Below are positions 1 through 53,050 of a DNA stretch of 53,050 nucleotides, piece after piece. The position numbers and the translations under genes were made by a program. Source of the DNA: Acrocarpospora catenulata. Lineage in GTDB: Bacteria; Actinomycetota; Actinomycetes; Streptosporangiales; Streptosporangiaceae. Below the pieces are notes generated by a model. It worked only from the letters and a program-made list of their open reading frames with translations, did not search any database and was not told the DNA's origin. Location of the stretch: positions 1 through 53,050 of the forward strand of contig NZ_JAHCST010000064.1 in assembly GCF_018476525.1 (NCBI RefSeq). The letters run 5' to 3'. Positions within the stretch are counted from its first letter, which is position 1. Each line of letters begins with the position of its first letter.

Positions 1-116
1 TGACGGCAGCAACCGTGGAGAGCCCGTTGCGTTGAAAGGCGCACGGCGGGTTCGGCGAGCGGCATGAGGAGACGGGTTGAGAGCAATCTCGATACCGCGC
101 CTCATGCCGACTCAAC
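1..116 (+). mobile_element. 3' end of a group II intron (domains V and VI)
   Basis: Domain V is a 34-nt hairpin at 20-53. It has the AGC catalytic triad at 21-23, a GAAA tetraloop at 34-37 and a two-base bulge (C44, G45); every other position pairs or wobbles. After a 3-nt linker, domain VI starts: GAG 57-59 pairs with CTC 111-113, and the ten bases 60-69 pair perfectly with 100-109. This leaves A110 as a single bulged adenosine, the expected branch point, seven bases from the likely intron end AAC at 116. The TGA at 1-3 may be the stop of the intron reverse transcriptase/maturase, which lies outside the window. The exact 3' splice site and the subclass are inferred; presence of the intron 3' end is well supported. 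Confidence 0.92.
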
Positions 117-117
117 G

Positions 118-138
118 GCCGCCCGCTGCGCGGGCGGC
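118..138 (+). terminator. hairpin directly after the intron 3' end
   Basis: Nine bases at 118-126 pair perfectly with 130-138 around a TGC loop. No T-run follows. It starts two bases after the intron end, so it belongs to the 3' exon or target. It may be the terminator of a gene outside the window or part of the intron target. Confidence 0.5.
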
Positions 139-513
139 GAGGGCCAACCCGGCCGCCCTCCCCGCCGGGCATGCGGCCTTCGGCCGGTCCCGGCGGGAGC
201 GGCCAGGCCCCCGCCCCGACGATGGGACCATGATCATCAAGAAGGGCACCGCGGGACCACCAAGATCACCGATGCCAGGGCAGACCGTGATCATGTGACG
301 GCCCGCGATCCGCCGGCCCGAACTCCCTCACGGTCGCCCCTCCGGGGTGGCCACGGCCATCCGGGACGGCCCATCGCTGTCACCACAACCAGGCCCGTAC
401 CGCCACGGTCGAGGTACCCAGCGCCACTTACGCCGCCCAAGTTCGTCGGCACGGCCCTTTCTTGCTCTGACCCCACACGCCAGAACGCCCTGCACTCTCG
501 CCGACGCCGCTTC
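139..513. other. non-coding stretch between intron and GntR-like gene
   Basis: I see no convincing gene here. Short open frames exist (for example ending at the TGA near 296-298), but none has a good ribosome site or a recognisable product. The part nearest 513 is the 3' flank of the minus-strand regulator. Confidence 0.5.
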
Positions 514-1557
514 CTAAACCCCACCTCGATCAGCGGCAATCAGTTCGCGCCACCACTCAAGCGCGGGCCATTCATCGGCGGGCAGGACACAGATTCCCTT
601 ACTCCCGAAATCCCTCGCCCAGCCCGCTTCCCGGAGCAGCCGTCCCGCCGCCCGCACGGCCAGCTTCGACGCCTTATACCGGCGGACAAGAACATGCAGA
701 CTCGGAATCGCCTGGTACGGCGCGACCCACCCCTGACGGATCTCCCACGCCAGATCACAGGCGATTACCTGATGCACCGGCATCGCGTTGCGCATCCCCG
801 GACTACCCCACCCGACGAAACTGCGCCGCCCCGGCACCGTGACCACCAGCTCACGCTCCCGCAGCTCCCGATAAACACGCCGCGCCAGGTTCGGCGAGAT
901 CCCATACTCCCGCGACAAGACCACCTCACCCGGGACCGGATCCCCCGCGCGCAGTTCCCGCCGCGCCATCCGGCCCGCCAGCCGATCGGCCGCCTGCACA
1001 TACAAGGGAACCGGACTGTACCGATCCAGCACACCGGCCCCACCGGGTGCCACGTGCGGCAGCAGGCCATCACCCCCTGCTGGCCACTCCCGCGCAGGCG
1101 CGGCGAACACCCCGGAACCGGGAACGCTGTAGGCCCACCCGTGATACTCCACCCGCGCCAGCACGAAACCAGCCATCTCAGCGGAGATCTTGAAGCGGGT
1201 CCGCAGCTCCCGCTGAGTCCCCACCGACTCACCGGTGGCGATCTTCCCCGCCCGGATGCACTCGGCCAGATCCGCCGCAACCCGGGCCACCATCCCCTCC
1301 TTACGCGCCGACAACCCCGACAACGGCCCATCACCCGGAGGACCGACCACCAGGCCATGCCGGGGGACAAAGTGGATCAACCGGCGCTTCCTGAGCTGAC
1401 GCCAGACCCAATACATCTGATCAGACGTCAGCCCGTACCCGGCCTTCAACTCATTCAGAGCATGCGGATACCGCCCCTCCGCGAACTCCCCGCCCACGAT
1501 CCGCGCCACCGCGTCTTCCAGCGCCCGTTCCCACGGCTTCTCGTCCCGCGCCGTCAC
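514..1557 (-). CDS. regulator with four tandem GntR-like winged-helix domains
   Basis: The product is 347 aa and reads as four successive winged-helix units with no effector-binding domain: residues about 8-72, 86-153, 184-250 and 260-326. Each has a GntR-like pattern: a helix beginning (A/L)xxIxxGxxxxG, a recognition helix (for example ISPNLARRVYRELRERELV in unit 3), and a wing ending VPGxG or VPGRR. Ordinary GntR regulators have one such unit plus a ligand domain. The GTG at 1557 is chosen because it follows a GC-rich purine tract 28 nt after the upstream gene; the in-frame extension toward 1890 has non-protein-like composition and overlaps that gene. It probably forms an operon with the small gene at 1586-1897. 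Its role is inferred to be DNA binding, perhaps control of a mobile element. Confidence 0.8.
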   Translation of the reverse strand: MTARDEKPWERALEDAVARIVGGEFAEGRYPHALNELKAGYGLTSDQMYWVWRQLRKRRLIHFVPRHGLVVGPPGDGPLSGLSARKEGMVARVAADLAECIRAGKIATGESVGTQRELRTRFKISAEMAGFVLARVEYHGWAYSVPGSGVFAAPAREWPAGGDGLLPHVAPGGAGVLDRYSPVPLYVQAADRLAGRMARRELRAGDPVPGEVVLSREYGISPNLARRVYRELRERELVVTVPGRRSFVGWGSPGMRNAMPVHQVIACDLAWEIRQGWVAPYQAIPSLHVLVRRYKASKLAVRAAGRLLREAGWARDFGSKGICVLPADEWPALEWWRELIAADRGGV

Positions 1558-1585
1558 AACGCCGCCCCGCACCGCGCCATGACCG

Positions 1586-1897
1586 TCACCGCGACACCGC
1601 CCGCAGAACCATCCCCGCCGGATCGGCGCTCTGCACGCCAACGGTGACAGCCACCGTGCTGACACCCAGGGCGTAGGCACCCACGGTGTACAGCCAGCCA
1701 GCGCGCTCCCTGCGCACCCCCACCCGCACCACCCCGCTGGAACCTCCCGGCATCTCCAGGACCGCGTACTCCCCACGCCGTCCCGGCAACCGAAGCGTGC
1801 AGGACACCCCCCGCCCCTCAAGCTCGAATGCCAGACGAACCAGGTACATGAACCGCTCACGCCGTAACTGCTCCCGCAGCGACCCCACATCCGTCAC
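1586..1897 (-). CDS. small conserved-looking protein upstream of the four-wHTH regulator
   Basis: The product is 103 aa. The GTG at 1897 is preceded nine bases upstream by GGGGGAG on the minus strand, a strong ribosome site; an open extension to 2029 lacks one. The N-terminus (residues 1-28) is a charged amphipathic helix, followed by beta-rich sequence (RLPGRRGEYAVLEMP, then VVRVG, then WLYTVGAYALG) and a hydrophobic stretch at about 70-90. I do not recognise the family. It lies 28 nt upstream of the four-wHTH gene and is probably co-transcribed with it. A compact partner or modulator protein is a guess. Confidence 0.65.
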   Translation of the reverse strand: MTDVGSLREQLRRERFMYLVRLAFELEGRGVSCTLRLPGRRGEYAVLEMPGGSSGVVRVGVRRERAGWLYTVGAYALGVSTVAVTVGVQSADPAGMVLRAVSR

Positions 1898-2400
1898 CGG
1901 ACGCCGCTCCCCCAGACGCTCATCCCGTCCGCGACGGCCCCGCCGCCTCCTCACCTCGGACACTGGCTCGCACCTCCACATGCGATCAAGAGTCCGTCCA
2001 GGCACCCGCTGCACCGGGCGGACCCGCACCGTTTCCGGGCATCAGCCCTCTGTCGTGGTGCAATAGTTCAAGTCACGCAAGGTGTCCGACAAGACACACA
2101 ATGTGGCAATCCCTGCCCACCGCTGCGACCACAGACCGAAGCGGGACAACGACCAGAAGAACCGCCCACTGCCGGATGACCTGTGCGGCCATTCCCCACC
2201 CAGAGCCCGCCAGAGCCCTGCACGGCATCCACACACCGCGTGGACAGGGTGACCACACACTGACCACGATCACCAGGCGGCCCGACAACCTTCCTGTGGT
2301 GCAATGGCGGAAGCCGCCCGGGTATTCGGCAAGTCACCAGGCAGGGTCACGAGCACCACGACCGCACCGCAACCGCTCGACAGCCCCCCACGAGGAACAG
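1898..2400. promoter_or_regulatory. divergent intergenic region with GTGTC inverted repeat
   Basis: These 500 bp separate the minus-strand module from the plus-strand XRE regulator and should hold both promoters. An inverted repeat, GTGTC (2082-2086), six bases, GACAC (2093-2097), is a candidate operator. A related ten-base segment, GTGGTGCAAT, occurs twice, at about 2055-2064 and 2296-2305. No convincing gene was seen inside. Confidence 0.45.
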
Positions 2401-3714
2401 ATGACCACAGGATCGCCGCCCCACCGGAACGCCTTCCGCGCTCACCTGCTCGCCTGCGCCCTGCGCTGGTGGCGCGAGACCAGCCAGATGTCACTCCGCC
2501 AGGTGGCCGCAGCCATCCACACGGACCACTCCCACCTCGCCAAAATGGAACGCGGACTACGGCCGACACCACCCCACGTCATCGACCAACTCGACCGCAT
2601 CTACACCGCCAACGGTCAACTGGTGGCTCTCCACACCGCCATCACCCGACTCCACCGAGAGAGCACGCCCGACCTGGCATTCCACACTCAAGGCAAGGAC
2701 GAGGACATGGAACGCCGACAACTACTCCAACTCGCCGCCGCCACCGCCGGACTCGGAGCACTCGGAGCAGCGGGCGAACCCGTACGCCAGTTGCTGGACA
2801 TGACGGTCAACGGCCCGCACCGCAGCATCGAAGACTGGGAACTGGCCTGTGCCGATCACCTCCACGCGATCAACACCCGGCCCGCCGCCCAAGTCCACGA
2901 TGATCTCCTGGCTGACCTGGTGGCGATGCAGCGACAGCTACGCAGCGCCGATAGCGCCCACGTCGTCGAGTTGCACCGGATCACCGCTGTACTCGCCGCC
3001 TTCCACGCCAGCGTCTTGGTCCGCCTCGGGGAACCGGGATCCGCGCTCCGCTGGTACCGCACCGCACGCAACGCCGCCGACACCTCCGGCGATCTCGACC
3101 TGCGCTTGAGAATCCGCGCCCACGAGGCGGAACACAGCGCGTCCGGCCTCCGCGATGCGACCACAACCCTGCACTTGATCGAGAATGCCCTGCAAATCGC
3201 GGGTACGGCAGTGCGCCCGTCAGTCGGTCAGGTGTCACTCATCCGCGCCAAAGCCAAGACACTGGCTTTACTCGGTCGCCACGACGAAGCCCGCCACATG
3301 CTGCAAACTCTTCTCGACCTCGTGGCGAAAAGCGACCTGCCAGCGGTCCCCGGATTCTGGGAACCTGCCGATTACCGCATCTACGTCACCAAAAGCCAGG
3401 TGCTGTCCGCTGCGGGCGACGAAGCCGGATCCAGCCGGGCGCAAGAGCACGTGCTGACGGGCAGCCCTGCGGGGCACCACATCGCGGTCAACATCCGCCT
3501 TCACGCCGCACATTGCACCGTCGTCAACGGCGGCATCGACGAAGGAATGCGCCAAGCAGCCACAGTGATCGATTCCGTGCCAGGTCCTTACCGCAATATC
3601 ATGATCATGGAGACGGCGCGGCGAGTCTTCAACGCCGTACCCATTGCACAGCGGGAACGCCCGGTAGTCGGTGAATTCCGCGAAGTGCTAGCCCTAACCC
3701 CCGCTTCCAGTTGA
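2401..3714 (+). CDS. XRE-family HTH regulator with helical-repeat C-terminal domain
   Basis: The product is 437 aa. Residues about 14-70 form a Cro/CI-type helix-turn-helix (MSLRQVAAAIHTDHSHLAKMERG). Residues 104-122 carry an ERRQLLQLAAATAGLGALG segment, a twin-Arg-like hydrophobic stretch often seen in the middle of this actinobacterial HTH-TPR group. The rest (about 135-430) is all-helical and TPR-like. ATG 2401 follows GAGGAAC at a proper distance; upstream in-frame sequence is low quality. It is divergent from the four-wHTH module, so the two probably share the control region at 1898-2400. Such proteins are usually transcription regulators, some answering peptide signals; no ligand can be inferred here. 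Confidence 0.85.
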   Translation: MTTGSPPHRNAFRAHLLACALRWWRETSQMSLRQVAAAIHTDHSHLAKMERGLRPTPPHVIDQLDRIYTANGQLVALHTAITRLHRESTPDLAFHTQGKDEDMERRQLLQLAAATAGLGALGAAGEPVRQLLDMTVNGPHRSIEDWELACADHLHAINTRPAAQVHDDLLADLVAMQRQLRSADSAHVVELHRITAVLAAFHASVLVRLGEPGSALRWYRTARNAADTSGDLDLRLRIRAHEAEHSASGLRDATTTLHLIENALQIAGTAVRPSVGQVSLIRAKAKTLALLGRHDEARHMLQTLLDLVAKSDLPAVPGFWEPADYRIYVTKSQVLSAAGDEAGSSRAQEHVLTGSPAGHHIAVNIRLHAAHCTVVNGGIDEGMRQAATVIDSVPGPYRNIMIMETARRVFNAVPIAQRERPVVGEFREVLALTPASS

Positions 3715-3740
3715 GGTCAACCCTTTGCCTCCGGCGGGGG

Positions 3741-3782
3741 ATCCTGCGTCCAGGATGGCAGGAGCCCGCGCACACGCGCGGG
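3741..3782 (+). terminator. two tandem hairpins after the XRE gene
   Basis: ATCCTG (3741-3746) pairs with CAGGAT (3751-3756), and CCCGCGC (3765-3771) pairs with GCGCGGG (3776-3782). They sit 26 bp after the XRE stop codon and may end its transcript, but no T-run follows. Confidence 0.45.
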
Positions 3783-3804
3783 TGGCGTGGCGGCTGGGCT
3801 GAGA

Positions 3805-3960
3805 CCGGTCTGTCATCCCGCCCGCGATCACCTACGCGAAGCAAAGCAGTCCGACGCGGGGGCGTCCAGGTCGTTCGTCCGTAGGGCGCTCCACCTGGAC
3901 GCCCCCACGTCGGCCCGCTAGGCCCCGCTACGGGTGATCGCGGACGGGATGACAGACCGG
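3805..3960. repeat. 156-bp near-perfect palindrome (possible MITE-like element)
   Basis: The outer arms 3805-3832 and 3933-3960 are 28-bp inverted repeats with one mismatch. The inner arms 3851-3871 and 3893-3913 are 21-bp inverted repeats with one mismatch. All are centred on about 3882. The 18-19-bp spacers between outer and inner arms pair only partly, and the apical loop is 21 nt. The whole unit can fold into one long hairpin. No obvious target-site duplication flanks it. It could be a miniature inverted-repeat element, a replication or transfer site of an integrated element, or a very strong terminator. Confidence 0.85.
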
Positions 3961-4545
3961 GGGGAGAAAGTATGGAAGGAATCGGACACATCCCGCCGTA
4001 GTGCAGGGAACCGCGTCAGCGGACAACGCGGGTAAGAGGGTAGATGCCCATACTCACGACCCGGATCCGGGCCATCAGGCCAGGGGAGATGCCATCCGAG
4101 CAGCCAAAACACGGGAGCACACTGGCCCGTGTGTGGCCCGCGAATGCTGAGCTGGAGCGGGTCATAGCGGACAACAGTGAGACACCTCCCATGTCGAACG
4201 AACGGCATATACGCAGGTCAAAGCCCATTTTGAGGCATTGACCAGGGGGGTTACAGGGTCACCCCCGATGCCCTACCTCCATGGGTGGGTGGGATTTCAC
4301 GGCAACCGGGGTGGGCGGGCGGGACCCAAAGGCGTCGGGCCTACCGGCTACGTTCCGCTACGGGGTTGGGGGTGTGTATGCATGCTGGGATGGCCGGTGG
4401 ATCAGGTGGGTGCGCCCGGCCACAGGGGGTTGTGGGCGGGGGCGAGCCCTAGCGGGCGGCGCCGGGCGGGCGGCGCCGTGTGGACGCGCTCACGACGGAC
4501 GCGAGCGCGTCGTTTCCTCCCCCTAGGTCCTGCGTTCCCCCGCTG
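3961..4545. other. gene-poor, hairpin-rich stretch before bldC
   Basis: I see no convincing gene. Inverted repeats are: CCCGGATCCGGG (4060-4071); ACACGGG/CCCGTGT (4109-4115 and 4126-4132); 4246-4254 with 4258-4266 (one mismatch); and GACGCGCTC/GAGCGCGTC (4483-4491 and 4503-4511). The last is close to the bldC stop and is followed on the plus strand by GTTTCCTCC. A tandem copy of GGGCGGCGCCG lies near 4454-4478. The segment 4240-4480 is markedly G-rich on the plus strand. Confidence 0.6.
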
Positions 4546-4749
4546 CTACTCCGAGCGCTGCTGCGGAATCCCCGCGAGCAGCGCCCGGACCTCGGTCTCC
4601 CGGTAACGCCGGTGTCCGCCGAGGGTGCGGATGGACGTCAACTTGCCCGCCTTCGCCCACCGAGTGACGGTCTTGGGGTCGACGCGGAACATGGTTGCGA
4701 CCTCCGCCGGGGTGAGCAGCGGCTCGGCCTCGGGTGTACGAGCTGACAT
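4546..4749 (-). CDS. bldC: BldC, MerR-like developmental regulator
   Basis: The product is 67 aa and is recognised end to end as BldC: N-terminus MSARTPEAEPLLTPAEVA, a MerR-type helix-turn-helix at about 12-37, the wing TLGGHRRYRETEVRALL at about 42-58, and the C-terminus AGIPQQRSE. BldC is a one-domain MerR relative that binds head-to-tail on direct repeats and, in Streptomyces, delays entry into sporulation. ATG 4749 is preceded by GGAGGAGAGG eight bases upstream. Its neighbours (conserved hypothetical, Leu/Val dehydrogenase, DUF3073, purM, purF) match the usual bldC locus. Confidence 0.97.
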   Translation of the reverse strand: MSARTPEAEPLLTPAEVATMFRVDPKTVTRWAKAGKLTSIRTLGGHRRYRETEVRALLAGIPQQRSE

Positions 4750-4786
4750 TTGTGCGGCCTCTCCTCCGTGTGGACCGGCGACAGCG

Positions 4787-4815
4787 ATCCTGCGACTTAT
4801 CTTGGCGCTTGTCAC
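4787..4815 (-). promoter_or_regulatory. bldC promoter
   Basis: On the minus strand, GTGACA (4815-4810), 17 bases, then CAGGAT (4792-4787) match the actinobacterial housekeeping consensus (TTGACA, N17, TANNNT), with C in place of T at the first -10 base. The start would lie near 4780, giving a leader of about 30 nt with the strong ribosome site. Confidence 0.6.
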
Positions 4816-5070
4816 GGATGTCCCCCAATGATCCATAACGTGCGGTTTCTTGGACCATTTGCGGCATCACCCGATGTGACCATACAGCCACGTAGCGCGA
4901 TTGGCGAGCCCTAAGGGCGCAACGTCTCGACCACGTGTTGATGTCACGCTCGGTGATTCTAGCGACACGTTTCGTGGTATCGCAGTGAAAACGGCAAACT
5001 ACTCAGTTCGCAGTTGCGAGATCGGGCATCTCGTGACCCAAAACTGCACTTCAGCCCCATGCGTTGGGAC
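4816..5070. other. upstream region of bldC
   Basis: This is non-coding between bldC and the minus-strand gene ending at 5071. A short inverted repeat CGAGAT/ATCTCG (5017-5022 and 5028-5033) may end the transcript of the gene upstream. Nothing else was recognised. Confidence 0.4.
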
Positions 5071-5928
5071 TCAGTTGGCCGACTCCAGGCTCTGGATCGA
5101 CCGCCACCGGAGGATCACTCGCTGATACATCGCGAAGGCAAGTTCTTCCTGACCGTTGTCCAAACCCGTCAGAGCCGCGGCCAACTCGGCCACCGACTGG
5201 TCGGCCTGCAGGGTCTCGTCGTCCATCAGGTGCACCAGACCGCCGTAGTCCAGCTCCACCAGCGAGTGCGGATGGAACTCCTCCAGCCAGCGCCCCACGT
5301 CCTCCACGTCGGTGAGCGTGTCCACCTCCCCGATGTGCCGCCTGATCACCACCAGGGCCCGCGCCACCCGCTTGCGCGCCTGCGCCATCGAGGTCACGTA
5401 CAGCATGTTCCTGGCCGGGGCCATCGTGGTGCCCTCGGGAGTCTCCTCCGCGCGCAGCACCAGCCACCGCTCGGCCGAGTCGAACGGCACGAACCACGGG
5501 GTGGGCACATGCCAGGTGCTGGTCCTGATGTGCATGCGCAGCGACGGCTCCCCGCGCTTGAACCGGTCGAACTCGTCGGCGGTCCGCTCCGCCACCGCGG
5601 TGGGCACGAACCGGTCGGCCAGCTTCACCGGCATGCTCCCCCGGAAGGAGGCGAAGGCCAGCCAGGAGCGCAGCCTGCTCTGCCAGGGGCAGACGTACAG
5701 CACGTCGTCGACCCGGCGCAGGTAGGCGTTGTGGCTCTCCTTGCTGGGGGCGGGGAACGGGGGCACACGCAGGATGCGCCGCACGGCCTCCTCGTGCTCG
5801 ACCTCCAAGGCTCCGGCCCGCCTCGGGCGTTCCGGATTCTGGGCATATCTGGCCCAGGCCAGTTGGTCCTGCTCCGGGAAAGCGCTCAGCGGCTCGTAGA
5901 CGCGGAGGTAGGCGGCGTAGGGCAGCAC
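5071..5928 (-). CDS. conserved hypothetical protein of the bldC locus
   Basis: The product is 285 aa, soluble, with no signal peptide or membrane segment. It is rich in Arg/Glu and aromatic residues (for example MHIRTSTWHVPTPWFVPFDSA) and I know no catalytic motif in it. Its position between bldC and the Leu/Val dehydrogenase gene matches a conserved hypothetical of the Streptomyces bldC neighbourhood. GTG 5928 opens LPYAAYLRVYEPLSAF; the GAGGT upstream is too close to be ideal. A different frame starts with ATG 17 nt upstream and reads ARFEV just before a GTGTG, so the true N-terminus could be longer if a 2-nt slip is present. Function unknown. Confidence 0.8.
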   Translation of the reverse strand: MLPYAAYLRVYEPLSAFPEQDQLAWARYAQNPERPRRAGALEVEHEEAVRRILRVPPFPAPSKESHNAYLRRVDDVLYVCPWQSRLRSWLAFASFRGSMPVKLADRFVPTAVAERTADEFDRFKRGEPSLRMHIRTSTWHVPTPWFVPFDSAERWLVLRAEETPEGTTMAPARNMLYVTSMAQARKRVARALVVIRRHIGEVDTLTDVEDVGRWLEEFHPHSLVELDYGGLVHLMDDETLQADQSVAELAAALTGLDNGQEELAFAMYQRVILRWRSIQSLESAN

Positions 5929-6058
5929 ACCTCGAATCGTGCCATGTTAGAAGCGTCCGCGCAGTGCCCGTATCATGCGAATCCATGATCGTCGTTACCC
6001 TGGAGGGTGAGATCCGCCGCAATGGGGCGGCGGACAGAGGCGATCAGGAGTCACCACC

Positions 6059-7183
6059 GTGACCGACGTCTTCGGGCTGTCCCAGCCCGTCCACTCCTCC
6101 CCGGCCTCCCACAAGGACCTCGGCCGACCCAGCGACCGGCACGAGCAGGTCGTGTTCTGCTCCGACGAACGGAGCGGGCTCTACGCGATCATCGCCCTCT
6201 ACAGCACCGCGCTCGGGCCGGGGCTGGGGGGCACCCGTTTCTACCCGTACCCGGATGAGCAGTCCGCCCTGGCCGACGTGCTCAACCTCTCCCGGGCCAT
6301 GGCGTACAAGAACGCGCTGGCCGGCCTCGACCACGGCGGCGGCAAGGCCGTGATCATCGGGAACCCCGACACCGACAAGAGCGAGGCGCTGCTGCGCGCC
6401 TATGGGCGGTTCGTGCAGTCCCTCGGCGGGCGCTACTACACCGCCTGCGACGTGGGCACCTACAGCGAGGACATGGACATCGTGGCCCGCGAGTGCGAGT
6501 ACGTCACCGGGCGTACCGTGGCCAACGGCGGGGCCGGCGACTCCTCCATCCTCACCGCCTTCGGGGTCTTCCAGGGCATGCGGGCCGCCGCCGAGCACCG
6601 GTACGGCAGCCCCTCGCTGCGCGGCCGCCTGGTCGGCGTGGAGGGCGTCGGCAAGGTCGGGCACCGGCTGGTCGAGCACCTGATCGAGGACGGCGCCGAG
6701 GTGGTCGTCTGCGACGTGAACGAGCGGGCCGTGGAACAGGTACGGCATCGTCACCCCCAGGTGTCAGTGGTCCCCGATGCGGCGACCCTGGTGGCGAGCG
6801 ACCTCGACGTGTACGCTCCGTGCGCGCTCGGTGGCGCCCTCGACGACGCGAGCGTGGCCGCGCTCCGGGCCGCCATCGTCTGCGGCGGGGCCAACAACCA
6901 ACTCGCCCATCCCGGCGTCGAGAAACAACTCGCCGACCGTGGCATCCTGTACGCACCCGACTACGTGGTGAACTCCGGCGGCGTCATCCAGGTGGCCGAC
7001 GAGGTCACAGGCTTCTCCATGGACAGGGCCAGGGCAAGGGCGGCACAGATCTTCGACACCACGCTGAAAATCTTCGCCATCGCCGACGAGGAGGGCGTAC
7101 CACCGGCGGTCGCAGCCGATAGGCTGGCAGAGCGCAGAATGTCGGAAGTCGGGCGGCTTAGATCCATTTGGCTGGCCCGCTGA
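6059..7183 (+). CDS. vdh: leucine/valine dehydrogenase (Glu/Leu/Phe/Val dehydrogenase family)
   Basis: The product is 374 aa, full length for the family. It oxidatively deaminates Val, Leu and Ile to branched 2-oxo acids with NAD+. The substrate segment [17 protein letters not shown] carries the conserved lysines (K84 and catalytic K96). The Rossmann motif GVEGVGKVG lies at 193-201, and [11 protein letters not shown] near the C-terminus is typical. GTG 6059 follows AGGAG at eight bases. It is alone on its transcript. The E1/E2 genes at 23263-26621 encode the next step of the same pathway. In Streptomyces the homolog lies beside bldC, as here. Confidence 0.95.
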
Positions 7184-7249
7184 CGGGGGACGCCCATACG
7201 GCGTACCGAGTGAGGCGCAAAACAGGTACGGTTGTAGGCGAACGAGAGG

Positions 7250-7315
7250 CTGACGCCCTAAGTCAGGTGGCGTCAGTGCGTGGTGCGTTAGCGACGAGGG
7301 GTCGGGGACGACCCC
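7250..7315 (+). promoter_or_regulatory. two hairpins before DUF3073 gene
   Basis: CTGACGCC (7250-7257) pairs with GGCGTCAG (7269-7276), and GGGGTCG (7298-7304) pairs with CGACCCC (7309-7315). They lie 67-132 bp after the dehydrogenase stop and just before the next ribosome site. They may end the first transcript or sit in the leader of the second. Confidence 0.45.
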
Positions 7316-7334
7316 GCATGAGGGGGTCGAGCCA

Positions 7335-7565
7335 ATGGGGCGCGGCCGAGCCAAGGCCAAGCAGGTCAAGGTCGCCCGCCAGCTGAAGTACAACAGCGGC
7401 GGCACGGATCTTGAACGCCTGCGCGCGGAGCTCGGAGTCGATCACGTCGATTCCGACCGTAATGACGAGCACGACCCTTATGACGAGCTGGCAGAGCGGT
7501 ATGCCGATTATGTCGCCGTCAACGACGAGGACGAAGAGGACGACCCACCCGGGAGCCGTCGTTGA
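7335..7565 (+). CDS. DUF3073 family protein
   Basis: The product is 76 aa and matches the small actinobacterial DUF3073 family: a basic N-terminus MGRGRAKAKQVKVARQLKYNS and a very acidic C-terminus with DEDEEDD. The family has no known function; the split of basic and acidic halves suggests nucleic acid or ribosome contact, which is a guess. ATG 7335 follows GAGGGGG. Its place between vdh and purM is conserved in actinomycetes. Confidence 0.95.
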   Translation: MGRGRAKAKQVKVARQLKYNSGGTDLERLRAELGVDHVDSDRNDEHDPYDELAERYADYVAVNDEDEEDDPPGSRR

Positions 7566-7587
7566 CCGGTTCCTGACTGCCTGATGG

Positions 7588-7618
7588 ACACCCGGCGTAG
7601 CCCGGCTACGTCGGGTGT
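7588..7618 (+). terminator. hairpin after DUF3073 gene
   Basis: ACACCCG (7588-7594) and CGTAGC (7596-7601) pair with GCTACG (7605-7610) and CGGGTGT (7612-7618), with a G-T pair between the two blocks and a CCG loop. No T-run follows. It probably acts together with the stronger hairpin just downstream. Confidence 0.55.
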
Positions 7619-7638
7619 CGCAGCACGCCGGTAGTACC

Positions 7639-7671
7639 AGCGTTCCGGGCCCCAGGCCCGGAGCGCTTTTT
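7639..7671 (+). terminator. Rho-independent terminator of DUF3073 gene
   Basis: A 13-bp stem (7639-7651 with 7655-7667, one G-T wobble) around a CCA loop ends in a TTTTT run at 7667-7671, the classic form of an intrinsic terminator on the plus strand. Confidence 0.85.
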
Positions 7672-7709
7672 GGCGTTCCGCCGTTCAGGTGGACCGCCCC
7701 ATCGAGACG

Positions 7710-7736
7710 GGGGCCGCCGACAGCGTCGGCGGCCCC
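7710..7736 (-). terminator. hairpin at the 3' end of purM
   Basis: Eleven bases (7710-7720) pair perfectly with 7726-7736 around CAGCG, ten bases after the purM stop. It has no T-run in the minus direction and is probably the purFM transcript end. Confidence 0.6.
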
Positions 7737-7746
7737 TGAAGCGCGG

Positions 7747-8778
7747 TCAGACGTACCGGGCCTGGCCGGTGCCGGAGGCCACCTCGCCGAGGATGTAGGC
7801 GGGGAGGCCGCGGGACGCCAGGAGGGCGAGGGCGTTGGTGACCTCGGCGGCGGGGAGGATGGCGCACATGCCGATGCCGAGGTTGAAGGTCTGGTCCATG
7901 TCGGGTTGCGGGATTCGGCCCCGGGTGGCGAGGGCCTCGAAGATGGGAGGCGGGGTCCAGGCGGAGCGGGTGAGGAGGGCGTCCGCCGTACCGGGAAGGG
8001 AACGCGAGAGGTTGGCGCAGAGGCCGCCGCCGGTGATGTGGGCGAAGGCGTGGACGGGGACCGCGTCGAGGAGAGCCAGGCAGTCCTGGGAGTAGATGCG
8101 CGTGGGTTCGAGAAGTTCCTCACCGAGGGAGCGGGAGAGCTCGGGAAGGGTGGCGTCCAGGTCCAGGTCGGCGGTTCTGAGGACGTGCCGGACCAGGGAG
8201 TACCCGTTGGAGTGCACCCCGGAGGAGGCCATGCCGAGCACGAGGTCACCGGGCCGCACGAGATGCGGCCCGAGCAGGCGGTCGGCTTCCACGGCTCCGG
8301 TGCCCGCCCCGGCGAGATCGTACTCATCGGGCCCCATGGCACCGGGGTGCTCCGCGGTCTCCCCACCGATCAACGCACAACCGGCGAGCCGGCACCCTTC
8401 CGCGACACCCCCCACAATCTCCGCGATGCGCTCCGGCACCACTTTCCCGCACGCGATGTAGTCGGTCATGAAGAGCGGTTCCGCCCCACAGACCACCAGA
8501 TCATCGACAACCATCCCGACCAGATCGATTCCGATCGTGTCGTGCTTGTCCATGCGCTGGGCCAGCATGACCTTGGTGCCCACACCGTCGGTCGAGGTGG
8601 CCAGCAACGGCCGCCGGAACCGCAGCAGCGCCGACACGTCGAACAACCCGGCGAACCCGCTCGCGTCGTCCAGGACCTCCGGTCGCCGCGAGCGCGCCAC
8701 CTTCGATTTCATCAACTCGACGGCACGATCCCCGGCCGCGATGTCCACCCCGGCAGCGGCGTACGAGCCCGAACTCAT
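7747..8778 (-). CDS. purM: phosphoribosylformylglycinamidine cyclo-ligase (AIR synthetase)
   Basis: The product is 343 aa, normal PurM length. It closes FGAM to AIR with ATP, the fifth step of purine synthesis. Signatures seen are the N-terminal YAAAGVDIAAGDRAVELMK, TSTDGVGTKVMLA, GIDLVGMVVDDLVVCGAEPLFMTDYIACGK, GGETAEHPG and HITGGGLCANLSRSLP. ATG 8778 overlaps the end of purF by four bases, so the two are translationally coupled. PurL and PurQ, which supply its substrate, are encoded at 33670-36602. Confidence 0.97.
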   Translation of the reverse strand: MSSGSYAAAGVDIAAGDRAVELMKSKVARSRRPEVLDDASGFAGLFDVSALLRFRRPLLATSTDGVGTKVMLAQRMDKHDTIGIDLVGMVVDDLVVCGAEPLFMTDYIACGKVVPERIAEIVGGVAEGCRLAGCALIGGETAEHPGAMGPDEYDLAGAGTGAVEADRLLGPHLVRPGDLVLGMASSGVHSNGYSLVRHVLRTADLDLDATLPELSRSLGEELLEPTRIYSQDCLALLDAVPVHAFAHITGGGLCANLSRSLPGTADALLTRSAWTPPPIFEALATRGRIPQPDMDQTFNLGIGMCAILPAAEVTNALALLASRGLPAYILGEVASGTGQARYV

Positions 8779-10211
8779 ACCTTGGCCTCCAGCACGTACT
8801 TGCCGACCTGCGCCTCGTCGATGGGAATCGGATAGTCCCCGTCGAAACAGGCACGGCACAACCGATTGGCCGGAATGGTGGTGGCCGCCGTCAGGCCTTC
8901 CAGCGAGATGTACCCGAGCGAGTCGGCCCCCAGCGACTGCCGGATCTCCTCCACGCTCAGCGAGCCCGCGATCAGCTCGGCCCGGGTGGCGAAGTCGATC
9001 CCGTAGAAGCAGGGCCAGGCGACCGGCGGCGAGGAGATCCGCACGTGCACCTCGGTGGCCCCCGCCTCGCGGAGCATCTTCACGATCGCCCGCTGGGTGT
9101 TCCCCCGCACGATCGAGTCGTCCACCACCACCAGGCGCTTGCCCTGCACGATCTCGCGCAGCGGGTTCAGCTTCAGCCGGATGCCCAGCTGCCGGATGGT
9201 CTGCGACGGCTGGATGAAGGTCCGCCCCACGTACGAGTTCTTCACCAGCCCCTGCCCGTACGGGATGCCGCTCTGCTCGGCGTACCCGATGGCGGCGGGG
9301 GTGCCGGACTCCGGGGTCGGGATGACCAGGTCGGCGTCCACGGGATGCTCCCGCGCCAGCCGCCGCCCCACCTCGACCCGGGTGGCCTGCACGCCACGCC
9401 CGGCGATCGAGGTGTCCGGCCGGGCCAGGTACACGTACTCGAACAGGCACCCGCGGGGTTCGGCGAGCGCGAACCGCTGGGAGCGGACCCCGCGCTCGTC
9501 GATGGTGATCAGCTCGCCGGGTTCGATCTCCCGGGTGAAGACCGCGCCCACGATGTCCAGCGCCGCGGTTTCCGAGGCGACCACCCAGCCGCGCTCCAGC
9601 CGCCCGAGCACCAGCGGCCGCACGCCCTGCGGGTCGCGCGCCGCGTAGAGCGTCTTCTCGTTCATGAACACCAGCGAGTACGCCCCCCTGACCTGGGGAA
9701 GCAGCTCGGCCGCGGCGTCCTCGATGGGCCGGGAGCCGTCCCTGGCCAGCAGCGCGGTGAGCACCTCGGTGTCGGTGGTGGCCCTGGTCGTGCCCGGCGC
9801 GAGCCGCTCGGCCAGCGCGGCGGTGTTGATCAGGTTGCCGTTGTGCGCCAGCGCGAGCCCGCCCACCTCGGTGGAGCTCAGTGTGGGCTGGGCGTTCTCC
9901 CAGACACTCGATCCGGTGGTGGAGTAACGGCAGTGGCCGATGGCCAGGTGGCCCCGGAGCGTGCCCAGCACCGATTCGTCGAAGACCTGTGCGACCAGGC
10001 CCATGTCCTTGTAGACGAGGATCCGGGTGCCCTCGCTGACCGCGATGCCCGCGGACTCCTGGCCGCGGTGCTGCAACGCGTACAACCCGTAGTAGGTGAG
10101 TTTGGAGACGTCTTCCCCTGGGGCCCAGACGCCGAAGACGCCACACGCGTCCTGTGGGCCTTTGTCCAGCGGGTCAAGGTTATGGCTCAGTTGGCCGTCG
10201 CCCTTCAGCAC
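8775..10211 (-). CDS. purF: amidophosphoribosyltransferase
   Basis: The product is 478 aa. It makes phosphoribosylamine from PRPP and glutamine, the committed purine step. A short propeptide (1-22) precedes the catalytic Cys23 in DACGVFGVW. The glutaminase part contains CRYSTTG and HNGNLIN. The PRPP loop is VVVDDSIVRGNT at about 361-372. Four cysteines (255, 401, 452, 455) fit the [4Fe-4S]-type PurF of Bacillus. No ribosome site precedes GTG 10211. Instead TAGACT lies seven bases upstream, so a leaderless transcript is likely. It overlaps purM by four bases. Confidence 0.96.
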   Translation of the reverse strand: MLKGDGQLSHNLDPLDKGPQDACGVFGVWAPGEDVSKLTYYGLYALQHRGQESAGIAVSEGTRILVYKDMGLVAQVFDESVLGTLRGHLAIGHCRYSTTGSSVWENAQPTLSSTEVGGLALAHNGNLINTAALAERLAPGTTRATTDTEVLTALLARDGSRPIEDAAAELLPQVRGAYSLVFMNEKTLYAARDPQGVRPLVLGRLERGWVVASETAALDIVGAVFTREIEPGELITIDERGVRSQRFALAEPRGCLFEYVYLARPDTSIAGRGVQATRVEVGRRLAREHPVDADLVIPTPESGTPAAIGYAEQSGIPYGQGLVKNSYVGRTFIQPSQTIRQLGIRLKLNPLREIVQGKRLVVVDDSIVRGNTQRAIVKMLREAGATEVHVRISSPPVAWPCFYGIDFATRAELIAGSLSVEEIRQSLGADSLGYISLEGLTAATTIPANRLCRACFDGDYPIPIDEAQVGKYVLEAKV

Positions 10212-10224
10212 ATGCTTGAGTCTA
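10212..10224 (-). promoter_or_regulatory. purF -10 element for a leaderless mRNA
   Basis: On the minus strand TAGACT (10224-10219) is followed by seven bases and then GTG. A -10 to start-codon distance of this size means transcription would begin at or next to the start codon. The -35 is weak. Confidence 0.5.
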
Positions 10225-10372
10225 TTTCGGCCTCGCCGCTGCTCGGACACCCGGGTACGGAATACCCGGTCAAACCATCGACCTGGCTTTGCCGTGTCGG
10301 CTCCGATCGGCCTCCCGCGTAACGGGAGTCTGGGATCTCCGGCATGCGCAGATTCCGTCGGGGGAGAAGATC

Positions 10373-11755
10373 GTGAGCACACCAGAGGACCCCAAGCAGA
10401 ACGACCCGTGGCGGGACCCGAGACACGCCAAGCCCGATGACTCGCCCACCCCGCCCGACCGGGTGACCGGGCCCAACTCGTGGCAGGAACCCGACCAGGA
10501 ACGCCCTTGGTCGGCCCCGGCCTCCTCCGGCGCGCCCTGGCACGGCACCGCGCCCGAGCCGCCGCCAAGCGCCTCGGACTGGGCGTTTCCCCAGCCGACC
10601 CTCCAGCAGGAGTCCCAGGGCGGCCACTATCCGGGCCAACCGCCCGGTCCGTACGCGGAGCCCCAGCCCGGCCACCACCAGGACGCCCAGGTGTATCCCC
10701 AGCCGAGTCCCCCGTCGCCCGAATCCCGGCCCGGATATCAGCCGATATTTCCGACAGACCCGCCGATCCCCCCGCGCCAGCAACCCACCTTCGCCCCGCA
10801 CGAACAACCCGGTCAGCCCTCCACTGCGGGCGACGCGGCCAGCCCCAGCAACGGCATGCACTGGGCCAACGGCGTCAACGACCGCCCCGCGACAGACCCG
10901 AAGGACCCGTACGACTGGCGCCAGCCCCACGAGCCCGACCGCGAGGACCTCTACGCCGACTTCGGCACCCAGAGCCAGCCTCTCCCCGGCTGGCCGACCA
11001 GTCCGCACGGCGAATGGGGCTACCCGGCCTCGGCGGGCGAGATCACGGCCCCGTACGGCCGATCCGTCGGCGACCCCTACGGAACCCACGTGGGCGAGGC
11101 CACCCAGACGTTCGCGGCGAACACCCCCGACCACGCCAGACCCGCCTTCAAGATCCCCGGCGAGGAACCCGCACCGCCCCCGCCGGGCCCCCCGGGACAG
11201 CCCTATGCCGCGCCTGGCCGGCCGGAGGGCCCCTTCGGGCGCCCCGAGGCCACACCCGCCCAGCCGGAGCCCGGCCCGCAGGCCGCCCAGCCCGGCCCGT
11301 ACGGCGGGACCTATGGCCAGGAATATCCCCGTACGGAGGGCCCGGAGGCGTTCAGCGGCTACCCCGGCCAGCCGGTCTACCCGCCCCCGCCGGGCGGCAC
11401 GCCGTACCCGCCCGGGGGAGGCCAGCCGCCGGGCACGCGCGGCGGGCTCGGCACGGCGGCGCTGGTGCTGGGGATCGTCAGCCTCGTGCTGCTGTTCTTC
11501 TGCGGCCTGGGCCTGGTCACCGCGATCGTCGGGATCATCATCGGCATCGTGGCGGTCAACAAGAGCTCCAACCGCACCCGCGCCATCATCGGCATCGTGC
11601 TCAGCGTCGTCACTCTGGTGCTAGGCGCGATCTTCAGCGCCATCCTGTTCAGCTGGATCAGGAACAAGGGCATCGACGAGTGCTTCGACCGGACCCTGCA
11701 CCCGACCCAGGAATCCACCCAGCGCTGCCTGGAGCGCAAGTTCGAGCAGCCGTAG
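10373..11755 (+). CDS. proline-rich DUF4190 membrane protein
   Basis: The product is 460 aa. Residues 1 to about 350 are low-complexity and rich in Pro, Gly, Gln and Tyr (repeats such as PYPPGG, GQPY, PEGPFG) and should be a disordered cytoplasmic tail. Two hydrophobic helices follow (GTAALVLGIVSLVLLFFCGLGLVTAIVG and IIGIVLSVVTLVLGAIFSAILF), typical of DUF4190, then a short tail with two Cys (DECFDRT, RCLERKF). GTG 10373 follows GGGGGAGAAG. It is divergent from purF. Members of this group are common in actinomycetes; the role is unknown. Confidence 0.85.
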   Translation: MSTPEDPKQNDPWRDPRHAKPDDSPTPPDRVTGPNSWQEPDQERPWSAPASSGAPWHGTAPEPPPSASDWAFPQPTLQQESQGGHYPGQPPGPYAEPQPGHHQDAQVYPQPSPPSPESRPGYQPIFPTDPPIPPRQQPTFAPHEQPGQPSTAGDAASPSNGMHWANGVNDRPATDPKDPYDWRQPHEPDREDLYADFGTQSQPLPGWPTSPHGEWGYPASAGEITAPYGRSVGDPYGTHVGEATQTFAANTPDHARPAFKIPGEEPAPPPPGPPGQPYAAPGRPEGPFGRPEATPAQPEPGPQAAQPGPYGGTYGQEYPRTEGPEAFSGYPGQPVYPPPPGGTPYPPGGGQPPGTRGGLGTAALVLGIVSLVLLFFCGLGLVTAIVGIIIGIVAVNKSSNRTRAIIGIVLSVVTLVLGAIFSAILFSWIRNKGIDECFDRTLHPTQESTQRCLERKFEQP

Positions 11756-11796
11756 CACCTCGGCGGGCGGCACACGCCGCCCGCCGGGCTCAAATC

Positions 11797-12243
11797 TCAA
11801 AGAAGTGGCAAATATCCGGACAAGTCGGCTCGGGAGCCGCTGGCCCGGACCCGCCCGTCCCGTACCGCGTCCGCCCAGGAGACCACCCCGGTGGCCAGTT
11901 CCAGCCAGGTTCGCACGTCCACCTCCACCACATTGGGCGGAGTCCCCCGGGTGTGCCGGGGCCCCTCCACGCACTGCACCGCCGCGAACGGCGGCACCCG
12001 AACCTCCACACTCCGCCCGGGCGCCACCGAAACCAGAGCGTCCAGCAGATGCCGGACAGCCGCCCGCCCCGCCTCCCGAACCGGCACCAGCCCCGCCCGG
12101 TACGCCCGGAGCACCGCGGCCACACACGCCGCCCCCGGATCACCCCCGGCGAACGGCGCTTCCCCCAGCGCCGCCAGTTGCTCGTCGAGCGCCGCCCGGA
12201 CCTTCGCGGGATCAAGTCTGCGCGCCGCACTCATGCGAACCAT
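11797..12243 (-). CDS. SCP-2/sterol-carrier-like family protein
   Basis: The product is 148 aa and lacks a signal peptide. It has a helical N-terminal half ([17 protein letters not shown] through [10 protein letters not shown]) and an SCP-like C-terminal half with [16 protein letters not shown] and [44 protein letters not shown], the usual end of actinobacterial 'sterol carrier family' proteins found near purF. Neither ATG 12243 nor ATG 12234 has a ribosome site, so the start is uncertain by three codons. It probably binds a hydrophobic ligand; no substrate can be named. Confidence 0.8.
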
Positions 12244-12271
12244 TGTGACTCATGAGACGGGCGTGACCAGG

Positions 12272-12304
12272 GTTCACCGAATGGGTAAACCTCGTTCACC
12301 TTCG
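12272..12304 (+). promoter_or_regulatory. PHO box upstream of phoX
   Basis: Three consecutive 11-bp direct repeat units start at 12272 (GTTCACC plus four bases), 12283 (GGGTAAACCTC) and 12294 (GTTCACC plus four bases). This is the known layout of the Streptomyces PhoP binding site (GTTCACC core, 11-bp period). It lies 84 bp before the PhoX start codon. Induction by phosphate limitation through PhoR-PhoP is inferred. Confidence 0.85.
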
Positions 12305-12387
12305 GTTTGGCCGGTAGCCGTACCGTCCCGGCGGGAAGCATGTGCGATGACGCGCTGCTTCCGTCCCGCGCAACTTTTGGAGGAGCT

Positions 12388-14481
12388 GTGGCGAATCCGT
12401 CACCGCGTAGAACGCTGCCGCTGCTTTCCACCCCGCACAAGGGTGGCCGCAGCTCTTTGACCTGTGCCTTCCGTTGTGGCAACGCGTGTGCCCACGAGGT
12501 GTCCAACCCCAGTGACAACGCCTATTTCGGCGACATCGTCACCGAGGCGCTGTCCCGTCGTGGCATGCTCCGGGCCGGCGCGCTGGGCGCCCTGGTGGTC
12601 TCGACCGGCCTGGTCGGCGCCGCGGCCGCGGTTCCGGCCGCCGCCGACCCCGGAGACAAGGTCAAGTACAAGGACGACGTCGTCGGCGGCAACGGCTCAG
12701 GGCACAGCACCGGCCTGACCTTCACTCCGGTCGCCCCGAACAAGCTGGACGCGTTGACCGTGCCCCCGGGCTACGACCAGTCGGTCGTGGTGCGCTGGGG
12801 TGACCCCGTGCTGCCGGGTGCTCCCGCCTTCAATTTCGACAACCAGACCGCCGACGCCCAGGCCAAGCAGTTCGGCTACAACTGTGACTTCGTGACGTTC
12901 TTCCCGCTGGGCAAGGACCGCGCGCTGCTCTGGGTGAACCACGAGTACACCGACGAGAACCTGATGTTCCGCGGGTACACCGACGGCACCGCCGCCACCC
13001 TGGAGCAGATCAAGATCGGCATGGCCGCGCACGGCGGCTCCCTGGTGGAGATCGAGCGCGTCGGCAAGACCGGCAAGTGGGCCCTGGTCACCAGCGGCCG
13101 CCGCAAGTACAACCGGCGCGTCACCCCGGCCACCGCGATGCGCATCAGCGGCCCGGCCGCCGGCAGCGCCCTGCTCAAGACCACCGCCGACCCGCAGGGC
13201 CGGACCGTCAAGGGCATGCTCAACAACTGCGCGGGCGGCACCACCCCGTGGGGCACCATCCTGACCGCCGAGGAGAACTGGAACCAGTACTTCGTCGGCG
13301 GCAACGGCGTGCCGGAGAACCAGAAGGCCAACCTCGCCCGGTACGGCGTGAGCACCACCACCGCCATCCCCAGCGGCAGCCGGCGCTTCGATCGCGTCGA
13401 GGAGCGTTTCGACCTCGCCAAGCACCCCAACGAGATCAACCGCTTCGGCTGGATCGTGGAGATCGACCCGTTCGACCCCGACTCGACCCCGATCAAGCGC
13501 ACCGCCCTCGGCCGCATGGCCCACGAGGCGGCCACCACCACCCTGGCCAAGGACGGCCGCCTGGTCGCCTACATGGGTGACGACTCGCGCTTCGAGTACA
13601 TCTACAAGTTCGTCTCCAAGGGCCGCTACATCCCCGGCCACGACCGCAACAACCGGGACCTGCTCGACGAGGGCACCCTCTACGTGGCCAAGCTCACCGG
13701 CGACAGCCCGGCCGCCGAGATCGACGGCTCGGGCAAGCTCCCCTCCGACGGCGCCTTCGACGGCTCCGGCGAGTGGATCCCGCTGGTCAGCGGCAACAAG
13801 TCGTTCGTGCCCGGGATGACCGCCGAGGAGGTGCTGGTCTTCACCCGGGTGGCCGCCGACAAGGTGGGCGCCACCAAGATGGACCGCCCCGAGGACATGG
13901 AGCGCAACCCGGTCAACGGCGCCGTCTACCTGGCCCTCACCAACAACACCAACCGGACCGCCGCCCAGGTGGACGAGGCCAACCCGCGCCCGTCCAACCG
14001 GCACGGCCACATCCTGGAGATCGTGGAGCAGAAGGACGACGCCGGCGCCCTCAAGTTCGCCTGGTCGCTCCCGCTGGTCTGCGGCGACCCCACCGACCCG
14101 AGCACCTACTTCTCGGGCTTCGACAAGACCAAGGTGTCGCCGATCTCCTGCCCGGACAACGTCGCCTTCGACAAGGACGGCAACCTCTGGATCGCCACCG
14201 ACGGCAACGCCCTGGGCACCAACGACGGCCTCTTCGTGATGCCGCTGAAGGGCAAGGAGCGCGGCTGGGTCCGGCAGTTCATGACCATGCCGTACGGCGC
14301 GGAGACCTGTGGCCCGCTGGTCACCGACGACCAGCGGAGCGTGTTCGTGGCGGTGCAGCACCCCGGTGAGATCACCGGCGCCACCCCGGACAACCCGTCC
14401 AGCCGCTGGCCGGACGGCGACCAGCCGCGCCCCTCGGTCGCGGTGGCCTGGCACAAGCAGGGCAAGAAGATCGGTTCCTGA
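12388..14481 (+). CDS. phoX: PhoX-family alkaline phosphatase, Tat-exported (DUF839)
   Basis: The product is 697 aa. Residues 26-34 have the CxxxCxxxC cluster (TCAFRCGNACAHEV) seen at the N-terminus of PhoX proteins. A twin-arginine signal SRRGMLRAGALGALVVS starts at 56, with cleavage probably near 87 (AAA-DP). The rest is a beta-propeller-type DUF839 region with TAEENWNQYF, MAHEAATT, MGDDSRFEYIYKF and RPEDMERNPVNGAVYLALTNNT. Family members are calcium/iron phosphomonoesterases that release phosphate outside the cell. GTG 12388 follows GGAGGAG. The PHO box supports the assignment and suggests phosphate control. Confidence 0.93.
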   Translation: MANPSPRRTLPLLSTPHKGGRSSLTCAFRCGNACAHEVSNPSDNAYFGDIVTEALSRRGMLRAGALGALVVSTGLVGAAAAVPAAADPGDKVKYKDDVVGGNGSGHSTGLTFTPVAPNKLDALTVPPGYDQSVVVRWGDPVLPGAPAFNFDNQTADAQAKQFGYNCDFVTFFPLGKDRALLWVNHEYTDENLMFRGYTDGTAATLEQIKIGMAAHGGSLVEIERVGKTGKWALVTSGRRKYNRRVTPATAMRISGPAAGSALLKTTADPQGRTVKGMLNNCAGGTTPWGTILTAEENWNQYFVGGNGVPENQKANLARYGVSTTTAIPSGSRRFDRVEERFDLAKHPNEINRFGWIVEIDPFDPDSTPIKRTALGRMAHEAATTTLAKDGRLVAYMGDDSRFEYIYKFVSKGRYIPGHDRNNRDLLDEGTLYVAKLTGDSPAAEIDGSGKLPSDGAFDGSGEWIPLVSGNKSFVPGMTAEEVLVFTRVAADKVGATKMDRPEDMERNPVNGAVYLALTNNTNRTAAQVDEANPRPSNRHGHILEIVEQKDDAGALKFAWSLPLVCGDPTDPSTYFSGFDKTKVSPISCPDNVAFDKDGNLWIATDGNALGTNDGLFVMPLKGKERGWVRQFMTMPYGAETCGPLVTDDQRSVFVAVQHPGEITGATPDNPSSRWPDGDQPRPSVAVAWHKQGKKIGS

Positions 14482-14493
14482 CCTGGATACGGC

Positions 14494-14522
14494 GATGCCC
14501 CCGGTTGCCGCCCGGGGGCATC
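14494..14522. terminator. bidirectional terminator between phoX and MFS gene
   Basis: GATGCCCCCGG (14494-14504) pairs perfectly with 14512-14522. It lies 12 bp after the phoX stop and 24 bp from the stop of the convergent exporter gene. Confidence 0.8.
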
Positions 14523-14546
14523 GCTCTGTCCTGCCTGAAATGTCGG

Positions 14547-15944
14547 TCACCCAACGGGTTCCAGCACGGGCGCCGGAGGCGTGGGAGCCGAGGTCCGGCG
14601 CAGCGCGTACAGGCTGACGGGCACCCCGATCGCCACGATGGCGGCGGCGATGAGCAGCGTGAACTGGTAGGCGTCCAGGAAGGCCGGCATCGTGGGCGCC
14701 GTCTGCCGGGCGTTCAGGATGGCCCCCAGGATGGTGATTCCGAGCAGCCCGAACACCTCGCGGGACACGTTCATCACCCCGGAGGCCACCCCGGCCCGCC
14801 CGGCCGGCATGGCGCCCAGGATCACGTTGGTGAGCGGGACCAGGAGGCCGGCCCCGACGCCGTACAGCAGGAACCAGGGGAGCAGGTCGAGGTAGCCGGA
14901 GCCCGCGCCGGCGCCGGAGAGGCCGCCGATGGCGGCGGCCATCAGGGCCAGGCTCAGCGCGACGGTCCTGGCGGTGCCCACCCGCTCGGCGATGCGGGAG
15001 GAGACGGTGGCGATGGCCGCCATCAGCAGCGCCATCGGCACGAACCCGGCGCCCGCCTCGGTGGGCGTGAACCCGAGCGCGTTCTGCAGGTAGATCGCGG
15101 TGAAGAAGTAGATCCCGAACACCCCGAACGCCATCAGGCCCATCGCCAGCAGGCCGCCGCTGAAGATCCGGTCCCGGAACAGCGACAGGTCGATCATCGG
15201 CTGCCGGGTCCGCGACTCGATCGTCAGGAAGGCCGCGAACGCGGCGGCGGCCACCCCGAAGGCGCCCAGGATCAGCCCGGACGACCAGCCTTCCGACTCG
15301 CCTTCGATGAGCGCGAAGGTGAGCGCGAGCAGCGCCACCGAGGAGGCGGCCAGGCCCGGCAGGTCGAGCCGGGTGCCGGTGGCCCGCAGGGTGGGCACCC
15401 GCATGGCGACGCCCGCCAGCACGGCGGTGACCAGGGCGATCGGCACGTTGATCAGGAAGATCCAGCCCCAGTCCACGTTGTCGCTGATCAGTCCGCCGGT
15501 GAGCGGTCCGACGGCCAGCGCCAGCGCGCCGACCGCGCTCCAGATGCCGACCGCGGTGGCCCGCTCCTTGGGATCGGGGAAGAGCCGGGGCAGCAGCGCC
15601 AGCGAGGACGGGGCCAGCAGGGCGGCTCCCACGCCCTGGACCGCCCGGGCCGCGATGAGGACCTCCTGGGACCCGGCCAGACCCGCCGCGACCGAGGCCG
15701 CGGTGAAGATCCCGAGCCCGGCGAAGAAGACCGTCCGGAGCCCGATCACGTCCGCCAGCCGCCCGCCGACCAGCAGCAGCCCGGCGAAGACCAGGATGTA
15801 CGCGCTGACGATCCACTCAAGCCCCGAGATGCTCAGCCCGAGGTCCCGTTGGATAGTGGGGAGTGCGACATTCACGACATTGTTATCCAAATAGGTCATG
15901 AACGTCGATAGCGCCACGGCGGTGAGCGCCAGCCATCTGTTCAT
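14547..15944 (-). CDS. MFS drug exporter, DHA2/EmrB-QacA type
   Basis: The product is 465 aa and hydrophobic throughout, fitting a 12-14-helix major facilitator. The start TAVALSTFMTYLDNNVVNVALPTIQRDLG is the motif D1 region of DHA2 drug:H+ antiporters. Motif A follows as GGRLADVIGLR, and the antiporter motif C region is WSAVGALALAVGPLTGGLI. ATG 15944 is preceded by AGGAGAGG. It is divergent from the TetR gene at 16024 across the operator array, so export of an inducing toxic compound is likely. Substrate unknown. Confidence 0.93.
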   Translation of the reverse strand: MNRWLALTAVALSTFMTYLDNNVVNVALPTIQRDLGLSISGLEWIVSAYILVFAGLLLVGGRLADVIGLRTVFFAGLGIFTAASVAAGLAGSQEVLIAARAVQGVGAALLAPSSLALLPRLFPDPKERATAVGIWSAVGALALAVGPLTGGLISDNVDWGWIFLINVPIALVTAVLAGVAMRVPTLRATGTRLDLPGLAASSVALLALTFALIEGESEGWSSGLILGAFGVAAAAFAAFLTIESRTRQPMIDLSLFRDRIFSGGLLAMGLMAFGVFGIYFFTAIYLQNALGFTPTEAGAGFVPMALLMAAIATVSSRIAERVGTARTVALSLALMAAAIGGLSGAGAGSGYLDLLPWFLLYGVGAGLLVPLTNVILGAMPAGRAGVASGVMNVSREVFGLLGITILGAILNARQTAPTMPAFLDAYQFTLLIAAAIVAIGVPVSLYALRRTSAPTPPAPVLEPVG

Positions 15945-15954
15945 CTCGCCTCTC

Positions 15955-16017
15955 CTGTACGGAGTACCTGTACGGTGTATATGTACAGTGGATAGGAGAA
16001 CTTGTACGTCGTATAGT
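15955..16017. promoter_or_regulatory. TetR operator array of 13-bp repeats and divergent promoters
   Basis: Three consecutive 13-bp repeats begin with TGTAC at 15956, 15969 and 15982. A fourth copy begins at 16003. CTGTAC (15968-15973) and GTACAG (15983-15988) also form a palindrome with a 9-bp spacer. TATAGT at 16012-16017 would be the -10 of the TetR gene, six bases before its GTG; the overlapping minus-strand TTGACA (16022-16017) may serve the exporter. Confidence 0.7.
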
Positions 16018-16023
16018 TGTCAA

Positions 16024-16704
16024 GTGGCACCTGAGAAGTTGAGCCGGGACACCGTGGTCGAGCAGGCGATCAAGATCGCCGACACCGAGGGCCTGGAGGC
16101 CGTCACCATCCGGCGGCTGGCCCAGGAACTCGGCGTCACGCCCATGGCCCTCTACTGGCATTTCAAGAACAAGGACCAACTGCTCGCGGCCCTGGCCGAA
16201 CACCTGTTCCGCGAGGTCATCCCCGAGTTCCCGCCGGACGCCCCCTGGCAGGTCCGGCTCCGCGCCATCGTCGAGGCGACGGTCGGGGTCATCCGCCGCC
16301 ACCCCGCGCTGACCAGCCTGCTGCCCTCGCTCAAGCAGTTGGACGTGACGAGCTTCCGGGTGGCCACCAACACCGCGCTGGAACTGCTCGCCCAGGCCGG
16401 GTTCGCGCTGGAGGAGGGCTTCCTGATCTCCGGCCACCTGCTGCACGGAGTGATCGCCCTGGTCGACGGCGCGCCCGGCTGCCCGCCCGGCGTCACCGGC
16501 GAGGAGGCCGTGGAGTGGCGTCGGCAGAAGCGCCTGAGTCTGGAGTCGCTACCCGCCGACCAGTACCCGTGCCTGGTCGAGTACGCCCGGACGCTGGTCG
16601 GGGAACCCGACCTGGATCGGTACTACGCCTTCGGCGTGGACCTGCTCATGAGCGGGGTGGAGGCGCTGGCGGCGAAGCCGCGGGAGCGGGCGGGCTGGAC
16701 CTAG
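16024..16704 (+). CDS. TetR-family repressor of the adjacent exporter
   Basis: The product is 226 aa. The N-terminal helix-turn-helix is at about 26-47 (VTIRRLAQELGVTPMALYWHFKNKDQLLAALAEHLF), followed by an all-helical ligand domain resembling the TetR_C group with tetracycline-repressor-like residues. GTG 16024 has no ribosome site and follows a -10-like TATAGT by six bases, which suggests a leaderless mRNA. It faces the exporter at 14547-15944 across the repeat array and probably represses both. Its 3' end overlaps the convergent MFS gene by 59 bp. Confidence 0.92.
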   Translation: MAPEKLSRDTVVEQAIKIADTEGLEAVTIRRLAQELGVTPMALYWHFKNKDQLLAALAEHLFREVIPEFPPDAPWQVRLRAIVEATVGVIRRHPALTSLLPSLKQLDVTSFRVATNTALELLAQAGFALEEGFLISGHLLHGVIALVDGAPGCPPGVTGEEAVEWRRQKRLSLESLPADQYPCLVEYARTLVGEPDLDRYYAFGVDLLMSGVEALAAKPRERAGWT

Positions 16705-18127
16705 CCAGCACGGCGAACAGCGCGCCGAGCAGGCAGACGCCCAGCAGCACCGCGTAGGTGAGCCGGAACCCGCCCATCAACTGGCCGATCGCACCCGGCG
16801 GCAGCAGCCCCTGGTAGACCCGGCCGCGCAGCTCGGCGGAGACCGACGAGGTGAGCAGGCTGAGCGTGGACCCCACGCTGAGCACGATCCCCACATTCAT
16901 GATCATGAGCCGGAACCCGTTCACCACCCCGAGGCCGCCCGGCGGCAGCGCCTCCATCACCTGCGTGGTGTTCCCAGTAAGGAACGTGCCGCTGCCGCAC
17001 CCCGCCAGGAAGAGCCCGGCCGCGATCACCGGGTACGGCGCCCCGGTGCCCGCCGTCAGCACCAGCAGCCCGGCGCAGCCGAGCAGCGAACCGGCCACGG
17101 AGATCACGTACGCGCCGAACCGGCGGCCGAGCGCGCCCGCGATCGGGGCGGCCAGCGCCATGCCGACCGGCATCGGCAGCACGCCGAGCCCCGCCGTCAG
17201 CGCGTCCACCCCGCGCGCGGCCTGGAAGTAGAGCCCGGCCAGCAGGATCAGCGAGGACCTGGCCAGCGCGTTGCAGAACGAGGCCGCGTTGGCGAACACC
17301 AGCATGCGGGCGCCGAACAACGCCCCGTTCAGCACCGGGCTGGCCGCCCGCCGCTCCACCAGCACCAGCACCGGCAGCAGCACCAGCACGACCGCCCCGC
17401 CGACCGGCACGATCGGGCTGCCCAGCCCGCTCGCCCCGGCCTCGGTCAGCGCCACCAACGCCACCGACAGAGCCACAAAGATCACGAAATTTCCGGCTAA
17501 GTCCATGGGCTGGCGGTCGCGCGAGGTGGTCGCGCGGAGCGTGGCCGCCCCCCAGGACAGGGCGATCAGGCCCGCCGGCACGTTGATCCAGAAGATCCAC
17601 TGCCAGCCCAGGGTGTGCGCGATCAGCCCGCCCAGCGTCGGCCCGGCCAGCTGCGCCACCGAGAACGTCCCGAGGTACACCCCCATGCCCAGGCTCAGCC
17701 GATCCGCCGGGAACGCGTCAGTGATGATCACCGTCCCGTTGGCCAGGATCATCGCCGCCCCCAGCCCCTGCACCGCGCGCAGCGCGATCAGCAGCCCCAC
17801 GTTCGGCGCCAGCCCGGCCAGCAGCGAGGCCGCCGTGAACAGCACGAAGCCCACCAGGTAGACCTCCCGCCGCCCCAGCAGGTCGGCCACCCGTCCGAAG
17901 AAGACCAGAGTGGCCGTGTTCACCAGCAGGAAGGCCAACAGCACCCAATTGGCGGCCAGCGGTCCCGCCTGGAAGTGGCGGACCACCGAGGGCAGCGCGA
18001 CGTTGAGCGTGCTGCCGCTGATACCGATCAGCACCAGGCCGAGGCTGGTGACCGAACAGACCTTCCACGCGTACCGGAGAGCCTGGGCGTACTCGGGGGA
18101 ACCCGGCTCCAGGGGGACGACAGCCAC
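16646..18127 (-). CDS. second MFS transporter, DHA2-like
   Basis: The product is 493 aa. Hydrophobic segments begin at about residue 26 (VTSLGLVLIGISGSTLNVALPSVVRHF). Motif A reads GRVADLLGRREVY, and AVQGLGAAMILANGTVIITDAFPADRLSLGMGVYLGTFSVAQLAGPTLGG is typical of EmrB/QacA-type exporters. GTG 18127 begins 32 nt after the stop of the Crp-type gene, so it is probably the last gene of the cyclase-crp-transporter operon. The C-terminal 19 codons overlap the tetR gene tail to tail. Substrate unknown. Confidence 0.92.
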   Translation of the reverse strand: MAVVPLEPGSPEYAQALRYAWKVCSVTSLGLVLIGISGSTLNVALPSVVRHFQAGPLAANWVLLAFLLVNTATLVFFGRVADLLGRREVYLVGFVLFTAASLLAGLAPNVGLLIALRAVQGLGAAMILANGTVIITDAFPADRLSLGMGVYLGTFSVAQLAGPTLGGLIAHTLGWQWIFWINVPAGLIALSWGAATLRATTSRDRQPMDLAGNFVIFVALSVALVALTEAGASGLGSPIVPVGGAVVLVLLPVLVLVERRAASPVLNGALFGARMLVFANAASFCNALARSSLILLAGLYFQAARGVDALTAGLGVLPMPVGMALAAPIAGALGRRFGAYVISVAGSLLGCAGLLVLTAGTGAPYPVIAAGLFLAGCGSGTFLTGNTTQVMEALPPGGLGVVNGFRLMIMNVGIVLSVGSTLSLLTSSVSAELRGRVYQGLLPPGAIGQLMGGFRLTYAVLLGVCLLGALFAVLARSSPPAPAASPPAPPPRS

Positions 18128-18159
18128 AGAACACTATTCTGGCATTGCGTCCAGGGGCG

Positions 18160-18828
18160 TCACCGGGCGCGTCTGCGCAGGGCCTCCAGGTCGTAGATGA
18201 TCACGCGCCGCCGCCCGGTCTCGATCAGCCCCCGGTCGCGCAGGCTGCGCAGCGCCTTGCTGACCGCCTCCCGGGAGGCGCCGGTCCACCCGGCCAGCTC
18301 GTCCTGGGAGAGCGGCAACATCACCTTGACGCCGCCGTCGGTGGGCTCGCCGTACCGTTCGGCCAGCTCCACCAGGCGGGTGGCGACCCGTCCCGTGGTG
18401 TCGAAGGCGCCGTACTCGATGCGCTTGCGGTCGGCGTCGCGGAGGCGGCCGGTGACCAGCTGGAGCAGCAGCACCGCGATCCGGCCGTGCTCGTTCAGGA
18501 AGCCCGCGAAGTCGCGGACCACGATGCCCTCGATCGGCTCAAGCGCGGTCACCGTGCCAGAACGGGGGCCGCCGTCCACCGCCGACATGTCGCCGAGCAG
18601 CGCGCCGGGACCGCGGACCGCGAGCACCACCTCGGTGCCCGCCGCGGTGTGCGAGGAGACCTTGACCCGGCCGGAGGTGAGCACCAGCACCCAGTCGGAG
18701 GTGTCGCCCTCGCTCATCACCGTGACGCCCCGGTCCCAGCGGCGCGGACGGCCCACCCGGCGCAGGTCCGCGATCTCCTCCGCGGTGAGCAGGGCGAGGA
18801 ACTCACCGGGTTCGGGAGTGGCGTTCAT
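18160..18828 (-). CDS. Crp/Fnr-family regulator paired with a nucleotide cyclase
   Basis: From ATG 18828 the product is 222 aa. A cyclic-nucleotide-binding domain spans about 12-125; its phosphate-binding cassette reads GDMSAVDGGPRSGTV, keeping the Arg-Ser pair (89-90) but with Asp80 where Crp has Glu. A winged helix follows at about 172-205 (LSQDELAGWTGASREAVSKALRSLRDRGLI). A longer reading starts at GTG 18870, one base after the cyclase stop, with a better ribosome site (GGGGGG, spacing 5), adding 14 residues; either start is possible. The direct link to the cyclase suggests that it senses that enzyme's product. Confidence 0.9.
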   Translation of the reverse strand: MNATPEPGEFLALLTAEEIADLRRVGRPRRWDRGVTVMSEGDTSDWVLVLTSGRVKVSSHTAAGTEVVLAVRGPGALLGDMSAVDGGPRSGTVTALEPIEGIVVRDFAGFLNEHGRIAVLLLQLVTGRLRDADRKRIEYGAFDTTGRVATRLVELAERYGEPTDGGVKVMLPLSQDELAGWTGASREAVSKALRSLRDRGLIETGRRRVIIYDLEALRRRAR

Positions 18829-18871
18829 GCGGTCAGTCTTGGTCCTGGCGGGGGTCCACGACAAGTTCACC

Positions 18872-20995
18872 TCAGCCCCCCAGCGAGGTCAGCACGTAGG
18901 CCCGTACGGTCTGCTCCTTGCCCTTCAGGCTCAGGTCGCCAAGCGAGCGCAGCCCGGCGGGGGAGGACAGCAGGTCACGGGTGGTCTGGCCGATCACCAC
19001 CGTGCCCGGCTCGGCCAGGGCCTGGAGGCGGGCGGCCACGTTGACCGCGTCGCCCATCGCGTTGAAGCCACGGAACTCCGGGCTGCCGATGTTGCCCACC
19101 AGCGCGGGACCGGTGTTCACGCCCACCCGGAACTGCGGCCAGGCGACGTCGGAAAGCAGCCCGGCCGCCTGCTCGCGGAGCACCTCGGCGCTCACCCTGG
19201 CCGCCGCCTCCTGCATCTCCAGCGCCGCCCGCACCGCCCGCTCGGCGTGGTCCGGCTGCGCCGCCGGGGCGTTGAACAGGGCGAGCAGCGCGTCCCCGAC
19301 GAACTGCACGATGGTGCCCCCGTTGCCGAGGATGCACGGCACCGCCGCGGTGTGGAACCGGTTGAGCATCTCCACGATCTCGCCCGGCGCGACCTGCTCG
19401 GAGAACGTGGTGAAACCGCGCAGATCGGCGAAGAGCGCGGTCACCTCCACCAGCGAGCCGCCCAGCGCCGCCCGGTTCGGGTCGGCCAGCAGGCTCTGCG
19501 CCACGTCCGGCGACAGGTACGCGCGGAACAGGGTGTCCAGCTCGGCGTAGAGGCGGGCGTTCTCCAGCGAGATGGCCAGCTGGGCGGCGAGCGTGGCGGC
19601 CAGCGCCTCGTCCTGCGGCGTGCCCCCCACCGGGACCGCCAGCGCCCCGGCCAGGCGGCCCTTGACCGTCAGCGGGTGCACCACCGCGCCCGCCAGGCCG
19701 ACCGTACGGCCCTGCCCCAGTTCGGTGCGGTCGGCGGCCGACAGCTCGGGCACGCCCGCGCCGTCCTCGTTCGGGTACGGCACCAGCGCGCCGCCCTCCA
19801 TCAGGCTCAGCCGGACGTCGCCGTAGCTCTGCCGTACCCGATCCAGGGCCTCGGCGAGCAGCCGGGACTCGGCCAGGCCGATCCGGGCTCTGGCGCCGAT
19901 GTCGACCAGCGCGGCCAGCCGGTCGGAGAGCTCGCGCTCGTTGGCCAGCGCCTGGCCGGCCCGGTCCAGCACCGCCGCCTGGCCCTCGGTGAGCCGGAAC
20001 CGCCCGGCCAGCCGGGTGGCCACGGGGGTGCCGGACTCGGTACGGCGGCGCAGGTGGGCGACCAGCTCCTCCAGGGCCTCCTCGTACTGAGCCTGGATGC
20101 GCCGGACCGTGGCCGACAGCGTGACCGCGTCGAACAGGCCCGCGCTGGAGCCCTCCCGGCGGAACTGGAGGTAGGCGCTGTAGGCCACGAAACCGAACGC
20201 GAAGGTCAGCAGCACGTGCCAGAGCCACCAGGACAGGTGCCAGTTGTGGTGCGACATTCCGGCGATCATCGCCTCGGCCAGCAGCGCGAAGGAGGTGATC
20301 AGGCTGATCAGCACCGCCGCCGGGCGTCTGCGGTGCAGCTGGAACATCATCGCCGCGGCGGCCGCGTACAGCGCCACGCCGACCAGCGCGAACGGCCCGA
20401 GGCTCAGGCCCCCTGGCGGCGGCGGGCTGCTCAGCGGGCTCAACCCCGGCACCAGCGAGGCCACCCCCCAGGCCACCAGGACCGCCGTGAGCGCGACCCG
20501 CAGCGGCAACTGCGCCCGCAGTACGGCCTCCGCCTGCCGTTCCCCGAGCGGCAGCCCGGCCAGGAACGCGAAGACGGCCGCGATGCTCAGGCCCACCGGC
20601 TGGGCCAGGTCGAACCCGGCCGTGCCGCCCGCCAGGAAGATCCCGGGGGTGGCCAGGCCGTGCAGCAGGAAGAAGCCGGCGCTGCTCAGGAAGACCAGCG
20701 AGACCAGCAGCAGCCGGGCGTCCCTGCGGCGGGCCGACGCCTGGCTGATCAGCGCGCCCAGCGCCAGGTTGACCCCGGCCACGGCCAGGATCAGCCAGAA
20801 GTGGCTGGGGTTGTGCTGCCATTTCTGGTCCAGGTCGACCGTGGCCGGGTCGCCGTCGATCGGGTGGCTGAGCAGCAGCCAGAGGCCGAGCATCGGCAGG
20901 GCCAGATGGATCAGCCAGACGACACCCCGGACGGGCTGGGTGGCGGGCGGCAGGAAGCCCGGGTCGCGTTCCTGCGGGGGGTAGGTCGAGGGCAC
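18872..20995 (-). CDS. membrane-anchored class III nucleotide cyclase with GAF domain
   Basis: The product is 707 aa. About seven hydrophobic segments lie between 24 and 275, then a helical linker (295-360), a GAF-like domain (about 360-480) and a class III cyclase domain (515-706). Metal-binding Asp524 (FADLRGFTTFSE) and Asp568 (GDALLALF), and the transition-state pair Asn652/Arg656 (NVAARLQ), are present. The base-selecting Lys seen in GG(T/V)xDKxxGD is Gln564 here, and the Asp of the DYTxxGD motif aligns with Gly643 in RGFNAMGD. It should be active, but its nucleotide preference is unsure. GTG 20995 follows GGAGGAC. It heads the cyclase-Crp-MFS gene set. Confidence 0.92.
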   Translation of the reverse strand: MPSTYPPQERDPGFLPPATQPVRGVVWLIHLALPMLGLWLLLSHPIDGDPATVDLDQKWQHNPSHFWLILAVAGVNLALGALISQASARRRDARLLLVSLVFLSSAGFFLLHGLATPGIFLAGGTAGFDLAQPVGLSIAAVFAFLAGLPLGERQAEAVLRAQLPLRVALTAVLVAWGVASLVPGLSPLSSPPPPGGLSLGPFALVGVALYAAAAAMMFQLHRRRPAAVLISLITSFALLAEAMIAGMSHHNWHLSWWLWHVLLTFAFGFVAYSAYLQFRREGSSAGLFDAVTLSATVRRIQAQYEEALEELVAHLRRRTESGTPVATRLAGRFRLTEGQAAVLDRAGQALANERELSDRLAALVDIGARARIGLAESRLLAEALDRVRQSYGDVRLSLMEGGALVPYPNEDGAGVPELSAADRTELGQGRTVGLAGAVVHPLTVKGRLAGALAVPVGGTPQDEALAATLAAQLAISLENARLYAELDTLFRAYLSPDVAQSLLADPNRAALGGSLVEVTALFADLRGFTTFSEQVAPGEIVEMLNRFHTAAVPCILGNGGTIVQFVGDALLALFNAPAAQPDHAERAVRAALEMQEAAARVSAEVLREQAAGLLSDVAWPQFRVGVNTGPALVGNIGSPEFRGFNAMGDAVNVAARLQALAEPGTVVIGQTTRDLLSSPAGLRSLGDLSLKGKEQTVRAYVLTSLGG

Positions 20996-21172
20996 GGTTG
21001 TCCTCCGCGTGAGCCGTCCGGCTGTGCATGATCAGACGATTGGCCTCGTGACCATGACCGAACCTTGCTGATTATTCCGGCGGTGGACAGTGTCGCCAAC
21101 GCGCGCAAGTCCTACCACGGACTAATACCGGTTCACCGATGCAGAGATGTGATGTTTGTCAGGTGATCCACG

Positions 21173-21247
21173 GGAGTGGGTGAAACGTCTTCCCCATAGT
21201 TCTCGGCGGTGACTCTGGGCCCGTAGGTACCAGAGGTCACCCACTCC
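21173..21247 (+). promoter_or_regulatory. competing hairpins in the leader of the collagen-like gene
   Basis: GGAGTGGGTGA (21173-21183) is the exact complement of 21237-21247. GTGACTCTGG (21209-21218) pairs with 21230-21240 with one bulged base. The two 3' strands share TCAC (21237-21240), so the helices compete in part. The ribosome site AGGGAAGGGAAG follows at once. An RNA-level switch is possible but unproven. Confidence 0.5.
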
Positions 21248-21265
21248 ACAGGGAAGGGAAGTTCA

Positions 21266-22078
21266 GTGGCTATCAGGTTGCCTGGCGGGCGTTCGATCGG
21301 TCTGTTAACGGTTGGCGCGCTGGCCGGTTCGATTTTCGCCGTCGGGGGGATGGCGACAGCCTCGTCCGCCGCTGACACCGTCATCTACGCGTGTGTCAAC
21401 AAGAAGACCCGGTACGCGCGCATCGTGAACGTCACCACCACGTGCAAGCCGACCGAGTACAAGATCAGCTGGGGCAAGGAGGGCCCGCAGGGCCCGATGG
21501 GCCTCCAGGGCATGACCGGCGCCCAGGGTCCGCAGGGTCTGCGCGGACTTCAGGGCCCGAAGGGTGACACGGGCGCGACGGGCCCCCAGGGTCCCAAGGG
21601 CGACACCGGCGCGGCTGGCGCCACCGGCCCCGCCGGCCCGGCCGGCCCTGCCGGCCCGCAGGGTCCGAAGGGTGACAAGGGTGCGCCGGGTGAGGATGGC
21701 GCCAGGGGTGCGACGGGTGCGACGGGCCCGCAGGGCGCGACCGGCCCCGCCGGCCCGCAGGGCCCGAAGGGCGACACGGGTCCGCAGGGCCCCAAGGGTG
21801 AGACCGGCCCGGCCGGCACCGGCGGCTCGGTGACCCCCACGCTCAAGACCGCCAACTTCTCGTTCAGCAGCAGTGGCGAGGATGACGCCACGGTGAGCTG
21901 CGACAACGGCAAGCGCGCTGTCGGCGGCGGGTACGACGTCACCAACAACACCCACAAGCTCAGCAAGGTGATCGCGAGCCGTCCTGCCACCAACCTCACC
22001 GGCTGGGTCGTGACGCTTGAGCACACCAGCAGCGGCAGCCAGCGCATAGGTGGCACGGTTTACGTGATCTGCGTCTAG
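21266..22078 (+). CDS. secreted collagen-like Gly-X-Y repeat protein
   Basis: The product is 270 aa. An N-terminal signal segment (about 9-36, cleavage near SSA-AD) is followed by a short domain with [14 protein letters not shown] and a second Cys at 60. Then come 37 unbroken Gly-X-Y triplets (residues 73-183) rich in [10 protein letters not shown], and a globular C-terminal domain (about 189-270) with Cys212 and Cys269. The repeats should form a collagen triple helix; the C-terminal part probably trimerises or binds a ligand. GTG 21266 has a strong upstream purine tract. It stands alone with its own terminator. Related Cys-x-Cys-flanked collagen-like proteins are common in actinomycetes; function unknown. 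Confidence 0.92.
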
Positions 22079-22097
22079 CACCGGCTGGTTCGCGTCC

Positions 22098-22125
22098 AGC
22101 GGCGGAGTCGTGGGGCTCCGCCGCT
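22098..22125 (+). terminator. terminator of the collagen-like gene
   Basis: AGCGGCGGAG (22098-22107) pairs perfectly with CTCCGCCGCT (22116-22125), 20 bp after the stop codon. Confidence 0.8.
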
Positions 22126-22143
22126 CCATGTCCGAGGGTCTCC

Positions 22144-22275
22144 GGGCAATCCCCATAGTCGTATGTGGGGTTTGCCCGGCCGCGCCGGTGTCTGGACTGA
22201 ACGTAGGGAGCGCAGCGACCGGAGAGAGGGAAGACACCGGCTGCGAAGCGGCCGGGCCGCCGTGCCGGAGGCACG
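22144..22275. repeat. multi-hairpin intergenic element
   Basis: Three helices follow one another. First is a long hairpin at about 22144-22177 (GGGCAA pairs with TTGCCC, then CCCC with GGGG). Second is a large stem in which CGGCCGC (22177-22183) pairs with 22248-22254 and CCGGTGTC (22185-22192) with 22233-22240, enclosing a 40-nt loop. Third is a GC hairpin at about 22259-22275 (CCGTGCC/GGCACGG). It lies between convergent genes. It could be a dispersed repeat, a structured RNA or a compound terminator. Confidence 0.6.
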
Positions 22276-22288
22276 GCCAATGTCACAG

Positions 22289-23077
22289 TCAGACCCAGTG
22301 CCATTCGATGGTGGCCCGGTCGCGCCGGGCCGTCAGCCACTCCGCGAACGCCGCGGTCCCGGCCGCGGCCAGGGTGTCCGGGGCGTCGGTGGCCGGGCGG
22401 CGGGCCAGGACCAGGCCCGTCAGGTAACCGTCACCGTGCCGTACCGGGCCGATCAGGGTGTCGCGGGGCGCGTGCCTGAGCGGGGCCGGCAGTTCCCTGG
22501 CGCGGTGTTCGCCCAGTGTGACCGCGGCGTCCGGGCAGCCGAGCAGGCCGCCGAGGCCGCGCAGCAGCTCCCCGTTGACCGGCTGGGAGCTGATCACCCA
22601 GAGCGCCCGCACCCGGTCGAAGTCCGGCCGGTGCGCCTCCAGGTACGGCCCGGCCAGCTCGGCGGCCTTGCGGCGGCGGAACCGGCCGCGCCGCGCGATG
22701 CCCGCGATGAAACCCTCGAACTGCCCCCCGGTCATGCCCATCTCGGCCACCCAGGCCAGCGTGGAGGCCGGATCCCGGAGCCCCAGCCGGTGCCGGAACT
22801 CCTCGGCCGCCTCCCTGAGCTCCTTCTCGCTGAGCGGCTCCACGTCCCCCGCCACCTCGGCCTTGATCAGGGCCTGCTCCACCAGCTCGTCGCGGATGCC
22901 GCGATCCCGCTGGGACAGGTGGCGCACCAGGGTGACCGCCTCGGCCAGCGACAGGTGCACGTCGTCGACGCGGACCAGGCAGTCGTCCGGCGAGTGCCCG
23001 TCGTAGTCGGCCGATCCGTCCCCGGAGAGACCGAGCCGGCGGACCCGGGTGATCTGCTCCACGTCTCCCGCGGTCAC
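22289..23077 (-). CDS. parvulin/peptide-maturation-like protein of unknown function
   Basis: The product is 262 aa. GTG 23077 follows GGGAGG at ideal spacing. Residues about 40-130 are helical and read LSLAEAVTLVRHLSQRDRG, LSEKELREAAEEFRHRLGL and STLAWVAEMGMTGGQFEGFI. This pattern resembles the SurA/PpiC-like N-terminal fold and the peptide-maturation proteins linked to some RiPP clusters (the TIGR04500-like group, from memory). A second half follows (VRALWVISSQPVNGELLRGLGGLL...LIGPVRHGDGYLTGLVLARRPA), which could be a degenerate isomerase domain. It has no signal peptide. No precursor peptide or partner enzyme was seen nearby. Confidence 0.7.
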   Translation of the reverse strand: MTAGDVEQITRVRRLGLSGDGSADYDGHSPDDCLVRVDDVHLSLAEAVTLVRHLSQRDRGIRDELVEQALIKAEVAGDVEPLSEKELREAAEEFRHRLGLRDPASTLAWVAEMGMTGGQFEGFIAGIARRGRFRRRKAAELAGPYLEAHRPDFDRVRALWVISSQPVNGELLRGLGGLLGCPDAAVTLGEHRARELPAPLRHAPRDTLIGPVRHGDGYLTGLVLARRPATDAPDTLAAAGTAAFAEWLTARRDRATIEWHWV

Positions 23078-23153
23078 GGGTTCCTCCCTGCCGTTGCCCA
23101 GGTCGCGCGGTGAGGCCCATCCGAGGGGGCCCGGCGCCGCCCCACCGCGCGAC

Positions 23154-23184
23154 TCAGGCTCCCTCCCTCCGGTGGGGAGCCTGA
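23154..23184 (-). terminator. terminator after the keto acid dehydrogenase operon
   Basis: TCAGGCTCCC (23154-23163) pairs perfectly with 23175-23184. It is about 80 bp past the E2 stop and also upstream of the 262-aa gene. No T-run. Confidence 0.55.
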
Positions 23185-23262
23185 ACACAGGCTAGGAACC
23201 CGTACTTGAAGCCCACTGGTGCGGATCTTGCAGAGTGCTTGCGGATCCGCCCTCCGGGCAGG

Positions 23263-24561
23263 TCAGCTCCAGGCCAGCAGGCGCAACGGGTCCTCCAGCA
23301 TGGCGCCGACGTCGCGCAGCACGTACGACCCCAGCTCGCCGTCCACGATCCGGTGGTCGAAGGAGAGCGCCAACGTGGTCACCTTGCGCACCGCCAGCTG
23401 GCCGTCCACCACCCACGGCAGGTCCCTGATCTGGCCGAAGGCCAGGATCGCCGCCTCGCCGGGGTTGAGGATGGGGGTGCCGGCGTCCACGCCGAAGACG
23501 CCCACGTTGGTGATGGTGATGGTGCCGCCGGTCAGCTCCGCGGGGGCGCACCGGCCGGCCCTGGCCCGCTCGGTCAGCCCGGCCAGCTCGCGGGCCAGCT
23601 CGGGCAGGGACAGGGCCTGCGCGTCCTTGACGTTCGGCACGATCAGCCCGCGCTCGGTGGCCGCCGCGATGCCCAGGTTCACGTAGCGCTTGACCACGAT
23701 GGTGTCCCCGGCCCAGCTGGCGTTGGCCATCGGGTACCGCCGGACCGCGGTGATCAGCGCCTTCGCCACCAGCAGCAGCGGCGACACCTTCACCTCGGCG
23801 AAGTCGGGCAGCTCACGCAACCGCCGGACCGCGTTCATGGTCTCGGTGACGTCCACCTGGAGGAACTCGGTCACGTGCGGCGCGGTGAACGCGCTGGCCA
23901 CCATGGCGGCCGCCGTCGCCTTCCGCACGCCCTTGACCGGGATGTGCTCCTCACGGTCCGGCGCCGGTTGGGCCACCGGCTGCGGGGCCCGGACGGGGGT
24001 GGCCGCCGCCTGGACGTCATCCCGGGTGATCGAGCCGTGCGGCCCGGTGCCGTGGAGCGTCCCGAGGTCCACGCCCAGGTCCTTGGCGAGCTTCCGTACC
24101 GGCGGTTTGGCCAGCACCGCCGTACCGGTGCCGTTCCGCGCGGCCGGGGGCGGGGCGGGGGACTTGCGGGGGCGCCGTTTGGTGGCGCCCAGCTTCACGC
24201 CGTACCCGACCAGGACGGGCTGGCGTTCCTCGCGCGCCGGCTCGGGCTCCGGAGCCGGAACCTGCGGCACCAGGTCTTCGACCAGCCCCTGGGTCTCGGC
24301 AGGGGTCGGGGCGTCCCCGTCGGCCACGGTCTCCACCGCGATGATCGGCGACCCGACGTCGACCGTGTCGCCCTCGGTGGCCAGCAGGGACGCCACCGTG
24401 CCCTCGAACGGGCAGGGCAGCTCCACCACCGCCTTGGCGGTCTCGATCTCCACGATGATCTGGTTCACCTTGACCGCGTCACCGGCCGCCACGTGCCACT
24501 TGACGATCTCCGCCTCGGTCAGCCCTTCGCCGACGTCGGGAAGTTTGAACTCACGCCGCAT
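23263..24561 (-). CDS. bkdC: branched-chain 2-oxo acid dehydrogenase E2 (lipoyl acyltransferase)
   Basis: The product is 432 aa. It transfers the acyl group from lipoamide to CoA in the 2-oxo acid dehydrogenase complex. One lipoyl domain lies at 1-80 with lipoyl Lys43 in ETAKAVVE. An E3/E1-binding domain lies at about 150-190 (VRKLAKDLGVDLGTLHGTGPHGSITRDDV). The catalytic domain (205-432) ends with His403 and Asp407 in DHRIVDGE. ATG 24561 follows GAGGGGG and lies 12 nt after the E1-beta stop. Branched-chain specificity rests on the E1 pairing and the nearby Leu/Val dehydrogenase; other acyl substrates are possible. Confidence 0.92.
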   Translation of the reverse strand: MRREFKLPDVGEGLTEAEIVKWHVAAGDAVKVNQIIVEIETAKAVVELPCPFEGTVASLLATEGDTVDVGSPIIAVETVADGDAPTPAETQGLVEDLVPQVPAPEPEPAREERQPVLVGYGVKLGATKRRPRKSPAPPPAARNGTGTAVLAKPPVRKLAKDLGVDLGTLHGTGPHGSITRDDVQAAATPVRAPQPVAQPAPDREEHIPVKGVRKATAAAMVASAFTAPHVTEFLQVDVTETMNAVRRLRELPDFAEVKVSPLLLVAKALITAVRRYPMANASWAGDTIVVKRYVNLGIAAATERGLIVPNVKDAQALSLPELARELAGLTERARAGRCAPAELTGGTITITNVGVFGVDAGTPILNPGEAAILAFGQIRDLPWVVDGQLAVRKVTTLALSFDHRIVDGELGSYVLRDVGAMLEDPLRLLAWS

Positions 24562-24573
24562 CTGGTGGCCCCC

Positions 24574-25548
24574 TCAGTACGCCAGGACGCGGTCCACCGC
24601 GTCCAGCACCCGGTCGAGGTCGGGCAGGTAGTGCTCCTCCAGCCGGGACGGCGGATAGGGCGTGGAGAACCCGCCCACCCGCAGAATCGGGGACTCCAGC
24701 CGGTAGAAGCAGGCTTCGGTGAGCCGGGCCGCCAGTTCGCCGCCGAGCCCGCCGAAGATCGGCGCCTCGTGCACCACCACGCACCGCCCGGTGCGGTTCA
24801 CCGAGGCGGTGAGCACCGGCAGGTCCAGCGGGTTGAGCGAGCGCAGGTCGATCACCTCGACCGACCGCCCGTCCTCCGCGGCGGCCTGGGCGGCCTCCAG
24901 ACAGGTCTTCACCATCGGCCCGTACGCCAGCAGGGTCACATCGTCGCCCTGCCGCACCACCTTGGCCTTGTCCAGGGCCAGGCCCGGCGCGCCGAGCTCC
25001 ACCTCCGCCTTCTCCCAGTAGCGGCGTTTCGGCTCGAAGAACACCACCGGGTCGTCACAGCGCACCGCGTCCTGGATCATCGTGTAGGCGTCGGCCGGGT
25101 TGGAGCAGGCCACCACCCGGAGCCCGCTGGTGTGCGTGAAGTACGCCTCGGGGGACTCGCTGTGGTGCTCGACCGCGCCGATGCCCCCACCGCACGGGAT
25201 GCGCACCACGACCGGGAGCTTCAGCTTGCCCAGCGAGCGGAGCGGCATCTTGGCCAGCTGGGTGATGATCTGGTCGGCGGCCGGGAACACGAACCCGTCG
25301 AACTGGATCTCGCAGACCGGCCGGTAACCCCGGATGGCCAGGCCGATCGCGGTGCCGATGATGCCCGACTCGGCCAGCGGGGTGTCGATCACCCGATCCT
25401 CGCCGAAGTCCTTCTGCAGGCCGTCGGTGACCCGGAAGACGCCGCCCAGCTTGCCCACGTCCTCGCCCATGACGAGCACCTTGGGGTTGGTCTCCATGGC
25501 GGCGCGCAGGCCCTCGTTGAGGGCTTTGGCCAGACTCAGTGTGGTCAT
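24574..25548 (-). CDS. bkdB: branched-chain 2-oxo acid dehydrogenase E1 beta subunit
   Basis: The product is 324 aa, full length for a transketolase-like E1-beta. It opens with LAKALNEGLRAAMETNPKVLVMGEDVGKLGGVFRVTDGL. RVIDTPLAESGIIGTAIGLA and VVRIPCGGGIGAVEHHSESPEAYF are typical. With E1-alpha it decarboxylates branched 2-oxo acids using thiamine diphosphate. ATG 25548 overlaps the E1-alpha stop by four bases (ATGA), so the subunits are translationally coupled. The gene for E3 (dihydrolipoamide dehydrogenase) is not in this window. Confidence 0.95.
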   Translation of the reverse strand: MTTLSLAKALNEGLRAAMETNPKVLVMGEDVGKLGGVFRVTDGLQKDFGEDRVIDTPLAESGIIGTAIGLAIRGYRPVCEIQFDGFVFPAADQIITQLAKMPLRSLGKLKLPVVVRIPCGGGIGAVEHHSESPEAYFTHTSGLRVVACSNPADAYTMIQDAVRCDDPVVFFEPKRRYWEKAEVELGAPGLALDKAKVVRQGDDVTLLAYGPMVKTCLEAAQAAAEDGRSVEVIDLRSLNPLDLPVLTASVNRTGRCVVVHEAPIFGGLGGELAARLTEACFYRLESPILRVGGFSTPYPPSRLEEHYLPDLDRVLDAVDRVLAY

Positions 25549-26621
25549 CGCTCGAACCCCGCCAGGTAGGTCAGGTACTGCTCGCGCTCTTCGGCCATGA
25601 GGGCGTGGGGCTCGGCGTACACGTGCTGGAAGATGGCCTCGGGTGCCGGGTCGGGCAGCGCCAGGCAGCGGCGGCGCAGCTCCTTGCCGAGCGCGTCGGC
25701 CTCCGCCTCCACCTTGTCGAAGAACTCCTGGTCGGCCAGCTGGCCGCGGAACAGGTACGCCTTGACCCGCTCGATCGGGTCCTTCAGCTTCCAGGCCTCC
25801 AGCTCGTCGGCCACCCGGTAGCGGGTGGGATCGTCGGAGGTGGTGTGCGCGCCCATCCGGTAGGTGAACGCCTCCACCAGGGTGGGACCCTGCCCGGCCC
25901 TGGCGGCGGCCAGCGCCTTCCTGGTGACCGCCAGGCAGGCGAACACGTCGTTGCCGTCCACCCGCACGCCGGGGAAGCCGAAGCCGGAGGCGCGCTTGTA
26001 CAGCGGGATGCGGGACTGCTTCTCCAGCGGCTCGGAGATGGCCCACTGGTTGTTCTGGCAGAAGAAGACGACGGGGGCGTTGAACACCGAGGCCCAGATG
26101 AACGCCTCGTTCACGTCACCCTGGGAGGTGGCGCCGTCCCCGAAGTAGACGATCGTGGCGGCCTCCGCGCCGTCCCGCTGGATGCCCATCGCGTAGCCCA
26201 CCGCGTGCAGGGTCTGGCTGCCGATGACGATCGAGTACAGGTGGAAGTTGTGCTCCTGGGGGTCCCAGCCGCCGTGGTTGACGCCGCGGAACAGGCTGAG
26301 CAGGTGCAGCGGGTCGACGTCGCGGCACCAGGCCACCCCGTGCTCCCGGTAGGTGGGGAAGGCCATGTCGGCGTCGGTGAGGGCGCGGCCTGAGCCGACC
26401 TGCGCGGCCTCCTGGCCGAGCAGCGAGGCCCACAGGCCCAGTTCGCCCTGGCGCTGGAGGGCGACGGCCTCCAGGTCGATGCGGCGGACCAGGACGAGGT
26501 CGCGGTAGAGGGAGCGGACCTCCTCCGCGGTGAGATCTATCTCGTAGTCGGGATGCTCGACCCGTTCCCCTTCGGGTGTGAGGAGCTGGACGAGCTCTGG
26601 GGGTGCCATGGGGGCGGTCAT
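25545..26621 (-). CDS. bkdA: branched-chain 2-oxo acid dehydrogenase E1 alpha subunit
   Basis: The product is 358 aa. The thiamine diphosphate motif GDGATSQGDVNEAF begins at 161 and ends with NN at 190-191. The phosphorylation-loop-like segment YRMGAHTTSDDPTRYR follows at about 250. It resembles BCKDH/acetoin-type E1-alpha more than the homodimeric AceE. It is the first gene of a three-gene operon (E1-alpha, E1-beta, E2) and is divergent from purS. Products such as isobutyryl- and isovaleryl-CoA also prime branched fatty acids and polyketides in actinomycetes. Confidence 0.94.
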   Translation of the reverse strand: MTAPMAPPELVQLLTPEGERVEHPDYEIDLTAEEVRSLYRDLVLVRRIDLEAVALQRQGELGLWASLLGQEAAQVGSGRALTDADMAFPTYREHGVAWCRDVDPLHLLSLFRGVNHGGWDPQEHNFHLYSIVIGSQTLHAVGYAMGIQRDGAEAATIVYFGDGATSQGDVNEAFIWASVFNAPVVFFCQNNQWAISEPLEKQSRIPLYKRASGFGFPGVRVDGNDVFACLAVTRKALAAARAGQGPTLVEAFTYRMGAHTTSDDPTRYRVADELEAWKLKDPIERVKAYLFRGQLADQEFFDKVEAEADALGKELRRRCLALPDPAPEAIFQHVYAEPHALMAEEREQYLTYLAGFER

Positions 26622-26817
26622 GTGCCACTCCTGCGCGTTCGGGGCCGGGGATGGGTGGGGTCGCCACCGTTATTCGGCCATTTACAGGCACGAACGTCCC
26701 ATTTGGTGGTGGAACGCACGTATATGCGGACATGTTGGCAGAGGGTGCACCCTGGTGCCCAGCACCCCCGCCCACTCTCCACACTCTCCCCGTTCCCGGT
26801 GGCCGTTCTCCCACACA

Positions 26818-26836
26818 ATCCACAGGCTGTGGATAA
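26818..26836. promoter_or_regulatory. palindrome with a perfect DnaA-box-like half
   Basis: ATCCACAG (26818-26825), one G, then CTGTGGAT (26827-26834) is a perfect inverted repeat. TGTGGATAA at 26828-26836 is the complement of the DnaA box TTATCCACA. It lies between the divergent bkdA and purS starts, about 70 bp before purS. A role in DnaA or other regulator binding is a suggestion only. Confidence 0.45.
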
Positions 26837-26902
26837 CCGGGGGGTCGGAGGACCGCTAGGCTGTTGCGCGGCAGGCAGTACATCTACCAGGAGGAACCCA
26901 CT

Positions 26903-27151
26903 GTGGCGCGCGTGATCGTGGATGTCATGCTCAAGCCCGAGATCCTCGACCCCCAGGGCCAGGCCATCGCCCGAGCCCTTCCCCGCCTCGGCTTCTCCGG
27001 TGTCACCGACGTACGCCAGGGCAAACGCTTCGAACTGACTTTCGACGGCCCCGCCAACGAAACCACCCTCGCCGCCGCCCGAAAAATGGCCGAAACCCTC
27101 CTCGCCAACACCGTGATCGAGGACTTCCAGGTCCACATCGAACAGGAGTAG
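26903..27151 (+). CDS. purS: FGAM synthase subunit PurS
   Basis: The product is 82 aa, normal PurS size. It reads VARVIVDVMLKPEILDPQG, then GFSGVTDVRQGKRFEL, then IEDFQVHIEQE, all typical. PurS bridges PurQ and PurL in the three-part phosphoribosylformylglycinamidine synthase. GTG 26903 follows GGAGGAA. Unlike the usual purSQL order, purQ and purL start only at 33670, after about 6.5 kb of unrelated genes on the same strand, plus one on the other. Confidence 0.96.
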   Translation: MARVIVDVMLKPEILDPQGQAIARALPRLGFSGVTDVRQGKRFELTFDGPANETTLAAARKMAETLLANTVIEDFQVHIEQE

Positions 27152-27195
27152 TAACCACCACTCCTACCCCCGCGCCCGTGCCGGAAGGAAACGGA

Positions 27196-28008
27196 GTGAG
27201 CGACCGTGCCGAGTGGATGCGCACTCAGTTCGTTCGTGCGGTTCAGACCTTCGGAGTGGCTTCCGATGGGCCTACGGTGGCCGGTGTTCGTGACCGCACC
27301 ATCAGCGGTCCGGTCGCTGACGTGGGTGAGGCACGGTGGTTGCGGGTGATCTCCGCTCCCGTAGACCTGGCGCGTGGCGTGGTCTGGGATGGTCCGGTTT
27401 CCGCGGCCGGTCTGACCAGTGTCCGCCGTCCTGATCTTCTGGTCGTCGACACCTGGATGGATGGTGGCGAACTGGTCCGTGCGGAGTTGTGGGAGTTGGT
27501 CGACGAGCCGATCTGCGCCCGGCACGAGACCCTCAGCGGCCATCTTGTCCTGACCGAGTCGTGGTGGCGGAGTCTGCATGCTTCGCTCGCCGGGCTGGCC
27601 GCGCACTCCACGGATCGGGTGCCTCGGACTCAGGAGCAGATCACGGTCGCGATGCGGAGGGCCTACGGTCCGGAGGTCGAGACTCGGGTTGTCCAATGGG
27701 TGACCCAGCATGGTGACCTGCGCTGGACCAACCTCACCGCCCGCACGCCGTACCTGCTCGACTGGGAGTTCTGGGGGCTCGCGCCGGCCGGGACCGACGC
27801 GGCCACCCTGTACTGCACCAGCCTGTTGGTCCCGGAGTTGGCCGCTGAGATCTATGACCGGTTCCGGAACGTGCTGGACACCCCGGACGGACGCATCGCG
27901 CAACTGTGCGTCTGCATCCAGATCCGTCGCCACGGGGACTGCGGGGTCCTTGACGAGCCGTTGCGGCAACTCGCTGAGCGCCTCATCCATGGCCGACGCA
28001 GGAGGTAG
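27196..28008 (+). CDS. aminoglycoside-phosphotransferase-like kinase of unknown substrate
   Basis: The product is 270 aa. The C-terminal half holds the APH/choline-kinase signature: QHGDLRWTNL (His172, Asp174, Asn179) and YLLDWEFWG (Asp189), the catalytic and metal-binding loops. The N-terminal lobe is short and hard to align: VVDTWMDGGELVRAELWELVDEP looks like the hinge region, and no clear Gly-rich loop was seen. GTG 27196 follows GGAAGGAAACGGA; an earlier GTG at 27178 is less well placed. It lies 45 bp after purS, possibly on its transcript. It may phosphorylate a small molecule or be inactive. Confidence 0.75.
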   Translation: MSDRAEWMRTQFVRAVQTFGVASDGPTVAGVRDRTISGPVADVGEARWLRVISAPVDLARGVVWDGPVSAAGLTSVRRPDLLVVDTWMDGGELVRAELWELVDEPICARHETLSGHLVLTESWWRSLHASLAGLAAHSTDRVPRTQEQITVAMRRAYGPEVETRVVQWVTQHGDLRWTNLTARTPYLLDWEFWGLAPAGTDAATLYCTSLLVPELAAEIYDRFRNVLDTPDGRIAQLCVCIQIRRHGDCGVLDEPLRQLAERLIHGRRRR

Positions 28009-28059
28009 GCCGGGCCAATCAATCTTTGGGAGGGCGGAGGGTAGGCGACGGTTCCGGCG

Positions 28060-28190
28060 GAGTTGAGTTCGAGTGGAGGGCTCGTCCGGGCGGTGGGGGT
28101 TCGGGGTGGTTGCCGGGGGTTTTTAGAGGTGTGGCGTTTGGGATGGTTTGCTGGGTTTTTGCTTGTTGCTGGGCTGGGGGAATGACAGAG
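28060..28190 (+). other. G/T-rich non-coding tract with a G-quadruplex motif
   Basis: The plus strand is almost free of A and poor in C for over 100 bases. Four G-runs at 28088-28090, 28095-28099, 28103-28106 and 28115-28119 with short loops satisfy the usual G-quadruplex pattern. It separates the kinase gene from the ATPase gene. Confidence 0.6.
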
Positions 28191-28276
28191 ACGTGATTTT
28201 GGTGTCGAGGGTGGCGGTTAGGCGGGAATCCCTGGGGAAGCCTTGCTAAGTGACCTACGTTGAAGGGAGGGTTCCA

Positions 28277-28726
28277 GTGGACATTGAGTTCTCTCTGGCC
28301 CTTCCCCGTGATGCGATCGGCATCCCGATGGTCCGTCGCGTGCTCGGGGACGCGCTCCGCTCGCTGGGCGTGACCGAGGAATGTGTTTCGGACATCCTGC
28401 TCGCCACCTCAGAAGCCTGCGCCAACGCCGTCCGCCACGGCGGCCCCGCCACCCGGTACCAGGTCCGCGCCACCATAGACGACGGCCGCTGCGAACTCCG
28501 GGTAGCCGACCGCGGCCTCGGCCTGACCTCGATCCCTCAGCAGTACCCCCCAGGCGAAACCGAGAACGGCCGCGGCATCCTCATCATGCAGTCCGTGGTG
28601 GACGAAATCTCCTTCGACATCACCCCAGGCAGCGGCACCACCGTCCGCCTCAGAAAGTCCCTCGACTGGGACGAGGACGCCATAGCCCACCACCTCACCC
28701 GCACCCGCGAACTCGCGTCCGTGTAA
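28277..28726 (+). CDS. RsbW/SpoIIAB-like anti-sigma-factor ATPase
   Basis: The product is 149 aa and is a single HATPase_c domain of the GHKL group. The N-box is LLATSEACANAVRHG (Glu46, Asn50), the G1 box is VADRGLGL (Asp78, Gly80), and the G2 box is GRGILIMQ (98-105). Such short stand-alone proteins are serine kinases that bind a sigma factor and phosphorylate an anti-anti-sigma protein; actinomycetes have dozens. No partner gene lies next to it. GTG 28277 follows AGGGAGGG. Its target cannot be named. Confidence 0.92.
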   Translation: MDIEFSLALPRDAIGIPMVRRVLGDALRSLGVTEECVSDILLATSEACANAVRHGGPATRYQVRATIDDGRCELRVADRGLGLTSIPQQYPPGETENGRGILIMQSVVDEISFDITPGSGTTVRLRKSLDWDEDAIAHHLTRTRELASV

Positions 28727-28932
28727 GGACTCGCCACCGTGTGAACAGTCCCGGCAACCGGTTGCGCGGGCGTGTCATGAGGGCGGGATCCCCCCCACAG
28801 GGCACGCGCGGATCTTCACGCTTTGTGAGAAATTTGCTACACACGCGCCGCAGGTCGCCATGCCGATCGCGATGGCCGACAGCTTCTCCTGTGGATTACG
28901 AGGCGAGATCGGTTCGGCTATTTTGATCGGCT

Positions 28933-29583
28933 ATGACCGAAGCCGGCTTTCTCGAAGCGACCCGCAGTGCCTACAGCGCGAGGGCGGCCGAGTACAGCGA
29001 GTTGTTCCGCGATCCTCTGGCGGACGAGCCGCTGGACCGGGCCCTCATCGACACCTTCGCCGACCTGGTGAAGGCGGCGGGCGCCGGGCCGATCGCTGAT
29101 CTCGGATGCGGGCCAGGACACTACACGGCCTACCTCCACGCGCGGGGACTCCCCGTGTTCGGGATCGACCTGTCGCCCGGGATGATCGAACAGGCCCGCC
29201 AGGAGCATCCAGGCCTCCGGTTCGAGGTCGGCTCGATGTTCGCTCTGGAGCTGGCGGACGGCAGTGTCGGCGGCGTCTTCAGCCACTACTCGATCATTCA
29301 CACCCCGCCCGAGCGGGTGCACGAGTTGTTCGACGAGTTCACCCGCGTGCTCGCACCCGGCGGGCACGTCCTGCTTTCCTTCTCAGCGACCGAAGAGCCG
29401 TCGCAGCCGGCCGAGCCGTACGACCATGCCGTCTCGCCGGCCTACCGATGGTCCACCGACATGATCTCCGGCATGCTCCGTGAGCGGAACATCATCGAGA
29501 CCGCCCGGCTGATCTTCCCCGGGTACCAGGATCCGAGGCGCGGCTTCCCGAGAGTGTTCCTGCTGGCCGGCAAGACTGTCTAA
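28933..29583 (+). CDS. class I SAM-dependent methyltransferase
   Basis: The product is 216 aa with a Methyltransf_11/25-type Rossmann fold. Motif I is DLGCGPG (56-62), the acidic residue is Asp79 in FGIDLSPGMIEQAR, and motif II/III follow as FSHYSIIHTPPERV and LAPGGHVLLSF. ATG 28933 has no ribosome site; TATTTT lies eight bases before it, so a leaderless mRNA is possible. It converges with the tetR gene, overlapping by four bases. Substrate unknown. Confidence 0.88.
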   Translation: MTEAGFLEATRSAYSARAAEYSELFRDPLADEPLDRALIDTFADLVKAAGAGPIADLGCGPGHYTAYLHARGLPVFGIDLSPGMIEQARQEHPGLRFEVGSMFALELADGSVGGVFSHYSIIHTPPERVHELFDEFTRVLAPGGHVLLSFSATEEPSQPAEPYDHAVSPAYRWSTDMISGMLRERNIIETARLIFPGYQDPRRGFPRVFLLAGKTV

Positions 29584-30179
29584 GGGACGGGTTTCTCGCT
29601 GAAGAACTGGGCCACGATGCGGTCCATCAGTTCCTTGTCCGGCCGGTGGTCGCTGACCAACCGCCATTGCTGCATGACTGCCACGGGCAGCAACGACAAC
29701 AGCTCTACGTCGGTGGTCGCCGGTATCTCTCCGCGGTCGACAGCGCGGGTGACCATCGTACGCAGGCTGTTCACGAGTGTTCCGGTCATGCCGGCGCGGA
29801 ACGCTTCACGTAGCTGGGGGTTGTTGGCGATCTCGCCGCTGACGGCGGCCAGAGCCTGCGCGCTGCGCTGCTGTTCGCGTAGCAGCGCGTGCAGGAAGTG
29901 CCGCATGTCTTCGGCGAGGCTGCCGGTGTCGGGTATGTCGGGGACGACGTCGGCGTGGCGCTGCATCGCCTCGGCTGCCAGCGCCGCTTTGTTGGACCAG
30001 CGCAGATAGAGGCTGGCTTTGCTCACCTCGGCCCGTACGGCGACCTGTTCCATGGTCAAACCCGCATAGCCCACTTCGGCCAGCAACTCCAATGCCGCAG
30101 ACAGCACCGCGGCATCCACACCAGGATCGCGTGGGCGACCCCGTCGAGGGCGCGCCGCCTCGCCAGCCTGGTCCGCCAT
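29580..30179 (-). CDS. TetR-family regulator of the MMPL transporter
   Basis: The product is 199 aa. A basic tail PRRGRPRDPG precedes a helix-turn-helix at about 41-62 (LTMEQVAVRAEVSKASLYLRWSNKAALAAEAM). The C-terminal domain is of the TetR_C_11-like kind (RHFLHALLREQQRSAQALAAVSGEIANNPQLREAF). ATG 30179 follows a purine-rich site; an in-frame ATG six codons upstream is less likely. It is divergent from the MMPL gene and probably represses it. Confidence 0.92.
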   Translation of the reverse strand: MADQAGEAARPRRGRPRDPGVDAAVLSAALELLAEVGYAGLTMEQVAVRAEVSKASLYLRWSNKAALAAEAMQRHADVVPDIPDTGSLAEDMRHFLHALLREQQRSAQALAAVSGEIANNPQLREAFRAGMTGTLVNSLRTMVTRAVDRGEIPATTDVELLSLLPVAVMQQWRLVSDHRPDKELMDRIVAQFFSEKPVP

Positions 30180-30221
30180 CTTCTCGCCTCTTCCCACCGG
30201 CGACTCTTTACTAAACGCTCG

Positions 30222-30258
30222 CGTCTGGATATTGTGCGGCCTGGCTTATTACCAGACG
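30222..30258. promoter_or_regulatory. inverted repeat between tetR and MMPL gene
   Basis: CGTCTGG (30222-30228) and CCAGACG (30252-30258) are perfect 7-bp inverted repeats, 23 bp apart, in the 123-bp divergent region. A TetR operator of two half-sites is plausible. Confidence 0.45.
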
Positions 30259-30302
30259 AGGCCGTTCAGATAATACACCAGGCATCCGGTGAGGACGTGG
30301 TC

Positions 30303-32624
30303 ATGTTCGAGGCTTTGGCACGGTTCGCTATACGGTTCCGCTGGCTGATCGTCGTGGCGTGGGTAGCCCTCGTCGCCGGTGCGGTATTCGCGCTACCGAG
30401 CCTGTCCAGCGTCACCCAGTCGAACAACGCCCAGTTCCTGTCGGCCGACGCGCCGAGCCGGCACGCAGCCGACCTGGCCGCTCCGTTTCAGGGGGCCAGC
30501 CCCGGCGCCACCGCGATCATCGTCGCGTCCCGGGCGGACGGGCCGCTCACCACGGCCGACGACACCGCCATCGAGCGGGTGCTGCAAGCCGCCGCCACCG
30601 TCAAGGATGTGACCTCGGTCCGCGATCAGGGTGTATCGGCCGACGGGCACGCGCGCCGGGCGCTGCTGATCACCGTGCCCGACGGCCCCGGCAACACAAG
30701 CAACTCCGGCCTGGTCAGCGCTGTCCGCGCCACGTTCACCTCCGCCTCGCCGCCAGCGGGGCTGACCTTCCACCTGACCGGCCCGCTGGCACAGACCACC
30801 GACGCGGATACCGCCGCCACGAAGGCGGGCAGCAACATTCACAGATTCACCCTGTTGTTCGTGATCGTGTTGTTGTTCGTCGTGTACCGCTCGCTGCTGG
30901 CCCCCGTCATCACCCTGATCCCCGCAGTGCTGGCGCTGCTGCTGGCCGGACCGGTGATCGGCCAGGCCGGCGAGGCCGGGCTGCCGGTGTCACCGGCCAT
31001 CCAACAGCTGCTCGTGGTGCTGCTGCTCGGTGCCGGAACCGACTACGGCCTGTTCCTGGTCTTCCGGATGCGTGAAGAGATCCGCCGAGGCCGGCACCCC
31101 CGCGAAGCCCTGATCGCCGCGATGGGCCGGGTCGGGGAGTCGATCACCTTCTCGGCCGTCACCGTGATCGCGGCTCTGGCCTGCCTCGCTCTCGCCACCT
31201 TCGGCCTGTACCGCGGCCTCGGCCCGGCGTTGGCCATCGCCCTGGTCGTGATGTTGCTGGCCGCGCTGACGCTGTTGCCCGCCCTCCTGGCGATCGCCGG
31301 GCGGGCGCTGTTCTGGCCCACCCGTCCCGCTGACGGGCAGCAAACCGTCGGCGTGTGGGGTCGCATCGGCGCACGCGCGGTACGACGGCCCATACCCGTC
31401 CTCGCCGCAGGGATACTCCTCTTCGGTGGTCTCGCGGCGGGCTTGAACGGGTTCACCACCGGTGGCTTCACCTCCGGCAAACCCGCCACGGCCGGCGATT
31501 CCGCCGACGGCGCCGCCGTGCTGGCCGCACACTTCCCCGCCCCCACGAACAACGGCGAAACGGTGCTGCTGCGGTTCGCCGACCCTGTCTGGCACAACCC
31601 GAACGCCCTGCAGACGGCCCAACAGCAACTCGCCGCGGCTGCCACCATCAGCGCGCTGACCGGTCCGCTCAACCCCAACGGCACCACCATCACCGCCGCC
31701 GATCTGGCCGACCTTCACACGCGCCTCGGTTCGGGCACACGTCTGTCCCCGACCCCGCCGACCGGGATTTCGCCGAGCCTGTACCAGGCGTACCGAGCCA
31801 GTACCCAGTTCATCAGCACCGACGGGCGAACCGTACGCTTCGACGCGGTACCTGCCGCCGGACCGGCCGGAAGCCGAGCCGCCATCGACGCCGTCCCCAT
31901 GCTGCGGGCCACCGTGACCGAGGTGGCGACCAGTGTCGCCGCAACCGACAACGGCGTCGCCGGGCTCGACGCGACCGCGCACGACATCTACACGGCCTCC
32001 ACCAGCGATCTGATTCGCCTGGTCCCCATCGTGCTACTGGTCATCCTGCTCCTGCTCGCCGTCCTGCTGCGCAGTCTCATCGCGCCGCTGTACCTGATCG
32101 TCACCGTGGGCCTGTCCTACGTGGCCGCCCTCGGCTTCGCCGGCATCGTGTTCGTCCACTACGGCAACGGCGACGGCCTGAACTTCATCATCCCGATCCT
32201 GCTGTTCATTTTCGCCATGGCCCTGGGCGAGGACTACAACATCCTGCTCATGGCCCGCGTCCGCGAAGAAGCCCACACTTATCCGCTGCGCGAAGCCCTG
32301 ACCCGGGCGATCGGGCATACCGGCGGCACCATTACCGCCGCTGGGCTCATCCTGGCCGGCACCTTCGCCGTCCTTGCCATCGCCGGCGACAGCGACCAGG
32401 CCCGCCAACTCGGCTTCACCATAGCCTTCGCCGTCATCCTGGACACCTTCTTCGTACGCACCCTCCTGGTTCCCGCCGCCGCCGTCCTGCTCGGCCGATA
32501 CAACTGGTGGCCCTCCGCCCTGTCACGCATCCCAGCCGACCACCAGCCCACCACCGCACCTGACCCCACAGCCGACAACACGGCTGATCCCGCCCAGCCG
32601 GCCACAACTGGAGGTACGCCATGA
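30303..32624 (+). CDS. MMPL-family RND transporter
   Basis: The product is 773 aa with two homologous halves, each a transmembrane helix, a periplasmic-type loop (about 35-180 and 400-585) and five further helices. The proton-relay Asp-Tyr pairs are present in both halves: GTDYGLFLVFR (D247, Y248) and GEDYNILLMAR (D644, Y645). Family members export lipids or drugs across the actinobacterial membrane. ATG 30303 is preferred over the GTG two codons earlier. The C-terminal 35 residues are a disordered Pro/Thr/Asp tail. Control by the divergent TetR gene is likely. Confidence 0.93.
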   Translation: MFEALARFAIRFRWLIVVAWVALVAGAVFALPSLSSVTQSNNAQFLSADAPSRHAADLAAPFQGASPGATAIIVASRADGPLTTADDTAIERVLQAAATVKDVTSVRDQGVSADGHARRALLITVPDGPGNTSNSGLVSAVRATFTSASPPAGLTFHLTGPLAQTTDADTAATKAGSNIHRFTLLFVIVLLFVVYRSLLAPVITLIPAVLALLLAGPVIGQAGEAGLPVSPAIQQLLVVLLLGAGTDYGLFLVFRMREEIRRGRHPREALIAAMGRVGESITFSAVTVIAALACLALATFGLYRGLGPALAIALVVMLLAALTLLPALLAIAGRALFWPTRPADGQQTVGVWGRIGARAVRRPIPVLAAGILLFGGLAAGLNGFTTGGFTSGKPATAGDSADGAAVLAAHFPAPTNNGETVLLRFADPVWHNPNALQTAQQQLAAAATISALTGPLNPNGTTITAADLADLHTRLGSGTRLSPTPPTGISPSLYQAYRASTQFISTDGRTVRFDAVPAAGPAGSRAAIDAVPMLRATVTEVATSVAATDNGVAGLDATAHDIYTASTSDLIRLVPIVLLVILLLLAVLLRSLIAPLYLIVTVGLSYVAALGFAGIVFVHYGNGDGLNFIIPILLFIFAMALGEDYNILLMARVREEAHTYPLREALTRAIGHTGGTITAAGLILAGTFAVLAIAGDSDQARQLGFTIAFAVILDTFFVRTLLVPAAAVLLGRYNWWPSALSRIPADHQPTTAPDPTADNTADPAQPATTGGTP

Positions 32625-32674
32625 CCCGGCCCGACAGCCTCCAGCTATCGGAGTCCCGGGGGGAGGAGAGGTAA
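32621..32674 (+). CDS. 17-residue coupled mini-ORF or gene remnant
   Basis: ATG 32621 overlaps the MMPL stop (ATGA) and has a strong ribosome site, GGAGG at 32610-32614. The frame stops after MTRPDSLQLSESRGEER. Such coupling normally marks a real downstream gene, so this may be the start of a deleted or truncated gene. It may also be a real tiny peptide. Confidence 0.35.
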   Translation: MTRPDSLQLSESRGEER

Positions 32675-32818
32675 GGGACAGAGCATCGGCGTGCGGGATC
32701 CCTCGGATGATGTCGCGAGCCTCTTGCGGACCAGCAGCGCCGCGCGTCATTAGGGCAGCGACTATGCCGCAGATAGTTCTTGCCTCCGAGTGGTAGAGGA
32801 TTTGCTACACTCGCGCTC

Positions 32819-33190
32819 GTGGAGGAGTGGGAGATCCGCGTCACCAATGAGTTCCTGGGCTGGATCAGCGCCCTGGACGCGAGGTCCGAGGCTCAAGTGG
32901 TCGATGCCATCGACCGGCTGGCTGAGGGGGGACCCGGGCTGGGGAGGCCACTGGTCGACCGGCTGGAAGGCTCGCAGATCCACAACCTCAAGGAGTTGCG
33001 GCCGGGGTCGGCGGGACGCTCCGAGATTCGGATCATCTTCGTGTTCGATCCGTGGCGGTCGGCCATCCTGTTGGTCGGTGGGGACAAGTCGGGGGACTGG
33101 TCCGGGTGGTATCGGCGGGCCATCCCACTGGCCGAGGAGCTTTATGCGCAGTATGTGAAAGAACGAGAAGAGGAGGAGGGCCAGCGATGA
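32819..33190 (+). CDS. RelE/HigB-like toxin of a type II toxin-antitoxin pair
   Basis: The product is 123 aa. It matches the Gp49/HigB-like group: EFLGWISALDARSEAQVVDAIDRLAEGGPGLGRPLVDRLEGSQIHNLKELRPGSAGRSEIRIIFVFDPWRSAILLVGGDK, then WYRRAIPLAEELY. Such toxins cut mRNA at the ribosome. GTG 32819 has no ribosome site and lies seven bases after TACACT (extended by TGC), so the transcript is probably leaderless. The stop overlaps the antitoxin ATG by four bases; the toxin-first order is the HigBA type. Confidence 0.9.
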   Translation: MEEWEIRVTNEFLGWISALDARSEAQVVDAIDRLAEGGPGLGRPLVDRLEGSQIHNLKELRPGSAGRSEIRIIFVFDPWRSAILLVGGDKSGDWSGWYRRAIPLAEELYAQYVKEREEEEGQR

Positions 33191-33522
33191 CGAATTTTCC
33201 CAAGTGGAGCGACGTACGCCCCGGCTTGGTCGCTGGTGTCGGGGGCGAGCAGGTGGTCGCTGAGGCCCGTAAGCGTAACCAGGCCTACATCGACGGCCAC
33301 CGCCTCGCTGAACGCCGTGCCGCTCTGGAGTTGACCCAGGTCGAGGTGGCCGAGCGGATGGGCGTCACCAAGAGCCGTGTTTCTCAGATCGAGCGCGGCG
33401 AGGTGTCCACCGTCGAGGCCATCGCTCGCTACGTACAGGCTCTCGGAGGTCACCTCCAGATCTCCGCCGTCTTCGGCGACGACCTGTACATTCTGCGCGG
33501 TACCGACACCCACGCCGCATAA
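33187..33522 (+). CDS. XRE-family antitoxin (HigA-like)
   Basis: The product is 111 aa. A central Cro/CI helix-turn-helix (about 38-90, RLAERRAALELTQVEVAERMGVTKSRVSQIERGEVSTVEAIARYVQALGG) is followed by the short HLQISAVFGDD strand common in HigA-like antitoxins that pair with Gp49-type toxins. Its ATG overlaps the toxin stop. It should neutralise the toxin and repress the shared promoter just before 32819. Confidence 0.92.
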   Translation: MTNFPKWSDVRPGLVAGVGGEQVVAEARKRNQAYIDGHRLAERRAALELTQVEVAERMGVTKSRVSQIERGEVSTVEAIARYVQALGGHLQISAVFGDDLYILRGTDTHAA

Positions 33523-33613
33523 GGCGGGCAGGCGTTCGAGAGCTGGCTGCCGCGGTGCCCCTCCCACACGCGGAGGGCAGTTCTGGCCATTCGATACGCT
33601 GAGGCGTACCGCC

Positions 33614-33670
33614 ATGACTGCCGATGACCTGTCGGTGGCTTGTGCGTGTGCTTTGGGAGGGCTTCTTTGA
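33614..33670 (+). CDS. 18-residue upstream ORF overlapping purQ start
   Basis: ATG 33614 follows GAGGCG and encodes [18 protein letters not shown]. Its stop TGA shares one base with the purQ ATG (TGATG), and the purQ ribosome site GGGAGGG lies inside it. It could be a leader peptide coupling purQ translation. The product itself resembles nothing known. Confidence 0.35.
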
Positions 33671-34343
33671 TGCGGGTGGGCGTCGTCACCTTTCCCGGGA
33701 CACTCGACGATCAGGATGCGGCGCGGGCCGTGCGGCTGGCCGGAGGAGAGGCTGTGCCGCTCTGGCATGCGGAGCACGATCTCAAGGGCGTGGACGCGGT
33801 GTTCCTGCCGGGAGGGTTCTCCTACGGGGACTACCTACGCTGCGGGGCGATCTCACGGTTCGCGCCGTTGATGGCGGAGGTGATTCCCGCGGCTCAGAAG
33901 GGGCTTCCGGTGCTGGGAACCTGTAACGGGTTCCAGATCCTGTGCGAGGCACACCTCCTGCCGGGCGCGCTGACCAGGAACGCGGGCCTCCACTACGTCT
34001 GCCGCGACCAGCGGATAAAAGTGGAGAACGCCACGACCGCCTGGACGGGCGACTACACGGCGGGCCAGGAGATCGTGCTCCCGGTCAAACACGGCGAGGG
34101 GCGGTACGTCGCCGACGCGAAGACCCTGAACGCGCTGGAGAGCGAGGGCCGCGTCGTGTTCCGCTACGTCGGCGGCAACCCGAACGGCTCGCTGAACGAC
34201 ATCGCGGGCATCACCAACGAGGCCGGGAACATCGTCGGCCTGATGCCGCACCCCGAGCACGCGGTCGAGGACCTGACCGGCGCCCCCAGCGTGGACGGCA
34301 GGGGATTCTTCACCTCGATTCTCCAGAGGCTGGTGAACGCGTG

Positions 34344-34344
<1 letters not shown>
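33670..34344 (+). CDS. purQ: FGAM synthase glutaminase subunit PurQ
   Basis: The product is 224 aa, a class I glutamine amidotransferase. The nucleophile is Cys85 in [10 protein letters not shown], and His194 and Glu196 in MPHPEHAVE complete the triad. It supplies ammonia to PurL for the fourth purine step. ATG 33670 follows GGGAGGG. It overlaps purL by one base (TGATG). The partner purS is at 26903-27151, separated by six larger genes. Confidence 0.97.
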
Positions 34345-36601
<2,257 letters not shown>

Positions 36602-36602
<1 letters not shown>

Positions 36603-36895
36603 TGTTCCGGCACATCGTGCTGCTGTCCTGGATCGCGGAGGCCACCCAGGACCAGAAGGCGGAGGTGGCGGCCCAGCTGGCCAAGCTGCCCGGCGCCATT
36701 CCCGAGTTGCGCGGCTACGACATCGGCGTGGACGCGGGCATCGGCCCGGGTAACTACGAGCTCGCGGTGGTGGCCGACTTCGACTCGGTGGACGGGTATT
36801 TCGTCTACCGGGACCATCCCGCCCACGTCGCGGTGCTTAACGAGTACATCAAGCCCATCCTGGCCGCCCGCGCGGCCGTACAGCACGAACTCTGA
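36602..36895 (+). CDS. Dabb-domain (stress-responsive A/B barrel) protein
   Basis: The product is 97 aa, a single ferredoxin-like dimeric alpha-beta barrel: MFRHIVLLSWIAEATQDQKAEVAAQLAKLPGAIPELRGYDIGVDAG and DFDSVDGYFVYRDHPAHVAVLNEYIKPIL are typical. It starts one base inside the purL stop, so it is the last gene of the purQL transcript and is translationally coupled. Dabb proteins include small stress proteins and some oxygenases; function here unknown. Confidence 0.9.
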
Positions 36896-36901
36896 GTGCA
36901 G

Positions 36902-36948
36902 CGGCCCGGCCCCCGGCCCGTCGACCTGACGGGCCGGGGGCCGGGCCG
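36902..36948 (+). terminator. strong terminator of the purQL operon
   Basis: A perfect 21-bp stem (36902-36922 with 36928-36948) closes on a 5-nt loop and is followed by a T-containing tail TCTGTCTTCC. It lies seven bases after the stop codon. Confidence 0.92.
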
Positions 36949-37207
36949 TCTGTCTTCCTGCCCTACGTCCGACCTGTGTGTGAACCCGACGCCTAGTTGT
37001 TATCGGACGTTATAAATAGGCGATTCGGTCACGCTTAACTGCCTTGACCTGGGAAAACGACAACTTCACACCAGCCGACGCCAGACAGTTGGATTTTCTC
37101 TCCATCTTGTCCGCTTTATTGCGTTCCAATACCGTCCGCAGTGAGTTTGTCCTTTCTTGGACGGGTTCTCCACCAGAGTCCTCCCGTCCCCCCGCCCTGG
37201 AGGCGAG
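36949..37207 (+). promoter_or_regulatory. promoter and leader region of the M14 peptidase gene
   Basis: This is an AT-richer stretch than its surroundings. TATAAA at 37011-37016 is a good -10 candidate, though no -35 stands out. A long leader (about 190 nt) with T-rich segments would precede ATG 37208. No gene was recognised here. Confidence 0.4.
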
Positions 37208-40000
37208 ATGCGGTTTCGCGCAACGGTGCGCACAAGATCCCCCTATGGCAAGGCGTTAGGAGTCGCGGTCCTGGTTTCGGCCGCGCTCACCCTGACGCCC
37301 ACCACCTCGGCGCAGGCCAACCCCGCCGGCGCCGAGTGCAGCACCGACCCCAACGCCCATGTGACCACCGTCCCGAGTCCCGAGCAGTACTTCGGCTTCC
37401 CCCTGGGTGTGGGACAGCCCAAGGTGCTCACCACAGAAGAGATCAAGAACTACCTCCAGGTTGTCGGAAGCGCCTCCAACCGTGTCGTCACGGGCTCGAT
37501 GGCGACCAGCGTCACCGGCCAGGACCTGCCCTACGCCATCGTGTCGGACCCCCACCACCTGGTTCCCGGGCAGCTGAAGAAGATCGCCAGCCAGGTCTCC
37601 TCGCTGCGCGACCCGCGCTCGCTGAAGGCCGACAAGGCGGGCCGGATCGCCGAGGACTCCCCGGCCATCGTCTGGATCGCGGGCAACGTGCACGGCGGTG
37701 AGAAGAGCGGCGCCGACGCCGCGCTCAAGACCCTGTACGAGCTGGCCAGCGGCCTGTCCTGCGACACCTCCAAGCGCAACGACAACCTGGTCACGGTCAT
37801 CGTGCCGACCCAGAACCCGGACGGCCGCGACGCCAGCCGCCGGCAGAACGAGTACGGCTTCGACCTGAACCGGGACTGGTTCGCCCGCACCCAGCCGGAG
37901 ACCGACGGCAAGATCGAACTGCTCCGGCAGTACCCGCCGCAGGTCTTCGTGGACGCGCACGAGATGAGCGGCCGGCAGTACTTCTTCCCGCCGAACGCCG
38001 ACCCGATCCACCACGAGATCGCCGACCAGCCGGTCAACTGGATCAACCGCATCGGCGCGGCCAACGGCGCGGGCTTCGGCTACAACGGCGCCTGCCGCAC
38101 CGGCGTCACCACCGAGTGCTACTTCAACTACGCCACCTACGACCTGTTCTACATGGGCTACGGCGACACCGTGCCGGCCACCGGCTTCGGCGCCGCCGGC
38201 ATGACGTACGAGAAGGGCAGCTCCTCGGCCGTGCAGGACCGGGTGCAGCAGCAGTTCAACACCCAGTGGGCGACGATCGGCTGGGCCGCCGACAACAAGC
38301 GCGAGATCCTCGACGGCTACTACTCGATCTACCGGACCGCGATCGCCGAAGGCGCCGCGGGCACCCTCCAGCCGAACGAGGTCGTCCAGCCGACCAACAC
38401 CGTGCAGTTCCCGGTGCCGGACATCAAGATCCGTTCGTACTTCCTGCTGCCCGACCGCCAGATCGGCGACGTGCGCCGGCTGGTCGAGCGGCTGCGCGGC
38501 ATGGACGTCGAGGTCTACCGGGTGAAGAAGGCCGTCACGGTGCCCAACGCCCGGATCTTCGGCGGCCGCAGCGCCACCAACCTCACGGTGCCCGAGGGCG
38601 CCTACTGGATCCCGATGGACCAGCCGCAGAAGCACTGGATCCAGGCGCTGATCGGCGAGGACCCGTACACCCCGTTCCCGTACTTCTACGACGTCTCCTC
38701 GTGGAGCAACCCGCTGCTGATGGGCGTCGACACCGTCTACACCGGCGACGTGGTGGCGCCCAAGGCCGACCTGGTCAAGGACATCGACGGCGGCATCCTC
38801 TCCTCGGCTCCGAACACCGGGTCCTACGCCTACCCGATGGACTCGGCGGCGGCCTCCGAGCTCACCTTCAAGCTGCTCGCCGCGGGCCTGCCGCTCACCC
38901 GTGACCTGGGGACCGGCGTGATCAGCCTGCCGGCCGCCGCGGTCACCCCGAACACGCTGGACAAGCTGGCCCGCTCGCTCGGCGTGAACGTCACCGGCAG
39001 CTCGGCGGCGGCCTCGGGCACCCCGCTGCGCACCCCGGACGTCGGCCTGTTCAACGGCACCGGCATCTCCACCACCTCCGGCTCGTACGGCGAGGCCCGC
39101 TACGTGCTCGGCGCTCGCTGGGGCCTGAACCTCAAGCCGGTCTCCACGGCCGACATCAACGGCAACACCCCGGCCTTCACCGAGCGGACCGTCCTGGTCG
39201 TCCCGGACGGGAGCAGCTCCACGGGCGGTCTGACCGCGCAGGGCCTGGCCAACCTCAAGCAGTGGGTGTCCGCCGGCGGCACGTACGTCGGGCTGCGCAA
39301 CGAGGGCACCCGGGTGGCCCGTTCCGCGGGGCTGACCTCCACCACCGAGAAGACCAAGCCGGCCGGCTACCAGGTCATCGGCTCGCACTTCCGGGTGGAC
39401 ACCGCCACCGCCGACCCGGTGGCGCTGGGCCGTCCCGCGGAGGACTTCCAGTTCAACAACGGCGACCCGATCCTGAACGCGAGCAGCACCGGCACGAACG
39501 TCCTGACCTACCCGTCCGACGGCAGGTTCTGGTCCAACGGCTACACGGTGGGGTCGGCCGCGCTCAAGGGCACGGCCGCCCTCGTCAACGAGCCGAACGG
39601 CGCCGGGCACGCTGTCCTGTTCGCCTACAACCCGCTGTTCCGCGCCTACAACGAGAACGGCATCCACCTGGTGGCGAACGCGCTGCTCCAGCCGGCGGGC
39701 ACGCCCGCCGTCCAGCAGCGGACCGCTCGGGCGCTGGCGCTGCCTTCCGCCGAGGAGCAGCCCAACCTGGGCGGCGAGTGGCGGCCGATCACCATCCAGG
39801 TGGCCGAGGCCGACCTCGCGCGGACCCAGGCGGTGGTCGAGCAGTACACCGACACGGCGGAGACCGCGACCGCCGACGGCTCGGCGTACCTGACGATCCC
39901 CAACCCCGAGGGTCTGACCGCCGACGAGCACCCGTACGTCCGTGACCTGGTCCGCGCCCTGAACGACGCGGGCATCCCGCTCCGCTCCGTCGTCGCCTGA
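37208..40000 (+). CDS. secreted M14-family zinc carboxypeptidase
   Basis: The product is 930 aa. A Sec signal peptide ends near AQA-37. The peptidase domain (about 75-390) has the zinc ligands His162 and Glu165 (NVHGGEKSG) and His251 (DAHEMSG), the substrate residues NPDGR (203-207) and DLNRDW (219-224), and the catalytic Glu335 (MTYEKGSSS). The remaining 540 residues lack the zinc site and look like beta-rich accessory domains, including a type-1 glutamine-amidotransferase-like fold (VVPDGSSSTGGLTAQGLANLKQWVSAGGTYVGL). ATG 37208 follows GGAGGCGAG. It lies 83 bp before a second secreted peptidase gene, probably co-expressed. It likely trims extracellular peptides. Confidence 0.9.
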   Translation: MRFRATVRTRSPYGKALGVAVLVSAALTLTPTTSAQANPAGAECSTDPNAHVTTVPSPEQYFGFPLGVGQPKVLTTEEIKNYLQVVGSASNRVVTGSMATSVTGQDLPYAIVSDPHHLVPGQLKKIASQVSSLRDPRSLKADKAGRIAEDSPAIVWIAGNVHGGEKSGADAALKTLYELASGLSCDTSKRNDNLVTVIVPTQNPDGRDASRRQNEYGFDLNRDWFARTQPETDGKIELLRQYPPQVFVDAHEMSGRQYFFPPNADPIHHEIADQPVNWINRIGAANGAGFGYNGACRTGVTTECYFNYATYDLFYMGYGDTVPATGFGAAGMTYEKGSSSAVQDRVQQQFNTQWATIGWAADNKREILDGYYSIYRTAIAEGAAGTLQPNEVVQPTNTVQFPVPDIKIRSYFLLPDRQIGDVRRLVERLRGMDVEVYRVKKAVTVPNARIFGGRSATNLTVPEGAYWIPMDQPQKHWIQALIGEDPYTPFPYFYDVSSWSNPLLMGVDTVYTGDVVAPKADLVKDIDGGILSSAPNTGSYAYPMDSAAASELTFKLLAAGLPLTRDLGTGVISLPAAAVTPNTLDKLARSLGVNVTGSSAAASGTPLRTPDVGLFNGTGISTTSGSYGEARYVLGARWGLNLKPVSTADINGNTPAFTERTVLVVPDGSSSTGGLTAQGLANLKQWVSAGGTYVGLRNEGTRVARSAGLTSTTEKTKPAGYQVIGSHFRVDTATADPVALGRPAEDFQFNNGDPILNASSTGTNVLTYPSDGRFWSNGYTVGSAALKGTAALVNEPNGAGHAVLFAYNPLFRAYNENGIHLVANALLQPAGTPAVQQRTARALALPSAEEQPNLGGEWRPITIQVAEADLARTQAVVEQYTDTAETATADGSAYLTIPNPEGLTADEHPYVRDLVRALNDAGIPLRSVVA

Positions 40001-40083
40001 TCTGGCGCTACCGCCCGCGGAGCATGACGGATCCAGCCGGGTCCGTCATGCTCCGCCCAGCGCCCCCGTTCGAAAGGAACTCC

Positions 40084-41496
40084 ATGAAATCGTCCCGGTT
40101 CCGCGTCGCGGCCCTCGCGGCCGCGTTGCTCGCCGTGACCCAGGTCCACCCAGCGCTGGCTGCTCCCGGCGACCCCGGCGAGCCGCGCTACTCGGCCGGT
40201 GCCTCCTCGCTCGACGACCCGTACTTCCCCGACCAGGGCAACGGCGGGTACGACGTGCAGGACTACGACGTCACCTTCGCGTACGACCCGGCCACCAAGA
40301 TCATGAACGCCACCACGGTCATCACCGCGCTGGCGACCCAGGACATGGACCAGTTCAACCTGGACTTCCAGGGCCCGGAGATCACCTCGCTGAAGGTGGG
40401 CAAGCACCCGGCCGACTTCACCCGCAGCGGCCAGGAGCTGGTCGTGACGCCGCGGCCGAAGGTCAAGAGCGGGCAGACCTTCACCGTGACCGTGTCGTAC
40501 GAGGGGACGCCGCCGGTCATCACCGACCCCGACGGCTCGATCGAGGGCTGGGTGCCGACGGACGACGGCGTGTTCGTGCCGGGTGAGCCGCAGGGCGCCC
40601 CGTCGTGGATGCCGGTCAACGACAGCCCGGCGGACAAGGCGACCTTCACCTTCCGCGCCACCGTCCCCGAGGGCATCACCGTGGTGGGCAACGGCCGGCT
40701 GCTGTCGCAGACGACTGAGGACGCCAAGACGACCTTCGTCTGGCGCTCGGCGGAGCCGATGGCGACCTACCTGGCCACGGTGACCCTGGGCAACTTCGTG
40801 GTCACCGAGTCCACCACGCCCAGCGGCATCCCGGTGTACACGGCGGTGGACCCGCGCCTGGTCACCCAGTCGGCCACGGCCGTGGCGAGGATCCCGGACA
40901 TCCTTGAGTACTTCAGCACGATCTTCGGGCCGTACCCGTTCAACCAGGCCGGTGCGATCATCGACCGCGCGCCCAACGTCGGCTACGCCCTGGAGAGCCA
41001 GACCAAGCCGATCTTCTCCAGCGCGCCCAGCGTGAGCACGATGGCGCACGAGCTCGCCCACCAGTGGTACGGCGACAGCGTCACCCTGAGCAAGTGGTCC
41101 GACATCTGGCTCAACGAGGGCTTCGCGACCTACGCGACCTGGCTGTGGACCGAGCACAGCGGCGGCGCCACCGCCCAGGCCACGTTCAACAGCTCCAGCA
41201 ACTACGGGCGCGCCGCGACCTCGTCGTTCTGGCAGATCCTGCTGGCCGACCCCGGCCCCGAGGACATGTTCAGCAACATCCCCTACAACCGTGGCGCGAT
41301 GACGCTGCACGCGCTCCGCGGCAAGATCGGCGACACCGCCTTCTTCAAGCTGATCAAGGACTGGGCCGCCGACCACCAGTACGGGAACGCGACCACCGCC
41401 GACTTCATCAAGGCGGCGGAGAAGATCTCTGGACAGAACCTGACGAGCTTCTTCGACGTCTGGCTCTTCCAGAAGGGCAAGCCCACCACCTGGTAA
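40084..41496 (+). CDS. secreted M1-family metallopeptidase
   Basis: The product is 470 aa, shorter than full aminopeptidase N, with a Sec signal peptide ending near ALA-26. The zinc site is HELAHQW (322-328) with the third ligand Glu345 in NEGFATY. The exopeptidase GAMEN motif is replaced by GYALESQ (about 300-306). This is the compact actinobacterial type with an N-terminal beta domain and a catalytic domain only. ATG 40084 follows GAAAGGAAC. It follows the M14 gene at 83 bp and precedes a bidirectional terminator. Confidence 0.92.
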   Translation: MKSSRFRVAALAAALLAVTQVHPALAAPGDPGEPRYSAGASSLDDPYFPDQGNGGYDVQDYDVTFAYDPATKIMNATTVITALATQDMDQFNLDFQGPEITSLKVGKHPADFTRSGQELVVTPRPKVKSGQTFTVTVSYEGTPPVITDPDGSIEGWVPTDDGVFVPGEPQGAPSWMPVNDSPADKATFTFRATVPEGITVVGNGRLLSQTTEDAKTTFVWRSAEPMATYLATVTLGNFVVTESTTPSGIPVYTAVDPRLVTQSATAVARIPDILEYFSTIFGPYPFNQAGAIIDRAPNVGYALESQTKPIFSSAPSVSTMAHELAHQWYGDSVTLSKWSDIWLNEGFATYATWLWTEHSGGATAQATFNSSSNYGRAATSSFWQILLADPGPEDMFSNIPYNRGAMTLHALRGKIGDTAFFKLIKDWAADHQYGNATTADFIKAAEKISGQNLTSFFDVWLFQKGKPTTW

Positions 41497-41520
41497 CACG
41501 TTCTGGCTGGTGAACACGCG

Positions 41521-41557
41521 TGAGGCCCGCCCCTGCGACTCCCGGGGGCGGGCCTCA
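41521..41557. terminator. bidirectional terminator
   Basis: Thirteen bases (41521-41533) pair perfectly with 41545-41557. It lies between the convergent M1 peptidase and acyl-CoA dehydrogenase genes. Confidence 0.85.
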
Positions 41558-41572
41558 CCACGTTCGGAAGGC

Positions 41573-43384
41573 TCAGAAGGCGTCTTCCGGCAAGTCCATC
41601 AGCTCCTGGCCGGTCGCGTCGAGGATCCGCCGCTCGGCGGCCAGACGCGGCAGCACGGTCTGCGCGAAGAACGTGGCCGTGCCCACCTTTCCGGTGTAGA
41701 ACGCCTCGTCCTTGGAGTCCTCGCCGAGCGCCCGCAGGGCCACTTCGGCCTGGCGCAGCAGCAGCCAGCCGAGGGTCAGGTCGCCCAGGGCCATCAGGAA
41801 CCGGGTGGTGTTCAGGCCGACCTTGTAGATCTCCTTGGGCGTCTCCAGCGAGGTGATCGCCCACCCGGCCATGGTGTCGGCCATCGCCTTGACCTCGGCG
41901 GCGGCCTCGGCCAGCAGGCCGCGTTCGACCTTGAGCCGGCCGTTGCCCGCCTCGGAGGCGGCGAAGGTGGTGATCTCGCCGAGCAGCGAGCCGAGCGCGG
42001 CGCCCTGGTTCCTGAGCACCTTGCGGAAGAACAGGTCCATGCCCTGGATGGCGGTGGTGCCCTCGTACAGGGAGTCGATCTTGGAGTCCCTGATGTACTG
42101 CTCGATCGGGTAGTCCTGGAGGAAGCCCGAGCCGCCGAGGGTCTGCAGGGAGCGGGCGAGCAGCTCGTAGGAGCGCTCGGAGCCGACGCCCTTGACGATC
42201 GGCAGCAGCAGGTCGTTCATCGCCTCCGCGTCCCGGTCGCCCGGGTTCAGCTGGAGGGTGTCCTGGAAGGTCGCGGTGTAGAGCACCAGGGCGCGCATGC
42301 CCTCCGCGTACGCCTTCTGGAGCTGGAGCTCACGCCGTACGTCCGGGTGGGCGATGATGCGTACCCGGGGGGCGGACTTGTCGGCCATCTGGCTCAGGTC
42401 CGCGCCCTGCACCCGCTCGCGGGCGAACTCCAGCGCGTTGAGGTAGCCGGTGGAGAGGGTGGCGATGGCCTTGGTGCCGACCATCATCCGGGCGCTCTCG
42501 ATCACCGTGAACATCTGCCTGATGCCGTCGTGCACGTCGCCGACCAGGTAGCCGACGGCGGGGTGCCGCTCGCCGAAGGTGAGCTCGCAGGTGGTGGAGA
42601 CCTTCAGGCCCATCTTCTTCTCGACGTTGGTGACGTAGGCGCCGTTGCGCTCGCCGAGCTCGCCGGTCTCCAGGTTCACCAGGAACTTGGGCACCAGGAA
42701 CAGGGACAGGCCCTTGGTGCCGGGGCCGTGGCCCTCGGGGCGGGCCAGCACCAGGTGGAAGATGTTCTCGGCCAGGTCGTGCTCCGCGCTGGTGATGAAG
42801 CGCTTGACGCCCTCGATGTGCCAGGTGCCGTCCTCCTGGCGGATCGCCTTGGTGCGGCCCGCGCCCACGTCGGAGCCGGCGTCCGGCTCGGTGAGCACCA
42901 TGGTGGCGCCCCACCGGCGCTCGACGGCCAGCTCGGCGAAGCGCTTCTGCTCGTCGGTGCCGAGCTGGTGGAGCAGCCGGGCGAAGGACGGGCCGCAGCC
43001 GAACATCCAGATGGCCGGGTTGGCGCCCAGCACCAGCTCGCCCAGCGCCCACTGGAGGCTGCGGGGGGCGGGGGTGCCACCCAGCTCATGCGGGAGCTCT
43101 AGCCGCCACCACTCGGCGTCCATCCACGCTTGGTACGACTTCCGGAAGCTGTCCGGCATGGTGACGCTGTGGGTCGCCGGATCGAAGACCGGAGGGTGGC
43201 GGTCGGCGTCCTCGAACGAGGCCGCGAGCGGGCCGGTGGCCAGGCGGTTCACCTCGTCCAGGATGTTGCGGGCGGTCTCCTCGTCGACGTCGGCGAATGG
43301 TCCGCTACCGAGGATGTCCTTGCGACCGAAGACCTCGAAGAGGTTGAACTCCAGGTCCCGGATGTTGCTCTTGTAGTGGGCCAT
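41573..43384 (-). CDS. acyl-CoA dehydrogenase, long (about 600 aa) FadE/DmdC-like type
   Basis: The product is 603 aa, the larger FAD-dependent form with an N-terminal extension ([19 protein letters not shown]) and a C-terminal helical domain. FAD and substrate signatures are [39 protein letters not shown] and [35 protein letters not shown], the last carrying the usual catalytic Glu region. It oxidises an acyl-CoA to the enoyl form; chain length unknown. ATG 43384 follows TAGGAG. It is single, with two operator-like palindromes at its promoter. Confidence 0.93.
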
Positions 43385-43414
43385 GGTGATGCGCTCCTAC
43401 AGCCGGGGGTTTGC

Positions 43415-43454
43415 TACTGGCGAGTAACTCTACTGGAATGCTACCCGTCAGTAA
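43415..43454 (-). promoter_or_regulatory. promoter and two operator-like palindromes of the acyl-CoA dehydrogenase gene
   Basis: On the minus strand, TTACTG (43454-43449), 16 bases, TAGAGT (43432-43427) form a promoter. TACTGGCGAGTA (43415-43426) abuts the -10, and TACCCGTCAGTA (43442-43453) overlaps the -35. Both are TAC-palindromes of related sequence, as expected for a repressor binding twice. The regulator gene is not in the window. Confidence 0.65.
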
Positions 43455-43619
43455 CAGAAGCTAAGCGCAGTTTTTAGGCGGAACCGGTCACGGGGTGCGG
43501 CGGCGGGAAATAGTTCTCACAGTCCGGATGTTGCCGGTGTTAGAGATCACCGGCTCGGGATCTCCCGGACGAGGGCGGCCGTACCCGGCTCGGCGAAGAC
43601 GGCGCGCGGAAAAGCGATC

Positions 43620-43856
43620 ATGCATGGACTCGTTCAGGTCATCGGCGCGCTCTTCGTTCTGAGCGCCTTCCTGCTCACCCAGACCAGGGTGGTCGACGCC
43701 CAGTCGAAGATCTACCTGCTGCTCAACCTCGTCGGGTCGGCGGTGCTGACCTGGATCGCGCTGCTCAGCCAGGACTGGGGATTCCTGCTGCTGGAGGGGG
43801 TGTGGGCGATCGTGTCGGCGGTAGGGCTGGTCCGGGTGGTGAGAAGCCCGAGATAA
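43620..43856 (+). CDS. small CBU_0592-like membrane protein
   Basis: The product is 78 aa with three hydrophobic stretches ([52 protein letters not shown]). The pattern with LNLVGSA and [11 protein letters not shown] matches the CBU_0592 family of small membrane proteins of unknown function, also seen at the N-terminus of some transporters. The ribosome site is weak. It stands alone between the acyl-CoA dehydrogenase and VOC genes. Confidence 0.8.
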
Positions 43857-43898
43857 CCCGTTTGACGTCTTTGCTGGTGTTGCTGTTGGTTTGGGCGC

Positions 43899-44291
43899 AT
43901 GACTATGGAGATCCACACGGTGACCTTGGACTGCGCCCGGCCACACGAACTGGCGGCCTGGTGGCATGACGTGCTCGGCTGGCGGCTGGTGGAGTGGGCG
44001 CCCGACGACGACGAGGTGATGCTCGAGCGCCCGGACGGGCCCCCGCACGTGCTGTTCATCAAGGTGCCCGAGGGCAAGACGGTGAAGAACCGGATTCACC
44101 TGGACCTGATGCCCACCGAGGGGCGGACCCGGGACGAGGAGGTGGAACGCCTCCTGAAGCTGGGCGCCACCCTGCACGGCGATTTCCGGCGCCCGGACGG
44201 GACCGGCTGGGTGACCCTGCTCGACCCTGAGGACAACGAGTTCTGCGTCTGCCGGAGCGAGCAGGAGCGGGCGGCTACCAGTCCTGCTTAG
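43899..44291 (+). CDS. VOC-superfamily (glyoxalase-like) protein
   Basis: The product is 130 aa. It opens MEIHTVTLDCARPHELAAWWHDVLGWRLVEW and continues KNRIHLDLMPTEGRTRDEEVERLLKLGATLHGDFR and WVTLLDPEDNEFCVCR, the Glyoxalase_6 pattern of the VOC fold with possible metal residues His and Glu. Substrate unknown. Its last 17 bp overlap the convergent membrane-protein gene. Confidence 0.9.
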   Translation: MTMEIHTVTLDCARPHELAAWWHDVLGWRLVEWAPDDDEVMLERPDGPPHVLFIKVPEGKTVKNRIHLDLMPTEGRTRDEEVERLLKLGATLHGDFRRPDGTGWVTLLDPEDNEFCVCRSEQERAATSPA

Positions 44292-44760
44292 GCCCGCCCA
44301 GCCGCCGTTCCCTGGCCCGGCCGCGCATCGACATGGCCAGTACGGCGGTGATCGCGTACACCCAGACACCGCCCCAGACCGCATCCCAGGCCGCCCCGAA
44401 GACGCCCTCGCGGTCCACGATCAGCTGGACCGGGTACATCAGGATGGCCGAGGCGGCGGCCGGGTAGAGCGAGAACCGCCACGGGTGCCGCAGCGACCAG
44501 CGCCGGGCCTGCTGGGTGACGCGGTCTCCGATGTCCGGCTTGGAGACCGCGCCGACCGAGGCGACCAGCGAGAAGAGCGTGATGCCCACGCAGAGCGCCC
44601 AGGTCAGGTTGGCGGTACCGGTGACCAGGCCCAGCAGCAGGCTGGTGCCCGCGACGGCGCCGCCGGTCACGGCGGCGGGCTTCCACGGGGCGCCACGCAG
44701 CGCGGCGCCGGCGAGTGACATCTCGTCACGTCGAGTCAGTTCGTTCATGTTCTCTGCCAT
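44275..44760 (-). CDS. small integral membrane protein of unknown function
   Basis: The product is 161 aa. About four hydrophobic segments are seen (AAVTGGAVAGTSLLLGLV, LTWALCVGITLFSLVASVGAV, FSLYPAAASAILMYPVQLIV, GGVWVYAITAVLAMSM), with a charged N-terminus and a basic tail RGRARERRLGG. I do not recognise a named family. ATG 44760 is used; ATG 44748 (MNELTRR) is an alternative. It lies downstream of the molybdopterin gene on the same strand but beyond a terminator. Confidence 0.75.
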   Translation of the reverse strand: MAENMNELTRRDEMSLAGAALRGAPWKPAAVTGGAVAGTSLLLGLVTGTANLTWALCVGITLFSLVASVGAVSKPDIGDRVTQQARRWSLRHPWRFSLYPAAASAILMYPVQLIVDREGVFGAAWDAVWGGVWVYAITAVLAMSMRGRARERRLGGPKQDW

Positions 44761-44814
44761 GGTTTCAGCGTGCCTCGCCGGTCGCTTCCGCCACATCGGG
44801 GAAGTCCCTGAGCA

Positions 44815-44840
44815 GCCCCTGACGCACCTCCGTCAGGGGC
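44815..44840 (-). terminator. terminator of the molybdopterin oxidoreductase gene
   Basis: GCCCCTGACG (44815-44824) pairs perfectly with 44831-44840, just past the stop codon on the minus strand. Confidence 0.8.
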
Positions 44841-44841
44841 G

Positions 44842-46851
44842 TCAGGCGGGGGTGATCTCCACCCAGTTGTCGTGGTAGGTCGCGCCCCGGCCCATGTCGG
44901 CGTCGGCCTCCTCGACCAGGGCATTGACGTTGGCCCCGCCGGGAGTCAGCTTGAGCCACCGCCCCTTGGCCATGGCCGCCACCCCCGGCCGCACTTTGTC
45001 GGAAATTTCGATGTTCGCGGTGACTTCGCCGGTCGCGTTGACCACCCGGGCCAGGGTCCCCGAGGTCAGGCCGCGGGCCGCCGCGTCGATGGGGTGGACC
45101 AGGACGACCGGGTCCTTGGAGCGGCGGAGCAGCTCCGGGTTGTTGGCGAAGATCGTGTTCAGGAAGGTGTGCGAGGCGGGGGTGATCAGCGTCAGCCGGG
45201 TGGACGGCCTGGCCGCCGTCCGGGACGGGACGTAGGTGGCGACCCTGGGCAGGCCGTCGGCCTCCGCCGGCGCGGAGACGAACTCCAGCTTGCCGCTCGG
45301 CGTGGGGAAACCCTCGGTGAACGGGACGAACGGGTCGGCCACGTCCAGCCGGGCCCAGCCGTCCTTGCGCAGCTGGTCCAGGTTGATGGTCGGGGTTCCG
45401 GCCAGCAACTGCTCGGCCAGGTCGAGGTCGGAGTCGTACAGGGAAGGCTCGGTCAGGCCCAGGTGGCGGGCCAGGCGGCGGAAGGTCTCGGTGGTGGACA
45501 GGCACTCGCCCGGCGGCGGGACGGCCGGTTCGTTCCACATCAGGTACATGTGCCCGTAACCGGCGTGCAGGTCGGTGTGCTCGATCTGCATGGTGGCGGG
45601 CAGCACGATGTCGGCGTAGTCCACCGTGTCGGTCGGGAACTGCTCCATGACCACGGTGAACAGGTCCTCGCGGAGCAGCCGCTCCCGGATGCGGTTCTGG
45701 TCCGGGGTGGAGCCCATCGGGTTGGCCGCGTACACCCAGAGGCACTTGACCGACTCGTCCAGCTGGTCGGCCAGCCGGGTCATGGTGAGCGTGCGGACCG
45801 GGCGGGGGAGCAGGTCGTAGCGCGGGTTGACGGCCAGCGGCACGTGCGCCGAGGTCGAGTACGCCGTGCCGCCCCCCGGATACCGCCAGTCGCCCGTGAC
45901 TCCGGGGATGCAGGCGATCACCCGCATCGCGGCGCCGCCGCCACGGTGGCGCTGGATGCCCATGGTGGCCCGGATGGCGGTCGGGCGGGTGTGCGCGAGC
46001 CGTACGCCGAGGGCGCGGATGTCCGCTTCGGGCAACCCGGTCAGCTCCGCCACCCTGCTCGGCGGATATTTCAGGATCTCTTCCCGGAACTCCGCCCAGC
46101 CGAGGGTGTGCTCCGCCAGGTAGTCCCGGTCCTCTGCGCCCTCCTCCAGCACCACGTGGAGCAGCCCGAGGGCGAGCGCGCCGTCGGTGCCGGGACGGAT
46201 CGGCAGGTGCTCGTCGGCCTGCTCGGCGGTCCTGGTCCGGATCGGGTCGATCGCCACCACGTACGCCCCGTCCGCCCGGGCGTCCTGGACGAACTTCCAC
46301 AGATGGTGACCGCTGGTCAGGGTGTTGGTGCCCCACAGCAGGATGAGCCGGGACCGCGCCATGGTCTCAGGGTCCATGCCGGCCGGCGTGCCGTTCGTAT
46401 AGCGCAGTCCGACATTTCCGGCGCGGGAGCAGATATTGAGATCGTGCCGGGACGCGCCCAGTACGTTCCAGAATCGCCGCCCGGCCTCGCCGGTCTCGCC
46501 CTGGATGTAACCGAGCGTCCCGGTGCCCTGGTACGGCCAGATGGCCTCCCCGCCGAACTCGTCGATGATCGAGGTCAGCCGCCCGGCGATGGTGTCCAGC
46601 GCCTCATCCCAGGAAATACGGACAAACTCCCCGGCGCCCTTCGGCCCCACCCGCTTCAACGGGTACAGAATGCGGTCGGCCGCCTTCGTGTGCTCCAGGT
46701 ACCGGTTGACCTTCACACACAGCGCGCCCCGCGTGTACGGATGATCGCGGTTGCCCCTGAGCCCCACCGCCTCCCCGTCCTTGACCGTGACCACCCACGA
46801 ACAGGTATCCGGACAGTCCAGCGGACAAGCCCCCAAAACCCGCAACTCCAT
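44842..46851 (-). CDS. molybdopterin-dependent oxidoreductase with N-terminal [4Fe-4S] site
   Basis: The product is 669 aa of the DMSO-reductase/formate dehydrogenase superfamily. The cluster ligands are Cys9, Cys13, Cys17 and Cys45 (CPLDCPDTC and GALC). Bis-MGD binding segments such as LLWGTNTLTSGHHLWKFV and WVYAANPMGSTPDQ are seen. The C-terminal molydop-binding domain includes LITPASHTFLNTIFANNPELLRRSKDP. There is no Tat signal, so it should be cytoplasmic. No electron-transfer partner lies next to it. TACAGT six bases before ATG 46851 suggests a leaderless mRNA. Substrate unknown. Confidence 0.9.
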   Translation of the reverse strand: MELRVLGACPLDCPDTCSWVVTVKDGEAVGLRGNRDHPYTRGALCVKVNRYLEHTKAADRILYPLKRVGPKGAGEFVRISWDEALDTIAGRLTSIIDEFGGEAIWPYQGTGTLGYIQGETGEAGRRFWNVLGASRHDLNICSRAGNVGLRYTNGTPAGMDPETMARSRLILLWGTNTLTSGHHLWKFVQDARADGAYVVAIDPIRTRTAEQADEHLPIRPGTDGALALGLLHVVLEEGAEDRDYLAEHTLGWAEFREEILKYPPSRVAELTGLPEADIRALGVRLAHTRPTAIRATMGIQRHRGGGAAMRVIACIPGVTGDWRYPGGGTAYSTSAHVPLAVNPRYDLLPRPVRTLTMTRLADQLDESVKCLWVYAANPMGSTPDQNRIRERLLREDLFTVVMEQFPTDTVDYADIVLPATMQIEHTDLHAGYGHMYLMWNEPAVPPPGECLSTTETFRRLARHLGLTEPSLYDSDLDLAEQLLAGTPTINLDQLRKDGWARLDVADPFVPFTEGFPTPSGKLEFVSAPAEADGLPRVATYVPSRTAARPSTRLTLITPASHTFLNTIFANNPELLRRSKDPVVLVHPIDAAARGLTSGTLARVVNATGEVTANIEISDKVRPGVAAMAKGRWLKLTPGGANVNALVEEADADMGRGATYHDNWVEITPA

Positions 46852-47076
46852 CCCGCTACTGTACGATCCCCGGGTTTCAGAACGGCTACCCGGCCGAAGA
46901 GATGGGCAAGATCTGCCTGATCATCGCGCCCCTCGGCTCCATAGAGTGGGGTAAAGCGCGTAACCCGGGCAATCTCCCGGACGAGGGGCCATGCGCAGCA
47001 CTTACGTTGTGGACACGGTCAGTAAAGATCGCACAGAATCACGGTGGTGAGGGGCATCAAGGAGAAGGACGCATCG

Positions 47077-49452
47077 GTGGGGGCTCCGGATCACGGAGTC
47101 GTCCTCGTCGTCGAGCCCTTGCTGCCCCAGCGCATCCGCCGGCCCTCGGACGCCATCCGCTTCCTGCTCACCCTGGTCGCGCTGGCCGCCGTGGTGCTGC
47201 TCGCCCTGGTCGCCCAGCGCACACTCAACGGCCTGGAAATCGACGTACAGGCAGGAACAGGACGAGCCCCCGCGTTTCTCTCCTCGATCGCGGGCCTGCT
47301 CGGCGGCATCTCGGTGCTCGCGGTCCCGGTCGCCTTCGCCGTCGAACGCGTCTTCCACCGGGACGGCATGCGCGTCGCCCAGGGCCTGATCGCCGCCATC
47401 CTGGCGCTGCTGCTCTCGTACGCGATGGACGAGTGGATCATCGCCGCCGGCCCGGCGGACCTCAACCAGTTGCTCACCGGCGGCCGGGACGTGGAGCCGC
47501 TCAACACCGTGCTCACCCCGGCCATCGCCTACGCCACGGCCGTCCGCATGTCCCGCCGCCCGCAGTGGCGCGCCCTGCTCTGGACGGCACTCTGCCTGGA
47601 CCTGTTCGCCCTGTTCACCGCCACCAAGGTGACCGCGCTCGGGGCCATCGTCACCTACCTGGTCGGCCTGGCCGTCGGCTACGCCACCCTGTACGGCATC
47701 GGCAGCGCCAACACCCGCCCGCCCGGCAGCGCCATGGTGGCCGCCCTGCGCCGCCTCGGCTTCGCCCCCGTCAGCGCCCGCCGCATCGACGACGACCTGT
47801 CCGGCAGCCGCCGGTACGTGGTGGGCCTGGCCGACCAGTCCCGCCTGGACGTCACCGTGCTCGACCGGGACCGCCAGGTGGCCGGGGTGGTCTACCGGAT
47901 CTGGCGCCGCCTCCGCCTCACCACCGAGACCCGCCGCCGCGCCATCCGCTCCCTGCGCGCCGAGCTCGAACGCGAGGCCCTCATGGCGTACGCGGCCCAG
48001 GCGGCCGGGGCCAGCATCCCCCGCCTGCTCGGCACCAGCGAGGTGGGCACCGAGGCCGCACTGCTCGCCTACGAGCACGTGGACAGCCGCCCGCTGGCCG
48101 AACTGCCCGACCACGAGATCGACGACGAACTGCTCGCCCAGATCTGGGAGCAGGTCCGGCTGCTCCAGGCGAACCGGCTGGCCCACCGCCACCTCACCGG
48201 CGACAGCATCCACCTCGACGAGAACGGCCGGGTGGTGCTGGTGGACGCCCGCAGCGGCGAGATCGCCGCCGGCGACCTGCTGCTCCGCCTGGACATCGCC
48301 CAGCTGCTGGCCTACCTGGCCCTGCGGGTCGGCCCGGAACGCTCGGTCAAGTCGGCCACCGCGGTGCTCGGCGCGGACGCGCTGGCCGGGGCCCTGCCGC
48401 TGCTCCAGCGCATCGCGCTGACCCGGGCCACCCGGGCCGCCACCCGCCGCCAGAAGGACCTGCTGCCCGCCATCCGCGAACACATCGTGGCGCTGAAACC
48501 GCAGGTCGAGGTGGACGAGGTCCGCCTCGAACGGTTCCGGCCCCGGACCCTGGTGACCATCATCGCCAGCGCCTTCGCGGCCTACTTTCTGCTCTCCCAG
48601 CTCAGCAAGGTCAACCTGGTCTCGGTGGTGACCACCGCCAACTGGGCCTGGGGCGGGGTGGCGCTGCTCGCCGCCGCGGGAAGCTACGTGGCGGCGGCGG
48701 CCATGCTGCGCGGGTTCGTGCCCGAGCATCTGCCGCTCGGCCAGACCGTGCTGGTCCAGCTGGCCAGTTCCTTCGTCAAGCTGGTCGCCCCCGCCGCCGT
48801 GGGCGGCGTCGCGATCAACACCAGGTACCTGCAGAAGCACGGCATCCCGCCGGGCCTCGCGGTGGCCAGCGTGGGCGCCTCCCAGCTGGTCGGCCTGGCC
48901 TCGCACATCACCCTGCTGCTCGCCTTCGGCTACCTCACCGGCACCCAGGCCGCGCCGTCGCTGACCCCGTCCCGCGGCCTGCTCGTGGTGCTGCTCGCCC
49001 TCGCGGTGGTGATGGTGGTCGTGCTGGCCGTACGGCCGCTGCGGCGGATGCTCACCACCCGGGTCCGGGCGCTGTTCTCCGGGGTCATCCCGCGCCTGCT
49101 CGACGTGCTCCAGTCGCCCCGGAAGATCATCGAGGCGCTCACCGGCACCCTCATGCTGACCCTGATGTTCGTCATCTGCCTGAGCGCCTGCGTGCGCGCC
49201 TTCGGCGGCGAGGTCAGCTTCGCCGCCGTCGCGGTGGTCTTCCTGGCCGGGAACGCGATCGGCTCCGCCGCGCCCACCCCCGGCGGGCTGGGCGCGGTCG
49301 AAGCCTCACTCTCGCTCGGCCTCACCGTGGCGGGCCTGCCCGGCACCGTCGCCACCTCGGCCGTGCTGCTCTTCCGGTTGATGACCTTCTGGCTGCCGGT
49401 GCTGCCAGGCTGGGCGTCTTTCACCTGGCTGCAACGGCACGACGCCCTTTAG
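47077..49452 (+). CDS. multi-pass membrane protein: N-terminal membrane domain, kinase-like domain and LPG-synthase/flippase-like domain
   Basis: From GTG 47077 (GGAGAAGGA seven bases upstream) the product is 791 aa; an earlier GTG at 47044 has no ribosome site. An N-terminal membrane domain covers about 20-190. A cytoplasmic kinase-like region covers about 220-450, with HRHLTGDSIHLDENGRVVLVDARSG in the place of catalytic and metal loops, degenerate from HGDLHxxN. A C-terminal lysylphosphatidylglycerol-synthase TM/UPF0104-like domain covers about 485-790 (FVKLVAPAAVGGVAINTRYLQKHG, NAIGSAAPTPGGLGAVEASLSLGL). The last domain is found in lipid flippases and exporters. The fusion suggests substrate-regulated lipid or polymer transport. 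It converges with the aldo-keto reductase gene, overlapping by four bases. Confidence 0.87.
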   Translation: MGAPDHGVVLVVEPLLPQRIRRPSDAIRFLLTLVALAAVVLLALVAQRTLNGLEIDVQAGTGRAPAFLSSIAGLLGGISVLAVPVAFAVERVFHRDGMRVAQGLIAAILALLLSYAMDEWIIAAGPADLNQLLTGGRDVEPLNTVLTPAIAYATAVRMSRRPQWRALLWTALCLDLFALFTATKVTALGAIVTYLVGLAVGYATLYGIGSANTRPPGSAMVAALRRLGFAPVSARRIDDDLSGSRRYVVGLADQSRLDVTVLDRDRQVAGVVYRIWRRLRLTTETRRRAIRSLRAELEREALMAYAAQAAGASIPRLLGTSEVGTEAALLAYEHVDSRPLAELPDHEIDDELLAQIWEQVRLLQANRLAHRHLTGDSIHLDENGRVVLVDARSGEIAAGDLLLRLDIAQLLAYLALRVGPERSVKSATAVLGADALAGALPLLQRIALTRATRAATRRQKDLLPAIREHIVALKPQVEVDEVRLERFRPRTLVTIIASAFAAYFLLSQLSKVNLVSVVTTANWAWGGVALLAAAGSYVAAAAMLRGFVPEHLPLGQTVLVQLASSFVKLVAPAAVGGVAINTRYLQKHGIPPGLAVASVGASQLVGLASHITLLLAFGYLTGTQAAPSLTPSRGLLVVLLALAVVMVVVLAVRPLRRMLTTRVRALFSGVIPRLLDVLQSPRKIIEALTGTLMLTLMFVICLSACVRAFGGEVSFAAVAVVFLAGNAIGSAAPTPGGLGAVEASLSLGLTVAGLPGTVATSAVLLFRLMTFWLPVLPGWASFTWLQRHDAL

Positions 49453-50474
49453 CTGGTGCTGGAACCGCGCCAGAGGTCGATGCCGGCCTCCACCGCGTCC
49501 TTGTCGATCGCGTCCAGCTCGTCCGGGGTGAAGTCCAGGCGGTTCACCGAGGCCAGGTTGTCCTCCAGCTGCTTGACGCTGCTCGCCCCGATCAGCACCG
49601 AGGTCACCCGCTTGTCACGGAGCGCCCAGGCCAGCGCCATCTGCGCCAGCGTCTGGCCGCGCCGTCCGGCGATCTCGTTCAGCGTGCGGATGTGCTTGAG
49701 GGTCTCCGCGGTGAGCATGTCCGGGTCGAGCGACTTGCCCTGGGACGCCCGGGACCCCTCGGGGACGCCGTTCAGGTACCGGTCGGTCAGCATGCCCTGA
49801 GCCAGCGGGGAGAACGCGATGCAGCCGACGCCCTCCGCCTCCAGCGTGTCCAGCAGGCCGCCCTCGATCCACCGGTTGAGCATCGAGTAGGACGGCTGGT
49901 GGATCAGCAGCGGGGTGCCCATCTGCCGCAGGATCGCCGCGGCCTCGGCCGTACGCTCCGGGGAGTAGGACGAGATGCCCGCGTAGAGCGCTTTCCCGGA
50001 CCGGACCGCGTGGTCCAGGGCGCCCATCGTCTCCTCAAGCGGGGTCTCCGGGTCGAACCGGTGACTGTAGAAGATGTCCACATAGTCCAGCCCCATCCGC
50101 CGCAGCGAGTCGTCCAGGCTGTTCAGCAGGTACTTCCGCGACCCGAACTCCCCGTACGGCCCGGGCCACATGTCCCAGCCCGCCTTGGTGGAAATCACCA
50201 GCTCATTCCGGTACGGACGGAAATCCTCGGCGAAGATGCGCCCGAAGTTCTTCTCCGCCGAGCCGTACGGCGGGCCGTAGTTGTTGGCCAGGTCGAAGTG
50301 GGTCACGCCCCGGTCGAACGCCCGGCGCAGGATCGCCCGCTGGGTGTCGAGGTGCCGGTCGTCGCCGAAGTTGTGCCACAGGCCCAGCGAGACCGCGGGC
50401 AGCTTCAGCCCGCTCCGCCCGGTCCGGTGGTACGGCATCGGGCCATAGCGGTCGGTGGCGGCAACATACGTCAT
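49449..50474 (-). CDS. aldo/keto reductase (YghZ/L-glyceraldehyde 3-phosphate reductase-like)
   Basis: The product is 341 aa, an NADPH-dependent (beta/alpha)8 oxidoreductase. The catalytic tetrad is Asp61 and Tyr66 (FDLANNYGPPYG), Lys97 (ISTKAGW) and His138 (YSHRFDP). GTPLLIHQPSYSMLNRW and VTSVLIGASSVKQLEDN are typical of the YghZ/Kv-beta branch. ATG 50474 overlaps the S9 peptidase stop by four bases, so the two are coupled. A role in detoxifying aldehydes is likely but not specific. Confidence 0.94.
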   Translation of the reverse strand: MTYVAATDRYGPMPYHRTGRSGLKLPAVSLGLWHNFGDDRHLDTQRAILRRAFDRGVTHFDLANNYGPPYGSAEKNFGRIFAEDFRPYRNELVISTKAGWDMWPGPYGEFGSRKYLLNSLDDSLRRMGLDYVDIFYSHRFDPETPLEETMGALDHAVRSGKALYAGISSYSPERTAEAAAILRQMGTPLLIHQPSYSMLNRWIEGGLLDTLEAEGVGCIAFSPLAQGMLTDRYLNGVPEGSRASQGKSLDPDMLTAETLKHIRTLNEIAGRRGQTLAQMALAWALRDKRVTSVLIGASSVKQLEDNLASVNRLDFTPDELDAIDKDAVEAGIDLWRGSSTS

Positions 50475-52519
50475 TTCGTCACTCCAACTCGGTCGAGGAT
50501 CCAGGAGAGCGTGAACGCCTCCTCGTGCCAGGCGTCGTACCGGCCGCTCCTGCCCCCGTGCCCGGCCCCCATCTCGGTCTTCAGCAGGAAGGGGCCGCCG
50601 CGCGCGGTGGCCCGCAGGCGGGCGATCCACTTCGCCGGCTCGTGGTAGAAGACGCGGGTGTCGTTGAAGGAGGTGATCGCGAGGATCGGGGGGTAGTCGG
50701 TGTCGCGCACGTTCTCGTACGGCGAGTACGACTTCATGTAGGCGTACACCTCCGCGTTGTGCAGAGGATCGCCCCACTCGTCCCATTCGATCACCGTCAG
50801 CGGGAGGGACGGGTCCAGGATCGTGTTGAGCGCGTCCACGAAAGGGACCTCGGCCACGACGCCGGCGAAGAGCTCGGGGGCCAGGTTGGCCACCGCCCCC
50901 ATCAGGAGGCCGCCCGCGGAGCCACCCCTGGCCACGATCTTGTCGTTGTCCAGGTGCCGGGCCACCGCGACGAAGTCGGTGAAGGTGTTCTTCTTGCGGA
51001 GGAGCTTGCCGTCCTCGTACCAGTTGCGGCCCATTTCGCCGCCGCCCCGCACGTGCGCGACCGCGAACGCGAGCCCCCGGTCCAGCAGGGAGAGCCGGGC
51101 GACCGAGAAGTACGGGTCGATCGAGCTTTCATAGCTGCCGTAGCCGTACAGGAGGATCGGCGCGGTCTTGAGGTCGGTGCCCTTCTTGAGCACCACCGAG
51201 ATGGGCACCTTCGTGCCGTCCTCGGCCGTGGCCCAGTCCCGGAACTGCTCGTAGTCCTCGGCGTTGTAGCCGCCCAGCACCGGCCGCTGCTTGAGCAGGA
51301 TCAGCTCCCGGGCCGGCAGGTCGTAGTCGTACACCGAGGGCGGGGTGACCATCGAGGTGTACGCCAGCCGCAGCCGCGAGGTCACGAACTCGGAGTTCCC
51401 GGCGGGGGCCACGTCGTAGAGCGGCTCCGGGAACTTGATCTCGTACGGCTCCGCGTCCTCGGGCAGGATGCGCAGCCCGGTGAGCCCGTCCCGCCGGAAG
51501 TGCACCACCAGGTGGGACTGGAAGGCGTCCACGTCGAGCAGCCGGGTGTCGTCCCGGTGCGCGATCAGCGGCGTCCAGGCGGCCGGGTCGGTCACGGGGG
51601 CGGTGGCCAGCTCGAAGTTGACCGCGTTCCGGTTGTGCAGGATGAGGAAGCGGTCGTTCTGGTGGTCCAGGTGGTACTCGACGCCCGTCTCCCGGGGGAG
51701 GACCACGGTGAACTCGCCCGTCGGCTCGGTGGCGTCCAGGAACCAGACCTCGCTGGTGATCTTGCTGTGCGCGCCGAGCACCAGGAAACGCTCACTCCGG
51801 GAGAGCGAGATCCCGATCCAGAAGCGCTCGTCCGTCTCGTGGTAGACGATGGGGTCCTCATCGGTGGAGCCCAGCACGTGACGGAACACCCGGTCCGGCC
51901 GCCAGGCTTCGTCCACCTTCGTGTAGAAGAAGGCGGAGCCGTCCCCGGCCCAGGCGCCCCCGTAGAAGATCCCCGGGATCTCGTCGGGAATAAGCTCGCC
52001 CGTCTCCAGGTTTTTGAACCTCAGGGTGAAACGTTCATCCCCCGAGAAATCAGTCGAATAGGCCAGCATGCTGCCGTCCGGACTGAGGGACGACGCGCCG
52101 AGCGCGAAATAGGCGCTGTCGCCGGCGAGTTCGTTACCGTCCAGCAGGATCTGCTCCCCAGGCAGTGGCTCTCCCGGCGTCAAGGTGGGCGGGTCGTCAC
52201 CGTCCGCCGCCACCCGGCACTGGATGCCGTACTGCTTGCCCTCCTCGGTGCGCGAGTAGTACCACCAGGCGCCCTTGCGGGTCGGCACGCTGAGATCGGT
52301 CTCCTGGGTGCGGGCCTTGATCTCCTGGAAGATCGTCTCCCGCAGCCCCTGGAGGTGGTCGGTGGCCGCGCTGGTGAAGGCGTTCTCCGCCTCCAGGTAG
52401 GGGACGGTGTCCGGGTCGTCCTTGCTGATGAGCCAGGCGTACTCATCGATCACGGTGTCGCCGTGGTGGGTACGCTCGACCGGATTCTTCTTGGCCGCGG
52501 GCGGCATGTCGATCGTCAC
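50471..52519 (-). CDS. ptrB: S9-family prolyl oligopeptidase / oligopeptidase B
   Basis: The product is 682 aa, full length. An N-terminal beta-propeller (about 60-400) precedes an alpha/beta hydrolase domain with Ser534 (RGGSAGGLLMG), Asp620 (FNDTRVFYHEPAKW) and His654 (GAGHGGRSGRY). The HVRGGGEMGRNWYEDGKL and YEPWEW-like EVPFVD segments match oligopeptidase B, which cuts short peptides after basic residues. It has no signal peptide. GTG 52519 lacks a ribosome site and follows TAGAGT by six bases, so the mRNA is probably leaderless. It is followed by the coupled aldo/keto reductase gene. Confidence 0.94.
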   Translation of the reverse strand: MTIDMPPAAKKNPVERTHHGDTVIDEYAWLISKDDPDTVPYLEAENAFTSAATDHLQGLRETIFQEIKARTQETDLSVPTRKGAWWYYSRTEEGKQYGIQCRVAADGDDPPTLTPGEPLPGEQILLDGNELAGDSAYFALGASSLSPDGSMLAYSTDFSGDERFTLRFKNLETGELIPDEIPGIFYGGAWAGDGSAFFYTKVDEAWRPDRVFRHVLGSTDEDPIVYHETDERFWIGISLSRSERFLVLGAHSKITSEVWFLDATEPTGEFTVVLPRETGVEYHLDHQNDRFLILHNRNAVNFELATAPVTDPAAWTPLIAHRDDTRLLDVDAFQSHLVVHFRRDGLTGLRILPEDAEPYEIKFPEPLYDVAPAGNSEFVTSRLRLAYTSMVTPPSVYDYDLPARELILLKQRPVLGGYNAEDYEQFRDWATAEDGTKVPISVVLKKGTDLKTAPILLYGYGSYESSIDPYFSVARLSLLDRGLAFAVAHVRGGGEMGRNWYEDGKLLRKKNTFTDFVAVARHLDNDKIVARGGSAGGLLMGAVANLAPELFAGVVAEVPFVDALNTILDPSLPLTVIEWDEWGDPLHNAEVYAYMKSYSPYENVRDTDYPPILAITSFNDTRVFYHEPAKWIARLRATARGGPFLLKTEMGAGHGGRSGRYDAWHEEAFTLSWILDRVGVTK

Positions 52520-52828
52520 CCGCTCACTCTATGGTGTGAGGCCGGTTGTGCCGGATGGGTCGCGGCGTCCCTGGTCGGGGATGCTCTGGAGGGCTGGTAA
52601 TCTTGGTGGGCCGGAGTGGTCCGGCGCAATCCCACCCCGGTGCTTCGGCGCAGGTTAGTGGTGTGCGCTGGGAGCTTCGGTAACTCCTTGAATGTGGCGG
52701 TTCTGATGATCGGTTCGCGTGACCGATTCGGGGCTGGTAGATTCGAGGGGTTGCCCTGGGAACGGGGCGGTCCGAATTCCCAGTAAGTGACCGGGGTCGG
52801 CGTCAGAGAAATCCTCGAACGGATTGAT
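52520..52828. other. intergenic region between S9 peptidase and rRNA promoter
   Basis: On the minus strand, TAGAGT (52531-52526) is the -10 of the peptidase gene. An inverted repeat ATCGGT/ACCGAT (52709-52714 and 52722-52727) and a TAGATT (52739-52744) may belong to a further upstream rRNA promoter. No gene was recognised. Confidence 0.45.
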
Positions 52829-52857
52829 TTGACACTGACTGAATCACTTGCCAGGAT
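52829..52857 (+). promoter_or_regulatory. rRNA operon promoter
   Basis: TTGACA (52829-52834), 17 bases, CAGGAT (52852-52857) is a near-consensus actinobacterial housekeeping promoter, about 200 bp before the window end where the 16S leader is recognised. Confidence 0.75.
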
Positions 52858-53050
52858 AACAGACACAAAAGCAAAAAGACGCCCCCGGGCGGTGGGAATC
52901 TAGGTTCCTTCTGATTCGGGAGAACGTGTGCGTTTCTTGAGAACTCAACAGTGTGCTAAAAGCCAGTGCATGATGCACAACCCCGTCATTTTTGACGGAT
53001 TCCTTTGGTTGACATTCATGTGAATGTTGGCCAGGAGCATTTCTTCAAGC
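52858..53050 (+). ncRNA. 5' leader of the 16S rRNA precursor
   Basis: TTGAGAACTCAACAGTGTGC at about 52937-52956 is the boxA antitermination-like motif of actinobacterial rrn leaders. Three hairpins follow: 52966-52978 (GTGCAT/ATGCAC), 52983-52998 (CCGTCA/TGACGG) and 53012-53027 (ACATTCA/TGAATGT). The last bases (AGCATTTCTTCAAGC) resemble the RNase processing flank directly before mature 16S rRNA in this group. The 16S gene itself should start just outside the window. Confidence 0.85.

Follow-up and report, generated by a model that had tools for sequence, protein, structure and literature searches.

The long palindrome at positions 3805-3960 of the analysed stretch of Acrocarpospora catenulata DNA (53,050 nucleotides, hereafter the window) belongs to a family of hairpins that integrative and conjugative elements with rolling-circle replication (AICEs) contain as a module, nearly always one way round relative to rep. 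AICEs are widespread conjugative elements of antibiotic-producing actinomycetes. With a probability that we put at roughly two in three, the palindrome is the single-strand origin (sso, or minus origin) of such a rolling-circle AICE, in which a hairpin of the displaced strand would use its stem as a scaffold and dock a host priming factor at its conserved loop. This reading builds on the hairpin family, the covariation of its stem, its strand bias, its association with element genes, its orientation and the ends of the island that carries it, all of which were computed here.

The outer arms of the element (3805-3832 and 3933-3960) are 28 bp long with one mismatch (27/28 paired), and the inner arms (3851-3871 and 3893-3913) are 21 bp long, again with one mismatch (20/21 paired), as a sequence-only reading of this DNA had claimed; the centre that it took both pairs to share holds to half a base (3882.5 for the outer and 3882.0 for the inner arms). 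Its description of the whole 156 bp as a near-perfect palindrome is right for the arms and wrong for the element throughout, which is 79% self-complementary overall with gaps allowed, because the outer-to-inner segments of the two halves are out of register. Ungapped, the element scores 42/78 pairs, a value equalled at two other places in the window, and the ungapped score was dropped as a mark of distinction, not being outstanding. In a comparison of the 53-kb window with itself (cut-off E <= 1e-8), the palindrome is the top inverted match (E 6e-29). Folded as single-stranded DNA, both strands of 3805-3960 form a single hairpin, at -69.1 kcal/mol (z -9.1) for the plus and -79.1 kcal/mol (z -11.5) for the minus strand, and 0/200 dinucleotide shuffles are as stable in either case; the minus strand, which corresponds to the rep-sense strand in homologous elements, thus folds better by 10 kcal/mol. 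Additionally, the core that matches the covariance model R1 (3840-3924) scores 84.7 bits on the minus strand and 46.3 on the plus strand. The conserved apical motif GTCGTTCGTCC-n-GGGCGCTCCAC lies on the plus strand at 3870-3894, and in our reading comprises an internal loop (3872-3875 / 3889-3892), a 5-bp mini-stem (3876-3880 / 3884-3888) and a variable 3-nt tip.

Two other repeats were seen in the window: the sole further inverted self-match under that cut-off, at 36902-36948 (47 bp, 89%, E 6e-10), which does not match the hairpin covariance model, and a pair of overlapping direct repeats (21515-21789), each about 170 bp long and 72% identical to the other.

A search of the whole A. catenulata genome for other copies, as proposed in the sequence-only reading, brings up three more, on contigs C26, C29 and C150, with 77-78% identity. 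A first survey gave matches in 13/60 genomes (own genome included), and when folded these display a long paired stem, different in sequence each time, below a nearly constant tip. The exact tip GTCGTTCGTCC-n(2-6)-GGGCGCTCCAC occurs in 84/297 family genomes and the reversed control pattern in none, so that the earlier claim that palindromes of this size are rare in chromosomes does not hold for this family. Furthermore, a scan of species genomes yields at least 119 hairpin stretches from at least six actinomycete families (NCBI taxonomy), the genera among the matches listed (L057-L136) including Nonomuraea, Micromonospora, Asanoa, Actinomadura, Streptomyces, Actinacidiphila, Pseudonocardia and Geodermatophilus; of 121 loops in these stretches, 112 form 11 or more of the first 15 pairs and the other 9 fewer. 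The covariance model finds the hairpin in 44/100 family genomes, a search in which, as in all those of more than 40 genomes, stricter filters applied and the weakest matches may be due to chance, and in 8 genomes at E <= 1e-5 in a phylum-wide sample of 198 (own included). The palindrome is therefore no assembly artefact, a doubt that the sequence-only reading had raised, because homologous hairpins recur in many other genomes.

Phage carriage, considered as the vehicle of the hairpin, was set aside after the exact loop proved absent from the viral contigs searched and phage records gave no match. Hairpins occasionally lie close together: L135 and L256 each hold two about 3 kb apart in the same orientation, and pairs also occur 2.2 kb apart (G057, L298) and, inverted, 0.4 kb apart (L117). 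Such closely spaced pairs are perhaps stacked element ends.

Selection acts on the structure of the hairpin rather than on the sequence of its stem. Alignment A1 comprises 47 of 48 selected diverse members (L157, with one arm replaced, was omitted), in which 97.2% of the cells at 31 pairs are paired, compared with 72.0% in shuffles, and two-sided changes occur at 25/27 pairs of the long helix. The covariation score is 0.635 vs 0.148, 0/500 shuffles reach the real value on any of five measures, and structures slid along the same alignment leave 24-47% paired. From the outside inwards, the outer arms of a family member are followed by an inner stem (median length over 175 unique hairpins about 25 bp), the conserved internal loop, the 5-bp mini-stem and a tip of variable sequence, mostly 4 nt long and 3 nt in the window copy. 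That alignment A1 and the set of 175 hairpins contain the exact loop is true by construction, their members having been chosen by pattern, and the mini-stem is invariant in the 47-member set because its members were picked by the loop. In the three other copies of the same genome, the second pair of the mini-stem is changed on both sides (alignment, by eye), and the hairpin of the plasmid pMR2 has a variant tip.

The strand that folds is the rep-sense one. Across 124 distinct 15-bp stems, 53 G.T mismatches fall on the strand opposite the written loop motif, that is the rep-sense strand, vs 22 on its complement; pairs 20 and 22 show G.T on the rep-sense strand in 95/175 and 99/175 hairpins. Moreover, the rep-sense strand folds better in 162/175 hairpins with DNA parameters and in 147/175 with RNA parameters. 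Upstream of the hairpin, a third copy of the outer arm with at least 9 shared bases is found in 37/164 hairpins, compared with 8% when arms are swapped between hairpins; being confined to a subset, it was kept out of the model. A recurring box, GCCTCCGGCGGGGGC ... GGATG, precedes the hairpin, for example at 3727-3770 of the window, and repeats the outer right arm in a subset, so that an alternative pairing is possible there.

Plasmid records with the hairpin include pMR2 of Micromonospora rosaria (11.2 kb) and 9.9-kb Streptomyces longwoodensis plasmids, and in those with a gene table (the tables being incomplete) no annotated gene lies under the match. pMR2 encodes RepSA, an FtsK/SpoIIIE protein, a phage-type integrase, an excisionase and a UTRA protein, and judging from these genes is an AICE in circular form. 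Both replicons have a Rep of rolling-circle type, RepSA in pMR2 and a Rep_1-like protein in the S. longwoodensis plasmid, and a rolling-circle mode of the hairpin carriers is predicted from these Rep families.

The gene neighbourhood was compared between 77 hairpin regions of up to 20 kb, covering 79/107 listed hairpin places (the other 28, to which the window's own belongs, are for the most part close to the end of a contig), and 39 control regions, 37 of which share a genome with a hairpin region, by two-round profile searches seeded with pMR2 proteins (Pfam RepSA, FtsK_SpoIIIE and Phage_integrase) and the S. longwoodensis GntR. Genes for each of the searched families concentrate around the hairpin: a RepSA-like Rep in 34/77 regions vs 1/39 controls, FtsK in 35/77 vs 0/39, Int in 43/77 vs 2/39, the pMR2-type regulator in 32/77 vs 0/39 and GntR in 40/77 vs 2/39. 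Read along the rep-sense strand, the components typically run hairpin, cargo, GntR, regulator, FtsK, Rep, Xis and Int. With the loop motif on the plus strand, the nearest gene is on the minus strand for Rep in 35/35 cases, FtsK in 36/36 and Int in 44/45, and all matched frames divide between minus and plus as 43/0 for Rep, 38/0 for FtsK, 79/2 for Int, 32/2 for the regulator and 41/8 for GntR, counts that are drawn from related elements and hence not independent. The same orientation holds in the 8-kb loci of the species scan together with pMR2, for FtsK in 15/16 and for Rep in 5/5, with one Rep counted twice and some elements shared with the 77-region set. Orientation is thus fixed relative to the rep gene (35/35, and 17/19 in the coordinate match described below), the count referring to the gene and not to the direction of replication itself. 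The remaining 43/77 regions have no RepSA-like gene within reach, and may be relics, cut regions, carriers of other Rep types or places where the hairpin has another role.

In the reciprocal direction, RepSA is present in 80/100 family genomes, compared with 44/100 for the hairpin model. A coordinate match with 150 RepSA genes among the matches listed places a RepSA gene within 20 kb of 19/83 hairpins, on the same strand in 17 and on the opposite strand in 2, the latter counting against the sso reading; 12 of these 19 pairs are absent from the 77-region count and agree in strand in 10/12, and 7 of the 17 same-strand pairs are also part of that count. Hairpin and Rep are separated by a variable distance of about 3 to 13 kb, and in one case the hairpin is on the opposite side of Rep. 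Only 18/150 RepSA genes among the matches listed have a hairpin within 20 kb; contig ends conceal some pairs, yet with so low a count the hairpin is not the universal sso of RepSA elements, and most of these must use something else. Hairpins are commoner beside lower-scoring RepSA proteins, at 8/34 under 365 bits vs 10/116 above among the matches listed. In A. catenulata itself, contig C139 carries an AICE core of GntR, regulator, FtsK, RepSA, Xis and Int on one strand near a tRNA-Gly gene (L315, 5300-13800), and R1 detects no hairpin on that contig; a search of its first 16 kb for another long hairpin gave two weak inverted repeats only. The missing hairpin is not decisive, because the contig starts only 5.3 kb upstream of the GntR gene. 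By this analysis the hairpin would be one type of sso among several. Firmicute plasmids likewise have single-strand origins of several types.

In the window, the palindrome is part of a larger recurring unit, a block of about 570 bp (3735-4307) that is common to all four same-genome copies with 75-92% identity between them. The contig opens with a repeat (1-472) with which C150 also ends (96% over 272 bp) and C26 starts (85%), and small pieces of which occur on other contigs, including the RepSA-bearing C140 and C100. It is followed by a gene on the minus strand for a GntR-family regulator with two matched GntR stretches (514-1890), which has homologues on the AICE contig C139 and on two of the hairpin contigs, C150 and C26, and which lies on the side and strand relative to the hairpin that most AICE GntR genes occupy. 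Between this gene and the hairpin, a gene on the plus strand (2101-3714) encodes an XRE-type HTH protein, placed as cargo, with a weak TPR match below Pfam's cut-off. Beyond the common block, a right junction zone (4308-4447) leads to backbone common to four congeners, which resumes at 4448-4479, and to an HTH_17/MerR gene on the minus strand (4546-4836), which we take to be BldC-like and which belongs to the chromosomal backbone adjoining the island, outside it. On the hairpin contigs C150 (L185, 13930-15813) and C29 (L184, 1-1503), a long frame contains tandem repeats, each of about 50 residues and with an HTH look (by eye), has GntR-like parts at its end, and stands on the hairpin side where GntR sits in two other copies.

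Of the function or recent arrival that the sequence-only reading had taken as implied, arrival by insertion gains support: the backbone upstream of the bldC-like gene is kept in 4/4 congeners and the island is absent there in 4/4. In the congener L323, a TetR gene (745-1428) adjoins the bldC-like gene and is preceded by the start of a LacI-family gene. The TetR part searched in the window's genome gives short weak matches only and none at this place, which suggests that the TetR gene was lost or displaced with the island. The LacI gene of the window's genome is found on contig C32, where a tyrosine-type integrase and an HTH_17 frame, belonging to the same family as the pMR2 excisionase, come after it; the other junction is in the window, where GntR, the XRE protein and the hairpin precede the bldC-like gene. 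From gene content and order, the simplest reading would be a single island of AICE type flanked by the LacI-family and bldC-like genes, with hairpin and int in their usual places and on their usual strands. Both contigs break off within this island, so that its middle, where Rep and FtsK would be expected, is not covered; RepSA and FtsK genes are present elsewhere in the A. catenulata genome. A search for att repeats of this island gave short similar stretches with no clear core.

The S. longwoodensis plasmid allows the hairpin to be set against pIJ101, to which its proteins are related at 86% identity for KorA (the GntR protein), 68% for SpdB, 56% over 88 aa for SpdA2, 54% for Tra and 33% for Rep; the pIJ101 SpdA2 was taken as the 135-residue frame 7970-8377, assigned by the length given in PMC4170104. 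The Rep of the S. longwoodensis plasmid matches Pfam Rep_1 at 30.3 bits, below the cut-off of 33.2, and has no match with RepSA at E <= 0.001. KorA ends at 4808 and SpdA2 starts at 5302, with the hairpin (5136-5221) in the interval. According to the excerpted text of PMC4170104, pIJ101 carries rep, then spdA2, then sso, and loss of sso makes single strands accumulate. Since spdA2 separates rep from sso there, the hairpin sits on the sso side of spdA2. The clt of pIJ101 is described, in the excerpt of PMC3583192, as close to korB, and with clt near korB and pIJ101 itself being without the hairpin, the position between KorA and SpdA2 cannot alone separate sso from clt. A scan of pIJ101 found no loop motif, and its sso interval has no convincing match to the model; the best model matches are the spdA2 palindromes (8127-8197), outside the KorA-SpdA2 interval.

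The mechanism envisaged under the sso reading would begin with an excised, replicating AICE, one strand of which would be nicked by Rep and displaced as single-stranded DNA; the displaced strand we take, from other plasmids, to be the rep-sense strand. On it, the palindrome sequence would fold into a long hairpin whose stem would be a mere scaffold, any pairing sequence being sufficient, and would expose its conserved, strand-specific internal loop with the 5-bp mini-stem. There a host priming factor may dock, and the complementary strand would start from this point; such docking on the displaced strand would fix the orientation of the hairpin to rep and leave its distance free. Free stem and fixed, strand-specific internal loop fit a docking site on displaced single-stranded DNA, and the hairpin is best read as a new sso family of putative function. 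Of the functions that the sequence-only reading had bracketed together as a transfer or single-strand origin, the sso is the one favoured by the evidence and the transfer site the less favoured. Nothing encountered in these analyses spoke for a telomere, another of its options. As far as the consulted portions of the sources go, second-strand synthesis is begun by host factors at the sso (PMC5714925, PMC4170104), Rep plays no part in this initiation (PMC5714925), sso1 of ICEBs1 is active in one orientation only (PMC4595007) and the lagging-strand start of pSN22 is reportedly independent of RNA polymerase (Suzuki et al. 2004, mentioned in PMC4170104). Since the pSN22 start is reported in that excerpt to be RNA-polymerase-independent, a primase would, by conjecture, be the likely docking partner. 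More tentatively, and with a shade less than even confidence, the hairpins may constitute a new sso class spread over at least six actinomycete families, in which a giant sequence-free stem and a strand-specific loop and mini-stem would dock an RNA-polymerase-free host primer, and which, being shared by unrelated Reps, may be a host-range determinant of AICEs and pIJ101-like plasmids.

Covariation, a fixed strand and a G.U/G.T bias would equally be expected of a structured RNA of the element, an untranslated leader or small RNA made from the rep-sense strand. This alternative is unlikely, given that a search of window 2000-6000 against Rfam gave nothing above a family cut-off (the top matches, to microRNA models, score about half of the required value or less) and that the canonical layout puts the hairpin kilobases upstream of GntR on the rep-sense strand; moreover, in L163 and L164 the hairpin seems, by eye, to lie just ahead of a plus-strand gene, the transcript of which would carry the worse-folding strand. 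Distinctly unlikely is a transfer site (clt) or another double-stranded site bound by the FtsK-like TraB or a further element protein, although FtsK/TraB is among the strongest neighbours (35/77 vs 0/39) and korB is presumably located on the KorA side of spdA2. Free variation of the stem with its pairing alone kept is not required of a double-stranded site, and the loop stays constant beside different Rep types. In the passages available from PMC4170104 and PMC3583192, the clt loci described differ from plasmid to plasmid and contain short direct repeats, in some cases accompanied by inverted repeats.

Hairpins with a conserved loop are typical of nick sites, and the greater frequency of the hairpin beside lower-scoring RepSA proteins (8/34 vs 10/116 among the matches listed) would suit a double-strand origin at which Rep nicks. 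That function is nevertheless improbable: the hairpin is not tied to one Rep, an identical loop occurring beside RepSA-like genes and beside the Rep_1-like protein, which argues against a Rep nick site, and the hairpin is missing near most RepSA genes among the matches listed, its distance to Rep is variable (about 3 to 13 kb) and it once lies on the other side. A MITE (non-autonomous transposon), which the sequence-only reading had offered, or a repeat present by chance inside mobile elements would account for multiple, palindromic and dispersed copies, some of them without any searched mobile gene in reach; against this, the block common to the same-genome copies exceeds the palindrome, with homology extending about 350 bp beyond it, stem sequences drift and are not kept between lineages, and AICE genes keep one orientation, fixed to Rep in 35/35, so that the explanation is hardly credible. 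A MITE ending at its terminal inverted repeats was rejected as a candidate, the homology (3735-4307) overshooting the arms at 3805 and 3960; no pair of filled and empty sites differing by the hairpin alone came to light.

A hairpin with a conserved tip as the sso would offer a testable docking site for actinomycete priming, a marker for AICEs and AICE relics (the model finds it in 44/100 family genomes) and possibly a part for better-behaved rolling-circle vectors. In the literature searched, we found no account of how the displaced AICE strand is converted to double strand. The excerpts of the AICE survey PMC3218068 contain no sso hairpin of such a kind, and no description of the hairpin was found in the available parts of open-licence PubMed Central texts, a body from which the older plasmid literature is mostly absent.

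Among known systems, pSAM2-type AICEs (RepSA, TraB/FtsK, Int, Xis and regulator) are the carriers of the hairpin, with pMR2 as an example. The sso (sti) of pIJ101 and the pSN22 start resemble it as sites on small conjugative rolling-circle actinomycete elements, and on the pIJ101 relative the hairpin lies on the sso side of spdA2; unlike the pIJ101 sso, however, which has no convincing model match, the hairpin family consists of one very long hairpin with a conserved tip. ICEBs1 sso1 and the pBAA1-type minus origins of Firmicutes are, as characterised in the consulted part of PMC4595007, likewise structured, orientation-dependent second-strand starts, in the former case on an integrative and conjugative element. 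They comprise three stem-loops that are alike in sequence and structure according to that excerpt, whereas the hairpin family described here presents one long stem that is free in sequence.
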